Notes under the pieces: model-generated
The model's database searches: none
Told to the model about the DNA's origin: nothing
What the model saw: the letters and a program-made list of their open reading frames with translations, nothing else
Translations under genes and position numbers: made by a program
Part shown: positions 1-64,000 of the stretch, in pieces
Layout of the letters: every line of letters starts with the position of its first letter
How positions within the stretch are numbered: the stretch's first letter is position 1
Assembly (NCBI RefSeq): GCF_000242915.1
Contig: NZ_AFRZ01000001.1
Location: forward strand, 1,240,001-1,304,000
DNA length: 64,000 bases
Source: Sulfurimonas gotlandica GD1
GTDB taxonomy: Bacteria > Campylobacterota > Campylobacteria > Campylobacterales > Sulfurimonadaceae
Direction: 5' to 3'

Positions 1-1
1 A

Positions 2-901
2 ATCAATATGGAATTTGATGGTGCAAGCGCTAGCGTTCAACTAGATAAGTATGTATCTGGTATGTATGTTAAACTTTGTCTTGGTCGCGGACTTACAAAT
101 GCTGCTTCATGGGCTTCTAGTGCAACATATTATGCAGGTGGTGGGGGCGCAGTATCTCCGAACTATGCAGAAGTAAGCGGTGCTTTAGATAATGTAGATA
201 TGCTAGGAGTAATTTTTAAGCCATATGATAACGGTCAATATTCTCTTATGACTAAGTATTATCGTGGATTCAATGTACCAGGAATGGTAAATAATCCATC
301 TTATGTACCGCCTGCTGCTCCTACAGCAGCTGTTCCGGCTATGCTGATGAAAAGTCTTGGGGAAATGGATGGAGCGGCTATCTCTGGTAAAATAGATGGT
401 ATAGGTAATGAAATCAATGATTTCTTGGACAGTACTGTTATATTTGCTTCATTTGCTTGGTCTCAAACAAGACCAGATAGCACAAATGCTGCGGACGCCA
501 TGCTTGGCTCAACTGAACAAAAATCTGGTACATCATACTGGATCGGTACTCAGATGCCAAATATGACTGGTGGTAAATTTGGTTTAGAGTATAACCATGG
601 TTCAAAATACTGGAGACCATTTACTTATGGTGAAGATACTATGGTTGGTTCTAAAATGGCTACTCGTGGTAGTGCTTATGAAGCTTATTGGACTCAACCT
701 ATTATAGATGATGTATTCTCTATGCAAATTAGATATACATATTTAGATTATGATTATAGTGGCTCAAATGGTTTCTTCGGAAATGGCGGTGCACCAATTG
801 ACTTATCAAGTTCAACAGAAGTTGCAGCAGCGGCACTACAAGGTTCAGACCCTGTTAAAACTGCACAAGATATCCGTGTTTATTTTAGATACAGATATTA
901 A
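2..901 (+). CDS. Outer-membrane beta-barrel porin, DUF3373-like, 5' end missing
   Basis: The reading frame is open to the left window edge, so only the C-terminal part (about 299 residues) is present; the first ATG inside, at position 8, is probably internal. The sequence is rich in Gly, Ser and aromatic residues with alternating hydrophobic positions, and ends in YFRYRY, a terminal aromatic signature of barrels inserted by the BAM machinery. The stretch with YLDYDYSGSNGFFG resembles DUF3373 family proteins common in Sulfurimonas. A stem-loop terminator follows directly. The likely role is an outer-membrane channel; the substrate cannot be read from sequence. Family assignment is from recalled family features and is moderately sure. 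Confidence 0.7.
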   Translation: MNMEFDGASASVQLDKYVSGMYVKLCLGRGLTNAASWASSATYYAGGGGAVSPNYAEVSGALDNVDMLGVIFKPYDNGQYSLMTKYYRGFNVPGMVNNPSYVPPAAPTAAVPAMLMKSLGEMDGAAISGKIDGIGNEINDFLDSTVIFASFAWSQTRPDSTNAADAMLGSTEQKSGTSYWIGTQMPNMTGGKFGLEYNHGSKYWRPFTYGEDTMVGSKMATRGSAYEAYWTQPIIDDVFSMQIRYTYLDYDYSGSNGFFGNGGAPIDLSSSTEVAAAALQGSDPVKTAQDIRVYFRYRY

Positions 902-908
902 ATAATGT

Positions 909-933
909 TAAGGGGCTCAAAAAGAGCTCCTTA
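909..933 (+). terminator. Rho-independent type terminator after the porin gene
   Basis: A 10-bp stem (TAAGGGGCTC paired with GAGCTCCTTA, one G-T pair) closes an A5 loop seven bases after the porin stop codon. The tail is A-rich rather than a clean T run, so it may work in both directions or be a 3' stabiliser. Confidence 0.7.
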
Positions 934-1092
934 TCAAAAATAAATAGTAAGTTTATATAAACTTATAATAATTATAATAAAAAAGTCTACAGACCCCTTG
1001 ATTACGCTATTTTACTACTTTTTTCAATCTACATTTTTTGATAGTTTTATATACAAAAATATGCTAAAACTAAACATCCTATCACACAACAG

Positions 1093-1101
1093 TGATATAA
1101 T
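1093..1101 (+). promoter_or_regulatory. Extended -10 promoter for the sqr gene
   Basis: TGATATAAT is a perfect TATAAT with the TGn extension. It lies about 95 bases before the chosen sqr start, in the roughly 290-base gap after the porin gene. Otherwise this gap shows only the porin terminator and AT-rich DNA. Confidence 0.5.
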
Positions 1102-1195
1102 CAGCTAAAGTTATAAACTTCTCCTATATTTAAAAAAAAATTAAGCCTCTAACATGTACAATCATCTTACTTTATCAAAATACAGGGGAAGAAGT

Positions 1196-2686
1196 ATGAA
1201 AAAAAACGCAATCTTAGAAGAAATTCTAAATGAAGTAGATAAGCACCCGGAGATTATGTCTCGTCGTGAGGCTATGAAATATTTAACAGTATCTCCATTA
1301 GCTGCATCAATTTTAGCAAGTGCTACAGTAGGTGCTGCTTCAGCTTCTGCTTCAAGTGCAAAAGGTAAAATTGTTATCGTAGGTGGTGGTTTAGCTGGTA
1401 TGAGTACTGCGGCAAGACTTAACAACACTTTATCAAATGCTGATATAACTGTAATTGAACCAGATCCAATTTCTGTATCTTACCAACCAGGTCAAACTCT
1501 AGTAGGTGCTGGTCTTTGGGATCTTTCAGATATCACATATAAAAGAGATGATTTTTTACCAAGTGGTGTTAAACTAATCAAAGGCAGTGTTACTGCTTTT
1601 AATCCAGAGAACAACTCTGTTACTGTTGATGGTTCAAAAGAAGTTTCTTATGACCAAATGATTATTGCTACTGGTCTTATGCTTAACTACGGGGCTGTAA
1701 AAGGTCTTGATGGTGTTATTACTTCATCTGGCAAAGATAATGCTGCTGTTAAAAATAGTGGTATAGGTAAAGACGGTCTTCACTCAATATATTTCCAAGA
1801 TGGTGCATCTGCAACATGGAAAGGTATTGAAGAGTTAGTAGCTAAAGCTAAAGCTCACAAAGGTCCTGAAAAACTACAAGCTGTGTTTACTCACCCAAAT
1901 ACACCAATTAAATGTGGTGGTGCACCGAAGAAAATTATGTATCTTACAAATGCTCGCTTAGAAGAAGCTGGTGTTAGAGATAAAGTTGAATTAACTTTCT
2001 ATCCAAATGGTGGCGGAATGTTCGGTATCAAAGATTACCATACTGCAATCGTTCAACAGTTCAAAGATAGAGGTTTCAAATGGCACTACAAGCATAATCT
2101 AGTAGAAGTAGATCAAGCTAGTAAAATTGCTGTATTTGATCACCACTGGGAAGAAAAAGGTGCATTCGATGATGACCTAGGCGAATATAAAATGGTTGTT
2201 AAGCACGAACGTGTAGAAGTTCCTTATGATTTTATGCATGTTACTCCTCCAATGAAAGCTCCAGATGTTGTTGGTTCATCAGCAGTTGGCTCTGGTAAAG
2301 GTTGGGTACCGGTAAATAAAGAAACTTTACAACATGTTAAATTTCAAAATGTTTGGTGCTTAGGTGATGTTGCTGCTGTTCCTATGGGTAAAACTGGTGG
2401 ATCTGCTCGTAAACAATACAAAGTTGTTGTTGACAATCTAATAGCTACAATGGAAGGTAAATCATTACCAAGTAAATATGACGGTTACACAGTATGTCCA
2501 CTTATCACAAGTATTGGTACTGTTATGTTAGCTGAGTTTAACTGGGCTTCTAAGAAACCAGGCAGTGGCGTAAATGCTGCTTCATTCCCACTTGATCCAA
2601 CTAAAGAAAGATGGATATGGTGGTTATTAAAAGTTTATGCACTTAAACCTATGACTATCCATGGTATGCTTGCTGGTAGAGCGTAA
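1196..2686 (+). CDS. sqr: Sulfide:quinone oxidoreductase, type II-like, with Tat-type leader
   Basis: A flavoprotein that oxidises sulfide and reduces quinone. The start at 1196 has a strong ribosome site (AGGGGAAG); an earlier in-frame ATG at 1154 has none. The 496-aa protein begins with SRREAMKYL (22-30) and an Ala-rich hydrophobic run, a Tat-like signal or anchor, then the FAD dinucleotide fold VGGGLAG (62-68). PNTPIKCGGAPKKIMYL (234-250) and KYDGYTVCPL (427-436) match the type II group that includes the mitochondrial enzyme as I remember it. Cysteines are only Cys240, Cys388 and Cys434; the usual GDC redox cysteine is Val392 here, with Cys388 four residues earlier. A small secreted protein gene follows. 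Family is sure; type and activity are less sure. Confidence 0.85.
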   Translation: MKKNAILEEILNEVDKHPEIMSRREAMKYLTVSPLAASILASATVGAASASASSAKGKIVIVGGGLAGMSTAARLNNTLSNADITVIEPDPISVSYQPGQTLVGAGLWDLSDITYKRDDFLPSGVKLIKGSVTAFNPENNSVTVDGSKEVSYDQMIIATGLMLNYGAVKGLDGVITSSGKDNAAVKNSGIGKDGLHSIYFQDGASATWKGIEELVAKAKAHKGPEKLQAVFTHPNTPIKCGGAPKKIMYLTNARLEEAGVRDKVELTFYPNGGGMFGIKDYHTAIVQQFKDRGFKWHYKHNLVEVDQASKIAVFDHHWEEKGAFDDDLGEYKMVVKHERVEVPYDFMHVTPPMKAPDVVGSSAVGSGKGWVPVNKETLQHVKFQNVWCLGDVAAVPMGKTGGSARKQYKVVVDNLIATMEGKSLPSKYDGYTVCPLITSIGTVMLAEFNWASKKPGSGVNAASFPLDPTKERWIWWLLKVYALKPMTIHGMLAGRA

Positions 2687-2694
2687 CCATTTTT

Positions 2695-2718
2695 AAAGTG
2701 AAGCAAGAGCTTCACTTT
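2695..2718 (+). terminator. Terminator hairpin after sqr
   Basis: A perfect 10-bp stem AAAGTGAAGC / GCTTCACTTT with a four-base loop starts eight bases after the sqr stop codon and is followed by TAATCCTCTTTC. It suggests that the next small gene has its own promoter. Confidence 0.8.
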
Positions 2719-2852
2719 AATCCTCTTTCAAAAAAATCTAAAAATTCTTTCTATTATGTTACATAAATATCAAATATTATATTTTACTTTTATAATATAT
2801 ATAATTTTTATAATATATTAGCTAGAATGTACAAACAAAATAAGGAGAAAAA

Positions 2853-3176
2853 ATGAATAAAATTGCAAAAATCGCACTTGCTGCTATGTTAATGCTGGGT
2901 ATGAGTTCTGTTACACTAAATGCAGATGTTGCTAAAGGTCAAAAACTTTATCTTAAAAAACTTAAAGGTTCTTGTAACATGAATGGTGCCAAAATGGCTA
3001 CTCAACACTCTCAAGGTGAGTGGGAAACTTTTAAAGAAGAAGGTAAGCTTGCAGATGAACTTAAAAAAATCTGTCCAAAAGCTTCAGATAAAGCTTTAGA
3101 CAGCAAATATCTTGATCACTACTATGATTTCTTTCATGAGTATGCTAATGACAGTGGTAACGTTCCATCTTGTTAA
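2853..3176 (+). CDS. Small secreted cytochrome-c-like protein without a heme motif
   Basis: The 107-aa product has a clean signal peptide (residues 1-24, ending LNADVAKG). The mature part begins KGQKLYLKK, like class I cytochromes c, but there is no CxxCH: the cysteines are Cys41 (GSCNMNG), Cys74 (KICP) and the C-terminal Cys107. It sits right after sqr and has a good ribosome site (AAGGAGAAA). Proteins of this type are, as I recall, often named cytochrome c in Sulfurimonas annotations, but covalent heme binding is not supported here. A role as a periplasmic partner in sulfur oxidation is inferred only from position. Confidence 0.6.
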   Translation: MNKIAKIALAAMLMLGMSSVTLNADVAKGQKLYLKKLKGSCNMNGAKMATQHSQGEWETFKEEGKLADELKKICPKASDKALDSKYLDHYYDFFHEYANDSGNVPSC

Positions 3177-3184
3177 TTAACTCT

Positions 3185-3205
3185 TGAGTCACTCTTTGTG
3201 ACTCA
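3185..3205 (+). terminator. Terminator hairpin
   Basis: Stem TGAGTCAC / GTGACTCA with a TCTTT loop, immediately downstream of the small secreted protein gene. It separates that gene from the WD40-like gene. Confidence 0.7.
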
Positions 3206-3244
3206 GCCCTCTCTCACTTAAGCCTCAAAACTACTTTTTTTCCA

Positions 3245-3250
3245 TATAAT
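3245..3250 (+). promoter_or_regulatory. -10 box placing transcription at the ATG (leaderless candidate)
   Basis: TATAAT ends five bases before the ATG of the following gene and no Shine-Dalgarno sequence is present. A transcript starting 6-8 bases after this box would start at or next to the start codon. Confidence 0.4.
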
Positions 3251-3255
3251 TTTAT

Positions 3256-5379
3256 ATGCCTATAATCAATGATTGCCAACAAGCTCGTTCAGAAGTAACA
3301 GCCTTTACAAAATTTAATGCTAACTCCTTTGCTTTTTCAACAAAGTATCATGGTGCGAAAGTTATTAATACGCAAGATTGTGGTGTTGAACTAAGCTTTA
3401 AAAATGAACATCTTAACTTCAACGCAACAGCCGTATGCTTCTCTCCAGATGCTAAGCTTATAGCCTATTCCACAAACACACACCTTCATATTGCTGATAT
3501 GGCGGATAAACAAGTCATAAAAAGTATTTATCTTGATAATGAGTGCTTGACTATTTTATCTTTTGATCTATCTTCTAAATACATTATCGCTGGAAACAGT
3601 GAAGGCAGAGTTCTTTTGTTTAAATACAATTCAAACTCTCAGCTATCAAGACTCTGCTCTTTTCCTTACCAAAGACCAAAAACAAGAATACAGAAAAACT
3701 TTGTAAGTGCCATTACATTTCACAAAAATCTTTTAGCTGTAAGCGGTTATGGTGGTGCTATTTTTATTATTGATATATATTCAGGTTCAAATAAAAATGT
3801 ACTTCTTCACGGAACATCACGTAAAAATGCTTTATGTTTTTTAAATGAAAACACCATTATCAGTGGTGACAATGATGGTAATTTACAGCTTATATCTATA
3901 CCAAATAATAGTGTTATAAAAAGTATAAGCTTGCCATTTAGAAAAACTAATCAAATCATCTCTATTCCTAATACAAAATATTTAATAGTACATTCTAATA
4001 CAAACACTATGCTTATTATTGATTCAAAAGATTATAAAATAGTTCATAAAAACTATATTGAGTTTCCTGATGATATCCAATGTGTTGAAGCCTTAGATTC
4101 TAAAACATTAATTATCTCTCTTAAAAATCAAAAGATATTGTATGTTGAACTTCCAAGCCGTGAAAGATTAAGTTCTCTCATTCTTCATAACTCACTAGAC
4201 GCTGCTTATGAGCTTATCGCGAGAGAACCTATGCTGCAAGATACATTAGAACATAGATCTTTGGAAAAAATGTATGATAAAGCATATTTAGGTGCTGCTA
4301 AGGCTCTTATAAATCAAAATAAAGAATTAGCAAATCAACTAATGCAGATATACAGAGATGTAGATTCCAAACAAGAATCAATAAGATTATTATTTCAATC
4401 CTTTGCAAACTACAACAGATTTAAAACTCTTTATATGGAAAAAAAATATGCTCTTGCTTATGCAATGAGCAGTAAATTTCCCGCACTAAAGATTACCACA
4501 CAATACGAGAGCATGGAGAGTAGATGGAAAGAGACATTTACAAATGCACAAAGACATATACTACTTGGCAAGCCAGACTATGCTAAAGCACTACTAAAAG
4601 AGTACATAACCGTTACTGCAAAGAGACCTATTATACAGCTTATACTAAAACATAATGATCTGTTTATAGAATTTTTAAGAGCATTGGATAAAAAAGATTT
4701 TAAAAGAGTAAATGAAATATCACGTCAAAATAGTCTCTTTACTCAGATGCCAATATATGAAACACTTGAAAGTGATATTCAAAAGTCTGTCAATCGAATC
4801 GAAGCCTATATAAAAAAGAATAAAATAGATCTAGCTAAAAAGAGTTTAGCAAAGTTAGAAGGAACGCCTGGCTTTGCTCAAAGGGTAAAACAACTCCATT
4901 CTATGTGTGATGAGATGCTCAAACTTCAAGAGTTGTATGAAAAAGATGACTTTTACTCTTGTTATGAGCTAATAGATCTGTTCCCACATCTAAGTTTTAG
5001 CGAACTTGGGGAACTTTTACAAAAACACTGGCTAAAACTCATGGATGAATGTGAGCAGTATGCACTAAAGGGAAATATTCAAAGTATTAAAGCTGCACTT
5101 GGAGAGTTAATAACCCTTGATGGCCGAAAAGACAGAATTGGTGATCTGCTAAGAGTTAGTTTTCAAGTTCAGATTAAATATTTTCTCTCTAAAAAGAAAT
5201 TTAAGAGTGCACAGAGCGTTATTTACTCTTACATAGATATCTTTACTAAAGATAGTGAGATAAGCTCTTTAATGGCCAAATATGAGACTATAACACGTCA
5301 AAAGTTAGCTATCACTCTTCCTAATGATGAAAATTCATCTAGAGACAGCTGGATAAATTCAAAACTTATAATTGATTAG
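3256..5379 (+). CDS. WD40-like beta-propeller protein with helical C-terminal half
   Basis: The 707-aa product has no signal peptide or membrane segment, so it is probably cytoplasmic. Roughly residues 1-300 consist of repeating beta-rich blocks of the WD40 kind (for example AVCFSPDAKLIAYSTNTHLHI and similar blocks near 100, 150, 200 and 240). Residues from about 310 to 690 are charged and helical, with TPR- or coiled-coil-like character and many Lys, Leu and Tyr. This points to a scaffold or interaction protein, not an enzyme. No pathway is evident. Its last 14 bases overlap the 3' end of the convergent fliI gene. No ribosome site precedes the start. Confidence 0.65.
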   Translation: MPIINDCQQARSEVTAFTKFNANSFAFSTKYHGAKVINTQDCGVELSFKNEHLNFNATAVCFSPDAKLIAYSTNTHLHIADMADKQVIKSIYLDNECLTILSFDLSSKYIIAGNSEGRVLLFKYNSNSQLSRLCSFPYQRPKTRIQKNFVSAITFHKNLLAVSGYGGAIFIIDIYSGSNKNVLLHGTSRKNALCFLNENTIISGDNDGNLQLISIPNNSVIKSISLPFRKTNQIISIPNTKYLIVHSNTNTMLIIDSKDYKIVHKNYIEFPDDIQCVEALDSKTLIISLKNQKILYVELPSRERLSSLILHNSLDAAYELIAREPMLQDTLEHRSLEKMYDKAYLGAAKALINQNKELANQLMQIYRDVDSKQESIRLLFQSFANYNRFKTLYMEKKYALAYAMSSKFPALKITTQYESMESRWKETFTNAQRHILLGKPDYAKALLKEYITVTAKRPIIQLILKHNDLFIEFLRALDKKDFKRVNEISRQNSLFTQMPIYETLESDIQKSVNRIEAYIKKNKIDLAKKSLAKLEGTPGFAQRVKQLHSMCDEMLKLQELYEKDDFYSCYELIDLFPHLSFSELGELLQKHWLKLMDECEQYALKGNIQSIKAALGELITLDGRKDRIGDLLRVSFQVQIKYFLSKKKFKSAQSVIYSYIDIFTKDSEISSLMAKYETITRQKLAITLPNDENSSRDSWINSKLIID

Positions 5380-6682
5380 AAGACATAAGAGCGGTAAGTT
5401 CATCTAAAGTATCTTGATAATTTGTCTGCATATTAGCATCCTGAGACATGAACTTTTCCATACCTTCTTTTTTATTCATTGCTTCATCAAGTTCTGAATC
5501 TGTGCCCTTAACATAAGCGCCAATACGAATCAGCATCTCATTCTCTTTTAAAAGTGTATATAGCCTTCTGAACTTCATAACCATTTGCAGATGTTCTTTT
5601 GAAATGATGTCATTCATAACTCTAGATGCTGAGTTTAAAATATGAATAGGCGGATATATACCAAAATCTGTAAGTTCACGAGAAAGCACAATATGCCCAT
5701 CTAAAATAGAACGAGATTGATCAGCAATAGGGTCACTCATATCATCACCTTCGATTAAAACTGTAAAGAAAGCGGTAATTGAGCCTTTGCCATCCTCTTT
5801 TCCTGCACGCTCCATTAACTGAGGAAGGAGAGTTAAAGATGATGGTGGATAACCCTTTGAAGTCGGTGGTTCACCAAGAGCCAGACCAATCTCTCTTTGA
5901 GCCATAGCAAATCTTGTAACAGAATCCATGATAAAGAGAACATCTAAGCCTTGGTCTTTAAAGTACTCCGCGACACTCATCGCTGCAAAAGCACCATACT
6001 TTCTCATAAGTGGAGAATCATCAGAAGTTGCCACAATAATTACAGTATTCTCCAAATCACCGCCAAGATTCTTCTCTATAAACTCAGGGACTTCCCTTCC
6101 ACGCTCTCCAATAAGGGCTACAACTTTAATAGGAGCAGTAGAACCTTTAACGATCATACCCATCAGAGTTGATTTACCGACACCACTTCCTGCAAAGATA
6201 CCAAGTTTTTGGCCTTTTCCACATGTCAAAAGTCCATCTATACTTTTTACACCAACACTAAAAATCTCATCAATCATTCCTCTTTTCATAGCAGCTATAG
6301 GAGCTTTAATGATTGGTGACATTTTTATGCTGCTTATAGTACCTTTTTCATCTATAGGACGCATAAAAGGGTCAACTACTCTTCCAAGAAGAGCTTGTCC
6401 AACTGGGATATTCATACCGGTTTGATCCAAAAACACTCTGTCACCAGAACAAAAACCTTCTACAAAACTAAAGGGAGTAATAAAAAAAGTTGCACCATCA
6501 ATCTCTGTAACCATACCCATAGTCTCTTGAGCAGTAGAATTTGATATGATTTTAACCATGTCACTTATGCTAACACTTAGACCTTTGGCCGTAATAATTG
6601 TAGCATTGATTTTTATAACCTCACCAAATGCTACTGAGTAGTTTTTAGATGAGATCTTATCTTTAAGTGATTTAAATGGCAT
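5366..6682 (-). CDS. fliI: Flagellar type III export ATPase FliI
   Basis: Hydrolyses ATP at the cytoplasmic base of the flagellar export gate to help unload export substrates. The 438-aa length is normal. Residues 165-172 are the Walker A loop GSGVGKST, preceded by GQKLGIFA. The segment with DVLFIMDSVTRFAMAQREIGLALGE, read in two parts, carries the Walker B aspartate and the family's conserved catalytic stretch, followed by PPTSKGYPPS. These features separate FliI from F1 beta subunits. It is the last gene of a minus-strand run rsmA-rnj-folE-fliI and starts six bases after folE. No other flagellar gene is next to it; fliW is about 13 kb away. Confidence 0.95.
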   Translation of the reverse strand: MPFKSLKDKISSKNYSVAFGEVIKINATIITAKGLSVSISDMVKIISNSTAQETMGMVTEIDGATFFITPFSFVEGFCSGDRVFLDQTGMNIPVGQALLGRVVDPFMRPIDEKGTISSIKMSPIIKAPIAAMKRGMIDEIFSVGVKSIDGLLTCGKGQKLGIFAGSGVGKSTLMGMIVKGSTAPIKVVALIGERGREVPEFIEKNLGGDLENTVIIVATSDDSPLMRKYGAFAAMSVAEYFKDQGLDVLFIMDSVTRFAMAQREIGLALGEPPTSKGYPPSSLTLLPQLMERAGKEDGKGSITAFFTVLIEGDDMSDPIADQSRSILDGHIVLSRELTDFGIYPPIHILNSASRVMNDIISKEHLQMVMKFRRLYTLLKENEMLIRIGAYVKGTDSELDEAMNKKEGMEKFMSQDANMQTNYQDTLDELTALMSSNQL

Positions 6683-6688
6683 AAGGGG

Positions 6689-7273
6689 TTAGTATCTAGT
6701 ACCTGTAGGTGAATTAATCAGAGAAAAAAACTCACTTCTTGTTTTTTCATCTTTTTTAAAAAGACCACGAAGTGCACTAGATGTAGTTGTAGAGTTGATC
6801 TTCTCAACACCACGCATTTCCATACACATATGGCGAGCTTGAATTACAACTGCTACACCTTTTGGTGCAATAGCTTCCATAATAGCATCTGCTATCTGCT
6901 CTGTCAATTGTTCTTGAATCTGCATGCGACGAGCAAAGACATTTACAACTCTTGGTATTTTAGATAGTCCTACTACTTTTCCATCTGGAATATAAGCAAC
7001 ATGCACACGACCTATGATAGGAAGTAGATGATGCTCACAAGTTGAGTAAAACTCTATATCTTTTAAAAGTACCATTTCATCGTTTGAGCTTGTAAAGAGT
7101 GCTTTTTCCAAAATCTCTTTTGGATTTTCTTTATATCCACCGTATATGAACTCATAAGCTTTTCTAACCCTACCAGGAGTCTCTAAGAGACCTTCTCTGG
7201 TTGGATCTTCATTAACATGAAGCATCATGGTTTTTACAGCATTTTCAAACTCTATATCTTCTTTTTTTTTCAA
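6689..7273 (-). CDS. folE: GTP cyclohydrolase I
   Basis: Converts GTP to 7,8-dihydroneopterin triphosphate, the first step of folate (and here probably queuosine) synthesis. The 194-aa protein shows the zinc and substrate motif [22 protein letters not shown] around residue 75, [12 protein letters not shown], and the [12 protein letters not shown] stretch. Cys and His ligands are intact. It lies 23 bases after rnj and six before fliI in the same orientation. queF at 31.8 kb, a later queuosine step, gives the product a second use in this genome (inference). Confidence 0.96.
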
Positions 7274-7296
7274 AGTTTAGCCTTTAAAGATATGTC

Positions 7297-9249
7297 CTAC
7301 GATATAAGTACATGAGGAACTATCAGTGGATATTTCTTCATTTTTCTAAAGATATGTTTTCTTACAATTTGACGGAGATCATTCTCAAGTGCTCTTGGGT
7401 TCTCAATCTGTCCATCTTTAACATGTAATAAAAAGTTTTCTAGTATATCTTCCATCTCTTTAGCAAAAGCTTTGTCTTGCTTATCTGCAACTATACCAAA
7501 TGTAGTAACTTTTGGTTTTGCTTGCATTTTGCAGTGTTTCCCATCAACTTGAGCAACAAGCATAACGATACCATCAGATGCTAGCTTTTGACGATCAAGA
7601 ATAATATCATCTTCAATCTGATGATTATTTTGGTTGTCAATATATGTCTTACCAGTCTTAACTGTTTTAACTTTACGCATATATTTAGGAGCGACCTCTA
7701 TCTGATCACCATCAGTCATAAGCATGATATTTCTCTCTGGAACACCACACATAATACCAGTCTCTTTATGCTTCATAACATGGTTATACTCACCATGAAC
7801 CGGTAAAAAGAACTTAGGATTTACAAGACGCAGCATAAGCTTTTGCTCTTCCATAGAAGCATGACCTGAAACGTGAATATCTCTTTCAGATGCTACTTTT
7901 GCACCAGCACGCTGTAGGTGATTTAACATTCCTGAAATTGAGCCTTCATTACCAGGAATTGCACGAGAAGAAAGTACAATTAAATCCGTTGGCTTAATCT
8001 TAACATGTCTGTGCTCACCTATTGACATTCTAAATAGTGCTGAACTTGGTTCACCTTGAGAACCAGTTGTAACTATAAGAATTTCTTTGTCATTCATATT
8101 AGCAATCTGATCAGGCTCTACAAAGATACTTTTTGGCAGTTTGATGTAATCATACTGCATAGCAATTTCAATATTACGCTCCATTGAACGACCAATCACA
8201 CAAACTTTACGACCATATTTAACACCATACTGAATTGCTTGGAAAACACGGTGAATATTTGAGCTAAAAGTTGAAAGTAAAACACGCCCTTCTGCCTTAG
8301 CAAACACACGATCAAGTGCTGGAGCAACACTTAACTCAGATGGAGTTGGTATTGTGTTATAAGAGTTTGTAGAATCACTTAAAAGACATAATACACCCTT
8401 CTCTCCATAGTGAGCAAGTCTATGTAAATCTGCTGTGTAACCATCTACTGGAGTATGGTCAATTTTAAAGTCACCTGTGTGAATAATTGTACCAGCTTCT
8501 GTAGTTATAGCTAGTGAAGATGAATCTAAAATAGAGTGAGTCATATGCATCCACTCAACTTTAAAGTCTTCACCGATATCATAAACTTCTCTTTTTACAA
8601 CTGGATTAAAATATTTTCTACACTCTTTAATATGGTGTTCATCAAATTTATTACCTATCATTGCAAGAGGAAGTGGTGTAGCGTAAATAGGGAACTGCAT
8701 CTCTTTATAAAGATATGGCATTGCACCAATATGATCTTCGTGAGCGTGAGTAATAATTACTGCTTTTATTTTATGTTTAATCTCACGAAGATAAGTAAAA
8801 TCAGGTACTAAAATATCTACGCCATGCATATCTTCATCTGGGAAACTCATCCCAATATCAACTAGTATAGCCTCATTTTCAGTTTCAAATACTGTTATAT
8901 TTCCACCAATTTCACCAAGACCACCAAGTGGAGTTATACGTATTTTGGCTTTAGAATTTAAATCTAGTTTATAATGCGGGTTTAGTCTCTGCTTGTGAGC
9001 TTCTTGATTTTTGCCTACAAATGTTTTTAAATTCTCATCGGTCGGGGTAGGTTGTCTACGATTACGACTACGATTTTTATTTTTATTTGCATTATTTGGG
9101 TTAGTACCTTTGTTAGCGGCATTTGCATTTGGCTTAGCATTACTGTTGTTATTTCTATTAGTATTGCTATTGGGTCTTCTATTGTTTTCATTTGGTTTGC
9201 TGTCTGATTGAGGGTTAGTTTCCTTATTCCCTTGATTCTCTTCTTCCAT
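7297..9249 (-). CDS. rnj: Ribonuclease J with Asn-rich N-terminal extension
   Basis: A metallo-beta-lactamase/beta-CASP ribonuclease with endo- and 5'-exonuclease activity in RNA decay and maturation. The zinc motif HAHEDH is at residues 168-173, preceded by GGLGEIGGN; later HTGDFK, SDSTN and HVSGHAS motifs are intact. The first 90 or so residues are low complexity, dominated by Asn, Lys, Arg and Pro, and likely disordered and RNA-binding. A long extension of this kind is known for the Helicobacter enzyme. The start has a clear ribosome site (AAGGAG). It is 15 bases from rsmA, an adjacency also found in Helicobacter. Confidence 0.95.
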   Translation of the reverse strand: MEEENQGNKETNPQSDSKPNENNRRPNSNTNRNNNSNAKPNANAANKGTNPNNANKNKNRSRNRRQPTPTDENLKTFVGKNQEAHKQRLNPHYKLDLNSKAKIRITPLGGLGEIGGNITVFETENEAILVDIGMSFPDEDMHGVDILVPDFTYLREIKHKIKAVIITHAHEDHIGAMPYLYKEMQFPIYATPLPLAMIGNKFDEHHIKECRKYFNPVVKREVYDIGEDFKVEWMHMTHSILDSSSLAITTEAGTIIHTGDFKIDHTPVDGYTADLHRLAHYGEKGVLCLLSDSTNSYNTIPTPSELSVAPALDRVFAKAEGRVLLSTFSSNIHRVFQAIQYGVKYGRKVCVIGRSMERNIEIAMQYDYIKLPKSIFVEPDQIANMNDKEILIVTTGSQGEPSSALFRMSIGEHRHVKIKPTDLIVLSSRAIPGNEGSISGMLNHLQRAGAKVASERDIHVSGHASMEEQKLMLRLVNPKFFLPVHGEYNHVMKHKETGIMCGVPERNIMLMTDGDQIEVAPKYMRKVKTVKTGKTYIDNQNNHQIEDDIILDRQKLASDGIVMLVAQVDGKHCKMQAKPKVTTFGIVADKQDKAFAKEMEDILENFLLHVKDGQIENPRALENDLRQIVRKHIFRKMKKYPLIVPHVLIS

Positions 9250-9264
9250 CCAAACTCCTTTTAT

Positions 9265-10041
9265 TTATATTATTTTTTTATAGAGTTGGTGATAGTCTTG
9301 TGTAGATACTTGATGAGGACGAATCGTTAGTGCAAGCGAGAGCTCATTAAAAACTTCTTGAAGTATACTCTTCTCATAATTTGCCGATAGATTTTTCATA
9401 AGAGTTTTTCTGGGTTGCTTAAATGCAACTCTAAGCAAGCCCTCAAAATCCTCATCACTTCTATCAGCATTTTTTCGTATAAGAAAAACAGCAGAATCTA
9501 TTTTTGGCGGAGGTTCAAAAGCAGTTGGTGGAACTTGCATAACAATATGCGCCTCTCCTACACTTTGAGTTATAACACTCAAAGATCCAAATACCTTTTC
9601 ACCTTCATGCGCGCAAAATTTTTCTGCCACTTCAAGCTGTACCATTACAAGTATATTTTTACACATTGGATCTGCGAGTGCTTTCAATATGATGTTTGTT
9701 GCAATATAATATGGCAAATTCGCCACTAAATCATACGGCTCATCAATAAGGCTACTCTGCCAAGCTTGTAGAACATCCCCACAATTTATGTGGAGTCGCT
9801 TGGTAGCAATCTCTTCTTTAAATGTACTTTGTAATAGTTTACACAAATCGGTATCGACCTCAAAAGCTTCTACACTTTTGACATCTACTAAATATTTAGT
9901 TAAATCACCTAAGCCAGGGCCAATTTCTACGACTTTATTATCGCTTTTGGGCATCGCTTCGATTATTTTTCTTAATACTGCTTCATCTTTTAGGAAATTC
10001 TGTCCAAATTTCTTCTTAGCCACTACGCTATTTTTATTCAT
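9265..10041 (-). CDS. rsmA: 16S rRNA dimethyladenosine transferase (KsgA)
   Basis: Dimethylates two adjacent adenosines in the 3' terminal helix of 16S rRNA, a late small-subunit assembly step. The protein shows KKKFGQNFLKD at the N-terminus, the SAM-binding motif VEIGPGLGDLTKYL and the catalytic NLPYYIAT motif, followed by PPTAFEPPPKIDSAV. The length of about 258 residues is normal. ATG at 10041 is chosen; an in-frame TTG two codons upstream is possible and neither has a convincing ribosome site. First gene of the rsmA-rnj-folE-fliI operon. Confidence 0.95.
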   Translation of the reverse strand: MNKNSVVAKKKFGQNFLKDEAVLRKIIEAMPKSDNKVVEIGPGLGDLTKYLVDVKSVEAFEVDTDLCKLLQSTFKEEIATKRLHINCGDVLQAWQSSLIDEPYDLVANLPYYIATNIILKALADPMCKNILVMVQLEVAEKFCAHEGEKVFGSLSVITQSVGEAHIVMQVPPTAFEPPPKIDSAVFLIRKNADRSDEDFEGLLRVAFKQPRKTLMKNLSANYEKSILQEVFNELSLALTIRPHQVSTQDYHQLYKKII

Positions 10042-10116
10042 GGGCAAGAGTGTATAGTAATTTTACTTACAATAAGTTAATATTCTTGGTAAATTTAATA
10101 ATTGTTTAAATAAGAC

Positions 10117-10581
10117 CTAAACTAACTCTTTGATTCTCTCTTCTGGAACTGCTATTAATCTTCTCTCTAATCTATTGATTTCTTCTAGAAGTTCTTTTGA
10201 TATTATTTCTAAATTTACATAATATTGTCTTGCCTTATCTGCCTCATAATCTTCAATACTATTTTTTTTACCAAAAAGTTTTGCAAAAAATCCATCTTTT
10301 GGTTTATTAAAATATATGTTAAATATATTCATATATACATCATGCAGATTAAAGTGTAATCTTTCAATCTTTACCATGCATTCCACAGGGTTATTTGATA
10401 GAGCATTTAATATCTGTCCTTCACTATAAAACCATTGACCAAATTTACACTCTGTAGAATCAACCGGAATGGAGTCTTCTTTAACGTCTATACCATTGAT
10501 AAGAAGTTTTGCTTTTTGAACCCATTTTATATGGGCAGATTTTGCAGCTCGTAAATGCCCAAGAACATGTTCTTTATCCAT
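10117..10581 (-). CDS. Stand-alone CZB (chemoreceptor zinc-binding) domain protein
   Basis: The 154-aa product has the zinc signature of CZB domains: His17 in HIKWVQKA, Cys45 in TECKFGQWFYSEG, and His76/His80 in RLHFNLHDVY. There is no methyl-accepting helical hairpin, no GGDEF domain and no membrane segment, so it is a free CZB module with a charged C-terminal helix (about residues 110-154). In known CZB proteins the cysteine-zinc centre responds to zinc or hypochlorite. A role as a soluble sensor or partner for chemoreceptors is inferred; a chemoreceptor with its own CZB domain lies at 36-37 kb. Confidence 0.85.
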   Translation of the reverse strand: MDKEHVLGHLRAAKSAHIKWVQKAKLLINGIDVKEDSIPVDSTECKFGQWFYSEGQILNALSNNPVECMVKIERLHFNLHDVYMNIFNIYFNKPKDGFFAKLFGKKNSIEDYEADKARQYYVNLEIISKELLEEINRLERRLIAVPEERIKELV

Positions 10582-10637
10582 AAGAATTTCCTATATATAC
10601 TTTAGTTTAGTTTTTTGTCACTATTATAACGATTTTT

Positions 10638-10673
10638 AATAAAATGAATATTAATAATAAAATGAATATTAAT
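10638..10673. repeat. Perfect tandem repeat, 2 x 18 bp
   Basis: The 18-base unit AATAAAATGAATATTAAT occurs twice head to tail with no mismatch. It is entirely A/T except for one G per unit. It lies 30 bases before a parS-like palindrome in the gap between the CZB gene and hisF. Confidence 0.85.
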
Positions 10674-10703
10674 AATCAAATTTATTAGATATTCATGAGA
10701 CAA

Positions 10704-10719
10704 TGTTTCACATGAAACA
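10704..10719. promoter_or_regulatory. parS-like centromere site 1
   Basis: TGTTTCACATGAAACA differs at one base from the widely conserved bacterial parS consensus TGTTTCACGTGAAACA, and the flanking bases extend the dyad to 18 (10703-10720). parS is bound by ParB for origin segregation. It lies in non-coding DNA upstream of hisF, about 14.6 kb from dnaA. An identical 16-mer is at 14432. No parA or parB gene is in the window. Confidence 0.8.
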
Positions 10720-10801
10720 TTTTGAGCTTATTTTAAAACTATATTTAAATATAAGTCTTAAATTGTATAATTGCAATATATTATACGAGGCTATTACTAT
10801 T

Positions 10802-11560
10802 ATGAACTATTTCGCTAAAAGAATCATCCCTTGTCTTGATGTTAAAGATGGACGTGTTGTAAAAGGAGTTAACTTTGTTGGACTTAGAGATGCAGGTGAC
10901 CCTGTAGAAGTTGCAAAAAGATATAACGAAGAAGGTGCTGATGAAATCACTTTTTTAGACATTACAGCATCTAGCGATAATAGAGATACTATAGTAGATA
11001 TTGTAGCCCAAGTAGCGCGTGAAGTTTTCATTCCTCTTACTGTTGGTGGTGGTATAAGAAGACTAGATGATATCTACAAACTTTTAAATGTTGGTTGTGA
11101 TAAAGTTAGTGTAAACTCAGCAGCTATTAAAAGACCTGAACTTATAGATGAAGGCGCAAAACGTTTTGGTTCTCAATGTATTGTAACTGCTATAGATGTT
11201 AAAAGAACAGGCAATAAATATAATGTCTTTTTAAACGGTGGTAGAGTTGATACGGGTATAGATGCCGTAGAATGGGCGAAAGAAGTTGTGAATCGCGGAA
11301 GTGGAGAAATACTTCTGACATCTATGGATGCTGATGGTACTAAAGCCGGTTTTGAGCTAAACATCACAGAACAAATTAGCAGAGCGGTAAATGTACCAGT
11401 TATTGCTAGTGGTGGAGCTGGAACTATGCAGCATATTAAAGAAGCTTTTGAGCATGGCGCAGATGCAGCACTGGCTGCTAGTATATTTCACTACAAAGAA
11501 ATAGATATAATGGATTTAAAACACTACCTTCATAATAATAACATTCCTGTTAGACTATAA
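10802..11560 (+). CDS. hisF: Imidazole glycerol phosphate synthase cyclase subunit HisF
   Basis: Uses ammonia from HisH to convert PRFAR to imidazole glycerol phosphate and AICAR, linking histidine and purine synthesis. The chosen ATG begins [22 protein letters not shown], the standard HisF N-terminus with catalytic Asp13; an in-frame ATG 33 codons upstream lies on the parS-like site and is not credible. The second catalytic Asp is in TAIDVKR; the phosphate loops TVGGGIRR and VIASGGAGT are intact. 252 residues, normal. Starts a run with the next three genes. Confidence 0.96.
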
Positions 11561-11573
11561 GAGGTATATATAG

Positions 11574-12116
11574 ATGATAATATGCGCTGGAAATAACGAA
11601 AACTTTGATTTTGCTCTTTCGACTGGAGTAGGCTTAATTGAAACTGCCATGAATCTAACAAGACTATGTTTGTTTGATAAACCAGAGTTTTTACTTTTTA
11701 TTGGTTCGGCTGGGAGTTATGGAAACCATAATATATTTGATATTGTAGAATCTAAAACAGCTTCAAATATTGAACTTGCTTTTCTTAGCTCAGATGCTTA
11801 CACTCCATTAGACAATGTAGTATCTACTAACATAGATAACACCATAAAAGATGTTATAGTAAATTCGTCTAACTATATATCTACAAATGCAGAACTTACG
11901 AAAAAGTTTTTAAGCTTTGGAGTGGGAATAGAAAACATGGAATTTTTTAGTGTTTTAAAAATAGCAGAGGAATTTAATATTCCTGCTGGAGGAGTATTTT
12001 GTATAACTAACTATACAAACCAAAATGCTCATGAAGACTTTTTAAAGAACCATGAAAAAGCTAAAGAACTGTTAAGTACACATGTAAAAAATAGAATCAA
12101 GGAACTAACTAAATAA
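11574..12116 (+). CDS. Small phosphorylase-superfamily (MTA/SAH nucleosidase or PNP-like) protein
   Basis: The 180-aa product shows the nucleoside phosphorylase/nucleosidase fold in short form: MIICAGNNENFDFALSTGVG at the start, FIGSAGSYGN (phosphate/ribose loop), ENMEFFSVLKIAEEFNIP (the MEx ribose-binding glutamate region), and an Asn (CITNY) where the base-recognising Asp/Asn is expected. It is shorter than a full-length PNP or MTA nucleosidase (about 230-240 residues). Substrate is undecided; purine nucleoside or futalosine-type cleavage are both possible. It overlaps the rlmN start by one base, so it is translationally coupled. Confidence 0.65.
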   Translation: MIICAGNNENFDFALSTGVGLIETAMNLTRLCLFDKPEFLLFIGSAGSYGNHNIFDIVESKTASNIELAFLSSDAYTPLDNVVSTNIDNTIKDVIVNSSNYISTNAELTKKFLSFGVGIENMEFFSVLKIAEEFNIPAGGVFCITNYTNQNAHEDFLKNHEKAKELLSTHVKNRIKELTK

Positions 12117-13195
12117 TGACTAACACAAAACCATCATTACTTGATTTTACAAAAAAAGAACTACAAACTTTAATCAAACCTGGCTTTAGAGTCAATCAAA
12201 TCTTTGGTTGGCTTTACCATCAATATGCCGAAAGTTTTGATGACATGAAGAATGTACCAAAAGCATTGAGAGAAGAACTTGCAGAGAAATATGTAGTAAA
12301 TCCTCTTACTATTGTAAATAAAGAAGTCTCAACTGACGGAACAATTAAGTATCTTCTTCAGATGCAAGATGGTAAAACGATGGAAGCTGTTTGGCTTAAA
12401 ATGAAAGATACTCAACTTGATGAAAATGCTGAAGTAATTCAAGAAGCTAAATATACTATCTGTGTTTCAACTCAAGTTGGATGCAAAGTAGGGTGTTCTT
12501 TTTGTCTGACTGCAAAAGGTGGTTTTACGAGAGATCTTACAGCTGGAGAGATTGTAGCTCAGGTAGTAACTTTAAAGTGCGATAATGATCACAAACATAA
12601 CAGAAAAATAAACATTGTCTACATGGGGATGGGTGAACCTCTGGATAACTTAGATAATCTAGCTAAGGCAATAGAAATATTTAAAGAAGATGATGGCTTA
12701 TGTATCTCAGGTAAACGTCAAACAGTATCTACAAGTGGCCTTAGCAATAAGATAGATCAGCTTGGCAAGATGGATTTAGGTGTTCATATAGCTATATCAC
12801 TTCACGCTGTTGATGATGAACTAAGAACAGAACTTATTCCTATGAACAAAGCTCACAATATTAACTCTATAATAGAAGCTGTTAAACGCTTTCCTATAGA
12901 TACTAGAAAAAGGGTAATGTTTGAGTATTTAGTTATAAAAGGAAAAAATGATGATTTGGGCTCTGCAAAGAAGCTTGTTAAACTACTTCATGGTATAAAA
13001 GCAAAAGTAAACCTAATCTACTTTAATCCTTATCCAGGAACAGACTATGACAGACCCTCTAAAGAAGATATGGTAACATTTGCCGACTATTTAATCAAAC
13101 ATGGCTTATTATGTACTATAAGAGACTCTAAGGGCATAGATATCAGCGCTGCATGTGGTCAACTTAAAGAGAAGACTGAAGGGGAGATACAATGA
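12116..13195 (+). CDS. rlmN: Dual-specificity 23S rRNA/tRNA adenine-C2 methyltransferase RlmN
   Basis: A radical-SAM enzyme that methylates A2503 of 23S rRNA and A37 of some tRNAs. The CxxxCxxC iron-sulfur motif is Cys123-Cys127-Cys130 (GCKVGCSFC). The two methyl-transfer cysteines are present: Cys116 (YTICVSTQVG) and the one in ISAACGQL near the C-terminus. MGMGEPLDN binds SAM. 359 aa, normal length. TAATG overlap with the upstream phosphorylase-like gene and ATGA overlap with the small gene downstream. Confidence 0.96.
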   Translation: MTNTKPSLLDFTKKELQTLIKPGFRVNQIFGWLYHQYAESFDDMKNVPKALREELAEKYVVNPLTIVNKEVSTDGTIKYLLQMQDGKTMEAVWLKMKDTQLDENAEVIQEAKYTICVSTQVGCKVGCSFCLTAKGGFTRDLTAGEIVAQVVTLKCDNDHKHNRKINIVYMGMGEPLDNLDNLAKAIEIFKEDDGLCISGKRQTVSTSGLSNKIDQLGKMDLGVHIAISLHAVDDELRTELIPMNKAHNINSIIEAVKRFPIDTRKRVMFEYLVIKGKNDDLGSAKKLVKLLHGIKAKVNLIYFNPYPGTDYDRPSKEDMVTFADYLIKHGLLCTIRDSKGIDISAACGQLKEKTEGEIQ

Positions 13196-13299
13196 GCTAT
13201 ATAGAAATATTTCAAATAGTTTTTTTAATAGCAGTTTTTGCAGTTGGTTTAATAGGATTCATAAAAGCTGCTACAAACGATGACGAAAAAGAAGACTAA
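13192..13299 (+). CDS. 35-aa single-pass membrane peptide, coupled to rlmN
   Basis: ATG overlaps the rlmN stop codon (ATGA), with GGGGAGA as a strong ribosome site seven bases upstream. The peptide begins MSYIEIFQ, has one hydrophobic helix (about residues 8-24: IVFLIAVFAVGLIGF) and an acidic tail ending DDEKED. The overlap, the ribosome site and the coherent membrane-peptide composition argue that it is real. Function is unknown. Confidence 0.65.
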   Translation: MSYIEIFQIVFLIAVFAVGLIGFIKAATNDDEKED

Positions 13300-13336
13300 T
13301 AAACTACTTGTAATCTACTTATGATAAAATACCAGT

Positions 13337-13482
13337 ATAGTAAGCAATCAGCCTCAATGAGGCTAACTTTTAGGAATGCTAACCAATAGCATTTCTCCAC
13401 GATGAGTGGTCTTATAGACCAAAGCGAAGAAAAAGGGATTTTTGCTCCTTTCTCGGACAAATAAATGAAGGCTTGCTTTCAT
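13337..13482 (+). ncRNA. Candidate structured leader or small RNA with five hairpins
   Basis: About 145 bases hold successive stems: AGCCTC/GAGGCT (13350-13364), AATGCT/AGCATT (13375-13393), TGGTCT/AGACCA (13407-13421), an imperfect stem around 13424-13456, and ATGAAGGC/GCTTTCAT (13465-13482). A TATGATAAAAT box at 13320-13330 could drive it. The next gene starts 30 bases later at 13512, so it may be that gene's 5' leader (a riboswitch-like or protein-bound element) or a free RNA processed or read through. It does not match SRP RNA, tmRNA, 6S or any riboswitch I recognise. GGA motifs at 13373, 13436 and 13455 make CsrA binding one possibility (weak inference). Confidence 0.55.
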
Positions 13483-13511
13483 TTTATGAAATAACATTAA
13501 GGAAGATGATA

Positions 13512-13751
13512 ATGGCTGAAAATAAAACAAATACAGACCGTATTAAAAGAATTTACGATCTTTGTGAACTGCACTTTGGTGATGTACGTTTTGTTGGTAT
13601 TAAGTATCACAAAAAAATTGGTTGGATTGCAAAAGCACAATTCGATGATGGTTTTGAAAATTTAACTGCTGATGGTATAACTAGCGTTGAGGCATTGCGT
13701 AATTTAAAAAATCGTGTGAAAAAAATCATAAAGAGATATAACGCAGTATAA
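13512..13751 (+). CDS. Small basic hypothetical protein, 79 aa
   Basis: Start ATG at 13512 is chosen because AAGGAA ends seven bases upstream; in-frame starts at 13473 and 13506 lack that spacing. The protein MAENKTNTDRIKRIYDLC... is soluble, with a likely alpha/beta core (residues 20-50) and a basic C-terminal helix (NLKNRVKKIIKRY). I do not recognise a family. It is preceded by a long structured leader and followed by a hairpin, so it is a single-gene unit. The basic tail would suit nucleic acid binding, but that is a guess. Confidence 0.6.
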   Translation: MAENKTNTDRIKRIYDLCELHFGDVRFVGIKYHKKIGWIAKAQFDDGFENLTADGITSVEALRNLKNRVKKIIKRYNAV

Positions 13752-13755
13752 ATAC

Positions 13756-13786
13756 TAAACGACCAACACACCAGGGAGGTCGTTTA
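13756..13786 (+). terminator. Hairpin after the 79-aa gene
   Basis: TAAACGACC / GGTCGTTTA pair perfectly around a 13-base loop just after the stop codon. The T run is short, so it could be a terminator or a 3' stabilising stem. Confidence 0.6.
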
Positions 13787-13986
13787 TAAATGTAATAATA
13801 CCCTACTTTTCTTATAGAAAAATAATCTTCCAAACTTACAAGACTCTCTAAAAATTAAGATGACTTTACAAGAGAATAAAAATTACTTATTTTACAACCG
13901 TAATGCTTTATAGTAATAGAATTTCAAAATTCTCTTAAAAAAGAATAATAAATAAAAGAAATTTCAAAATTTATCGATAATGTGCA

Positions 13987-14218
13987 TTATTCACACATTG
14001 TTCTAAGTTGTGAATATCTTTTAGCATTATAGAAAATAAATTAGGAAATTCTTTATTTTTTTAAGAATTATTTTATATAAATCTATTCTGAATTCACAAT
14101 GCTTTCACATAGCTTAAAGCCCTAAATATAGGGCTTTAATAAGCATTACAACAATAATGTGATTTTGTTATATGAATGTCTTTTAAAAATCTGAGAATGT
14201 TATTCACATTGTGAATTA
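13987..14218. other. AT-rich gap with DnaA-box-like sites
   Basis: The 448-base gap 13752-14199 has no ORF worth calling. It contains perfect TTATTCACA at 13987-13995 and 14200-14208, a reverse ATATTCACA at 14009-14017 and a reverse TAATTCACA at 14210-14218; the last two sites of the list form an inverted pair over the stop codon of the minus-strand gene. TTATTCACA is the epsilonproteobacterial DnaA-box form. The place is 11 kb from dnaA, so it could titrate DnaA or act in origin control. Four 9-mers in AT-rich DNA can also arise by chance in part. Confidence 0.5.
14115..14138. terminator. Hairpin in the AT-rich gap
   Basis: TAAAGCCC / GGGCTTTA form a strong stem with an eight-base loop 60 bases beyond the stop codon of the minus-strand pseudouridine synthase. 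It can serve as terminator from either side. Confidence 0.65.
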
Positions 14219-15126
14219 GTAATCATAGATTCTAAACATATTTGCTCAAAATCCACTTTACTCTTTATATTATACACACTATCATAAAGTTCAAACTCCA
14301 GCTCATTTGCATGAAGCAGTAACCTTGAAGCACCGCTAAGTTCTATTCTTTTTTCAGCATCTAGCTCTTTATCTAAAAACTTAACTATATCTTCTTCGCT
14401 TTGTCCATATATTGGGTCTCCAACGATTGGATGTTTCACATGAAACAAATGAACTCTTATCTGATGTTGTCTTCCAGTATATGGTGAACACTCTACTAAA
14501 GTCATATCTGTCTCCGCAAAATACTTTAGAGGTCTTATATCAGTCTTAGAAGCTTTTCCTTCCTCATGAACCTTTACAACCATTCTAACTATTGCACTTT
14601 CATCTTCACGTCTTAGGAGTGGTTCTTCTATACATATACTTTCTTTTAACTCTCCGTGAACAAGTGCGAGATATTTCTTTTTCATATCTCTTTGTTCAAA
14701 CATCATTTTAATATCTCTTTCACTTTCTTTATTTTTTGCACACAAAACAAGTCCGCTAGTCTCTTGATCTATTCTATGTGCTATGTTTGCATCTCTTCCG
14801 TATTGATATTTCAGTTCATCTATTAGAGAGTAGGGTGTCTTTCTATTTTGAGGATGAATAAGAACTCCACTTGGTTTATCAAATACAACAAACTCATCAT
14901 AAACAGCTGTAGCCTCCAAACCTTTTGTGATTGGCTCAAAGTATATAAATTCAAATTCACCTTCTATTTCACCAGCTGTTCTAGTCATAGGCTCACCATT
15001 TATAAAGAGGCGACCTTTAGCTATTAATCTTTGTGCTTCTTTTTGTGTATAGTCCAATTCTTTTATAAGATATAGAAAAGCTTTTTGCTTTATTGGTGCA
15101 TACATTTTCTTCATTACAAATGGCAA
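14200..15126 (-). CDS. RluA/RluD-family RNA pseudouridine synthase
   Basis: Isomerises uridine to pseudouridine in rRNA or tRNA. The 308-aa protein has an N-terminal S4-like RNA-binding segment (TQKEAQRLIAKGRLFINGE) and the family core with the catalytic aspartate in HRIDQETSGLVLCAKN, then GRQHQIRVHLF and HPIVGDPIYG. A TTG at 15126 is favoured because GAGGA lies about eight bases upstream; ATG codons at 15114 and 15105 lack such a site. The piece FHVKHP, where relatives have a different linker, is encoded by a parS-like 16-mer. The exact uridine target is not readable. Confidence 0.9.
   Translation of the reverse strand: MPFVMKKMYAPIKQKAFLYLIKELDYTQKEAQRLIAKGRLFINGEPMTRTAGEIEGEFEFIYFEPITKGLEATAVYDEFVVFDKPSGVLIHPQNRKTPYSLIDELKYQYGRDANIAHRIDQETSGLVLCAKNKESERDIKMMFEQRDMKKKYLALVHGELKESICIEEPLLRREDESAIVRMVVKVHEEGKASKTDIRPLKYFAETDMTLVECSPYTGRQHQIRVHLFHVKHPIVGDPIYGQSEEDIVKFLDKELDAEKRIELSGASRLLLHANELEFELYDSVYNIKSKVDFEQICLESMITNSQCE
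14432..14447. promoter_or_regulatory. parS-like centromere site 2, inside a coding region
   Basis: TGTTTCACATGAAACA, identical over all 16 bases to the site at 10704, lies inside the pseudouridine synthase gene and encodes FHVKH there. Identity of two 16-base near-palindromes 3.7 kb apart, one coding and one not, is strong evidence for a selected binding site. It is 10.9 kb from dnaA. Confidence 0.8.
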
Positions 15127-15294
15127 AATTTAATCCTCATTTAATCAATATTTTACAAACTTTTCTGTAGAATAAGTGACTTTATTATGTGCGAATTTTA
15201 GCATAAAAATAAGTGTACACATAAAAAGCTCATTTATAAACATTGAAAAAATTTAGATGTGCTCAAAACATAATAATCATAAGGAACCTATAGA

Positions 15295-16626
15295 ATGGTA
15301 GAAAGATATGCAAGACCAGAGATGTCAGAAAAGTGGACACAACATGCAAGATATGCTGCATGGTTAGAAGTAGAAAAAGCTGCGGTTAAAGCTTGGGCAA
15401 AACTTGGAAAGATTCCTCAAGACGACGCAGATAAGATTGTAAAAAATGCAACATTCTCAGTTGAACGTATTGAAGAGATTGAAGCAGTTACTAAGCATGA
15501 CCTTATTGCATTCAACACAAGTGTATCAGAGAGCTTAGGCGAAGAGTCAAGATGGTTCCACTATGGTATGACAAGTTCTGATGCAGTTGATACTGGTGTT
15601 GCACTTCAAATGAGAGACTCTTTAAATATTATTATTGATGATGTAAAGACGTTAATGGAATCAATCAAGAAGCGTGCCGAAGAACATAAGATGACTTTAA
15701 TGGTTGGACGTTCTCATGGAATCCATGGTGAGCCTATCACTTTTGGTTTGACTTTAGCTGTTTGGTATGATGAAATGGCTCGTCACCTGACAAACCTTGA
15801 GCAGACTATGGAAGTTATCGCTGTAGGACAAATCTCTGGAGCTATGGGTAACTTTGCACATGCACCACTTGAACTAGAAGAGTATGCTATGGCAGAACTT
15901 GGACTAAAACCAGAGCCTTGCTCAAACCAAGTTGTGCATCGTGATCGTTATGCAAGACTTGCTACTACCTTAGCACTCATTGCTTCTTCGGTTGAAAAGT
16001 TTGCAGTTCAAGTAAGACACTTACAAAGAACAGAAGTATATGAGGCTGAAGAGTTTTTTGCGAAAGGTCAAAAAGGTTCTTCTGCAATGCCACATAAACG
16101 TAACCCTATTCTTACTGAAAATATCACAGGTCTTGCAAGAATGATCAGAGCATACGCAGCACCAGCTATGGAAAATGTTGCTTTATGGCATGAAAGAGAT
16201 ATTAGTCATTCTTCTACTGAGCGTTTCTGGTTACCAGATGCATTTATAACTATGGACTTTATGCTTCACCGTATGAACAACGTAATCGCTAACCTTACAG
16301 TATTCCCAGAAAATATGATGAGAAACCTAAACCTTACTGGTGGACTTGTATTTTCTCAGCGTGTACTTTTAGAACTTCCACTTCAAGGTGTATCTCGTGA
16401 AGATGCATATAGAATAGTTCAGCGTAATGCTATGAAAGTTTGGGAAGAGATTCAGCAAGGTAAAGCTACAACAAATGAAGATGGTGAATCTTTGTATCTA
16501 AATCACTTATTGGCTGATGAAGAGTTAAGAAACTCATTAAGTGAAAAAGAAATTCGTGAATGTTTTAACTATGACTACTATACGAAAAACGTAGATGGTA
16601 TATTTAAAAGAGTCTTCAAAAAGTAA
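15295..16626 (+). CDS. purB: Adenylosuccinate lyase
   Basis: Catalyses two fumarate-releasing steps of purine synthesis: SAICAR to AICAR and adenylosuccinate to AMP. The 443-aa protein has GRSHGIHGEPITFG with the catalytic His region, TSSDAVDTG, and the family signature GSSAMPHKRNPI with the mobile catalytic serine loop. Starts MVERYARPEMSEKW, typical of bacterial PurB. A stem-loop follows the stop. It stands alone between the divergent pseudouridine synthase and nrdA. Confidence 0.97.
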   Translation: MVERYARPEMSEKWTQHARYAAWLEVEKAAVKAWAKLGKIPQDDADKIVKNATFSVERIEEIEAVTKHDLIAFNTSVSESLGEESRWFHYGMTSSDAVDTGVALQMRDSLNIIIDDVKTLMESIKKRAEEHKMTLMVGRSHGIHGEPITFGLTLAVWYDEMARHLTNLEQTMEVIAVGQISGAMGNFAHAPLELEEYAMAELGLKPEPCSNQVVHRDRYARLATTLALIASSVEKFAVQVRHLQRTEVYEAEEFFAKGQKGSSAMPHKRNPILTENITGLARMIRAYAAPAMENVALWHERDISHSSTERFWLPDAFITMDFMLHRMNNVIANLTVFPENMMRNLNLTGGLVFSQRVLLELPLQGVSREDAYRIVQRNAMKVWEEIQQGKATTNEDGESLYLNHLLADEELRNSLSEKEIRECFNYDYYTKNVDGIFKRVFKK

Positions 16627-16638
16627 GCGAGAAATGGT

Positions 16639-16664
16639 TTAGTATAACTAGAATGGTTATACTA
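16639..16664 (+). terminator. Terminator-like hairpin after purB
   Basis: A perfect 10-bp stem TTAGTATAAC / GTTATACTAA with a six-base loop, 12 bases after the purB stop. It lacks a T run, so it may act by another mechanism. The 218 bases between purB and nrdA otherwise hold only AT-rich promoter-like DNA, including TAGATAAAAT near 16750. Confidence 0.55.
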
Positions 16665-16844
16665 ATCACCATCTACAATGATACATTGAAATTGCTCAAA
16701 ATTTCTACAATATTACTTAATCAAATTCATCATTCTCAAAGTTAAGTATAGATAAAATCCTAGACAGTTTAAATGATTTTTTATCTAATTATTTTACTAA
16801 TAATTACCTAAATGATTAAAAAGACAGACTTCAGGAAAACATTA

Positions 16845-19211
16845 ATGATAACAATTATAAAAAGAAATGGCAGAACAGAGCCACTGGACATTACTAAGAT
16901 TCAAAAATATACTTCTGCTGCAGTTAAAGACTTAAGCAATGTATCTCAAAGTGAACTCGAAGTAGATGCACAGATTCACTTTCGCGATGGTATTACATCT
17001 GCCGAGATACAAAAAACTTTAATTAAAACCGCTGTTGATAAGATAGATATAGATGCTCCTAACTGGACATTTGTTGCATCTAGACTCTTTATGTTTAATC
17101 TTTATCATCAAGTTAATGGCTTTACTGGTTATGGTTCTCTAAAAAAATACTTTGAAAAAGGCGAGAAAGAAGGCAGACTTCTTCAGGGCCTTGCAGATAT
17201 GTATGACTTAGATAGACTTGAAAAACATATCAAGCCTGAGAGAGATATGTTATTTAACTATCTAGGTGTAAAAACGCTCTACGATAGATATCTAATCAAA
17301 GATAGAGCAAATAATCCTATAGAGCTTCCTCAGCACATGTTTATGGCTATAGCAATGTTCTTGGCTCAAAGAGAAGAAGAGAAGCATGAGTGGGCTATAA
17401 AGTTCTATGATATGGTGTCTCAATTTCAAGTTATGCTTGCAACACCAACTCTTTCAAATGCTAGAACAACTAGACACCAACTTTCATCGTGTTACATCGG
17501 CTCTACTCCTGACAATATTGAAGGAATCTTTGACTCATACGCTGAGATGGCTATGCTTTCCAAGTTTGGTGGAGGCATCGGTTGGGATTGGACTGGTATT
17601 CGTTCTATGGGCTCATATATTGATGGACATAAAAATGCAGCAGGAGGAACTGTTCCGTTTTTAAAGATAACGAATGACATAGCAATTGCAGTTGATCAGC
17701 TAGGAACTAGAAAAGGTGCTATCGCTGTTTATATGGAACCATGGCACATAGATATAAACGACTTTTTAGATTTAAAGAAAAACTCTGGTGAAGAGCGTCG
17801 TCGTGCTCATGATCTGTTTCCTGCGATGTGGCTGAATGATTTGTTTATGCAAAGAGTTCAAGAAGATGCTATTTGGACTCTTTTTGACCCTTATGATACT
17901 AAAGAGCTAGCTACACTTTATGGTGAAGAATTTAACAAACGTTATAAAGAGTTAGAAGAAGATGAGAGTATTGTAAAAGAGAAAGTAAAAGCTAAAAACC
18001 TTTGGAAAAAGATATTAACATCTTACTTTGAAACTGGTTCACCATTCCTTTGTTTTAAAGATAATGCAAACCGTGCAAATCCAAACAACCATGTTGGTGT
18101 TATTAGAAGCTCAAACCTTTGTACTGAGATTTTCCAAAACACTAACCCTAACCACTACAAGATAAAGTTCATTTTTGAAAATGGAGAAAGCATCTCTTAT
18201 GAAGAAGATGAAATTGTAAAAGTAGATAGCGGTATGGAAAAACCAGCAAAGAAAGTTACTGCACTTGACTCTCTTGGTGGACTTCCTATCTACGTAGTTG
18301 AAAAAGAAAAAATAAACGGTGATACTGCTGTTTGTAACTTAGCATCTGTTAATCTTTCTCGCGTAAATACTAAAGAAGATATAGATAGAATCGTACCAAT
18401 CGCTGTTCGTTGTTTAGATAACGTTATAGATTTGAACTTCTATCCAATTGAAAAAGTAAAACGTACTAACATGAAAAGTCGTTCTATCGGTCTTGGTGTT
18501 ATGGGTGAGGCAGAGATGTTAGCTGAGCAAAGCATAACATGGGGAAGCCAAGAACACTTTGATAAGATAGATGAAATTATGGAAGCTGTTAGTTTTAATA
18601 CTATCTCTGCATCTTCTGATTTAGCATTAGAAAAAGGAATTTATCCAGATTTTGAAGGCTCACAATGGAGCAAGGGTGTTATGCCTATGGACCATGCAAA
18701 TGCTGAAGTTAGAAATCTTGTTGATCGTGGTGGACTCTTTGCATCTACATATGAGTGGGATGATTTAAGAGCTAAGGTTAAAAAACAGGGAATGAGAAAT
18801 GGTTACTTAATGGCTATTGCACCTACAAGTTCTATATCTATTTTAACTGGTACTACTCAAGCTATCGAGCCAGTATTTAAAAGAAAATGGTTTGAAGAGA
18901 ATCTCAGTGGTCTTATACCTGTGGTTGTTCCAAACCTCTCTCCTGAAACTTGGGCTTACTACACTCCTGCTTATGAGTTAAATCAAACTCTGCTAATTAA
19001 AGCTGCAGCAATTAGACAAAAATGGCTAGATCAAGGGCAGAGTCTAAATATATTTATTACACTAGACAAAGCAAGTGGTAGATACTTAAATGAGATATAT
19101 ATGCTTGCTTGGAAACTGGGTCTTAAATCTACTTACTATCTACGTTCACAATCTCCAGAGGTTGCTAACGATGTTGAAGATAGAAGTATGGAATGTGTAG
19201 GTTGTCAATAG
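16845..19211 (+). CDS. nrdA: Ribonucleoside-diphosphate reductase, class I alpha subunit
   Basis: Reduces ribonucleoside diphosphates to deoxy forms together with NrdB. ATG 16845 (MITIIKRNGR) has AGGA eight bases upstream and gives the standard ATP-cone N-terminus for allosteric control; an earlier in-frame ATG at 16812 is less likely. Active-site cysteines lie in LSSCYIGS, NLCTEI and AVCNLASVNLS, and the C-terminal redox pair is CVGC near the end. 788 aa. The partner nrdB is not adjacent but 22 kb away at 41.3 kb. A small gene and fliW follow. Confidence 0.96.
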   Translation: MITIIKRNGRTEPLDITKIQKYTSAAVKDLSNVSQSELEVDAQIHFRDGITSAEIQKTLIKTAVDKIDIDAPNWTFVASRLFMFNLYHQVNGFTGYGSLKKYFEKGEKEGRLLQGLADMYDLDRLEKHIKPERDMLFNYLGVKTLYDRYLIKDRANNPIELPQHMFMAIAMFLAQREEEKHEWAIKFYDMVSQFQVMLATPTLSNARTTRHQLSSCYIGSTPDNIEGIFDSYAEMAMLSKFGGGIGWDWTGIRSMGSYIDGHKNAAGGTVPFLKITNDIAIAVDQLGTRKGAIAVYMEPWHIDINDFLDLKKNSGEERRRAHDLFPAMWLNDLFMQRVQEDAIWTLFDPYDTKELATLYGEEFNKRYKELEEDESIVKEKVKAKNLWKKILTSYFETGSPFLCFKDNANRANPNNHVGVIRSSNLCTEIFQNTNPNHYKIKFIFENGESISYEEDEIVKVDSGMEKPAKKVTALDSLGGLPIYVVEKEKINGDTAVCNLASVNLSRVNTKEDIDRIVPIAVRCLDNVIDLNFYPIEKVKRTNMKSRSIGLGVMGEAEMLAEQSITWGSQEHFDKIDEIMEAVSFNTISASSDLALEKGIYPDFEGSQWSKGVMPMDHANAEVRNLVDRGGLFASTYEWDDLRAKVKKQGMRNGYLMAIAPTSSISILTGTTQAIEPVFKRKWFEENLSGLIPVVVPNLSPETWAYYTPAYELNQTLLIKAAAIRQKWLDQGQSLNIFITLDKASGRYLNEIYMLAWKLGLKSTYYLRSQSPEVANDVEDRSMECVGCQ

Positions 19212-19245
19212 AACGTGTGTTCGGTTCCATCAAAAGGAACTGGAT

Positions 19246-19611
19246 GTGAAACCGTTACTTGCAAAAGACCTGCCAAATTTTACTTCAAGATTTGGTAACT
19301 TTGTAGATGCTGAGATTCGCTCGGTTGAAGTTATATCTGCAACTATTATCCAAGTAATTATAGCTTGTCAAGACAGTGCAAGAGGTTTTGATTGGTTAAC
19401 TCTAAACTTTGAATTTTCCGCTGTATCTGATGCTAGACTACTTGATAATTCAAAATTAAATCTCGTTGATATGAGTGAAGGAATAAGCCTAATAAATGAA
19501 GACAACTACTTTGCTTTTGCAATAGGCGATTATCATAATTTATCTGGCATAAAAAATGCTACAAGTTACATAATATCTTCTTCTATCAAATATGAAGAAG
19601 GCCAATTCTAA
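19246..19611 (+). CDS. Hypothetical protein, 121 aa, between nrdA and fliW
   Basis: GTG start with AAAAGGAA upstream. The product MKPLLAKDLPNFTSRFGNF... is soluble and beta-rich, with alternating hydrophobic residues (AEIRSVEVISATIIQVIIACQD) and the segment SARGFDWLTLNFEFSAVSDARLL, reminiscent of small conserved hypothetical proteins binding macromolecules. I do not recognise a family. It lies 34 bases after nrdA and 10 before fliW, so it may share a transcript with both. Confidence 0.7.
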   Translation: MKPLLAKDLPNFTSRFGNFVDAEIRSVEVISATIIQVIIACQDSARGFDWLTLNFEFSAVSDARLLDNSKLNLVDMSEGISLINEDNYFAFAIGDYHNLSGIKNATSYIISSSIKYEEGQF

Positions 19612-19621
19612 GGAGAAACAG

Positions 19622-20008
19622 ATGCAAAAGTATGACGTTAAGGGAAGTATTTTAGGTTTTGAAGATACTCTAAAAGTAGAGATAAGTGAAATTGATGAAC
19701 TCTTTTCAACAATCAAAGATACAGATAATGAAGATATAGTTTTTACAATTATTAATCCCTATGCACTTAGAGAATACTCATTTGACTTACCATCTGATAT
19801 AAAAGTAATTTTAGGTATCAATGAAAAATCTAACGTTAGCGTTTATAACGTTGTTGTTATTCAAAAACCTCTTGAAAACTCTACTATCAACTTTCTAGCT
19901 CCAATCGTTGTAAATAACGATAACAATAAAATAGCTCAAGCTGTTTTAGATGCTAAAAGGCATCCAGACTTTGGAATGACAGAGAGTATTAAATCTTTTA
20001 AAGAATAA
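19622..20008 (+). CDS. fliW: Flagellar assembly factor FliW
   Basis: Binds flagellin and the translational regulator CsrA; free FliW relieves CsrA repression of flagellin mRNA, a circuit well established in Bacillus and Campylobacter. The ATG at 19622 follows AAGGAGAAACAG; an in-frame ATG ten codons upstream is inside the previous gene. The 128-aa protein has the FliW layout: KGSILGFEDTL, a central VFTIINPYALREYSFDLP, then NSTINFLAPIVVNNDN. With fliI at 5.4 kb it shows the organism is flagellated. Neither flagellin nor csrA is in the window. Confidence 0.93.
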   Translation: MQKYDVKGSILGFEDTLKVEISEIDELFSTIKDTDNEDIVFTIINPYALREYSFDLPSDIKVILGINEKSNVSVYNVVVIQKPLENSTINFLAPIVVNNDNNKIAQAVLDAKRHPDFGMTESIKSFKE

Positions 20009-20091
20009 CTCTCGTCAACTCTTTATTTATTCTTCGTTAGCCCTTCGTAAACCAATAAGTTATAAACTTTGGTTATCACATGGAGGAAAAA

Positions 20092-21447
20092 ATGAAAAAA
20101 ACAATCTTAATATGTTTATTTGCACTAACTTTTGCTTATGCCAAAGATAGTGTAGAATTCAATTATGCTGATGAAAACACTCAGCGAAAAAATCCTACAG
20201 CTCAAAACTTTATTCTATCATATAACAATGTTCTGGAAAATGTTAGAACAAGCGTTGTAAATATATCAACCAGAAAAACAATAACAAGTGGCAGAGCGTA
20301 TGGTAACCCATTTAACGACAGACAAGAAAGAATGCCTCAAGGCACATCAGGAAGTGGTGTAATAATTTCCAAAAATGGTTACATCGTTACTAACAATCAT
20401 GTTGTTGCCGGAGCTGATGAAATAAAAGTAAGTATAGCCGGTGACAAAAAAGAGTATAAAGCAAAACTAATCGGTACAGATGCAAAAAGTGATGTTGCAA
20501 TAATCAAAATTGAAGGCAAAGATTTAAATGCTGTTACATTTTTAAACTCAGATAAAGTAAAAGTCGGTGACGTTGTGTTTGCCCTTGGAAATCCATTTGG
20601 TGTTGGTGAGACTATTACCCAGGGCATAGTCTCTGCTACTGGTAGAAGCGGCATCGGTATTGTTGAATATGAAGACTTCATACAAACGGATGCATCTATA
20701 AATCCAGGTAATTCAGGTGGTGCTCTTATTAACTCAGCTGGACACTTAATTGGAATAAACTCAGCTATAATCTCAAGAACTGGTGGAAATGTAGGGATAG
20801 GTTTAGCGATTCCGTCAAATATGGTTACATCAATAGCCACTCAATTAATTGATAAGGGAAAATACACCCGTGCTTATTTAGGCGTAGGTATATCAGATGT
20901 GAATGAGGATATGAGCAGTTTTTACGACAATAACTATGGTGGACTCATAATTAGTATTGAGGATAACTCTCCGGCAGCTAAAGCAGGTTTAAAAAGAGGT
21001 GATTTAATTATCTCTATAAACGGGAAAGAGGTAGAGAGTGCAAGTGGGCTTAAAAATATAGTAGGCTCATTTCAACCATCAAGAGTCGTAAATATAAAAT
21101 TTTTAAGAGATAAAAAAGTAGATATAGTAAACGTAAAACTTGGTTCATTGGACAATCAAGTAGCATCTGGAACGCTTAGTTATAAAGGTATGAATATAAC
21201 AGCTCTTCCAGCAGAACTACAAAGACTACTAAGGATCAATGCTAACATTGGTGGAGGTGTTTTAGTTGATGACGTAGAGATAAACAGTGAAGCACATACT
21301 TCTGGAATCATGAAAGATGATATTGTAGTACAAATAGAAGATACTGAAATAAATAGTATAGACGATTTCAAATTAACTACATCAACTCAGCAGAAAAAAA
21401 GAGTATATATATTTAGAAGAGGCAATATTTTTGCCATAGTACTATAA
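20092..21447 (+). CDS. degQ: Periplasmic HtrA/DegQ serine protease with two PDZ domains
   Basis: A periplasmic protease-chaperone for misfolded envelope proteins. Start ATG 20092 is preceded by GGAGG; an ATG at 20080 overlaps that site and is rejected. 451 aa: signal peptide (1-17, ending FAYA), trypsin-like domain with His103 (TNNHVV), Asp134 (KSDVAIIK) and Ser208 (NPGNSGGAL), then PDZ1 (about 255-345, with SPAAKAGLKRGDLI) and a shorter PDZ2 (about 370-445). The triad is complete. The trxC-like gene follows 13 bases later. Confidence 0.95.
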   Translation: MKKTILICLFALTFAYAKDSVEFNYADENTQRKNPTAQNFILSYNNVLENVRTSVVNISTRKTITSGRAYGNPFNDRQERMPQGTSGSGVIISKNGYIVTNNHVVAGADEIKVSIAGDKKEYKAKLIGTDAKSDVAIIKIEGKDLNAVTFLNSDKVKVGDVVFALGNPFGVGETITQGIVSATGRSGIGIVEYEDFIQTDASINPGNSGGALINSAGHLIGINSAIISRTGGNVGIGLAIPSNMVTSIATQLIDKGKYTRAYLGVGISDVNEDMSSFYDNNYGGLIISIEDNSPAAKAGLKRGDLIISINGKEVESASGLKNIVGSFQPSRVVNIKFLRDKKVDIVNVKLGSLDNQVASGTLSYKGMNITALPAELQRLLRINANIGGGVLVDDVEINSEAHTSGIMKDDIVVQIEDTEINSIDDFKLTTSTQQKKRVYIFRRGNIFAIVL

Positions 21448-21460
21448 TTAAGGAGCACAA

Positions 21461-21883
21461 ATGCGCGTAGTTTGTCCACATTGTAAAAGCGTTAATAACA
21501 TTCCACTTTTAGAGTCTTATAAAAAGGCTAACTGCGGAAAGTGTAAAAATTCTCTTCTTGAGACAAAACCGATAGAACTAACAGACACTAACTTCGATGA
21601 AGTTATAGTAAATAGTGATATCCCTGTTATTATAGATTTTTGGGCACCTTGGTGTGGACCTTGTAAAATGATGGGACCAAACTTTGAAAAGAGTGCTGCA
21701 AAATTTCCGCTAAAAGCACTCTATACAAAAGTGAATACAGAGAATGAACAAAACCTCGGAGCCAGGTTTGGCATCAGAAGCATACCAACAATTATTGTAT
21801 TTAAAAATGGCAAAGAAGTTCATAGAATTTCCGGTGCTTTAGATGAAGTTAATCTTAATAATTTGACTTCACAATTTATATGA
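21461..21883 (+). CDS. trxC: Thioredoxin 2 (TrxC type) with N-terminal zinc ribbon
   Basis: A cytoplasmic disulfide reductase. The 140-aa protein has a zinc ribbon from Cys5-Cys8 (CPHC) and Cys25-Cys28 (CGKC), then a thioredoxin domain with the active site WCGPC (Cys65, Cys68) and the cis-proline loop RSIPTIIVF. Zinc-bearing TrxC proteins are known to respond to oxidative stress. Thirteen bases after the HtrA gene with AAGGAG as ribosome site, so probably cotranscribed. Confidence 0.95.
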   Translation: MRVVCPHCKSVNNIPLLESYKKANCGKCKNSLLETKPIELTDTNFDEVIVNSDIPVIIDFWAPWCGPCKMMGPNFEKSAAKFPLKALYTKVNTENEQNLGARFGIRSIPTIIVFKNGKEVHRISGALDEVNLNNLTSQFI

Positions 21884-21918
21884 TATAATATTTCACAATA
21901 AAACTATAAAGGATTATT

Positions 21919-23199
21919 ATGAGTAAAAATACTATGACGCTAACAGATAATAGAAACGGAAAAACATACGAACTTCCTATTTTAGACGGTACTGTGGGAC
22001 CATCTGTTGTTGATATATCAACTTTTTACAAAGATACAGGGATGTTTACCTTCGACAGGGGATATACATCAACTGCATCTTGTCGTTCTAAAATTACTTA
22101 TATTGATGGAGACAAAGGTCAACTGATGTATAGAGGGTATGATATATCATACCTTGCAAATGAAAAAACTTTTTTAGATGCAACTTATCTCTTGCTGCAT
22201 AAAGAACTTCCTACAGAAAAGGAACTAATTGATTTTACAGATGAGATAAGAAAACGATCATTCATACACGAAGGAATGAAAAAACTTTTTGACTCTTTCC
22301 CAGACAAAGCACATCCTATGGCTATTCTCTCAGCAGGAGTATCTGCTTTATCAACATTTTATTTTGACCATCTAGACATTGATACTCCACAGGAATATAT
22401 GGAAATGGCTCACCGCATCGTTGCTAAGATGCCTACACTTGCAGCTTTTTCATATAGATACTCAAATGGATTACCAATAATTTACCCAGATATAGAAAAA
22501 AGTTTTACAGAAAACTTTCTATATATGATGAGAGCTTATCCTCACAACTATGTTGATCTGCGCCCTATTGAAATAAAAGCATTGGACACAATTTTTACTC
22601 TACATGCAGATCATGAACAAAACGCTTCAACAACTTCTGTTCGTAATCTTGGCTCTACACATGCTCACCCTTATGCTGCTATCAGTGCAGGTATTGGTGC
22701 TCTGTGGGGTCGTGCTCATGGTGGTGCTAACGAATCTGTTATTCGTCAACTAGAGATGATAGGTACAGTTGATAGAGTAGATGAGTTTATTGCTCGTGCA
22801 AAAGATAAAGACGATCCATTTAAACTGATGGGATTTGGTCACCGCGTATATAAAAACTTTGACCCTCGCGCTAAAATACTAAAAGCTATTAGAAATGAAC
22901 TGATTGAAGAACTTGGTATAAACAGTGAACTTATAGCTGTTGCAAACAAGATAGAGCAAATAGCGCTTAGCGATGATTATTTTATTAGTAGAAGCTTATA
23001 CCCTAATATTGACTTCTATTCTGGTTTGATTCTTCAAGCTCTAAAAATTCCTAAAGATATGTTTGCTGTTATATTTGTTATAGGTAGAACACCTGGCTGG
23101 ATTTCTCAGTGGATTGAGTTAAAAGAAGAGGATAGTATAAAGATTGCACGTCCGCGTCAACTATATATTGGACCAGAAGATAGAACTCCAGAGTATTAA
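21919..23199 (+). CDS. gltA: Type II citrate synthase
   Basis: Condenses oxaloacetate and acetyl-CoA to citrate. The 426-aa protein carries the catalytic residues in ILHADHEQNAST-like (LHADHEQNAST), GFGHRVYKNFDPRA and the Asp in IDFYSGLI. The N-terminal beta domain (residues 1-50, DNRNGKTYELPILDGTVGP) marks the hexameric, NADH-regulated Gram-negative type. In Campylobacterota that fix CO2 by the reductive TCA cycle, this enzyme may serve a minor or biosynthetic role (inference). A perfect palindrome overlaps its stop codon. Confidence 0.96.
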   Translation: MSKNTMTLTDNRNGKTYELPILDGTVGPSVVDISTFYKDTGMFTFDRGYTSTASCRSKITYIDGDKGQLMYRGYDISYLANEKTFLDATYLLLHKELPTEKELIDFTDEIRKRSFIHEGMKKLFDSFPDKAHPMAILSAGVSALSTFYFDHLDIDTPQEYMEMAHRIVAKMPTLAAFSYRYSNGLPIIYPDIEKSFTENFLYMMRAYPHNYVDLRPIEIKALDTIFTLHADHEQNASTTSVRNLGSTHAHPYAAISAGIGALWGRAHGGANESVIRQLEMIGTVDRVDEFIARAKDKDDPFKLMGFGHRVYKNFDPRAKILKAIRNELIEELGINSELIAVANKIEQIALSDDYFISRSLYPNIDFYSGLILQALKIPKDMFAVIFVIGRTPGWISQWIELKEEDSIKIARPRQLYIGPEDRTPEY

Positions 23200-23208
23200 T
23201 ACTCTGGA
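23187..23208 (+). terminator. Terminator that overlaps the gltA stop codon
   Basis: TCCAGAGTATTAATACTCTGGA is a perfect 22-base palindrome whose centre is the gltA TAA, followed by TTGTTTTTT. The last three sense codons form the left arm of the stem, so coding sequence and terminator share bases. Confidence 0.85.
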
Positions 23209-23229
23209 TTGTTTTTTCTAAGTTGTTCT

Positions 23230-23544
23230 TTAGTCCTTAATGTATGAGCAGCAGTAATCAGTAACTGTTTTGATTTTTAAATCAAAAGAAGAGTTTGCAG
23301 GAACGTTAAAAGTCTCTGGTGTATTAAGAGTTTTCCACTCTTCACCTGGCAATTTGATTTCTAAATCACCACTTTGCATCTCCATAATCTCAGCTTCGTT
23401 AGTTCCAAATGTATAATTTCCTGGTAACATAATCCCTAAAGATACAATTGAACCATCTGCTAACTCAACTGTACGGCTAGTTACATTTCCATCATAATAA
23501 ATATTTGCTGCTTTTACAACACTAACATTTTCAAGTTTTGACAT
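23230..23544 (-). CDS. ppnP: Pyrimidine/purine nucleoside phosphorylase PpnP
   Basis: A small cupin phosphorylase that splits several nucleosides with phosphate. 104 aa, the normal size of the YaiE/PpnP family, with KAANIYYDGNVTSR, GIMLPGNYTFGTNEAEIMEM and the C-terminal FDLKIKTVTDYCCSYI. Ends 30 bases from the end of gltA in convergent orientation. Ribosome site AAGGATTTAAT. Its family assignment is firm. Confidence 0.92.
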   Translation of the reverse strand: MSKLENVSVVKAANIYYDGNVTSRTVELADGSIVSLGIMLPGNYTFGTNEAEIMEMQSGDLEIKLPGEEWKTLNTPETFNVPANSSFDLKIKTVTDYCCSYIKD

Positions 23545-23589
23545 ATTAAATCCTTAATTTTGTCTAGTTTTTTTGAATTATAACTAAAT

Positions 23590-24546
23590 TTATTCCCAAT
23601 CAAGTAATCTTTGCTGACCTTCAAGCCCTCTAATATGAGTAACATCTTGACTAACTTCTATAACACCTTTATAAGTTCCCTCATCATCTCTGATTGCAAA
23701 ATAACGAATGTGAATAAACTGACCTTTAAAAGTAATCCAGAACTCTGCCTCATCTCTTCTGCCTGCTTTAAACTCACGAAGAATCATCAATACCTGATCA
23801 ACAGATTTTGGCGGGTGACAAAATTTAACTTCACGACCTATAATTCCAGCGCTTCTTGGAAATACTCTGTTGTCACCACGGTTGTAAAAAATAACAATAT
23901 CATTTTCATCAACATAAGTAATATCAACAGGCATAAACTTTAGTAACCAGTTAATCTGCTCTGGCAGCATGTGACCTTGTTCTAAATCTATTCTACCTTC
24001 TAGTGAAAAAGGAAGTTTTCTTTTCTTAGTATCTTGTGAAGGGTGAATATATTCATCTTTTACATGTGCAGGATAAGCTGCAGGAGCTTCATCAAACATC
24101 CAACCTATCTCTTCATCACCATCACGCATCTCTTTCCAGTCGTCTTCTTGAAGCATTTCTAAAGCTCTTGGAAGTAATCTTCCCTCTTCAACTTGCATAA
24201 TATGTTCTAAATTATGAAAAAGATTTTGTAAAACCATCATTAATGATTGTGTTTCACTTGTCTCTGCAAGGTTTCTAGCCTGTTTAACAATAGCACGGAT
24301 ATCATCGTGAAAAGCCCACATATTTTGTGAAGGTGATGTCCATCCATACTGCTCTAGGTATGGGAAAAGTTGATTTTCTTTTCTTGCAAAGTGTTTTTCT
24401 ACTAAACAAAGTCTTGCAAATTTTTCTTTAAACTCTTCATTATTTTCTACTATATTGATACTATTAATACTTGCCATCAAACCGCGAATAAGTTGATTTT
24501 CTTCTAGGTATACTCTTACCGGATGACCTTCTGGTAAATTATTCAT
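23590..24546 (-). CDS. Hemerythrin-like / DUF438 protein with C-terminal PAS domain
   Basis: Residues 20-150 form a four-helix hemerythrin-type domain with HxxxE pairs (EKHFARKENQLFPYLE and HNLEHIMQVEEGRLLP) suited to a diiron site, and residues about 200-318 form a PAS domain of the DUF438 kind (YVDENDIVIFYNRGDNRVFPRS, IGREVKFCHPP, GVIEVSQDVTHIR). No kinase, GGDEF or DNA-binding output domain is attached. ATG 24546 is chosen because AAGGAAAAA lies upstream; the frame extends eight codons further. Probably a cytoplasmic sensor of oxygen, NO or redox state, output unknown. Confidence 0.85.
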   Translation of the reverse strand: MNNLPEGHPVRVYLEENQLIRGLMASINSINIVENNEEFKEKFARLCLVEKHFARKENQLFPYLEQYGWTSPSQNMWAFHDDIRAIVKQARNLAETSETQSLMMVLQNLFHNLEHIMQVEEGRLLPRALEMLQEDDWKEMRDGDEEIGWMFDEAPAAYPAHVKDEYIHPSQDTKKRKLPFSLEGRIDLEQGHMLPEQINWLLKFMPVDITYVDENDIVIFYNRGDNRVFPRSAGIIGREVKFCHPPKSVDQVLMILREFKAGRRDEAEFWITFKGQFIHIRYFAIRDDEGTYKGVIEVSQDVTHIRGLEGQQRLLDWE

Positions 24547-24665
24547 ATTTTTTCCTTGACTAAGCAACATATATTATTGCTTATAATAATGCGAAAGTAT
24601 ACTCTCTTTACTTTTTTTATTTTTTGATATATCGCAAGAGTAATGTAAAGATTTGTGTAAGATAA

Positions 24666-25142
24666 CTATTTGCGGATAGTAACTCTTTGTGAGTGTGTAA
24701 TAGCAACTGCCATAGCATCTGAAATATCAAGCGGTTTAATCTCTTTTTTTATATTTAAAAGTATTTTTACCATATATGCCACTTGTTCTTTACCTGCCTT
24801 TGCCTTACCTGTAAGAGCTTTTTTTACCTGAAGTGCCGTGTATTCATAAAACTTTCCATGAACTTCTAAAAGTTTTAGCATTATAGCGCCACGAAATTGA
24901 GCTAGTTTAATAGTTGTTGCAGGATTATGTGCATAAAATATATCTTCCATTGCAACTTCATCTATATTGTGCCTTTTAAATATTGTATCTATGCCTTCTG
25001 CCATTTGAGGAATTTGAAACTGTAGTTCTTCAGCTTTCATCTTTATAAGACCTGCTTCAATAAGAGAAATTTTTCCTTTTTCTAAAGAAATAAGTGCATA
25101 TCCCATATTTCTAGTTCCCGGATCTATTCCTAATATTATCAT
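24666..25142 (-). CDS. ruvC: Holliday junction resolvase RuvC
   Basis: Cuts Holliday junctions at the end of recombination, with RuvAB. The 158-aa protein has catalytic acidic residues in [13 protein letters not shown] (Asp6), the glutamate in [11 protein letters not shown], and [12 protein letters not shown] near the C-terminus. Divergent from dnaA, separated by the DnaA-box cluster; the ruvC-dnaA arrangement is found in other Campylobacterota. Confidence 0.96.
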
Positions 25143-25318
25143 TATCTTTATACCAACTATAAATTTTTTAATATTATATACAAAAGCATTTAAATTTACT
25201 ATTTTAAGAGTTATTCACTATTAAATTTTTTAGTTATTCACATTATTTTAACCGTATATTATGGATATTAGTGCTAATATTCACATATAAATAATTAAAT
25301 AGGGTTTTATGTGAATAT
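25143..25318. other. Origin region oriC1: DnaA boxes between ruvC and dnaA
   Basis: Four DnaA-box-like 9-mers: TTATTCACT 25211-25219, TTATTCACA 25234-25242, ATATTCACA 25277-25285, and a reverse ATATTCACA 25310-25318 that overlaps the dnaA start codon. The leftmost 65 bases are nearly all A/T and could be the unwinding element. The box form matches that described for Helicobacter DnaA. Placement next to dnaA and boxes on both sides of the gene suggest a bipartite origin, as known for Helicobacter and other members of this class. Confidence 0.8.
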
Positions 25319-26618
25319 AGGTCAAGAAGTTTTAGAACTATTAAAAGAAGAGATAACAGAAGTACAATACAATAGATATATTAAGCAACTTATATACGAT
25401 GCTAAAAAGTCTACAAGTGACTTAGCAATTTTTTATGCACCTAATGCTCTTGTTAATAACTGGATAAAGAGTAAATATAGTGAAAAGATAGCACATCTTT
25501 TTGAAGTTAAAAGTGGTTCTAAAGTAAGTGTTAAAATAACACTAAAAAACTCAACAGATAAAAGAATAAAACTACAAAAAACTGAACAAAAACTTCAACA
25601 CTCTCTACTAAATCCATCTCATACTTTTGATAACTTTATGGTTGGTGGATCTAACCAGTTTGCATATGCCGCAGTAAAGAGTGTAAGTGAATCTCCTGGG
25701 GAAGTTTATAATCCTCTTTTTATATATGGTGGTGTTGGTTTAGGAAAAACTCACCTTATGCAATCTGCCGGAAATGTTTTCCAAAATCAGGGTAAAAGTG
25801 TTATTTATACATCAGTTGAGCAGTTTTTAAATGATTTTATTCGTCATGTAAGAAATAAAACTATGCCTTCATTTCAAGAAAAATATCGTAAATGTGATGT
25901 GTTACTTATAGATGATATACAATTTCTGAGTAATAAAGAGGGTATTCAAGAAGAATTTTTCCATACATTTGAAGCTCTAAAAGGTTCTGGAAAACAAATT
26001 ATATTAACTGCTGATAAGCACCCAAAAAAAATAGGCGGTTTAGAGAAAAGATTACAAAGTAGGTTTGAATGGGGATTAGTAGCAGATATACAACCACCTG
26101 AACTTGAAACTAAAATAGCTATTATCAAGAAAAAATGTGAAATAAATAAAGTAAAACTATCCAACGACATTATTAATTACATTGCTACTGTCATAGAGAG
26201 TAATGTTAGAGAAATAGAAGGTATTCTTTCTAAGCTTCATGCTTATTCACAACTAATGCATATTGATATAGATTTAGCTTTTACAAAAAATGTTTTAAAA
26301 GATCAACTACAAGAAAATCGTGCTAATCTTACTCTAGATGTAATTACTAATAATGTTGCCAAAGATTTAAACATCAAACCAACAGAAATCCGTTCAAAAG
26401 GCAGAAGTAAAAATCTTGTTTATGCTAGAAGAATTTCTATCTATCTATGTCGTGAACTAACTCAAAATACTATGCCTCAACTGGCTCAATATTTTGGAAT
26501 GAAAGACCACACTGCCATTAGTCATACACTTAAAAAAATAAATGAACTAATGAAAAATGATGAAGATTTTAAAGTTAAAATTGAAGAATTAACTAATAAA
26601 ATAACTTCAGTCTCTTAA
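25311..26618 (+). CDS. dnaA: Chromosomal replication initiator DnaA
   Basis: Binds DnaA boxes, opens the origin and loads helicase. GTG start at 25311, with AGGG seven bases upstream. 435 aa: N-terminal domain I (1-80), short linker, AAA+ domain with Walker A GGVGLGKTHLM and Walker B LLIDDIQFL, and C-terminal helix-turn-helix with the box-recognition signature DHTAISHTLKKI. The linker is short, usual for this class. A DnaA-box-like site covers the start codon, consistent with autoregulation. Confidence 0.98.
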   Translation: MNIGQEVLELLKEEITEVQYNRYIKQLIYDAKKSTSDLAIFYAPNALVNNWIKSKYSEKIAHLFEVKSGSKVSVKITLKNSTDKRIKLQKTEQKLQHSLLNPSHTFDNFMVGGSNQFAYAAVKSVSESPGEVYNPLFIYGGVGLGKTHLMQSAGNVFQNQGKSVIYTSVEQFLNDFIRHVRNKTMPSFQEKYRKCDVLLIDDIQFLSNKEGIQEEFFHTFEALKGSGKQIILTADKHPKKIGGLEKRLQSRFEWGLVADIQPPELETKIAIIKKKCEINKVKLSNDIINYIATVIESNVREIEGILSKLHAYSQLMHIDIDLAFTKNVLKDQLQENRANLTLDVITNNVAKDLNIKPTEIRSKGRSKNLVYARRISIYLCRELTQNTMPQLAQYFGMKDHTAISHTLKKINELMKNDEDFKVKIEELTNKITSVS

Positions 26619-26796
26619 AAGTGACACATTTAATTAAAAAAAAAGATATAATCTTAAAAGTGAATAGATGTGAAAAGAGTTGATTTGGTTCATCACATCC
26701 AAAAGACTCTTAAAATAGGAAGGAATGAGTGATATTCACATAATCACACCCTCCTACTACTACATACTAAAATATTATATAATTATAGGAATTTAT
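26619..26796. other. Candidate oriC2: dnaA-dnaN gap with DnaA-box-like sites
   Basis: The 178-base gap has ATATTCACA at 26732-26740 inside a near-palindromic GTGATATTCACATAATCAC, and a weaker reverse site (AGTGAATAG, 26659-26667). It lacks any convincing gene. Together with the cluster upstream of dnaA this gives boxes on both sides of dnaA. Confidence 0.55.
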
Positions 26797-27864
26797 ATGA
26801 AAATAATTGTTTCTAAATCAATCATAGAAAACATATTAGTTTATGCTCAACCTTTTTTAGAAAAAAAAGATACTTCACAAATAACTTCTCATGTTTATAT
26901 CAATGTGAATGATTCTAAACTAACTGTAAAAGCTACTGATTATGAAATAGGTTTTGAAGTATCTACTGACAAGGTTAGTATTATTTCTACTGGTAGTATT
27001 ACTGCAAATGGTAAAAAACTATTAGATATTATTAGAATTTTAAAAGATGGTGAAATAAATCTAGAAATAAAAAATGATATGTTACATATCTCTCAATCAC
27101 ATTCTAACTTTAAACTACCTACCTTTTCTTATAATGAGTTTCCAGAGTTTCCAAGCTATGAAGGGAAATCTCGTATTTCAATTGAATCTCACTCTCTAAT
27201 TGAATCACTTAAAAAAATTACACCTGCAATTGACACTAACAATCCAAAGTTTGAATTAAATGGTGCTCTAATAGATATTAAGCAAGATAGTATAAATTTT
27301 GCATCTACAGATACAAGAAGATTAGCAATTGTTAATATTCCAAATCAAAGTGTTAGTGAATTATCAATTATACTTCCTAAAAAAGCTATTATTGAAATTC
27401 AAAAACTTTTTTTTGATAATATAGAACTTTATTATGATGATACAAATTTAATAATTCATTCAGATCAATATACATTTTTTACAAAACTAATAAATGGAAA
27501 ATTTCCTGAATATTCTAGAATAGTTCCTAAGGAAGTTTCAAATACATTAATTTTACCAAAAGCAATAATGATTGATTCTATAAAACAAATTACTACTATA
27601 TCATCAGATGTAAAAATAACTTTTTTAAATAATTATATAACATTTGAATCTCTAAGTGATGATAATATTGAAGCAAAAACAGAGATAAGTTATAACACAG
27701 GTTTTGAAGAACCTTTTGTAATAGCAATAAATTCAAAATATCTTTTAGACTTTTTAAACAGTATAAACTCTTCTGAATTTAGCATAGGATTAAATGAAGG
27801 TAATCTACCTTTTCTTTTAGTTGATGATAACTTTAAAACAGTAGTTATGCCTATTGTAATTTAA
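26797..27864 (+). CDS. dnaN: DNA polymerase III sliding clamp
   Basis: Ring-shaped processivity clamp. ATG 26797 gives MKIIVSKSIIENIL, a standard DnaN N-terminus, and has TAGGAA upstream; an in-frame ATG at 26725 lies on the DnaA-box region and would add a non-homologous stretch. 355 aa, three clamp domains by length; TRRLAIVNIP and the C-terminal LLVDDNFKTVVMPI (the usual ending of the type VMPM) are visible. Followed by a strong terminator. Confidence 0.97.
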   Translation: MKIIVSKSIIENILVYAQPFLEKKDTSQITSHVYINVNDSKLTVKATDYEIGFEVSTDKVSIISTGSITANGKKLLDIIRILKDGEINLEIKNDMLHISQSHSNFKLPTFSYNEFPEFPSYEGKSRISIESHSLIESLKKITPAIDTNNPKFELNGALIDIKQDSINFASTDTRRLAIVNIPNQSVSELSIILPKKAIIEIQKLFFDNIELYYDDTNLIIHSDQYTFFTKLINGKFPEYSRIVPKEVSNTLILPKAIMIDSIKQITTISSDVKITFLNNYITFESLSDDNIEAKTEISYNTGFEEPFVIAINSKYLLDFLNSINSSEFSIGLNEGNLPFLLVDDNFKTVVMPIVI

Positions 27865-27882
27865 CTCTTCTTGGATATAAAA

Positions 27883-27907
27883 AATACTTCACAAAAAGTG
27901 AAGTATT
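27883..27907 (+). terminator. Terminator after dnaN
   Basis: A perfect 10-bp stem AATACTTCAC / GTGAAGTATT with an A5 loop, followed by AACCTACTTTTTT. It separates dnaN from gyrB, which therefore needs its own promoter. Confidence 0.85.
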
Positions 27908-27960
27908 AACCTACTTTTTTATAAAAATTTACCATAAAACTTTATTTTAGTAAACATTAG

Positions 27961-30322
<2,362 letters not shown>

Positions 30323-30342
30323 AATCAGGTCGGTACTTTATA

Positions 30343-31752
30343 ATGCTACTTCCACAAACAAAAGAGAGAGAGTACCGATTCAGATTAGCGTTAAGGATGG
30401 GACTTCCCATCTTTGCAATGGTCCTTATCTTAGTCTCTCATAGATTAATTACAAGTTATAAAAATTTAGATTCATCATTTTATATAGAAGTTATTCTGCT
30501 TTTAGCTTTTAGTATTTATTTTATCTTTTATATAATATATAAAAGTTTTGATATAAGAATTACAGAATCTGTAACAAAAACATTTACTAGAGAATATCTA
30601 TATAAATATTTAAAAAAAGAACTAAAAGCTAATAATGAATATACACTGCTTCTAATCAGCATTGATAACTTAAGCGACATAAATAGTCGTTATGGTATTA
30701 AAAATGGGGACAAAGTTCTAAAACAAGTTGTTTTATGGACAAGTGAATATCTTAAAAGTAAAGAGATAACTAACTTTCCGATGGGTCACATAAAGGGTGG
30801 AGATTTTGTAATTGGACTTAGGGGTTCAAAAAATGAATATTCAACTATATTAGAATTAATGTGCCTTAAAAGTGATGAGTTTACTGTAGATGATATAGAA
30901 GTTAAAATTAGCGGAGCTATTACTGATAAAACGTTTTCTGATGAACTTGATTATTTAGTGGAAAATCTTTTTGAGATTCAAGAAAGAAATAGAAATCAAA
31001 AATTACTTTTTCAAAATACTCAAGAAATTAGCCCTCAAAAACAAGAATCTTTTGTTATAAGCGCAATTAAAAACAGATCTTTTATTGTAATGACACAAGA
31101 TGTTTTTGAAGATGAAGTATGTGTTATTAAAGAATGTTTTGTAAAATTAAAAACACCAAATTCTGAAATAATTCATCAAAAAACATATATGAAGGTTTTA
31201 GACAAACTAGGGTTAATGGTTGATTTTGATTTAATGATACTAGAACAAAATATAGCTAAGTGCTGCTCAGATTCAAAGGAGATATTTGCTATGAATATCT
31301 CTCCAAGTTCACTTAGAAATCCAAGTTTTATGTTTAGGGCAAAAGAACTTTTAAATGCTAATAGTGAGATAAAAAATAGACTTATATTTTTACTTAGTGA
31401 ATCACACTATTACTCACAAGTAAGTAAGTATAATTCTACTCTAAAAGTATTACGAGATATGGGTGTTATTATTGCTATAGATAGGCTAGGAGCGATTCAT
31501 ACAAGTTTTCTATACCTAAGAGACCTTGACATAGACATGGTTAGGTATGACTCATCTTATACAAAAGAAATAAAAGATGAAAAATATAATAGTGCAATAG
31601 ATGGTTTTAATGTTATGGCACACAACAGAGGTGTTAAGACATGGATAAGAATGGTTGATTCACAAGAAATTAAAGATGAAGCTAAAGAGCTAAAAATAGA
31701 TTATATACAGGGCAATTTTATGGCTCCTGTTGAAAAAAAATATGAAAACTAA
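30343..31752 (+). CDS. Membrane protein with degenerate GGDEF and EAL domains
   Basis: The 469-aa product has two transmembrane helices (about 15-32 and 43-66), then a GGDEF-like domain (about 75-215) in which the signature reads GGDFV instead of GGDEF, and an EAL-like domain (about 235-466). The EAL motif itself is missing, and the DDFG of active enzymes is DRLG (IAIDRLGAIHTSFLYLRDLDIDMVRYD). Both domains therefore look non-catalytic; it may be a receptor or scaffold for cyclic-di-GMP signalling. It sits 27 bases after gyrB and 15 before queF, so it probably shares their transcript. Confidence 0.8.
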   Translation: MLLPQTKEREYRFRLALRMGLPIFAMVLILVSHRLITSYKNLDSSFYIEVILLLAFSIYFIFYIIYKSFDIRITESVTKTFTREYLYKYLKKELKANNEYTLLLISIDNLSDINSRYGIKNGDKVLKQVVLWTSEYLKSKEITNFPMGHIKGGDFVIGLRGSKNEYSTILELMCLKSDEFTVDDIEVKISGAITDKTFSDELDYLVENLFEIQERNRNQKLLFQNTQEISPQKQESFVISAIKNRSFIVMTQDVFEDEVCVIKECFVKLKTPNSEIIHQKTYMKVLDKLGLMVDFDLMILEQNIAKCCSDSKEIFAMNISPSSLRNPSFMFRAKELLNANSEIKNRLIFLLSESHYYSQVSKYNSTLKVLRDMGVIIAIDRLGAIHTSFLYLRDLDIDMVRYDSSYTKEIKDEKYNSAIDGFNVMAHNRGVKTWIRMVDSQEIKDEAKELKIDYIQGNFMAPVEKKYEN

Positions 31753-31767
31753 GATAAGGAAAATAGT

Positions 31768-32145
31768 ATGAAATACGGTGAAAAAATAGTTAATGAATTT
31801 GATATAGAAAAAGATTTAGAGATATGGCCAAATCAACATAAGAGAAATTATCTTATAAAAATGACTCTTCCGGAATTCTCTTGCCTTTGTCCTAGAAGTG
31901 GATATCCTGACTACGCTACCATATATCTTGAGTATACGCCAGATGAGTGGGTAGTTGAACTAAAAGCAATGAAGTTATATATCAATTCATTCAGAGACAA
32001 GCATGTATCACATGAAAATAGTGCAAATGAGATATATGAAACACTGGAAAATAAAATAAAACCTAAATATATGAAGATAGTTGCCGATTATAACCCACGT
32101 GGAAATGTTCACACAGTTATCGAAATAGATAGCTCAAAATTATAG
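31768..32145 (+). CDS. queF: NADPH-dependent 7-cyano-7-deazaguanine reductase
   Basis: Reduces preQ0 to preQ1 in queuosine synthesis. 125 aa, the single-domain type. The nucleophilic cysteine lies in EFSCLCPRSGYPDYA, followed by VELKAMKLYINSFRD, the E/H region RDKHVSHENSANEI, and DYNPRGNVHTVIEID. Ribosome site AAGGAAA. Within the gyrB run. Confidence 0.96.
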   Translation: MKYGEKIVNEFDIEKDLEIWPNQHKRNYLIKMTLPEFSCLCPRSGYPDYATIYLEYTPDEWVVELKAMKLYINSFRDKHVSHENSANEIYETLENKIKPKYMKIVADYNPRGNVHTVIEIDSSKL

Positions 32146-32184
32146 GAGTGTAGTTCCTCCTTTCATCTTAGAAAGAAGATAAAG

Positions 32185-32658
32185 ATGTTTTCAAAAATAC
32201 TTGGTAAGATGAAAAGTTTTTCATCTGATAAAAATCAAGAACACAGAGATTTAGTTGAAAAAATTTCAAAAATGAATCTAACAGATATGAGAGCATATAT
32301 AAATAATAGAGTGCCCGATTTACAAGTAAATGAAGATGGTCTAATAGTAATTTTAAATAAACTACTTGAAGTGGATGAAAAAACATCTAAAAGGTATATT
32401 GAAATTGATGATATGGATAGTAAAATCAAAAATGGTTTTGATCTGGTTCTGAGCATTTTAACAAATAAAAAAGTTACTGTTAGCAGTATTGAGTTAGTGA
32501 ATGAATTTTTAGAAAAATCAAGAGATATTATTCAAAAGTATGACACAGAAAATAAGCAGATTTACTGTTCAAAATTTAAAGATTCTATATCATTAGCAGT
32601 TAGAAATATGAATGCAAAGAGTGAATTTAAAAATAAATTAAATGTTATTGGTGGTTAA
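32185..32658 (+). CDS. Hypothetical helical protein, 157 aa
   Basis: The product begins MFSKILGKMKSFSSDKNQEH and is soluble, charged and mostly helical, with one clearer block (LTDMRAYINNRVPDLQVNEDGLIVILNKLL) followed by Lys/Glu-rich helices. No signal, membrane segment or recognised motif; one Cys. It is the last gene of the gyrB run, with AGAAAGAAG upstream. Its last 14 bases overlap the convergent cca gene. Family unknown. Confidence 0.75.
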   Translation: MFSKILGKMKSFSSDKNQEHRDLVEKISKMNLTDMRAYINNRVPDLQVNEDGLIVILNKLLEVDEKTSKRYIEIDDMDSKIKNGFDLVLSILTNKKVTVSSIELVNEFLEKSRDIIQKYDTENKQIYCSKFKDSISLAVRNMNAKSEFKNKLNVIGG

Positions 32659-33895
32659 GTAAATAACTTCTTAACCATGTTATAGCATCTTTATGAGAGC
32701 TAAATTTACCATGCATCTGAGCTTCATAAGCATCTTCTAGTATATCTGAGAAATCACAAGAAGGTTTCATTCCAGATGTTATCAGATCTCTTCCGCGTAA
32801 AAAAGCTGGCATTTGTTTATTTAAAATATTTAACTCTTTTGCCCTTTTTTTTATATTATTACCTAGCCCATATAAAGACTCAGACAAAATAATAATTTCT
32901 TCAATATTTACTTTAGTTGAGAGTTTAAAAAGGTCATAGTCATTAAAACTATTTAAGCAGAATGATTTAATTGCATTTAGATTTTCTACTAGTACTAATA
33001 CTCGATTTAGTATCTCTTTATCGTTTGATAACTTAGATATAAAATCTTGTATTTGGAAAGAGTTAAAGTCATAACACAGAGATGCTAACATCAAAATTTC
33101 GTTTGTTTTATCGTTAGTAGTTTTAAGCTGCACGATTTTATCAAGTGCATGCATAGAACAATACCAAGTTTGTTTTTCTCTTAATGCTAAAGAAGGAAAA
33201 TATTTTAAAGCACCTAACTCTTTTAATAGTTCAAAACCTAAAGACGGCTTAGTAGATTTTAGTAAATTTTTTTTGATTTCATCGTAAATTCTCTCTTTTG
33301 CCAGTTCACAGAGTGAATTTTGCTTTATCATAGTTTTTGAGAGTAAAAATAGTTCTTTATCCATTTTTAAATTGAACCTAGAGCAAAATTGTACAGCTCT
33401 TAAAACTCTTAATGGGTCTTCAATAAAGGTCTCTGTATCTACCATTTTAAGGGTTTTATCATTTAAATCATTTATTCCATTAAAAGGATCAAGTATGGTT
33501 TTATTTACTACATCATATCCGATGGCATTAATAGTAAAGTCTCTTCTTCTAGTTGCCGTAATAAAATCTAGATCTTTTTCAATTTTTACATCAAAGCCTG
33601 AGTGTCCAGATGATATTTTTGAGTCGATTCTTGGTAGAGTAAAGTCTAAAACAAAGTTGTCAATTTTTAGCTTACACACACCAAAACTTTTCCCAACTTT
33701 GTTGATACTACCAAACTCTTTTAAAATATTTTCTAATTTTTCAAAAGATGAGACATTATAAACTTCAATATCTATATCATCTGAGTCAATATTTAGTAAA
33801 AAGTCTCTGATAAATCCACCAATGATGATTGCTCTAGCACCATTATTTTCTAGTTTTTCAAAGATTTTATTCAAAAAATTTGGATACTCAATCAT
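32645..33895 (-). CDS. cca: CCA-adding enzyme / tRNA nucleotidyltransferase family
   Basis: Class II nucleotidyltransferase that builds or repairs the tRNA 3' CCA end. 416 aa: the head domain has GGFIRDFLL and the metal-binding DDIDIEVY (about residues 37-44), then RRRDFTINAIGYD and DPLRVLRAVQFCSRF in the neck. C-terminal part is helical and carries no clear HD-phosphohydrolase motif. Poly(A) polymerase activity cannot be excluded from sequence, but a single such gene would normally be the CCA enzyme. Ribosome site is weak. Confidence 0.88.
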   Translation of the reverse strand: MIEYPNFLNKIFEKLENNGARAIIIGGFIRDFLLNIDSDDIDIEVYNVSSFEKLENILKEFGSINKVGKSFGVCKLKIDNFVLDFTLPRIDSKISSGHSGFDVKIEKDLDFITATRRRDFTINAIGYDVVNKTILDPFNGINDLNDKTLKMVDTETFIEDPLRVLRAVQFCSRFNLKMDKELFLLSKTMIKQNSLCELAKERIYDEIKKNLLKSTKPSLGFELLKELGALKYFPSLALREKQTWYCSMHALDKIVQLKTTNDKTNEILMLASLCYDFNSFQIQDFISKLSNDKEILNRVLVLVENLNAIKSFCLNSFNDYDLFKLSTKVNIEEIIILSESLYGLGNNIKKRAKELNILNKQMPAFLRGRDLITSGMKPSCDFSDILEDAYEAQMHGKFSSHKDAITWLRSYLLNHQ

Positions 33896-34070
33896 TTTTT
33901 ACTCAATTATTTGATTTATGCTATTAATATGATATAAGCATATTTTAGTTTTTGTTTGGTTTATAGAATATAATGAACTTATTATATCAATTTATTTGGG
34001 CATATTTACAATAGTAATATTGGATATCTAAAAGTATATTAATAGATTTTGCAAGATATAACATTAATTT

Positions 34071-34157
34071 TGGTATAATCGCGAAAATTTTCCACATAAA
34101 AGGAAGTATTAATTACTTCCTTATAAATTTTGGAAAGTATCAATGGAGAAATACTAA
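34071..34157 (+). promoter_or_regulatory. typA promoter and hairpin leader
   Basis: TGGTATAAT (34071-34079) is a perfect extended -10 box. The predicted 5' leader of about 70 bases contains a 9-bp perfect stem AAGGAAGTA / TACTTCCTT with a TTAAT loop (34100-34122). The stem includes an AGGAAG Shine-Dalgarno-like sequence, while the real ribosome site GGAGAAA is 10 bases before the ATG. Confidence 0.6.
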
Positions 34158-35960
34158 ATGCAAAAGATTAGAAATATTGCAGTAATTGCACACGTTGACC
34201 ACGGTAAAACTACACTGGTTGATGGACTACTAGAACAGTCAGGAACATATGGAGCTCATGAAGCACATGCAGAAAGAGCAATGGACAGCAATGATTTAGA
34301 AAAAGAGCGTGGTATCACGATCCTTTCTAAAAATACGGCTATTCGTTATAAAGATTACAAAATTAACATTATTGACACTCCGGGTCACGCTGACTTCGGT
34401 GGAGAAGTTGAACGTGTTCTTAAAATGGTAGATGGTGTTTTAGTTCTTGTTGATGCTTATGAAGGTGTTATGCCACAAACAAAGTTTGTTGTTAAGAAGA
34501 TGTTAGCGTTAGGTAAAAAACCTATTGTTGTTATCAATAAGATTGATAAACCTTCAGCTGATCCAGAGCGTGTTGTTGATGAGATGTTTGACCTTTTTGC
34601 TGCAATGGGTGCAACTGATGACCAGCAAGATTTCCCAATTATTTATGCTGCTGCTCGTGATGGTATGGCTAAAATGGATATGAGTGATCCTGATGGAGAC
34701 TTCACATGTATTTTTGATGCTATCCTAGAACATGTTCCTGAGCCAGAAGGTGATAGAGAAAACCATACTCAAGCACAGGTATTTACACTAGATTATGATA
34801 ACTATGTTGGTAAAATCGGTATTTCTCGTATTTTCAACGGTGTTGTAAGAAAAGGTGACAATATTATGCTTGCAAAAGCTGATGGCGAATTTACAAAAGG
34901 TAAAATTACTAAACTTATTGGTTTCCATGGTCTTAACCGTATGGAAATTCAAGAAGCTGAAGCTGGTGATATTGTTGCGTTTGCAGGAATTGAAACTGTT
35001 GATGTCGGAGATACTATTTGTGATCCAGCTAACCCAATGCCACTTGATCCGATGCACATCGAAGAGCCAACTTTAACAGTTGTTTTTGCAGTAAATGATT
35101 CTCCTCTTGCTGGTCAAGAAGGAAAACACGTTACTTCTAACAAACTAAAAGAGCGTTTAGAATTTGAGATGAATACAAACGTTGCAATGAGACTTGAAGT
35201 TGTTGGTGAAGGTAAATTTAAAGTTTCTGGTCGTGGTGAGCTTCAAATTACAGTTCTTGCTGAAAATATGCGTCGTGAAAATTTTGAGTTTAGTATATCT
35301 CGTCCAGAAGTTATCGTTAAAGAGATCGAAGGCGTTAAATGTGAGCCATTTGAGCATCTAGTTATCGATGTTCCTGAAGAATTATCTGGTAGTGTTATTG
35401 AGCGTCTTGGTAAGAGAAAAGCTGAGATGAAATCAATGCTTCCAATGGGTCAAGGTTTCCAAAGAATAGAGTTTGAAATTCCTGCTCGTGCACTTATCGG
35501 TTTCCGTGGACAATTCTTGACAGATACTAAGGGTGAAGGTATTATGAATCACTCTTTCTTAGAGTTCCGTCCATATTCTGGTACGGTTGAGTCAAGAAGC
35601 TATGGTGCTTTAATCTCTATGACTCCAGGTTCTACTTTAGCATTCTCACTATTTGGTATTCAGGATCGTGGTGTTCTTTTTATCGGTGTTCAAACTGAAG
35701 TTTACGAAGGTATGATTATCGGTGAGCATTCACGTTCAAATGATTTAGTTGTTAACCCGATTAAGGGTAAGGCTCAATCAAATGTACGTAGTTCAGGTGC
35801 TGATGAAGCTATTAAACTTATCCCGCCTCGTGACATGTCTTTAGAACGTGCTCTAGAGTGGATTGAAGATGATGAGCTTCTTGAAGTAACTCCTAAATCA
35901 GTTCGTATTCGTAAAAGATTCTTAACTGAAGCAGAGAGAAAAAGACACTCTAGAAAATAG
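34158..35960 (+). CDS. typA: Translational GTPase TypA/BipA
   Basis: Ribosome-associated GTPase that helps large-subunit assembly and growth in cold or stress. 600 aa, normal. G1 [15 protein letters not shown] (residues about 10-24), [11 protein letters not shown] (switch I), [12 protein letters not shown] (G3), NKIDKPSA (G4); domain III/V motifs and the BipA-specific C-terminal [18 protein letters not shown] and [10 protein letters not shown] follow. Single-gene unit with its own promoter and a good terminator. Confidence 0.97.
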
Positions 35961-35970
35961 AGTATCTAAC

Positions 35971-35996
35971 TTCCATATGCTTCTTAGCATATGGAA
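35971..35996 (+). terminator. Terminator between typA and the convergent chemoreceptor
   Basis: A perfect 10-bp stem TTCCATATGC / GCATATGGAA with a six-base loop, 10 bases after the typA stop and ten before the end of the minus-strand gene. It can serve both. Confidence 0.75.
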
Positions 35997-36005
35997 TCAT
36001 ATAGT

Positions 36006-37100
36006 TTAGTCTTTATCATGAAGTATTTTATCTAAGATATTAAATACTTCATCACTTCCTTTTTCCATCTCTTTAAATGCCTCTGTAAGAGCATCTAAAT
36101 CAACATTTTTTTCAACAATGAGATCAAAAACTTTGTGTGTACCATTATGTACTGTTGCATGTGGAGTCTCTAGTTTAGAATATGATGGAGTTTGTGCAAA
36201 CATCTCATGACCTTCACCTTCATAGTACCATTTACCCAAACGACAGTTATGGTGATCAACAAACTTAAATTTCTCTTCCTTTGTAGCTGCAGAGTAGTAA
36301 GTATTTGTTTTCCACAGAATATGGTCTAGTTTTGCTAGAGACATAAAGATACGATCTGTTGTAAAGCCAATTGTTTTAAATGATACCTTCATCTGCTGTG
36401 CGTCATCTTCAAGGCAAGAGTTTAGCTCAGTTATTAGTTCATTTGAGCCACTTATACCTGTCTGAATCTCTGTAAACTGCTCTGACATGCTGTCAACATC
36501 TTGTTTCATGCTCTGAAGTGATATATTAATCTCACTAACCGCTTTATCTGTTCTGTCTGCAAGTTTTCTAACTTCATCAGCAACAACAGCAAATCCACGA
36601 CCATGCTCACCTGCGCGAGCAGCTTCAATAGCGGCATTCAGTGCAAGAAGGTTTGTCTGATCTGAAATATCTTTGATAAGGGCTAGAATAGTTGTAATAT
36701 CATTTGTTCTCTCTGCTAATCCATGAACTGTATGCATAGAGTTGTCAGATAGCTCATTCAGTCTATCCAGTGTTGCTACAACATTATTTGTTTTTTCACT
36801 TATATTAGAAATACTTTCAACTAAATTATCAGTATTACTAAGTGATTTTTTAGAAGCACTTACTGATTCAGCCATATTTCCCTGAATATCCATGAGATTT
36901 AATCTTAGATGCTCGTTTTGCATCTCCATTAAGCTGTCTGCCGTACTTCTTGCAGATTGTTGGCTCTTGAAATGTAGCTCACTTTCTAGTTCTTTTATGC
37001 GATGATGAAGAGCAGTATTATCGTTTTGCAGTGATTCATTAGCCTCTTTTAAGTTGTTAAAATCAGATAATGGTACACCAGAGTTTGAAAATAATCCCAT
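36006..37100 (-). CDS. Soluble methyl-accepting chemotaxis protein with C-terminal CZB domain
   Basis: The 364-aa protein has no transmembrane segment, so it is a cytoplasmic chemoreceptor. An N-terminal coiled coil (about 10-50) precedes the signalling hairpin, whose highly conserved tip includes [20 protein letters not shown] and [18 protein letters not shown]. Residues about 255-364 form a CZB zinc domain with the expected pattern: His in KLDHILWK, Cys in [14 protein letters not shown] and two His in [13 protein letters not shown]. TlpD of Helicobacter, a redox-taxis receptor, has this same architecture. A role in energy or oxidant taxis is inferred. Ribosome site AAGGAAT. Confidence 0.93.
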
Positions 37101-37343
37101 GGAAATTCCTTTTTTGTGAGTATCTTATAATAAAATAAATATTCTTTATCAACGATTCTATCTAACATGTGATAAAAGAAATATTAAATAACTATAAGTA
37201 TAATTTATATAATTTATTTTTTGTGTGATTTTAGAAGAACATTATAAATACATTTAATATGATGAAAATTATCAAACATGAATCTATATGTATGTTTATT
37301 TGGTCTAACAAATACAATTTATTTTTTATAAGTGAGTCTGTAA

Positions 37344-39131
37344 CTAGATTGTTTTATTATGTTCTATCAAATATTTTGTCATATCTTCAATAGATAAAGG
37401 ACGTGAATAGTAGTAACCTTGAATAAACTGACAACCATTTTGCAAGATAAAATTTTTCTGCTTCTCCGTCTCTACACCTTCAGCAATTACCTTAAGGTTC
37501 AAACTGCTACAAAGGCTGATAATAGTCTTTGTTATCGCTGCATCATCAGCATCTTGAGGTAGATCTTTAATAAATGATCTGTCTATCTTTAGTTTGTCAA
37601 TAGGGAGTCTTTTAAGGTAAGCCAGTGAAGAATAACCTGTTCCAAAATCATCAATAGCAATAGAAATGCCTAAATCACTCAATTTTTGTAGAGTCTCTAT
37701 AGAGGCTTCAGGGTTATTCATAATCTGATTTTCTGTTAGTTCAAACTCTATATTTTTATATGAGCAATCTTCACAATCAAGTATATTTTCAATAAACTCT
37801 ATAAAATCATTTTCTTCTATTTGCTTAATAGCCAAGTTTAGTGCAAGTTTTCCAGGATTAAGACCAGCTTTGTCCCACTTTTTAAACTGAGTAAGTGCTT
37901 TTTTCATTACAAGTCTGTCTAGTTGAACAATCATTCCTGTGATTTCAGCAAGAGGAATAAATTTATCCGGATAGATAAAGCCCATTATTGGATGCTCCCA
38001 TCTTACAAGAGCTTCCATACCAACTAATTTATTTTCTCTAGCATCTATCTGTGGTTGAAAATATACAACAAGTTCATCTTCTTCAAGAGCTTTTCTAAGT
38101 GCTGTTTCTAAAAATACTCTCTCAAATGCTCGCTCAGTCATTGCCTCATCATAAAAACAGTAAGTATTTCTTCCATCACCTTTGGCCTTGTACATAGCTG
38201 CATCTGCATTTTTTAAAAGTGAAGATGCACTGTTTCCATCATTTGGATAGACAGAAACACCTATACTCATACCTACATATAAAGTATGCCCATTTATTTC
38301 CATTGGCTCTTTTAGAGCCTCCATCCCACTTGTGATAATATCTGACATATCTTCTATATCGATAATATCATTAAGTATGATACAAAATTCATCTCCACCC
38401 AGTCTTGATAGTGTATCAGACTTTCTCATCTGATTTTTCATTCTGCGACTTACTTCAATTAAAACTTTATCACCTACGCCGTGACCTAAAGAGTCATTTA
38501 TCTCTTTAAAATGGTCTAAGTCTATAAAAAGTAAAGCTACTTTATTGTCGTATCTTTGCGCTATATTGATTGATTGTTGCAGTCTGTCCATAAATAGGAC
38601 ACGGTTTGGAAGATCAGTAAGCGAGTCATGGTTAGCTTGATATTCTAACTGTTCTCTCTGTTCATCAAGTATTTTGAGATTTTTTTCTAGATCTAGTTGT
38701 GTTTTTTTGAGGTTTGTTATATCGCGACCGGCACCAACTGTGCCAATTGTTTTCCCATCTTCATCATAAAAAGGGGCTTTATATACTTCTAGGTAGAGTA
38801 ATTCACCTTTTACATTGCCGTACTCTTCAAACTTCATAGCTTCACCATTCTCTATGACAACTTGATCAGAGTTAAAACATAGCTCACCAAATGTATGCCA
38901 GTTTAGTTTGTCACTATTAGCTTCTCTCTCTCTTAGGGCAAAAAAAACATCGCCCTTGCCAATAGGTTCATCTGTATCTTTTGCCATTAAAAGACCATCA
39001 CATATTGCTTTATTAGCATATAGATATTTGCCATTTAAGTCTTTAACCCATAGCATATCGGGTAGTTGTTGAGTTAAAAGTTTTAGTAATTCTGAGTTGT
39101 GTTCTTTGAGGTCAGAGAGTTTAAATGGCAT
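37344..39131 (-). CDS. PAS-GGDEF-EAL protein, both catalytic motifs present
   Basis: The 595-aa cytoplasmic protein has an N-terminal PAS domain (about 10-140, LPDMLWVKDLNGKYLYANKA), a GGDEF domain (about 165-325, NHDSLTDLPNRVLF and LSRLGGDEFCII) and an EAL domain (about 340-590). The latter keeps EALVRWEHP, ELTENQIM, IDDFGTGYSS, KIDRSFIK and VIAEGVET. It should be able to make and/or break cyclic-di-GMP, with PAS as sensor. It is a paralogue of the protein at 54.1-55.8 kb. The 243 bases upstream hold no other gene. Confidence 0.93.
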   Translation of the reverse strand: MPFKLSDLKEHNSELLKLLTQQLPDMLWVKDLNGKYLYANKAICDGLLMAKDTDEPIGKGDVFFALREREANSDKLNWHTFGELCFNSDQVVIENGEAMKFEEYGNVKGELLYLEVYKAPFYDEDGKTIGTVGAGRDITNLKKTQLDLEKNLKILDEQREQLEYQANHDSLTDLPNRVLFMDRLQQSINIAQRYDNKVALLFIDLDHFKEINDSLGHGVGDKVLIEVSRRMKNQMRKSDTLSRLGGDEFCIILNDIIDIEDMSDIITSGMEALKEPMEINGHTLYVGMSIGVSVYPNDGNSASSLLKNADAAMYKAKGDGRNTYCFYDEAMTERAFERVFLETALRKALEEDELVVYFQPQIDARENKLVGMEALVRWEHPIMGFIYPDKFIPLAEITGMIVQLDRLVMKKALTQFKKWDKAGLNPGKLALNLAIKQIEENDFIEFIENILDCEDCSYKNIEFELTENQIMNNPEASIETLQKLSDLGISIAIDDFGTGYSSLAYLKRLPIDKLKIDRSFIKDLPQDADDAAITKTIISLCSSLNLKVIAEGVETEKQKNFILQNGCQFIQGYYYSRPLSIEDMTKYLIEHNKTI

Positions 39132-39212
39132 AGAATGTCTCCAAAAATACTTTTTAAGGACATTCTACAGTAATTATTAAAAAATTGAAACTATATTACT
39201 CAAGCTTATATA

Positions 39213-40139
39213 TTAAAATCTTCTTTTATAGCCATGACAGTACGGTAGAGAGCCTTTTTTATTGTAATAATTCTGATGACCTTCATCGGCTTTGTAAAAC
39301 TCTTGCTTGTCTAATATTTTTGTCGCTACATTAAAACCATTTGTTTCAAGTTGAGCTATAAGTTTACGAATAGTGTTTTTCTCATTATCATTATTTACAA
39401 AAACAGCTGATAGATATTGTGACCCTATATCTGGACCTTGACCGTTTGTCTGAGTTGGATCGTGAATCTCAAAGAAAGTTTTTGCAACCTGCTCATAAGA
39501 TATTTTACTTTTGTCATAGATAACTTCAACAGCTTCCAAGTGACCGGTTCTACCGCTAACTACTTCATAATAGCCTGGATTTTTAACATGTCCACCCATA
39601 AAACCTGAATGTACTTCTTTTACACCATCTAGCTTTTCCAAGTAGTACTCGACTCCCCAAAAACATCCACCTGCAAAATATGCGTAAGACATATTGTTAT
39701 CTTTGGCATCGGGAGTCGTATCTAATTTTATTGAGATAGAGTTTACGCAGTGTCTAGTGTTTTTATCAGTAAAACCTTCACCTTCAAAAACATGACCCAA
39801 GTGTCCGCCACATGTAGCACAGACTATCTCAACACGTCTGCCGTCGGCATCTGGAACTCTTTTTACAGCTCCAGGGATTGCATCGTCAAAACTTGGCCAA
39901 CCACAGTTTGAGTTAAACTTGTCGCTTGATTTGTAGAGTGGTGTCTCACAGATTTTACATGTATAAGTGCCATTTGATTTCTCATTTGTGTATTTACCAC
40001 TATACGGTGCTTCCGTACCTTTGTGAATAAGTACATATTTCTCTTCATCGCTAAGTTGTTCTATTTTGCCTGTCCAAGGCTTTAAATCCATTGCATTCAT
40101 AGTTGTTATCAATAGTATGAAAGATATAAAAAGCTTCAT
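39213..40139 (-). CDS. msrBA: Periplasmic MsrB-MsrA methionine sulfoxide reductase fusion
   Basis: Repairs both R- and S-epimers of methionine sulfoxide. 308 aa: signal peptide (1-16), MsrB domain (about 20-140) with zinc cysteines 61, 64, 107 and 110 and catalytic Cys131 (RHCVNS), then MsrA (about 150-305) with GCFWG, catalytic Cys159. The domain order B then A is reversed against the common MsrA-MsrB fusions. Export implies a periplasmic electron donor, such as a membrane thiol carrier, but none is adjacent. Resolving cysteines for MsrA are not obvious apart from CHGYKR near the end. Confidence 0.93.
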   Translation of the reverse strand: MKLFISFILLITTMNAMDLKPWTGKIEQLSDEEKYVLIHKGTEAPYSGKYTNEKSNGTYTCKICETPLYKSSDKFNSNCGWPSFDDAIPGAVKRVPDADGRRVEIVCATCGGHLGHVFEGEGFTDKNTRHCVNSISIKLDTTPDAKDNNMSYAYFAGGCFWGVEYYLEKLDGVKEVHSGFMGGHVKNPGYYEVVSGRTGHLEAVEVIYDKSKISYEQVAKTFFEIHDPTQTNGQGPDIGSQYLSAVFVNNDNEKNTIRKLIAQLETNGFNVATKILDKQEFYKADEGHQNYYNKKGSLPYCHGYKRRF

Positions 40140-40187
40140 ACTGTGCTCCTCGTATTTATATTTACTACTATTATAAAGATTTTAGGA

Positions 40188-41162
40188 TTAAACATACTCA
40201 TGGAAATAATTGATGATTCTTTCTTCAAGCCAGTATTTAGGTTTTAAAGGAGTTCCTTCTAGAAAACCGACGTGTCCACCGTTTTGGTAAATTTCAAGTT
40301 TAACGTAAGGTGAAATCTCATCTTCTTTTGGAAGTATTTCCGGTGTTGTAAATGGATCATCAATAGAGTGAATAAGAAGTGTGTTTGTTTTAATATGTTT
40401 TAAGAATTGTTTTGAGCTTGATTTTGTGTAGTAGTCCTGTGCAGATGCGAAGCCGTGAATGGGTGCAGTATAAGCATCGTCAAACTCCCAGAAAGTAGAG
40501 AGTTTTTTCACATCTTTTTTTTCTAAATTGATAAGGGATTTCATATCGTGTGTTTTATATTTTTGCTCTAGTGATCTGTTTAAATCTTTTAGAAGTAGAT
40601 GCTGATAAACTCTTGAAAAGCCACGGCTCATTTGATTGGAACAAACGTCTAACTGTAGTGGTGCTGAAACAGAAACGGCTGCAGTTATAGGAGATGCATC
40701 CGCAGTTTCACCTAATAGTTTTAGCAAAACATTACCTCCCAAAGAGTAACCAACAGCAAAGATTTTAGAGTCGGTATATCTGTTTTGCAGACTCTTTATA
40801 AACTCCATTGCATCATCAGTTTTACCGCTATGGTAGGAGTTTGCTTTTATGTTCATTACACCAGAAGAACTGCGAAAATGTACAACTACACTGTCGTATC
40901 CGTTTTTATCTAACTCCCTCATTGTTCCTAATATATATGGAGATTTGTAAGAACCGGTTAGACCGTGAAAAAGTAAAACAATTGGTTTGCTGTTTGTTAT
41001 ATCTCTTTTGTTATACCAGTAGCACTCTATAAAATCTCCATCACTTAGCTCAAATTTTTCTATGTCAAAAGTATGATTTGGAATTTTTCTAAATATAGAT
41101 GCATATAGAGTCTGGACGTGTCTGTTTTTTAGTAAAAAATTGGGAGTGAATAAGTTGCTCAT
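40188..41162 (-). CDS. YheT-family alpha/beta hydrolase
   Basis: The 324-aa protein begins with the YheT-like FTPNFLLKNRHVQTLYAS and carries the nucleophile elbow GYSLGGNVLLK, the oxyanion stretch LLFHGLTGSYKSPY, an acid residue in SIDDPFTTPE and the catalytic His in GGHVGFLEG. No signal peptide. An esterase or lipase of unknown substrate. Divergent from nrdB. Confidence 0.9.
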   Translation of the reverse strand: MSNLFTPNFLLKNRHVQTLYASIFRKIPNHTFDIEKFELSDGDFIECYWYNKRDITNSKPIVLLFHGLTGSYKSPYILGTMRELDKNGYDSVVVHFRSSSGVMNIKANSYHSGKTDDAMEFIKSLQNRYTDSKIFAVGYSLGGNVLLKLLGETADASPITAAVSVSAPLQLDVCSNQMSRGFSRVYQHLLLKDLNRSLEQKYKTHDMKSLINLEKKDVKKLSTFWEFDDAYTAPIHGFASAQDYYTKSSSKQFLKHIKTNTLLIHSIDDPFTTPEILPKEDEISPYVKLEIYQNGGHVGFLEGTPLKPKYWLEERIINYFHEYV

Positions 41163-41217
41163 AATGAAATCATAACGAACATTTTTAAAATTTATGAAAA
41201 CAAAATATTCAGATGGC

Positions 41218-41223
41218 TATAAT
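41218..41223 (+). promoter_or_regulatory. nrdB promoter -10 box
   Basis: TATAAT about 30 bases before the nrdB ATG in the 91-base gap between the divergent hydrolase gene and nrdB. No clear -35 box, common in this class of bacteria. Confidence 0.5.
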
Positions 41224-41253
41224 GATAGACTTTATAAAAAATGGTAGGTCGTT

Positions 41254-42276
41254 ATGAAAAGAAAAAATATATATAATCCAGATTCTAAAGAGAATGTGAA
41301 TGACAGAAAAGTATTTGGCGGAGATCCGACAGGTATATTTGAGTTAAACAACATCAAGTATCAGTGGGCATATAATCTTTGGGAAGTGATGCTAAACAAC
41401 ACTTGGTTTCCAAAAGAAGTTGATATGACTCGTGATGTTAATGACTACAAAAATCTTACAGAAAATGAAAAAACAGCTTACGATAAGGCTCTTTCCCAGT
41501 TAATTTTTATGGACTCACTACAAACAAATAATCTTATTGATAACGTAAACCCATATGTGACTTCTCCAGAAATTAATCTTATACTTGTTCGTCAATCATT
41601 TGAAGAAGCACTTCACTCACAATCTTACGCTGTAATGGTTGATAGCATCTCTACAAACTCGGCTGAGATTTATGACCTTTGGCGTCGTGATATGATGCTA
41701 AAGGGTAAAAATGATGCAATTGCAAGAGTTTACCAAGAACTTGCAGCTAACCCAACAGAACACAACTTTGTAAAAGCATGTTTTGCAAACCAGATTCTAG
41801 AAGGTATCTACTTCTACAGTGGTTTTACTTACATCTATACTCTTGCACGTTCAGGTAAGATGCTAGGAAGTGCGCAGATGATTCGTTTTATTCAAAGAGA
41901 TGAAGTAACTCACCTTGTACTGTTCCAAAATCTAATCAACACTCTTAGAAAAGAGAGACCGGATCTTTTTACTGACAAGTTAAAAGAAGAAGTTATAGCT
42001 ATGTTTAAAGAGGCTGTTCAACTGGAAAGTGAATGGGGTAAATATATTACTCAAGGGCAAATACTTGGGCTTACAAACGATATAGTTGAGCAATATATTA
42101 AATTCCTAGCAGATGAGAGACTTACTGCTGTTGGGTTTGAAAAACTTTATAATGTAACTAATCCAATAAAATGGGTTGATGATTTCGCAAAATTTAATGA
42201 TCAAAAAACTAACTTCTTTGAAGGAACTGTAACTAATTACTCAAAGGGTAGTTTAACTTTTGATGAGGATTTTTAG
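41254..42276 (+). CDS. nrdB: Ribonucleoside-diphosphate reductase, class I beta subunit
   Basis: Supplies the radical for NrdA. 340 aa. Metal ligands and radical site are visible: Asp in [16 protein letters not shown] in which Glu, His and the radical Tyr have the ExxHxxxY spacing of class Ia, and EGIYFYSGF and RDEVTHL for the second iron pair. The C-terminal tail LTFDEDF is the part that docks on NrdA. Partner nrdA is 22 kb away. pcm, next to nrdB in Helicobacter, lies a few kb downstream here. Confidence 0.97.
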
Positions 42277-42956
42277 TCGTTCTTAGCCATCTCATCCTTA
42301 AGAGCTTTAAATAGCACTTTATGGGTGTAGCGACTAAAGATATACTTTTTAGCATTAAAAAGTGTATCTAGCATAATCTTCCATAGTGTTGAAAAATTTT
42401 CATCACTCCTCACACTACACAACTGACCCTGTATTTGATGCTCAAGTTCAGATAGAGCTTTTGCGTGATGTACATATTGTTTAATAATACTGCACTCAAT
42501 ACCAATTTCTTGAAACTTTTCTATAAGCCTAATAATAGAAGCCTCTTTGTCTGTATAATCATCACTACTTATTGGCACAAGAATACCATCTTCTAAAAGC
42601 TGTTCTAAAAGTTCACTTTCAAAACCGTAATGCTCAATAAATTCTTCTTTAGTGTAGTGTTGTGCGCCAGCAGGGATATCACTAAGAGTCTGCATCAAAG
42701 GTGCAAGCATGGAAAAAGAACTCGATAGTGATTGATTTTTATGTTGCAAGGCAGTCTTTATCTGCTCATTTGAACTGCCCATTTCTGTTTGCATATATTT
42801 TATATATTTAATAAGTTCTATATGTTCATCATTGTATCTGTGAACATTAGATTTGATTTTTTTAGCTTCGGGCAGTAAACCCTCTCTGATGTAGTACAAA
42901 ATCGTAGATTTTGGTACATTTGTCGATGCTACTAATTCTGATATTTTATATTCCAA
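42273..42956 (-). CDS. MerR-family transcriptional regulator
   Basis: The 227-aa protein starts [33 protein letters not shown], a classic MerR winged helix (residues 1-70), followed by a dimerisation helix and a longer C-terminal region (about 90-227) of unknown ligand specificity, with cysteines in IECSIIK and QLCSVR. Divergent from the AhpD-like and DsrE-like genes; a long dyad fills the shared promoter region, so autoregulation and control of those genes is inferred. Four-base overlap with the nrdB end. Confidence 0.88.
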
Positions 42957-42994
42957 TTATTAATCCTATTAATACTGATATAAGAATTATACCC

Positions 42995-43038
42995 TATAAT
43001 TTTAACGCTAAGTTCAGCTTAACGTTTTTAAAATTATA
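42995..43038. promoter_or_regulatory. Long imperfect dyad with two facing -10 boxes
   Basis: Outer arms TATAATTTT (42995-43003) and AAAATTATA (43030-43038) and inner arms AACGCTAAG (43004-43012) and CTTAACGTT (43018-43026) make a dyad interrupted by three bases. Each outer arm carries TATAAT, one per strand, so the MerR gene and the AhpD-like gene would have symmetric promoters facing across the inner operator. Confidence 0.6.
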
Positions 43039-43066
43039 ACTGTAATAACAAAAATAAGGAAAAAAT

Positions 43067-43597
43067 ATGGCACATATTAAACTACCGGAATTTGAAGATA
43101 TGAGTCCTGCTATTCAAGATAAAGCAAGACCTATACTGGAAAAGACAGGAAAACTGGGCGAGATATTTAAACTTTTGGCAATTGATGAGAAAGTATATTT
43201 TGCAACTGATGTAATGATTCAAAAGTATCTGCTTGATGAGACTTCACTCTCTTACGATATTAAGGAATCCATAGCGCTCCTAATCTCAGTAGAAAACGGC
43301 TGTAAGATGTGTGTAGATGTACATAAGGGCATTGCAAAAATGCTTGGTCTATCAGATGAGAGAATCGAAGAAGTACTTCAAGGCGTAGATGCTATTCACA
43401 CAAGTGATGAAGAAAAAGCACTTCTAAACTTCTGTATCAAAGCTTCTAAGAAAGATAATTACAAGGTTTTAAAAGAAGATATAGATGCACTTAAAGATAT
43501 GGGTTATAGTGATACTCAGATAATTGAGGCCGTAGCAATTACTGGCTACTTTAACTATATAAATACTCTTTCAAATGTTTTTGCTCTAGGTCTATGA
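43067..43597 (+). CDS. AhpD-like / carboxymuconolactone decarboxylase family protein
   Basis: The 176-aa helical protein contains the AhpD signature CKMCVDVHKG (Cys79, Cys82, His86), the pattern of alkylhydroperoxidase-type proteins that use the cysteine pair to reduce peroxides or carry electrons. The length fits this superfamily. It is the first gene after the MerR dyad and overlaps the DsrE-like gene by four bases. Function as a stress-responsive thiol peroxidase is inferred. Confidence 0.9.
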   Translation: MAHIKLPEFEDMSPAIQDKARPILEKTGKLGEIFKLLAIDEKVYFATDVMIQKYLLDETSLSYDIKESIALLISVENGCKMCVDVHKGIAKMLGLSDERIEEVLQGVDAIHTSDEEKALLNFCIKASKKDNYKVLKEDIDALKDMGYSDTQIIEAVAITGYFNYINTLSNVFALGL

Positions 43598-44043
43598 TGA
43601 AAAATATATTTATACTGTTTTTTGTGCTTTTTTCAAGTCTTCAAGCAAAAGAGTACAAAGCTGTTTTTGATTGTAGCTCAGGGAATGCTCACTACATCAA
43701 AACTCGTATGTGGCTGATTGACAAGACTATGAGTATGATAGAAGAACGTGGGGATAAAGTAAATTTTGCCATTACTCTTCATGGCTCTTGCGTACCTATG
43801 ATATCTAAAGAGTTTGATTTTATAGTTCCAGATAAGGATCTTGAAGATACACAAAAAGCACATGATTATTTAAAAGATTTGGCGACAAAAAGAGGTGTTA
43901 AGGTCATAGTATGTGCGATGAGTCTTGCATCTAATGCAATAGCTAGAAAAGATGTAGTTGATTTCGTTGATATTTCACCTAATAGCTTCATAGATACTAT
44001 CGGCTTGCAAAATGATGGTTATGCGCTTATGACATTTAAGTAA
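43594..44043 (+). CDS. Periplasmic DsrE/DsrF-like protein
   Basis: 149 aa with a signal peptide (about 1-18, SSLQAKEY) followed by an alpha/beta fold of the DsrE kind: KAVFDCSSGNAHYIKTRMW, VNFAITLHGSCVPMI, KRGVKVIVCAMSLASNAI. Three cysteines line up with those that carry sulfur in some DsrE proteins, but the family is broad. Coupled to the AhpD-like gene by ATG overlap, so a thiol or sulfur role is suggested. Confidence 0.8.
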   Translation: MMKNIFILFFVLFSSLQAKEYKAVFDCSSGNAHYIKTRMWLIDKTMSMIEERGDKVNFAITLHGSCVPMISKEFDFIVPDKDLEDTQKAHDYLKDLATKRGVKVIVCAMSLASNAIARKDVVDFVDISPNSFIDTIGLQNDGYALMTFK

Positions 44044-44068
44044 ATTTTTTATATTAAGAAGGTCACAA

Positions 44069-44872
44069 ATGGTAAAGGAGATTACAAAATATCCAACAAA
44101 ACCAAGTTTAGAGTTTGGTGCTAACGTTAGGTTTTTTAATGATGAGTTATTCGCATTGATTCAAGACCTAAAAGACACGATAGAAGTGAATAGCTTAGAT
44201 GCACTTGCAGCATTTCAGATAGGTTCTCCTCTTAGTGTCATTGTAGTTAAAAAAGGTGGAGAGTTTTTAGAGCTTATAAACCCAAGAGTCCTAAAAAGAG
44301 AAGGCAGTGTTGAGCCTGTAGAGACTACTGCTTATTTTCCAGGGATGAGTGCTAAGACAAAGAGGTATGAGAAGATAACTCTGATGTATGAAGATAGAGA
44401 TGCTACTCAGAAGTTTTTAGAAGCTGATGGAGAGTTGGCGATAACGCTTCAGAGAAAAGTAGACTATACCTTTGGTTCTCACTTTAGATTTAGACTAGAT
44501 AAAGATGAACAAAAACTTTTTGACTCTAAGCTTGAGTTTGGCACAGATGCTATCACTAAGAATGACTGCCCTACAGTTTTCAAGAGAGATAGAATACTTC
44601 AAGTGTTTAAGTTTCTTTTTGTTTTTGGACTTCTTGGAGTAATGGCTGGCTTTTTTGTAAGTGAAGATAACTTATCGATTTTAGTGAGTACTGAAAACTA
44701 TATCATGGCATCTATGCTTGGACTTGTTGTTGCCTACTTCTTTTATGCCCAATATGAAGGTAGACAGTACAAGCACTGTACATCTTGTCAGATAGGAAAT
44801 ATTATCGGGACTTGTATAATCTCACTACTAAAACTGTTAGCTTTGTTTTTAGCGAGTTATTTTTTACTATAG
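44069..44872 (+). CDS. Peptide-deformylase-like domain, catalytically degenerate, fused to a membrane domain
   Basis: Residues 1-150 follow the deformylase layout: SLDALAAFQIGSP (42-54) for motif I GxGLAAxQIG, ELINPRVL, ETTAYFPG (85-92) for motif II EGCLSxP, and LQRKVDYTFG (127-136) for motif III QHExDHLxG. The metal ligand Cys and both His, and the catalytic Glu, are all replaced. Residues about 177-197, 212-227 and 243-267 are transmembrane helices with a CTSC pair (Cys237, Cys240) between the second and third. A working deformylase is excluded; it may be a binding or sensory membrane protein. I know of no named family with this fusion. Confidence 0.7.
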   Translation: MVKEITKYPTKPSLEFGANVRFFNDELFALIQDLKDTIEVNSLDALAAFQIGSPLSVIVVKKGGEFLELINPRVLKREGSVEPVETTAYFPGMSAKTKRYEKITLMYEDRDATQKFLEADGELAITLQRKVDYTFGSHFRFRLDKDEQKLFDSKLEFGTDAITKNDCPTVFKRDRILQVFKFLFVFGLLGVMAGFFVSEDNLSILVSTENYIMASMLGLVVAYFFYAQYEGRQYKHCTSCQIGNIIGTCIISLLKLLALFLASYFLL

Positions 44873-44917
44873 AGTTAAGATATAATTGTAATCTAAATTT
44901 ATTTTTGGAGAAAGATT

Positions 44918-45670
44918 ATTAACTCAAATAACGCAAATAACGAGAGTGAGTATAAGCTCTGCTCGCTTCTCTTTGATACAGTTACCCCTGACTATAACAC
45001 TAACTTGCAAACACTGCTAAATCTTATAGATAAAACATCAGAAAAGTCCATTATCGTTGCTCCGGAAGTCTGTCTTACAAGTTATGACTATGATAATTTT
45101 GATGAAGCTCTAGAGTTTGCTCATGTAGCAAATAAGGCACTAAAAAAAGCATCACACAATAAGATAATCATTTTAACTATGATGGAAAAACGTGATGGCG
45201 AGGTATTTAACTTTGCCAAGATCTTTCACAATGGCAGAGTAGTCTATGAGAGAGCAAAAGCGAGACTATTTCGTTTTGGAGATGAGCATAAGTACATGAG
45301 TGAGGGAACAAATGAACCTATTGAAATAGTAGAAGTAGATGGTGTCAAGATTGGAATCCTAATTTGCTTTGAACTTCGTTTTAAAGATCTGTGGCAAAAG
45401 CTTGAAGGCTCAGATGTGATTGCCGTTCCTTCTTGGTGGGGAGTTTTAAGAATTGAGCACTTTGAAGTTCTTACCCAAGCACTAGCTATTATAAATCAGT
45501 GCTATGTAGTTGCCAGTGATTCACTAAATGCTGATTGTACTAAAATGAGTGGAATAATCACTCCTCATGGCAAAGCAGAGAGAAACGGGAATAAGCCTTG
45601 CTTAGAAGTAGAATATAGCAAAAGAGAAATCAGCATTATGAGAAAATATATGGATGTGGGAATAAAATAA
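44918..45670 (+). CDS. Carbon-nitrogen hydrolase (nitrilase superfamily), probable ATT start
   Basis: Hydrolyses an amide or nitrile-type bond; substrate unknown. With the ATT at 44918 the protein has 250 aa and the catalytic triad Glu50 (VAPEVC), Lys114 (ERAKARLF) and Cys150 (LICFELRF). The frame contains no ATG, GTG or TTG before 45005; the TTG there would cut the first beta strand YKLCSLLFD. GGAGAAAG lies seven bases before the ATT. ATT starts are rare but known, as in infC. Four bases of spacing to pcm, so coupled. Confidence 0.8.
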   Translation: MNSNNANNESEYKLCSLLFDTVTPDYNTNLQTLLNLIDKTSEKSIIVAPEVCLTSYDYDNFDEALEFAHVANKALKKASHNKIIILTMMEKRDGEVFNFAKIFHNGRVVYERAKARLFRFGDEHKYMSEGTNEPIEIVEVDGVKIGILICFELRFKDLWQKLEGSDVIAVPSWWGVLRIEHFEVLTQALAIINQCYVVASDSLNADCTKMSGIITPHGKAERNGNKPCLEVEYSKREISIMRKYMDVGIK

Positions 45671-45671
45671 C

Positions 45672-46310
45672 TTGGACAGAATTACAGCAACTAAAACAGC
45701 AAGACTGGCAAATGAGTGCCACCAAAAATTTAGTCTTAGTGATGAAGTAAAACAAGCCATCGCTAACACTAACAGAGAGAAGTTTGTTCCAACAGGTTTT
45801 AAGCATAATGCTTATAAGCTAGATGCACTGCCTATGGGTTCAGCTCAATGGATAAGTTCACCTCTGACGGTTGCAAAGATGACTCAGTATTTAGAGCCCA
45901 AAGGTGCAGACAGAGTTCTAGAAGTTGGCTGTGGAAGCGGGTATCAAGCAGCAGTCCTCTCTCATCTGTTTCGTGGTGTTTTTACAATCGAGCGCATCGA
46001 ATCACTGATGATAGAAGCAAAAACTAGATTTAGAGACTTAAAGATTAATAATATCCATACGAGAACCGATGATGGACAAAACGGCTGGATACAGTACGCT
46101 CCATATGACAGAATCCTCTTCTCCGCATCTACAAAAAAAGTTCCTCAGAAATTATTTGACCAGCTATCAGATGGTGGTATCTTGGTAGCTCCAATAGAGA
46201 TAGGCTCCAAGCAAGTTATTACAAGTTTTAAAAAAAGAGGCTCAAGTATAGAAGTGACCGAACTTGAAGCATGTGACTTTGTTCCGGTTTTAGATGGAGT
46301 ACAAAAATAA
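45672..46310 (+). CDS. pcm: Protein-L-isoaspartate O-methyltransferase
   Basis: Repairs isoaspartyl residues in aged proteins by SAM-dependent methylation. 212 aa, TTG start directly after the nitrilase stop. Motif I VLEVGCGSGYQAAVLSHL, the post-I ERIESLM, and MGSAQWISSPLTVAKM match the PCMT family. In Helicobacter pcm adjoins nrdB; here several genes separate them. Confidence 0.94.
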   Translation: MDRITATKTARLANECHQKFSLSDEVKQAIANTNREKFVPTGFKHNAYKLDALPMGSAQWISSPLTVAKMTQYLEPKGADRVLEVGCGSGYQAAVLSHLFRGVFTIERIESLMIEAKTRFRDLKINNIHTRTDDGQNGWIQYAPYDRILFSASTKKVPQKLFDQLSDGGILVAPIEIGSKQVITSFKKRGSSIEVTELEACDFVPVLDGVQK

Positions 46311-46373
46311 CATAAACAAACATAAAGCACTGTTTTATTTAGATAATGATATTATAAAACAAAAGGATGTGCC

Positions 46374-47081
46374 ATGTTCTACAAAAGTTTATTTATAGCC
46401 CTGTTTTTGTTTTTGTCACTGCTCCAAGCAGACTATATAACTGAGTATAAGATGGGTGATGAAGTTCAGACCTTTATGTACCGAGATGACAGTCATTCAA
46501 AATTAGTTAGTCATAGTGGTGGTGAAAAGAGTGAGATTTACCGTATAGGCAAGAAAGTCTATATAGTCAGTGGTAGTGATGGTGATAAACATATAGTTGA
46601 TATTGATGACATGAAGTCTATGGCAAAGTCTATGGGATTTGATGCCTCTGGATATGTTAAAGATGCTAAAGAAGAAGCAAAAGATTACAAAATAATAAAT
46701 ACCGGAAAAAAAGTAACAGTTGGTGGAATTAGGGGTGAACTCTATACCATTAAAGGTAACTATGACGGTAAGCCTTATAAGCAAGACATTGTTATGAGTA
46801 ATGACAAAAATGTTGTAAAATCAGTAAAAGCGATGTTTTCTCTTTTTAGTACCATGAGCACAATGGATAATTCAGATGATATGTTTGATGTCAAAAAAGG
46901 TTATGTGACGATTAAGAGTGATGGCATGGAGTTGAAATCATTTAAAAGAAAAAGCATTGCCAATAGTGAGTTTGAACTTCCTAAAAAAGCAAAAAAACAA
47001 GAGATGCCAAAACCTCAAACATCAAGAGATTCTAAAGAAGATGTCGATAAAGCTATAGATATGTTGAAGAGTTTTTTCTAA
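46374..47081 (+). CDS. Secreted hypothetical protein, possibly DUF4412-like
   Basis: 235 aa with a signal peptide (about 1-19, LFLSLLQADY). The mature part is beta-rich with repeated short blocks (TEYKMGDEVQTFMYRDD, KSEIYRIGKKVYIVSG, KVTVGGIRGELYTIKGNYDGKPY) and a Lys/Pro-rich tail ending in a short helix. The pattern fits lipoprotein-localisation-like or DUF4412 periplasmic proteins, but I cannot confirm it. No catalytic motif seen. A single-gene gap of 60 bases separates it from pcm. Confidence 0.7.
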   Translation: MFYKSLFIALFLFLSLLQADYITEYKMGDEVQTFMYRDDSHSKLVSHSGGEKSEIYRIGKKVYIVSGSDGDKHIVDIDDMKSMAKSMGFDASGYVKDAKEEAKDYKIINTGKKVTVGGIRGELYTIKGNYDGKPYKQDIVMSNDKNVVKSVKAMFSLFSTMSTMDNSDDMFDVKKGYVTIKSDGMELKSFKRKSIANSEFELPKKAKKQEMPKPQTSRDSKEDVDKAIDMLKSFF

Positions 47082-47115
47082 AAATTTATCTTATTAAGAT
47101 TACTAGGCTGTCAAA

Positions 47116-48909
47116 ATGTTAGTACTTGTAACGTTTTTATTATTGATAATTTTACTTTCTCGTGTTACGGAAGAGATGACAAAAATTCCATCGACACTGT
47201 CTGTAATAGTTTACTCTTTTGCAGTGTCGCTATTCTTTCCTGAACTATTTGAGATTAATTCTCAAGAGTTTGATGAGATTTTGTATCTGATGCTGCCGGT
47301 AATCCTACTCCCTGATATTTTAAATATCTCAATAAAAGAGCTGAAAAATCATGCCAAAGAGATATTTTATTTAGCCGTAGTTGCAGTTGTGCTGTCCATT
47401 GCTATTGCTACATTAGTAACACCCTACTTGCTTCCTGAGTATAGCTTGACTGCTGGAATGCTTGTAGCACTCTTTGCAATGCTTATGGCTACAGATGCTA
47501 TAACGGTTGCATCTATAATGTCCAAATTTAAACTTCCTGAGCAACTGAAAATCTATGCTGAATCAGAATCACTTTTTAATGATGTGACAGCACTTATAAT
47601 ATTTTACTTTATAGCTCTGCCACTTATTACGGGAGGGGAAGTAACTCTTCTTTCTGTAAACTATATTTTGTTAAAAGTTTTAATACTTTCAACTGTTATC
47701 GGTGTTGCTGTGGCTTATGCAGGATTTTTGTTTATCAAAGTTCTGAAAAATCCTTTTGATCAGTTTGTAGTTATATATTTGGTTGTTATTATCTCATTTC
47801 TTCTAGCAGAGCATTTTCATATCGCAGGTATTTTATCTATAGTAGCATCTGCTCTAACCTTTAAGTCTCTTGTACAAAAAGAGACAAAAAATGAAACGCA
47901 GCGCCGTAGTAAAATCGGCGGTGTGCAAAGTGCTAAGGATCAAGAATCTATTCTAGAGCTAATAAAAAATGTTCCGGCTATAACAAAAAGAGAGTTTAGA
48001 GAGTATAAAAAAGAAGCGATGTTCATCGGTATTTTTGCAAATGCTATTGTTTTTGTTATTATCGCTAACATAATAGAACTCAGGTTTTTACTTACCTATT
48101 CCAAAGAGATTTTAATTGTATTTCTTATAACGACTCTTATTCGTTTTATGAGTGTATCTGCCCTTGTAGTAGCTATGAAGCTTCCATTTAGATGGGCTAA
48201 AACACTAACACTCTCAGGGACAAAGGGAGCATTAGCCATCATTATGGCGCACTCAATTCCTGAAAGTTTTATATATAAAGATATGTTTGAAGCCATTGTT
48301 ATAGGAAATGTTTTGATAAGTACATTTTTTTATACTTTTGTGTTGATGTTTCATATAAAGTTTAACAAAGATGAGTACGCCTTAGATATGCAGGTAGATA
48401 AGCAAAGCTCAGATGCAGGAATACTAGAATATACAAAAAGTGTAGTTGATATACTTGAAAAAGATTCATTTACTCAAGCCTATAACAGGGCATTTATCGA
48501 AGATATTATAACAAATGAGTTAGCACGTGCCAGCCGTTATAAACTGGATCTTTCACTGCTAATATTAAAGCTATCAAAAACAGATGAAGAAAATAATGTA
48601 GATGCACTTGAAATTGTCGGAGATATTATCACAGAACATATCCGTACGAATGACTACTTCGGAAAGTTAGGTGAAGATGAGTATGTTATAGTTACTTCAA
48701 ACACTTCTCTTGGTGGAGCGGTAATACTAGCAGAAAAGATCTCTCAGCAGTTTGATACGCAAGAAGTTGTTCACTCTAGTATGGAGTACTTTTTCGGTGC
48801 TACGCAGGCAGATGAGACAGATAGTATGGAAGCTGTTTTAGAAAAATTGAGAGAAGCACTCTCTCGCACAATTGGCAGTGACAGACACACGATAGAGATA
48901 GAAGTTTAA
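47116..48909 (+). CDS. CPA1-type cation/proton antiporter fused to a degenerate GGDEF domain
   Basis: Residues 1-415 form a polytopic membrane domain with antiporter motifs: ATDAITVASIM (125-135; Asp127 as in NhaP TDPVA) and ESLFNDVTALIIF (151-163; Asn155-Asp156, the cation site). A soluble stretch 255-300 interrupts the helices. Residues about 440-597 are a GGDEF domain starting EKDSFTQAYNRAFIED, with GEDEY (519-523) instead of GGDEF and, exactly five residues before, RTND (510-513), the RxxD inhibitory-site motif. This suggests cyclic-di-GMP binding without synthesis, so that c-di-GMP may gate ion exchange (inference). The next gene follows after 11 bases. Confidence 0.82.
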   Translation: MLVLVTFLLLIILLSRVTEEMTKIPSTLSVIVYSFAVSLFFPELFEINSQEFDEILYLMLPVILLPDILNISIKELKNHAKEIFYLAVVAVVLSIAIATLVTPYLLPEYSLTAGMLVALFAMLMATDAITVASIMSKFKLPEQLKIYAESESLFNDVTALIIFYFIALPLITGGEVTLLSVNYILLKVLILSTVIGVAVAYAGFLFIKVLKNPFDQFVVIYLVVIISFLLAEHFHIAGILSIVASALTFKSLVQKETKNETQRRSKIGGVQSAKDQESILELIKNVPAITKREFREYKKEAMFIGIFANAIVFVIIANIIELRFLLTYSKEILIVFLITTLIRFMSVSALVVAMKLPFRWAKTLTLSGTKGALAIIMAHSIPESFIYKDMFEAIVIGNVLISTFFYTFVLMFHIKFNKDEYALDMQVDKQSSDAGILEYTKSVVDILEKDSFTQAYNRAFIEDIITNELARASRYKLDLSLLILKLSKTDEENNVDALEIVGDIITEHIRTNDYFGKLGEDEYVIVTSNTSLGGAVILAEKISQQFDTQEVVHSSMEYFFGATQADETDSMEAVLEKLREALSRTIGSDRHTIEIEV

Positions 48910-48920
48910 AAAGGCAATAG

Positions 48921-50000
48921 ATGAAACAACTTTTATTGATGCTACTTTTGGCAGTAGCTCTTATATCTTCAACAGAGTTTGAAGAAGCGTATAAAATATA
49001 TAAAGATGGAGATTTTGAAAAATCATTTGTACTTTTTAGTGATTTGGCAGAAGATGGAGATAATGATGCCGCTTATATTTTAGGATATATGTATGAGAAC
49101 GGTGAGGGTTGCGAGGCTAGCGAAATACTATCAGCCAGATGGTATAAAATCTCTGCAAAAGGTTACTATGCTCAGACAAAACATGATACTTCAAGAGATA
49201 TTGATAAAGAGCAGCGTAAGCTCTATAACACTATAAATAAATCAGATAACAGCGAGACGCAAGATACAATAAGACAGATTACACAATCACTCTATAGTCT
49301 AAAAGCATATAAGCCAAACTACTTTTTACCTGCAAGTTATCGTCATGATGGTCAGTATGCTAATACAAATGGACATAAAGCAGAAGATATTGAAACAGAG
49401 TTCCAGTTAAGTATAAAGTTTGACTTTGCGGCAAATCTGCTTGGGTTAAATGAGATATATTCAGTAGCATACACCCAAATAGCATTTTGGCAACTCTACT
49501 CAAAATCTGCCTATTTTAGAGAAACAAACTATAATCCGGAGTTTAGTATAAAGATACCTACTTCCGAACTTAGTGATGCTAAGTTTATAAAGGCTGTAAA
49601 GATAGCCTTGGAACATGAGTCAAACGGTAGAGGTGGGGTTGATGAGAGATCATGGAACTCTATAAGCGGTAGTTTTTACTTTCAGTACAAACCGATTTTC
49701 TCAGAGCTAAAACTCTGGTACAGATTACCCGATAACTTTGACTATAATCCAGACCTTATAGACTACATGGGACATGGGCATCTGAGGTTTATTCTGCCGT
49801 ACGAGAAGCATCTTCTAGAGCTCCTGTTTAGACATAATTTTAGCGATGCAGGGGCAATAGAAGCTAACTACAGTTATCCTGTTTTTGGAAGAGAAGATTT
49901 GTTTTTGTATATGAAAGCCTTTAGTGGTTACGGTGAAAGCTTGATTGATTATGATAACTATATTAATAAAGTTGGAATAGGTTTTAGTATTTCAAGATAG
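48921..50000 (+). CDS. pldA: Outer-membrane phospholipase A with N-terminal Sel1 repeats
   Basis: Cleaves acyl chains of phospholipids in the outer membrane. 359 aa: signal peptide (1-17), two Sel1/TPR-like repeats (about 18-85, AYKIYKDGDFEKSFVLFSDL and AAYILGYMYENGEGC), then the OMPLA barrel. The catalytic His232-Ser234 (EHESNGR) and Asn246 have the spacing of E. coli His142/Ser144/Asn156. The barrel ends in VGIGFSISR. A Sel1 module on OMPLA is unusual. Follows the antiporter fusion by 11 bases. Confidence 0.88.
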   Translation: MKQLLLMLLLAVALISSTEFEEAYKIYKDGDFEKSFVLFSDLAEDGDNDAAYILGYMYENGEGCEASEILSARWYKISAKGYYAQTKHDTSRDIDKEQRKLYNTINKSDNSETQDTIRQITQSLYSLKAYKPNYFLPASYRHDGQYANTNGHKAEDIETEFQLSIKFDFAANLLGLNEIYSVAYTQIAFWQLYSKSAYFRETNYNPEFSIKIPTSELSDAKFIKAVKIALEHESNGRGGVDERSWNSISGSFYFQYKPIFSELKLWYRLPDNFDYNPDLIDYMGHGHLRFILPYEKHLLELLFRHNFSDAGAIEANYSYPVFGREDLFLYMKAFSGYGESLIDYDNYINKVGIGFSISR

Positions 50001-50082
50001 CTATAATAAGTTTATAGTAGAATAACATTAATAAAAGAATACATTTTAAATTTGTTGGTATTTATAAGTAAAAGGAATAGTT

Positions 50083-50910
50083 GTGGAAAATGTTTATGGT
50101 ATAGAGTATTCAAAACCAGAAGTAATTCTTATGCAAGATACAGGAATCGGTGTAGCTGAAACAGCGGCAAGAACTTGTTATGATTCATTTTCAAATAGTG
50201 AGAATGAAGTTATAAACTACATCGAAGACAATATGCCAGATGCTAAGATGTGTGACGATATAAATGATATCCAAGAGTCAAATCTGCTAGGTGATTTGGC
50301 TTGGACATATTTTCATCACAGCATCTTGGAACATGCAAACCTTAGCTTTTTGGTTCGTGGAACTTCGAGAGGTGTTCTTCAAGAGCATGCTCGTCATCGC
50401 ATCCAAGCCATAAGTGTTAGAAGTACTCGCTATACGATGAGTTCTATTATCAATGCTTTTGTAGCATCTCAGGGTGACAAAGAGTTCTTTATAGACAAGA
50501 TCTTAGGTTTTAATATGTTTGTAACTTGTGATGAGGGTTATAATAGACTTGAAATTTCAGGGATGTTTGATAAGTTGGCATACCAGCAGACTAAGGTAGA
50601 AAACTTTGAAGAGATATCTGTAGCAAAGAGCTCGCTTGACTTTCTAGAAGCGTTTAAAGGCAACTCGCAAGCGATGTTTGATGCCCTTCAAGATGGTAAA
50701 AAGAAACGTAATGTCGGAGATGCTTTTAAGCATATCATAACTGACAATGTGAAAGTTGATATGGTCGTAACTTTTAATCTCAGAAGTCTGAAAAACTATT
50801 TTACTCTTAGAGACAGCGGTGCGGCATTTTTCCAGATTCGATGGCTTGCACAAGAGATGATGAGAGTTACTCCTACAAAATACCTAAATCTTATAGTAAA
50901 AAAGAAGTAA
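50083..50910 (+). CDS. thyX: Flavin-dependent thymidylate synthase
   Basis: Makes dTMP from dUMP with methylenetetrahydrofolate and FADH2. GTG start with AAAGGAAT upstream. 275 aa; the ThyX signature RHR-x7-S is at Arg104-His105-Arg106 to Ser114 (RHRIQAISVRSTRY), and NLRSLKNYFTLR near the C-terminus is typical. No thyA is in the window. The longer segment between residues 125 and 195 makes the protein bigger than the compact 210-230-aa forms. Confidence 0.94.
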   Translation: MENVYGIEYSKPEVILMQDTGIGVAETAARTCYDSFSNSENEVINYIEDNMPDAKMCDDINDIQESNLLGDLAWTYFHHSILEHANLSFLVRGTSRGVLQEHARHRIQAISVRSTRYTMSSIINAFVASQGDKEFFIDKILGFNMFVTCDEGYNRLEISGMFDKLAYQQTKVENFEEISVAKSSLDFLEAFKGNSQAMFDALQDGKKKRNVGDAFKHIITDNVKVDMVVTFNLRSLKNYFTLRDSGAAFFQIRWLAQEMMRVTPTKYLNLIVKKK

Positions 50911-50912
50911 AA

Positions 50913-51128
50913 ATGTACAAATACCTTTTAGCAACACTGCTTATTTTTAGCGGATGTTCAAATATTACCTTTAATGCCTCAATGTGTGACAAGATAGCAT
51001 CTGACCCTCAGGCTGTTATGCCAGAGGAGTGCAGAAACTACAATGAAGAAGAAGCACAAAAAGCATTTGACAAGACTAAGCACAAACAAAAGAGCAAAGA
51101 AGACATAGTAGAGTTTAGCAAAGAGTAG
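50913..51128 (+). CDS. Small lipoprotein, 71 aa
   Basis: Begins MYKYLLATLLIFSGCSN, a lipoprotein signal with the lipobox Cys15. The mature part is short and charged with cysteines in ASMCDKIA and PEECRNY, which could form a disulfide, and a Lys/Glu-rich tail. Starts two bases after thyX and ends two bases before the diguanylate cyclase gene. A frame extension upstream into thyX is not credible. Function unknown. Confidence 0.75.
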   Translation: MYKYLLATLLIFSGCSNITFNASMCDKIASDPQAVMPEECRNYNEEEAQKAFDKTKHKQKSKEDIVEFSKE

Positions 51129-51130
51129 CA

Positions 51131-52294
51131 GTGAATCCAATCAAGACCATCTCTGTAAACTTACTCATACCATTTCTTGTTTCAGCTCTTTTTGCTGTAA
51201 TAATTTACAATGCATCAAAAATACCTGAGATACTTTTTGACATCGTCCCATATCTTTTTTATGGGCTGAGCCTTCTAATCATCTGGGTATCGTGGCACTT
51301 TAATCGTAACAGATTCATATTTGTAATCTTGCCTCTTATTTTAATATATCTTGGATTTGAGTACTTTAGTGCTAAAAAAGCAACACTTCTATTTCTGTAT
51401 GTATCTATGTTTTATCCGATTCATCTTTTAATATTTTTGGTTTTAAAAGAGAGAGGACTCTTCTCGTTCTGGGGTATCTTAAAGATAGGATTTTTCATTT
51501 TAGAGATAGCGATAGTCTTGTATCTTATCTACTATCCAAATGAGACTCTGCAGAATTATCTAAAGATAAAACTATTTGCCGCTAATTTTTACCCTCTAAA
51601 AGATGTCTCTATTGCTATTGGGATTTTTGTCTTGTTTGTTATGAGTGCTCTTGTTATGTTTGGCAGATACCTCTTATACAGCACAACTTTTTTGAATCTG
51701 CTTGTTGCTTTTTACCTCGCTCTTTTCTTTTTGAAAACTACTCATGCAACTGAAGTTGCTTTTTTATCTTTTTCAATTATTATTTTTATTCTTCTAATCC
51801 GAGAGTCATACCGACTCGCTTTTTATGATGAACTTACAGCTTTGCCTGGACGTAGAGCATTAGTAGAAGATATGGCAAAACTAGGAAGAAAGTATTCTTT
51901 AGCCATGTGTGATATAGACTTTTTCAAGAAATTTAACGACACCTATGGACATGATACCGGTGATGAAGTTTTAAAAATGGTAGCTTCAAAGTTTTCAGAG
52001 GTTAGCGGCGGCGGTAAAGCATACAGATATGGAGGGGAAGAGTTTGTTATTTTGTTTCCCTCCAAAGAGAGCGAAGAATCATTTGTTCATGTAGATGCTC
52101 TAAGACAAAATATAGCAAGCACACCGTTTAGTGTTAGAAACAAACAAAGTACCAAAAAAATATTTATAAATGTATCTGCGGGAATTACTCAATACACTAC
52201 AAAAGACAAAGATCCTTTTGCAGTTATGAAGAGGGCTGATAATGCCCTTTACAAGGCAAAAAAAGCTGGACGAAATCAAGTTATTAAAGATTAG
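51131..52294 (+). CDS. Membrane-bound diguanylate cyclase
   Basis: 387 aa, GTG start two bases after the lipoprotein gene. Residues 1-220 hold about seven to eight transmembrane helices, the rest is a GGDEF domain (about 230-387) with the intact signature YGGEEFVILFP, the DxD-like metal site in CDIDFFKKFND, and TGDEVLKM. Should synthesise cyclic-di-GMP from GTP. The membrane part has no known sensor motif. Its last four bases overlap the convergent cytochrome gene. Confidence 0.9.
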   Translation: MNPIKTISVNLLIPFLVSALFAVIIYNASKIPEILFDIVPYLFYGLSLLIIWVSWHFNRNRFIFVILPLILIYLGFEYFSAKKATLLFLYVSMFYPIHLLIFLVLKERGLFSFWGILKIGFFILEIAIVLYLIYYPNETLQNYLKIKLFAANFYPLKDVSIAIGIFVLFVMSALVMFGRYLLYSTTFLNLLVAFYLALFFLKTTHATEVAFLSFSIIIFILLIRESYRLAFYDELTALPGRRALVEDMAKLGRKYSLAMCDIDFFKKFNDTYGHDTGDEVLKMVASKFSEVSGGGKAYRYGGEEFVILFPSKESEESFVHVDALRQNIASTPFSVRNKQSTKKIFINVSAGITQYTTKDKDPFAVMKRADNALYKAKKAGRNQVIKD

Positions 52295-53421
52295 TATTTA
52301 AATGACTCACTCTTTAATACTCTAAGTTTAGTTACATCTTTATTGTCTTGGAGGTTTAGTTTCTTTGCTGCTTCATCAGATATTCTCTTTACTCCTAAAG
52401 TTATAGTGACTTTGTCCCCATCTTTTAAAGAGTAGTTAAATAGAATCTCTTTTTTTGCATAAATAAGAGAGTCTTTAAGAGTTTCGTTTGCTAGCCAAGG
52501 CATAACCTCTTTGCCATCCTTACCTAAAACTCTTGTAAAAATAAATGGCTCTAAAGCGATTAGTTTAGAATCTCTTAAGATGTTAACTTTTAATACGCCT
52601 TGTCTAAAAGATTGGCCAAAAAGAGCATGGTTAGATTTATTAATAACGTTAACACTAAAGCTATTTTCTTTTTTATCAACCTTAAACTCTATATATTCAC
52701 CCATTGAATTGTTCATATGATAGATGCCGGCTATCCCGTGGTATGCGTGAGTTTTGCTCTCAATATTTGTAACTTTTGTTCCACTTACCTGAGGCATATG
52801 GCAAGTTACACAAGTGTTTTTATCATTTTTATCTATCATCGCGTCTAACATTGTTATATCAAAACTATGATCATTATTTGTGTGAGAGTGACAACCCATA
52901 CAAACATTTCCGCTATAAAAGTTCTCATTGTTATAGTCTATTTTATGATAAGGTGAATTCTTTGAAACTTTTACAAGTCCAAAAAATGAACTCTCTGTTT
53001 CGTAGGTAGCTTGTGCGGAACCTTTTTTAGATTCCTCTGCTGTAAAAAACTCTCTTTGTTTGTTAGTTGTTATATTAGAGTTTGAGTGAGAACCTTCTTC
53101 AACATCTTTTATTGTATGACAATAAACACATGAGATAGGCTCTTCTCTTTGAATCTTGTTGTCTTTTAATAGACCTGTCTTCATAAGTTCAGTATCGCTT
53201 GGAGAGTGACATTTAGCACACGTGTAACCCTCTGGTGTTTTTGGATGCTTGTCCCAAAGTGCTTTATGTATTGGGTTGTTCTGAGTGGAAGCTTTACGAT
53301 GAGAAGACTCATAATACTCCTCATAGATGAGAGGATGACACTTTTGACATACTTTACTTTCATTAGCATAAGCCAAAGAAGTGATAAACAGAAGTAGAGT
53401 CAAAGATAAAAAGTTTTTCAT
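52291..53421 (-). CDS. Secreted pentaheme cytochrome c
   Basis: 376 aa with a signal peptide (1-19) and five CxxCH heme-binding motifs: Cys25-Cys28, Cys68-Cys71, Cys98-Cys101, Cys174-Cys177 and Cys204-Cys207, all in the first 210 residues. Residues 215-376 have no heme and look like a beta-rich domain. The arrangement resembles cytochrome c554/NrfB-like or related multiheme electron carriers. The natural partner is unknown; no reductase gene is next to it. Periplasmic electron transfer is a fair inference. Confidence 0.9.
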   Translation of the reverse strand: MKNFLSLTLLLFITSLAYANESKVCQKCHPLIYEEYYESSHRKASTQNNPIHKALWDKHPKTPEGYTCAKCHSPSDTELMKTGLLKDNKIQREEPISCVYCHTIKDVEEGSHSNSNITTNKQREFFTAEESKKGSAQATYETESSFFGLVKVSKNSPYHKIDYNNENFYSGNVCMGCHSHTNNDHSFDITMLDAMIDKNDKNTCVTCHMPQVSGTKVTNIESKTHAYHGIAGIYHMNNSMGEYIEFKVDKKENSFSVNVINKSNHALFGQSFRQGVLKVNILRDSKLIALEPFIFTRVLGKDGKEVMPWLANETLKDSLIYAKKEILFNYSLKDGDKVTITLGVKRISDEAAKKLNLQDNKDVTKLRVLKSESFKY

Positions 53422-53540
53422 AATATAACCTTGTGGATTGATGATTTTGCGAAGTTTAGCATAAAGGAAAATATAAGTTATTAATATGTATCAAGATTAA
53501 GATGAGGTATAATTTCATCAATAATTTAAAAGGTAATTTT

Positions 53541-54095
53541 ATGAGTTTAGAAAAAGAGTTAGAGCAAAGAAGTGGCGGTATTTGTGAGTTATGTGGAAGC
53601 AGTGAAGGACTTAGCGCTTTAGAAGTAGCACCTTCTGATGGAAGTGCTAGTCAAGCTATTTATGTATGTAGTATATGTTCATCACAGATTCAAAATCCAG
53701 ATACTATGGATGAGAATCACTTTAACTGTTTAAATGACAGCATGTGGAGTGAAACGCCTGCCGTTGCTGTTGTATCTTACCGTCTTTTGAGTGCTTTTGG
53801 TCGTCAAGATCTAGTTGAGATGATGTATATGGAAGAAGATATTAAAGAGTGGGCAGATGCTGGCTTACCTGATGAAAATGCTTTGGTTTATAAAGATTCA
53901 AACGGTGTGATACTACAGGCCGGTGATACTGTTGTAATTACAAAAGATTTAGATGTTAAGGGGACTGGTTTTGTAGCAAAACGTGGTACTGCTGTTAGAA
54001 ATATTGGACTTGTCACCAATGATTCTGAGCATATTGAAGGTCGTGTAAACGGTGTGAAGATTCATATCCTTACAAAATTTCTAAAAAAATCATAA
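53541..54095 (+). CDS. yjdM: YjdM/PhnA-family zinc-ribbon protein
   Basis: 184 aa, ATG 53541 with AAAGG upstream; an in-frame ATG at 53502 has no ribosome site. N-terminal zinc ribbon from CELCGSSEG and VCSICSSQ (two CxxC pairs), then the PhnA-type core ending AGDTVVITKDLDVKGTGFVAKRGT and GVKIHILTKFLKKS. Despite the old name, this family is not part of phosphonate breakdown in most genomes. Exact role unknown. Confidence 0.9.
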   Translation: MSLEKELEQRSGGICELCGSSEGLSALEVAPSDGSASQAIYVCSICSSQIQNPDTMDENHFNCLNDSMWSETPAVAVVSYRLLSAFGRQDLVEMMYMEEDIKEWADAGLPDENALVYKDSNGVILQAGDTVVITKDLDVKGTGFVAKRGTAVRNIGLVTNDSEHIEGRVNGVKIHILTKFLKKS

Positions 54096-54116
54096 TATCT
54101 TTTCCAGAGGCTTATC

Positions 54117-55841
54117 ATGAGTGATATAGAGTTTGATAAATTAAAAAAAAGTAACGAAGAGCTTGCCTATATTGTAAAGCATGCTGTTTCTGAAATTTAT
54201 ATATTAGACTTTGAAACACTAGACTACGTATTTGCTAATGATGGTGCGCTGCAAAATATAGGCTATACACTAGACGAACTGCTGAAGTTAAACGTTTATG
54301 ATATTAACAAGACTTTAACACGAAAGCATGTTGAGAGCTTAAGAGCTTCATGTGCAATCAACGATAGTGTATCTAATATCTCAGAACACACCAGAAAAGA
54401 TGGAACATCTTATACTGTTCAAGCTTCTATCCAATCTATTATCTACCAAGAGAAAAAAGCATACGTACTTTTTGACACAGATATCTCAAAGCTTAAAAAA
54501 GTTCAAAAAGAGTTACGTGAACAAAAAGACATACTCCATCATCAGGCTCATCACGATGCATTAACTGGTCTGCCAAATCGTATACTCTTTAATGATAGGT
54601 TATCCCAGGGCATAAAAAAGTCTAAAAGACATAATGAAATCTTAGCTCTTTTTTTTATAGACTTAGATCAGTTTAAACAAATAAATGATTCTCTTGGTCA
54701 TGATACTGGAGATGTGGTTTTAAAAGAGGCTAGTAGGCGTTTTTCTTCAAAAATAAGAGAAGAAGATACTCTCTCTCGTCTTGGCGGAGATGAGTTTAGT
54801 GTTATTGCCGGTGGTTTAAAAGAAGCCAGCGAAGCTTCTGTCTTAGCAAACAAGTTTATAGAGTGTATGGCAGAGCCTATTGTAGTCGGTGCCCATACTC
54901 TCTACTTAACTTGCAGCATTGGTATTAGTTTTTATCCGCAAGATGGTCAAAGCGCAGAAAATCTTTTAAAGTATGCAGACGTTGCTATGTATAAAGCAAA
55001 AGATGAGGGAAGAAATAATTACCAGACATACTCATCAAAGTTAACAGAGCTGATGCATGAGCAGGTGACTATGAGAACCAGTCTGCACAAAGCACTGAAG
55101 AATGATGAATTTATTCTTAATTACCAGCCTCAGATAGACAGTATGACTGACAGAATCATCGGAATGGAAGCACTTATAAGATGGAATCATCCAGAGCTTG
55201 GAAGAGTTTCTCCTGCAAAGTTTATTCCTTTGGCTGAAGAGACAGGTTTTATAGTTGAGCTTGATAGATGGGTAATGCAAGAAGCTATGAGTAAACTGAG
55301 TTCTTGGTATGAGGAGGGTTTAAACCCTGGTATGCTGGCTCTAAACCTTGCTATGAAACAGATCCAAAAGAGTGACTTCTTAGAGTTTTTAAAAAATACT
55401 ATGAAAGAGACAAATTGTTTGAGTGAGTGGATAGAGCTAGAGGTTACCGAGGGTGAGATTATGAAAAATCCTGATGAGTCGATAGCTACTCTCAAAGAGA
55501 TTAACAAGCTTGGTATTACTTTGGCGATTGATGATTTTGGTACCGGGTATTCATCACTTTCGTACCTTAAAAAATTACCGGTAAATAAACTAAAAATAGA
55601 TCAGTCTTTTATTAAAGATACACCTGATGATGAAGATGATGTTGCCATAACTAAAGCAGTTATAGCTTTGGCGAAGAGTTTGAAGATGAGTGTTATTGCA
55701 GAGGGTGTCGAAACGAAAGCACAAAAAGATTTTTTAATATTAAACGAGTGTCTTCAGATACAGGGTTATTACTACTCTCCACCTGTAGATGCACAAAAAA
55801 TGAGAGATATGCTTATAGAGCAGAAAGAGAAAGAGGCTTAG
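54117..55841 (+). CDS. PAS-GGDEF-EAL protein (paralogue of 37.3 kb gene)
   Basis: 574 aa, no membrane helix. N-terminal PAS domain (about 5-130, IYILDFETLDYVFANDGALQ), GGDEF domain (about 140-300; AHHDALTGLPNRILF, LSRLGGDEFSVI) and EAL domain (about 315-570; EALIRWNHP, LEVTEGEIM, IDDFGTGYSS, KIDQSFIKD, VIAEGVET). Both activities look possible. It shares layout and many motifs with the minus-strand gene at 37.3-39.1 kb. One base upstream of dgt, so probably cotranscribed. Confidence 0.93.
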   Translation: MSDIEFDKLKKSNEELAYIVKHAVSEIYILDFETLDYVFANDGALQNIGYTLDELLKLNVYDINKTLTRKHVESLRASCAINDSVSNISEHTRKDGTSYTVQASIQSIIYQEKKAYVLFDTDISKLKKVQKELREQKDILHHQAHHDALTGLPNRILFNDRLSQGIKKSKRHNEILALFFIDLDQFKQINDSLGHDTGDVVLKEASRRFSSKIREEDTLSRLGGDEFSVIAGGLKEASEASVLANKFIECMAEPIVVGAHTLYLTCSIGISFYPQDGQSAENLLKYADVAMYKAKDEGRNNYQTYSSKLTELMHEQVTMRTSLHKALKNDEFILNYQPQIDSMTDRIIGMEALIRWNHPELGRVSPAKFIPLAEETGFIVELDRWVMQEAMSKLSSWYEEGLNPGMLALNLAMKQIQKSDFLEFLKNTMKETNCLSEWIELEVTEGEIMKNPDESIATLKEINKLGITLAIDDFGTGYSSLSYLKKLPVNKLKIDQSFIKDTPDDEDDVAITKAVIALAKSLKMSVIAEGVETKAQKDFLILNECLQIQGYYYSPPVDAQKMRDMLIEQKEKEA

Positions 55842-56939
55842 ATGCAAGCACAAGAACGTTTTTATAAAATAGATAAAGACTTTAGGAATCCATTCGCGAG
55901 AGATAGAGATCGTATAATTCACTCAGGTAGCTTTAGAAAGCTCGAATATAAGACACAGGTTTTTTTAAATCAAGAGGGCGACTTTTTTCGTACTCGTTTG
56001 ACTCACTCTATAGAAGTCTCACAAATCGCACGCTCTATTACATCGCATCTGGGACTAAATGAATCTTTAGCTGAGGCAATAGCTCTGGCGCATGATTTAG
56101 GACATACTCCATTTGGTCATATTGGTGGAGACACGCTTGATGAGTGTTTAAAAGCAGAGGGTTTTAAAAATGGTTTCGAGCATAATTTTCAAAGCTTTAG
56201 AGTTGTCTCATCGTTAGAGAAAAGATATAAAGGTTTTGACGGATTAAACCTTACTTTTGCAACATTAGAGGGAATTCTTAAGCACTCATATCCATATAAG
56301 AAAAGCTTTTTACCATCCTGGATAGATGAGCAGTTTAACTTGGAGACACATCCATCGATAGAAGCTATGGTTGTTGATCGTGCTGATGAGATAGCATATA
56401 TGAGTCACGATATTGATGATGGGATAAACTCAGGGCTTATCAGCTTTGATGATCTTAAAGAGAGTGCTTTAATCTGTGAAGTTTTAGAGAAGGTTAAAGA
56501 GGAAGGTATATCAGAAGATGAAGATGAGATGTTTCGTTATCGTTTTAGTTCTCATCTCATAAACCATCTTGTATATTCACTTCTGGACTACTCAAAAGAT
56601 AAAATAGACAACACCTCTATACTTAGTTCTACACTTAATAGTAGTGAGAGCATCCCTGTAGGTTTTAGCCCAGAGTTAGAGACAAATATCAAAAAGTTAA
56701 AAAAACTGCTCTTTAACAAGCTATATCAGCATCAAGATATAGTTGTAAAGATGTTCGCTGGAAAGCAGGCTATAAAAGGACTATACAGCGCATTAATGGA
56801 AGAAGAAAAGATGTTGCCAAAATTTTATTATACGCAATTAAATACAAGAAAAAAACATAGAGTGGTAGCTGATTGTATCGCTCACATGAGTGATAGATAC
56901 GCTCTTAGTTTTTATAATGAAATGTACGGAAAGTTATAA
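55842..56939 (+). CDS. dgt: Deoxyguanosinetriphosphate triphosphohydrolase-like protein
   Basis: Hydrolyses dNTPs to nucleosides and triphosphate. 365 aa. HD-domain metal ligands: His55 (RLTHSIEVS), His84-Asp85 (LAHDLGHTPFGH), and the Asp in VDRADEIAYMSHDIDD. The start touches the stop codon of the preceding gene. With thyX, nrdA and nrdB it adds a dNTP-balancing activity to the window. Substrate preference among dNTPs cannot be read. Confidence 0.92.
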   Translation: MQAQERFYKIDKDFRNPFARDRDRIIHSGSFRKLEYKTQVFLNQEGDFFRTRLTHSIEVSQIARSITSHLGLNESLAEAIALAHDLGHTPFGHIGGDTLDECLKAEGFKNGFEHNFQSFRVVSSLEKRYKGFDGLNLTFATLEGILKHSYPYKKSFLPSWIDEQFNLETHPSIEAMVVDRADEIAYMSHDIDDGINSGLISFDDLKESALICEVLEKVKEEGISEDEDEMFRYRFSSHLINHLVYSLLDYSKDKIDNTSILSSTLNSSESIPVGFSPELETNIKKLKKLLFNKLYQHQDIVVKMFAGKQAIKGLYSALMEEEKMLPKFYYTQLNTRKKHRVVADCIAHMSDRYALSFYNEMYGKL

Positions 56940-56974
56940 TTATATAGTTCTTTATATAATTATATATATGGCAG

Positions 56975-58405
56975 ATGCAAACTAAGTACCTTTACCTAAC
57001 TCTTCTAGCTATATCTTCCCTTGCATATTTTGAGCTTTCAGAGGCTCAAAAAGATACAAAACCTCCTAAAACGTTCACAAAACTAGAGATTATAGAGTTC
57101 GCTAGAATAAAGCATAATTTTACTGATAAAGAAAAAAACTATATCGCTTATAAAGATATAATTGCTAAAAAATACAAAGTAAAAAAACGTCCTATTACTA
57201 TAACTCAGACAACAATTGTAGATGTACCAGTCGCACAAGCTATAGAAGAGAAACCTAAAGAAGTAATTAAAAGTGAAGTAAGTAAAGACACAAAAGAGTT
57301 AACAAAAGAAGATAAAGATATTGCGAGTATTATAGCAAGCGATGATGTTGATGGACAATTTAATGAGATAAAAAATATACGTGAGGCTCTTTTAAAAAAC
57401 CCAAGAGTACCAAAGTGGATAAAAGATAGTATAAGAGCTTTAAGTGCGCTAAGAGATGAGTACGATATTGATATTGGTTTTTCGTATAGAGGTGTGGCTC
57501 AATCAGATTTAATATCCAACAGTAGTGGTGTGGGAAGCAATATGGATCTTATCGCGATGTACAAACCAAATGAAAACTCAAGCGTAGGTTTTAACCTAAA
57601 TGCAAGGCACCAAGTTGGAGATAATTCAAGTTCAACTTTTGCACAAGAGATAGGCTCACTATATACAACTTCTCCTGCATATTCAGATAGAGATATTTTG
57701 GTATCTGAGTTTTGGTATCAGTATAAGATAGATGCCTTATCTATGAGACTAGGGGTTGTTGATCCAGGTTCTTTTATAGACAACTCGTTTTTCAAGAGTT
57801 CTAGCAACTACTTTTTTAGCTCATCTATCTCTTCTACTCCTTATTCTTTAGTGCCTAATAATGGTCTGGGAATAGGCATGAAGTATGTAAAACCAAGCTT
57901 TTTCATCTCTGGACAGTTGAGTGATTCAGATGCAAAAGCTGGTGAATCTATGGATAGTGTTCTAAACAATGACTTATCTCTGTATAGTGCAATCGAGTTT
58001 GGAATAACACCAAAAAATAATAGATACTATCTAACTCTTTGGCATAGAGAGAGGGAGAGTAGCAACGCAGCTACTGGTGCTATTGTATCACTGAATCAAA
58101 CTCTCGATGAGCTTAACAAGGTATTTGCAAAGTATGCATTCTCAAATGAAGCATCTGCTACGCAGTACATTTCACTTGGCTGGGGTAGAAAAAATTTCTT
58201 AGATAAAGATGATAAAGTTGGCCTTGCTTATTCTGCAAGTGAGTCAAAAACAAATCAAGAGATACAAAATACTCTTGAAATGTTTTACAGGTATGATTAT
58301 TATCACGGTATTCAGATAAGTGCAGATATCCAAATATTAAATCCTATATACTCTAGTGAGGATTTAGCGATACTTCCAGGAATGAGGCTAAGAATTATTT
58401 TTTAG
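56975..58405 (+). CDS. OprB-like outer-membrane porin
   Basis: 476 aa with an N-terminal hydrophobic signal (about 1-22, LLAISSLAYFELSEAQ), a Lys/Glu/Thr-rich stretch (about 25-150) that may be periplasmic, then a beta barrel from about residue 160 with many Ser, Asn and aromatic residues. The stretch ending LAILPGMRLRIIF is a barrel C-terminus with terminal Phe. Segments such as SMRLGVVDPGSFIDNSFF and GWGRKNFL resemble carbohydrate-selective OprB porins. TATAAT ends 14 bases before the ATG and no ribosome site is seen. Confidence 0.75.
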   Translation: MQTKYLYLTLLAISSLAYFELSEAQKDTKPPKTFTKLEIIEFARIKHNFTDKEKNYIAYKDIIAKKYKVKKRPITITQTTIVDVPVAQAIEEKPKEVIKSEVSKDTKELTKEDKDIASIIASDDVDGQFNEIKNIREALLKNPRVPKWIKDSIRALSALRDEYDIDIGFSYRGVAQSDLISNSSGVGSNMDLIAMYKPNENSSVGFNLNARHQVGDNSSSTFAQEIGSLYTTSPAYSDRDILVSEFWYQYKIDALSMRLGVVDPGSFIDNSFFKSSSNYFFSSSISSTPYSLVPNNGLGIGMKYVKPSFFISGQLSDSDAKAGESMDSVLNNDLSLYSAIEFGITPKNNRYYLTLWHRERESSNAATGAIVSLNQTLDELNKVFAKYAFSNEASATQYISLGWGRKNFLDKDDKVGLAYSASESKTNQEIQNTLEMFYRYDYYHGIQISADIQILNPIYSSEDLAILPGMRLRIIF

Positions 58406-58433
58406 AGTATTTAACCTGCTTCAAACAGAGCCT

Positions 58434-59567
58434 CTATATATTAGATACTCTGTTGATTAACTCTTTTGTACTGGCATCTATGGTGATGATATTATCTTTT
58501 ATTGTTTCTATAGATATCTTAGTCTCTTGCATTTTTTGAATTTGCATTTTTGTTAAATCTCTTGAATCGTAAGCTTCATCTTTGATAAGTTGAGAGTTTT
58601 CTGTATCTTCCAAGCCCTTCTGGTGAGTGTTCTCAATCTCTGAACTAGATTGCATTAGGCTTTTTTGCAGTATTGTTGATATATCAACAAGTTCAAGTGC
58701 AGACTTGGCATTTTCTTCTACGCTTGTACTTGCTTCTGAGATGCTCTGAACTATGACATTTACACTTGCATTTATCTCTGTTAAAGCTCTTTGAGTATTT
58801 TCTGCAAGTTTTCTAACTTCATCTGCTACTACAGCAAATCCACGTCCATGTTCACCTGCACGAGCTGCTTCAATAGCTGCATTAAGTGCTAGTAGATTAG
58901 TCTTGTCAGATATATCGGAGATTATATTTAGAATGTTTTTAATATCTTCAGCATTTGCTGTTAGAGAGTGTAAGTTTTCACTAACTGCTATCTCACCTTC
59001 ATGAGTATGTCTAATCTGATCTTCAAGTGTAGCCATCTTAGCAACAGACTCGCTTATCTGCTTAGAAACATTGTTTAAACTCTCAAGAACTTCATTTGAA
59101 AACTCCAAATTATTATCAGATTGATGAGTTATTACATCTAGCTTATTGGACACTTGTGTAGCTAGCTTTTCTCCTGTGTTAAAATCACTTTCTAATGTTT
59201 TAACACTGTTTTGTAGCTGATGAAGTTTTGAAGAGATCTCATTTGACGCATCTGTTAATTGTGTTGCTTCGCTTACCTTATCAGTAAATTCATTAATAAG
59301 TTCAACCATATGTTTATATTCACTGGAGAAGTTTAGTTTAAGATCTATTTTCTTTCCAGATTTAAAGTTTGAAAGACTATCTATTATCTTTTTTGCTACA
59401 TCAACACCATTTATCTTTTCATCTAAATCATGTATAACTATAACAACTGCAATAATTAGTTGAACAATTTGTGAAATCAGATTATCGGTAAAAACGAAAG
59501 CATTTATAACAAGTAAGACGATACCAATCCAGTGAACTAGTCTCATGCGAAGAAAAAGAGAACTCAT
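58434..59567 (-). CDS. Membrane-anchored methyl-accepting chemotaxis protein
   Basis: 377 aa with two closely spaced N-terminal helices (about 10-26 and 31-46) and no periplasmic sensor domain. The signalling hairpin carries the conserved tip [20 protein letters not shown] and [18 protein letters not shown]. It lacks a CZB domain, in contrast to the soluble receptor at 36 kb. A membrane-bound receptor without an outer sensor would respond to membrane or cytoplasmic signals. Confidence 0.9.
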
Positions 59568-59683
59568 AAAAACCCCTTAAATTAAATTACAGGTATTATA
59601 TCATGAAACTTTAGTAATGAAAAAAATGTTTATTTAAGTTTGTTAAAAGATGGAAAAATTAGAGTTTTTGATAGAAGATAAAC

Positions 59684-59700
59684 TAAGCCCGAAGGCTTTA
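59684..59700 (-). terminator. rpsU terminator
   Basis: Read on the minus strand the hairpin is AAGCC-TTCG-GGCTT, a stable tetraloop stem, right after the rpsU stop codon and followed by AGTTTATCTTC. Confidence 0.75.
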
Positions 59701-59705
59701 GCTTA

Positions 59706-59918
59706 TTATAGGCGTGATTCGTAACGTCTCATCATATAAAGACGCTTAAGCATTTTCTTACGAGATGCTATTTTGAACTTCTTACGCTTTTCAGTTTCAG
59801 TCTCATGGAAACGACGAGCACGAGCTTCAGTAACTATTAAGTTACGGTCAGTCTGCTTCTTGAAACGGCGGTAAGATGCATCAAAGTTATCATCACTACG
59901 TAGTACGATACCTGGCAT
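59706..59918 (-). CDS. rpsU: 30S ribosomal protein S21
   Basis: 70 aa, the normal size: [22 protein letters not shown], then [20 protein letters not shown] and the basic tail. The adjacent dnaG is separated by the duplicated peptide genes and lies on the other strand; many bacteria instead keep rpsU and dnaG in one operon. Confidence 0.97.
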
Positions 59919-59955
59919 ATCACATCACCCACTTTCTTTAAAATTTTGGAACGGA

Positions 59956-59983
59956 ATTATAACATAATGTTTCTTTATTACAA
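59956..59983 (-). promoter_or_regulatory. rpsU promoter
   Basis: On the minus strand TTGTAA (59983-59978) and extended -10 TGTTATAAT (59964-59956) with 16-base spacing, about 40 bases before the rpsU ATG. Confidence 0.65.
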
Positions 59984-60061
59984 AGTTTATTTTTTTACAA
60001 CAAGTATATCTTCTAGTTTTCAACCTAAATTACATAGAATTTTGAAATTTAATAGTGAATA

Positions 60062-60075
60062 TTGATTCATGTCAA
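60062..60075 (+). promoter_or_regulatory. FNR/CRP-type operator, copy 1
   Basis: TTGATTCATGTCAA matches the TTGATnnnnATCAA consensus of FNR-like regulators except for one base. It lies at the same spacing before a TAAAAT -10 box as the perfect site in copy 2. Confidence 0.7.
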
Positions 60076-60156
60076 TACACTATTTTTTTAAATAGGATAA
60101 AATTTGTCTGATTTAAAAATACTAGAGCGTAATGCGCTCTTACCAAAGGAAACAAA

Positions 60157-60288
60157 ATGAAAAAAATCATTTTATTAATCGCGTTAACATTAGGTGCTCT
60201 TCAAGCTGACAACATCGTATCTTATGATACTAAAGATACAAAAGAGCCGGTTAGCAAACCTAATCATCCAAGTACAGAAATATACTAA
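60157..60288 (+). CDS. Small secreted peptide, 43 aa, copy 1
   Basis: MKKIILLIALTLGALQADNI followed by VSYDTKDTKEPVSKP and ending NHPSTEIY. The first 18 residues are a clean signal peptide ending LQA, so the mature part is about 25 residues, polar, with no Cys. Ribosome site AAAGGAAAC. Found twice in tandem; the second copy differs at three residues (Asn/Ser, Ser/Thr and Lys/Gln). Function unknown; export and FNR-type control suggest a role in low-oxygen or nitrosative conditions. Confidence 0.75.
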   Translation: MKKIILLIALTLGALQADNIVSYDTKDTKEPVSKPNHPSTEIY

Positions 60289-60319
60289 TCATATAGATCT
60301 GATTTTATTCTTCCTCCTA

Positions 60320-60343
60320 AAGCAGACTCTTCTGAGTTTGCTT
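60320..60343 (+). terminator. Terminator of peptide gene copy 1
   Basis: AAGCAGACTC / GAGTTTGCTT with a TTCT loop. Copy 2 carries GAGTCTGTTT in the right arm, so the stem is kept while bases differ. Confidence 0.75.
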
Positions 60344-60468
60344 CAATCAAAATACTTTTAAAATAGATCAATTATATATATTTTTTTTAATGTTTGTACT
60401 GCAAAAAAAGAGATATATTGTTGTCAACAACCTAAAATACATAGAATTTTGAAATTTAATAGTGAATA

Positions 60469-60482
60469 TTGATTCATATCAA
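60469..60482 (+). promoter_or_regulatory. FNR/CRP-type operator, copy 2 (perfect)
   Basis: TTGATTCATATCAA is a perfect match to the FNR consensus TTGATnnnnATCAA. Its centre (60475.5) is about 41 bases before the start expected from the TAAAAT box at 60505-60510, the classic activator position. Confidence 0.8.
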
Positions 60483-60563
60483 TACACTATTTTTTTAAAT
60501 AGGATAAAATTTGTCTGATTTAAAAATACTAGAGCGTAATGCGCTCTTACCAAAGGAAACAAA

Positions 60564-60695
60564 ATGAAAAAAATCATTTTATTAATCGCGTTAACATTAG
60601 GTGCTCTTCAAGCAGATAGTATTGTGACTTATGACACTCAAGATACAAAAGAGCCAGTTAGCAAACCTAATCATCCAAGTACAGAAATATATTAA
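60564..60695 (+). CDS. Small secreted peptide, 43 aa, copy 2
   Basis: Near-identical to copy 1: same signal peptide, mature part SIVTYDTQDTKEPVSKP then NHPSTEIY. Same ribosome site and leader hairpin AGAGCG / CGCTCT before the gene. Conservation of the frame, the signal peptide and the C-terminus while silent and a few coding bases changed supports translation. Confidence 0.75.
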   Translation: MKKIILLIALTLGALQADSIVTYDTQDTKEPVSKPNHPSTEIY

Positions 60696-60726
60696 TCATA
60701 TAGATCTGATTTTATTCTTCCTCCTA

Positions 60727-60750
60727 AAGCAGACTCTTTGGAGTCTGTTT
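60727..60750 (+). terminator. Terminator of peptide gene copy 2
   Basis: AAGCAGACTC / GAGTCTGTTT with a TTTG loop, at the same place as in copy 1. Confidence 0.75.
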
Positions 60751-60811
60751 AACTCACCGCATTTTTTAAACTTATAGCTTTAATTGACGAAAGAAGTAAG
60801 TATATTATAGA

Positions 60812-60817
60812 TATAAT
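60812..60817 (+). promoter_or_regulatory. -10 box at the dnaG start (leaderless candidate)
   Basis: TATAAT ends six bases before the dnaG ATG, and no Shine-Dalgarno sequence lies upstream. A usual start site would fall on the A of the ATG. Confidence 0.5.
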
Positions 60818-60823
60818 CACATT

Positions 60824-62482
60824 ATGATTACCCAAGACTCCATAGAAGCCCTAAAAGCACGCCTTGATATTGTTGATGTTGTAGGCTCATACGTGGAGTT
60901 GAAAAAAGCCGGTGCAAACTATAAAGCACCGTGTCCTTTTCATGATGAAAAATCACCATCTTTTGTTGTAAGCCCTTCTAAGGGTATATACCATTGTTTT
61001 GGTTGTGGTGCGGGTGGTGACAGCATCAAATTTACAATGGAATACGAAAAACTTAACTATCCTGAAGCATTAGAAAAACTAGCAAATAACTATAATTTTA
61101 CACTCTCTTATACTGATAACAAACATAACAAGCCTCGCTCACAAGTTATGGATAAGCTGAGTGAGTGGTACCAAAATCTTTTGACTTCAAAACCAGAGGC
61201 TCTTTCTTACATCAAAGAGCGTGGCATCTATGAGAGTAGTGTTGAGAAATTTGGAATAGGCTATGCTCCTGATTCAAATGCTACTATTAATTACATAAAA
61301 TCTCAACTATTTAGTGTGAATGAAGCTGTAGATATGGGAGTTATAGGCTATGATAGTGGAAGAAATTTTGCTAGATTTATAGAACGCATAACTTTTCCTA
61401 TTCACTCGGCAAATGGTTCAATTGTCGGTTTTGGTGGAAGGACAATTACAGGTCATCAAGCAAAATATGTAAATTCTCCTGAGACAGCTTTTTTTAATAA
61501 GTCTCGACTTTTATATGCATATCACCATGCCAAACAAACACTTCATAAAACAAAAGAGATAATCATAACAGAGGGTTATCTAGATGTTATTATGTTGCAT
61601 CAGGCCGGATTTACAAATGCTGTAGCTACACTTGGAACAGCTCTAACTCAAGAGCATCTACCACTTTTGAGAAAGGGTGAACCAAGAATTGTAATGGCCT
61701 ATGATGGAGATAAAGCTGGTCGTGCGGCTGCATTGAAAGCATCTAGACTGCTTAGTGCCGGTGGTTTTAATGGTGGTGTTGTTATTTTTGGAGATGGTCT
61801 TGACCCAGCTGACATGGTACACAAGGGTGCAGTTGAAGAGTTGGCTACGATGTTTAGATCTGCGAAACCGTTTATTGAATTTGTTTTAGAAGAGATACTT
61901 TCACTGTATGACCTTCGTGATCCAAAGGCGAAAGAGGAGTGCATGCAAGATGGCATCGGCTATCTTAAGACGCTCTCACCAATTTTACAAGAAGAGTATA
62001 AAACATTTCTTGCATCTCGTTTGGGAGGCTTGGGCATTAGTCCATCACTTGTTAGATTTTCTCAAGCACCAACTAATAAAAATACGCCACTTATTCAAAA
62101 AAACACCCATAAAGACATGTGGGAACTAAGTTTGATCAAAACAGTTCTTGAGCATCCTGAGTTAGTTGACCAGATGTTAGACGTTCTTGACCCATCACTT
62201 TTGCAGTTTCACTCACGAGAGTTTGCATTATCTCTACAAGGCAGATTGGACGAGCCTTCTTTGATGGCAATATCGATTGATGAACAGATACAGCCACTGA
62301 GAGATGAAGAGGCCTTAAAAGCTGAACTTATTGCATTTTTAACTAAACATTATGAGAGAGAGTTAAGAAAGATAAACACACAAGCTTCTTTGTCGTTTGA
62401 GCAAAAAGCTTTTTATATTCGTAAATTTCGTGGAAAAATATCAAAATTAAAACGCGGCGAGTTAGTAGCTTTCAAGGATTGA
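60824..62482 (+). CDS. dnaG: DNA primase
   Basis: Makes RNA primers for replication. 552 aa. Zinc-binding domain CPFHDEKSPSF and CFGCGAGGDSIKF (CHC2 type, about residues 38-72), then the Toprim-type catalytic core with EGYLDVIMLHQAG and AYDGDKAGRAAAL, and a C-terminal helicase-binding domain (about 430-552). Start MITQDSIEALKARLDIVDVV is the usual DnaG N-terminus, so the lack of a ribosome site is real. Four bases overlap the histidine kinase gene. Confidence 0.97.
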   Translation: MITQDSIEALKARLDIVDVVGSYVELKKAGANYKAPCPFHDEKSPSFVVSPSKGIYHCFGCGAGGDSIKFTMEYEKLNYPEALEKLANNYNFTLSYTDNKHNKPRSQVMDKLSEWYQNLLTSKPEALSYIKERGIYESSVEKFGIGYAPDSNATINYIKSQLFSVNEAVDMGVIGYDSGRNFARFIERITFPIHSANGSIVGFGGRTITGHQAKYVNSPETAFFNKSRLLYAYHHAKQTLHKTKEIIITEGYLDVIMLHQAGFTNAVATLGTALTQEHLPLLRKGEPRIVMAYDGDKAGRAAALKASRLLSAGGFNGGVVIFGDGLDPADMVHKGAVEELATMFRSAKPFIEFVLEEILSLYDLRDPKAKEECMQDGIGYLKTLSPILQEEYKTFLASRLGGLGISPSLVRFSQAPTNKNTPLIQKNTHKDMWELSLIKTVLEHPELVDQMLDVLDPSLLQFHSREFALSLQGRLDEPSLMAISIDEQIQPLRDEEALKAELIAFLTKHYERELRKINTQASLSFEQKAFYIRKFRGKISKLKRGELVAFKD

Positions 62483-62484
62483 TG

Positions 62485-64000
62485 ATGCGTATTTTATGGT
62501 TAGCTATTTTAATAAGTTTAGAACTTTTATCGGCTAGCATAGATTTTAGCGAAGAAGAGAAACTTTGGATGGAGCAAAATAGAGTCGTAACTTATGTCGG
62601 TGATCCTGATTGGCTTCCCTTTGAAGCGTTTGATGATAAAGGCAACTATGTAGGTATTGTTGCTGATTTACTAAAGCATATAGAAAAAATAACCCCTTTA
62701 AAATTTAAAATCATGAGAACTAGCTCTTGGCAAGACTCCATAGAAACAATGAAGTCAAAGCAGGTAATGATGATGTCACAGAGTAAAGATTATAATACGC
62801 AAACGACAGAGCTTCTTAGTGAGATCTACTATAAAAACCCAATAGTTATAGTAATGAATCATAAACAACGTTATGTCTCATCGCTTTATAATATTAAAGA
62901 TAAAAAAATTGCGATTAGTTCTACAGAAGGTTTTTTTAAAAAAATAAAAGAAAAATATCCTGCTATAAAGTTCGTAGAGGTCAAATCAATAAAAGAAGGT
63001 CTGCAAAGTGTTGTATTTGGGAAAAGCGATGCCTTTGTAAATACACTAGCCCAAACTAGTTATGCTATAGCAAAGCGTCAGCTAAACGACTTGCGAATCG
63101 TAGGACGTACAGATATGTACACAGAATTAGGTTTTGGCATCTCATCAGAGCATCCACTCTTAAAGAGTATTATGAACAAGGCACTCAATAATATAGATCC
63201 AAATATTCAAAACGATATTTTATCAAAATGGATTCAGCAGAAGTATGTAGAAAAACCTGATTATACTGCTTTTTTTGTAGCCTTGGGTGTTTTTTTTGTT
63301 ATAGCTGTTATAGTCTTGATTCTTTATATAAAAGTTCAAAAAGAGACAGAGGCAAAGATTCATGCACAATATAAGATGCTAGAACAGCAGAGTAAAATGG
63401 CATCTATGGGTGAGATGCTCGACGCTGTTGCTCACCAGTGGAAGCAACCACTAAATGCTATTTCCATGTATCTTGATTTGATGAAAGAAGATTTCGATGA
63501 TGGAATTGTAGACCGTGCTTACATAGATGAGATGCAAAAAGCCACTCACTCTCAAATAACACATATGACAACTACTCTTAGTGAGTTTAGAAACTTTTTT
63601 CGTCCTAACGCAGATGTAGTAGAGTTTAATCTTTTACAAAATATAGAGTCTGTTTTACTTCTTACTAAAGATGAGTTTTTGAAAAACGATATAAATATAG
63701 AAGTTGATGTAGATGCGAATATAACTATCAAAGGTAATGAGAATGAGTTTAAGCATCTGGTGTTAAATATTATAAACAATTCAAAAGACGCTTTTAATGA
63801 AAATGATGTGAAGAATCGTAGTATATTTATCAGAGCAACCAAAAATGAAGAAGCTGTGAGTATGGAGATAGAAGATAGTGCAGGTGGAATTCCTGAGAAT
63901 GTTATAAAACGTATTTTTGAGGCTAATTTTACGACTAAATCAGCATCTAAAGGTACAGGAATAGGACTTTATATGAGCTCACAAATAGTAGAGAAAATGG
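62485..64000 (+). CDS. Sensor histidine kinase with periplasmic SBP-type domain, 3' end missing
   Basis: Open to the right window edge, at least 505 residues. Signal-anchor (about 1-17), a periplasmic solute-binding-like domain (about 18-255, with VTYVGDPDWLPFEAFDDKGNYVGI, the bacterial SBP3 start), a transmembrane helix (about 260-285, AFFVALGVFFVIAVIVLI), a dimerisation domain with the phospho-accepting His in DAVAHQWKQPLNAIS, and an ATPase domain with N box NIINNSKDAF, G1 DSAGGIP and G2 GTGIGLY. AAGGA is six bases upstream of ATG 62485; an ATG at 62482 overlaps the dnaG stop. No response regulator visible in the window. Confidence 0.92.
   Translation, partial: MRILWLAILISLELLSASIDFSEEEKLWMEQNRVVTYVGDPDWLPFEAFDDKGNYVGIVADLLKHIEKITPLKFKIMRTSSWQDSIETMKSKQVMMMSQSKDYNTQTTELLSEIYYKNPIVIVMNHKQRYVSSLYNIKDKKIAISSTEGFFKKIKEKYPAIKFVEVKSIKEGLQSVVFGKSDAFVNTLAQTSYAIAKRQLNDLRIVGRTDMYTELGFGISSEHPLLKSIMNKALNNIDPNIQNDILSKWIQQKYVEKPDYTAFFVALGVFFVIAVIVLILYIKVQKETEAKIHAQYKMLEQQSKMASMGEMLDAVAHQWKQPLNAISMYLDLMKEDFDDGIVDRAYIDEMQKATHSQITHMTTTLSEFRNFFRPNADVVEFNLLQNIESVLLLTKDEFLKNDINIEVDVDANITIKGNENEFKHLVLNIINNSKDAFNENDVKNRSIFIRATKNEEAVSMEIEDSAGGIPENVIKRIFEANFTTKSASKGTGIGLYMSSQIVEKM

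Follow-up and report, generated by a model that had tools for sequence, protein, structure and literature searches.

Most known targets of c-di-GMP are transcription factors, polysaccharide machines, pili or flagella, and the dinucleotide tied to ion transport is c-di-AMP. Some receptors of c-di-GMP are themselves GGDEF domains that have lost the active site (A-site) and kept the inhibitory site (I-site, RxxD). SgmT, with a degenerate A-site and an intact I-site, binds c-di-GMP, and the substitution R763A abolishes this binding (PMC3509222). In the same protein Arg794, located 31 positions after the I-site Arg763, is part of a secondary c-di-GMP site (PMC3509222). PopA has the same make-up, a degenerate A-site with an intact I-site (PMC12564702), and RxxD is found in about 53% of GGDEF domains (PMC3974145). 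Among ion exchangers, SLC9C1 is a Na+/H+ exchanger of sperm whose gating depends on voltage and cAMP, and it has a C-terminal nucleotide-binding domain (PMC6052114). Receptor GGDEF domains and nucleotide-controlled exchangers are therefore each already known; the literature searched contained no example of the two combined.

Here we describe a gene of Sulfurimonas gotlandica GD1 in which an antiporter and a GGDEF domain with receptor-like features are joined. It is located in a window of 64,000 nucleotides (contig NZ_AFRZ01000001.1, positions 1,240,001 to 1,304,000), the whole stretch of DNA that was analysed. A sequence-only reading had proposed that c-di-GMP binding controls ion exchange directly and knew of no described antiporter with this architecture; the open literature that we searched (most subscription journals fall outside it) likewise yielded no description of one. 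In our best explanation the protein is a CPA1-type antiporter in which a former diguanylate cyclase probably acts as a cytoplasmic C-terminal receptor, with c-di-GMP as the putative ligand and a proposed coupling to transport.

An antiporter and a GGDEF domain in one reading frame

The features of the gene are, in window coordinates:

47116..48909, + strand: CPA1 antiporter-GGDEF fusion gene, 597 aa, ATG start (ORF call, Pfam, full-length homologues)
47116..48363, + strand: transport domain, residues 1-416, 13 predicted membrane helices (PF00999; AlphaFold; Foldseek; loop charges)
47494..47496, + strand: Asp127 of the ATDAIT motif in the broken fifth helix, invariant (20/20)
47566..47583, + strand: ESLFND 151-156, CPA1 Asn-Asp ion-binding motif, with E151, S152, L153, N155 and D156 invariant (20/20)
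48364..48456, + strand: helical linker, residues 417-447, low confidence (AlphaFold pLDDT <50 at 430-447)
48457..48906, + strand: GGDEF-fold domain, residues 448-597, catalytically degenerate (PF00990; AlphaFold; PDB matches)
48526..48528, + strand: Arg471, counterpart of PleD Arg313 (Arg 18/20, Lys 1/20)
48643..48654, + strand: RTND 510-513, primary I-site (RxxD; R 18/20, D 20/20)
48670..48684, + strand: GEDEY 519-523, degenerate A-site, unconserved among relatives
48736..48738, + strand: Lys541, counterpart of PleD Arg390 and SgmT Arg794, 31 residues after Arg510 (Lys/Arg 20/20)

The positions first given for Asp127, ESLFND, RTND and GEDEY were confirmed residue by residue. Within the single reading frame both Pfam domains exceeded their curated cut-offs: Na_H_Exchanger (PF00999) at residues 10-409 (E 4e-29, 102.1 bits against a cut-off of 26.2) and GGDEF (PF00990) at residues 450-582 (E 4e-9, 36.9 bits against 23.8). 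NCBIfam recognized the same two kinds of domain in the 597-aa protein, with no equivalog match at cut-off. These were the sole Pfam domains, and neither RCK_N nor RCK_C was present, so the protein is not of the CpaA type.

The whole-protein AlphaFold model (mean pLDDT 78) shows 13 long helices. Helix breaks fall near 124-128 and 367-372, a feature shared with NhaP and NHE, and Foldseek matched the model to SOS1, SLC9C1, NHE1 and PaNhaP. PF00999 spans the whole transport domain, and the Asp in TM5 and the Asn-Asp pair in TM6 are those of the CPA1 family. Residues 1-416 are a CPA1-type cation/proton antiporter with putative Na+(K+)/H+ exchange, the ion presumably being Na+ or K+. Loops rich in Lys and Arg alternate along the transport domain, which places the C-terminal domain in the cytoplasm.

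Distribution and origin of the fusion

A frameshift or an assembly join could also produce such a gene; both are ruled out, because the same fusion recurs at full length in 24 genomes. Fourteen of these belong to the family of the window (228 genomes searched), 8 to further families within the same order, and 2 are Gammaproteobacteria MAGs, so that 22 of the 24 lie within the window's own phylum and two phyla are represented overall. One MAG copy (G648) is split over two contigs, and the fusion was read there from the two pieces. The full-length fused homologues (37-87% identity) form a clade A of about 586-603 residues, with 16 copies including that of the window, and a clade B of about 543-553 residues, with 8 copies.

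Unfused homologues of about 430-450 residues appear in sister lineages, and some genomes (G007, G351, G350) hold both kinds. In a transport-domain tree of 47 rows, built by a quick method and carrying a long-branch warning, a single branch (SH-aLRT 99) had every one of the 21 fused rows on the same side. Since the sampled fused copies share one side of one branch, a single fusion event is enough to explain them and would be the simplest reading, though not a proven one. One genome with a fused clade A copy also carries an unfused 423-aa copy (L215, G700:C9:512-1726) that is clade B-like by eye, possibly a secondary loss of the GGDEF domain.

In both Gammaproteobacteria MAGs (L040 1-6725; L041) the fusion lies beside argA, rnt, grxD and a FecR-like gene, all named by eye from their translations. 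Because both share these gammaproteobacterial-looking argA, rnt and grxD flanks, the copies look like cross-phylum transfer rather than contamination, and mis-binned contigs are not favoured. A search of plasmids returned only partial antiporter matches (24-32% identity), none covering over 80% of the query.

The gene neighbours are conserved in close relatives only and differ elsewhere, so the fusion gene appears to stand alone and no operon partner supplying its function was found. In the window, 11 bases downstream of the antiporter, lies a gene for a phospholipase A1 family protein (PF02253) that also contains a Sel1-like repeat (48921-50000, + strand), which was not found in the loci of close relatives (L081-L083).

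Loss of the active site

The C-terminal region had been described at first as a full GGDEF fold. The fold itself stood: the isolated domain, modelled with the family alignment as input, gave a confident GGDEF fold (AlphaFold pLDDT 88), whose best PDB match was the c-di-GMP-bound structure 3ign (Z 22.6, rmsd 1.6 over 152 residues). Its completeness did not, as the metal/GTP-binding segment that follows the first strand (DxDxFKxxND...GD) is deleted. The signature varies freely among relatives (GEDEY, SEDEY, QEDEY, TDDEY, EEGHF, NDGRF, DENYY, RRECF), and agreement at A-site positions 519-522 is found in 5-11 of the 20 aligned rows (domain mean 9.0). The A-site positions rank at the 19th to 64th conservation percentile of the domain. 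Neither the GG(D/E)EF signature nor the metal/GTP residues of an active diguanylate cyclase were found. With an unconserved signature and this segment deleted, no synthesis of c-di-GMP is expected, and the domain cannot plausibly make the molecule.

The genome as a whole has a very large c-di-GMP network, with 113 GGDEF matches in 2,952,682 bases (about 38 per Mb), so that c-di-GMP should be present in the cell. Other members of this network in the window are a probably membrane-anchored GGDEF gene (51131-52294, + strand), a PAS-GGDEF-EAL gene (54117-55841, + strand) and a high-scoring GGDEF gene (37344-39131, - strand; genome 1278166-1278636).

Retention of the I-site

In the stretch RTND-YFGKL-GEDEY the gap of 5 residues is the canonical spacing between RxxD and GGDEF, as the sequence-only reading had it. 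Arg510, Asp513, Lys541 and Arg471 were matched to R359, D362, R390 and R313 of PleD, the I-site residues of that protein; there, Arg313 comes from a neighbouring domain. Alignment of the fused homologues showed RxxD conserved in 22 of 24 copies (20 aligned rows plus 4 further clade A copies): all 16 of clade A and 6 of the 8 of clade B, the other two having lost the Arg (IGKGD, HPQGD). The conservation of RxxD and the recurrence of the fusion both agree with the sequence-only reading where they could have contradicted it. R510 and D513 lie at the 90th and 96th conservation percentile of the domain. A degenerate A-site with an intact RxxD, and the basic positions K541 and R471 kept, is the make-up seen in receptors of the SgmT and PopA type.

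The background in the same genome qualifies the weight of the motif. Among the 113 GGDEF matches 80 were fetched and 72 could be scored, of which 39 of 45 canonical domains carry RxxD versus 6 of 27 degenerate ones. The motif as such is therefore ordinary, and as evidence for a receptor it is weaker alone than had been implied; what holds is its retention once the active site is gone. The contrast between the fused copies (22/24) and the degenerate domains of the genome (6/27) gives a Fisher p of 6e-7, a value that overstates independence, since the fused copies are related, and whose true weight is smaller. Two further GGDEF domains of this genome that are strongly degenerate have kept RxxD, at 84746-85150 (- strand; IRNTDILIKYDQKNF) and 1205755-1206180 (- strand; SRRSDTVAHYGNGVF), and are candidates for further receptors.

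Residues outside the known I-site, namely Tyr456, Glu468, Gly516, Asp569 and Lys577, are also among the most invariant of the domain, indicating that some further demand shapes it too. As they are as invariant as the I-site, the strongest rival explanation is that the dead GGDEF fold is a structural or protein-contact module, involved in dimerisation of the antiporter or in docking GGDEF/EAL partners, with RxxD kept as a stabiliser of the hairpin. The loss of the Arg in 2 of 8 clade B copies fits such a role, as does CdpA, a degenerate GGDEF domain that works independently of c-di-GMP (cited in PMC3974145). Moreover, nearly all canonical domains of this genome (42/45) carry the Asp of RxxD, so part of the conservation may be structural. 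However, the fold does not need the Arg, 21 of the 27 degenerate domains of the genome being without RxxD, and yet all but two of the 24 fused copies have retained it, alongside both other basic I-site positions. We regard the structural role as unlikely, if still worth weighing.

That the domain senses another ligand, for example a nucleotide (ATP, GTP, ppGpp) or pH, to regulate exchange is clearly less probable. Regulation of NHE-type exchangers by their cytoplasmic tails is common. Furthermore, the highly degenerate GGDEF domain of YybT has ATPase activity (cited in PMC3974145). Against this, the segment that would bind GTP and metal is deleted here, and the residues retained are the ones through which known proteins bind c-di-GMP. 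A diguanylate cyclase that senses ions or pH, with the antiporter as sensor, would be very hard to credit and is ruled out on its catalytic residues: a change at the first position of the signature can spare activity, as for AGDEF in VCA0965 (PMC3974145), but GEDEY departs from the signature at its second and fifth residues, EEGHF, NDGRF or RRECF stand in its place in relatives, and the first metal Asp is absent together with the FKxxND...GD segment.

A proposed c-di-GMP-gated antiporter

The computed part of the receptor reading consists of the architecture, the fold, the topology, the loss of catalytic residues and the conservation of the I-site. Because CPA1 transporters work as dimers, two GGDEF domains would lie side by side beneath the membrane, provided that this protein is also dimeric. 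At high c-di-GMP, an intercalated c-di-GMP dimer would bind RxxD (510-513) and Lys541 in one domain together with Arg471 in the other, and would thereby lock the two domains together. Through the short linker after helix 13, the locked pair could then favour, or perhaps block, the transport movement; the poor prediction of this linker counts against the coupling proposal. The wider claim, which we consider could go either way, is that these fusions form a family, the first in which c-di-GMP directly gates an ion antiporter: a diguanylate cyclase domain would have become, through a single ancient fusion, the ligand-binding regulator of a Na+(K+)/H+ exchanger, and c-di-GMP would thereby set the pH of the cytoplasm or the sodium gradient with no need for transcription.

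If true, Sulfurimonas-type bacteria, of which some have very large c-di-GMP networks, would possess a direct link from this dinucleotide to their pH and cation balance, and the signal that governs biofilm and motility might switch ion exchange directly. The fusion offers a simple, testable protein for this link.

Comparison with known systems

The cyclases PleD, WspR, DgcR and PadC have the same GGDEF fold and I-site residues as the fusion, and in them the active site is intact whereas here it is lost. With the CPA1 Na+/H+ antiporter PaNhaP of Pyrococcus abyssi the transport fold is common, but PaNhaP has no GGDEF domain. SLC9C1 and SOS1 share the CPA1/NHE fold and belong to the top structural matches of the whole-protein model; they are eukaryotic, and a CNBD and (in SLC9C1) a voltage sensor take the place of GGDEF. 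CpaA of Staphylococcus aureus is, like the fusion, a bacterial cation/proton antiporter with a cytoplasmic C-terminal domain, cyclic-dinucleotide-binding in CpaA and putatively so here. It differs in using c-di-AMP and an RCK_C domain with no GGDEF fold, and in that its binding has been measured (PMC5575661). SgmT (Myxococcus xanthus) and PopA (Caulobacter) also have a degenerate A-site, an intact RxxD and a GGDEF receptor module within a larger protein. They serve a kinase or cell-cycle proteolysis while the fusion would serve a transporter, and c-di-GMP binding was measured in them and is predicted here from the residues. The likeness extends to the basic residue located 31 positions after the I-site Arg, R794 in SgmT and K541 in the antiporter fusion.
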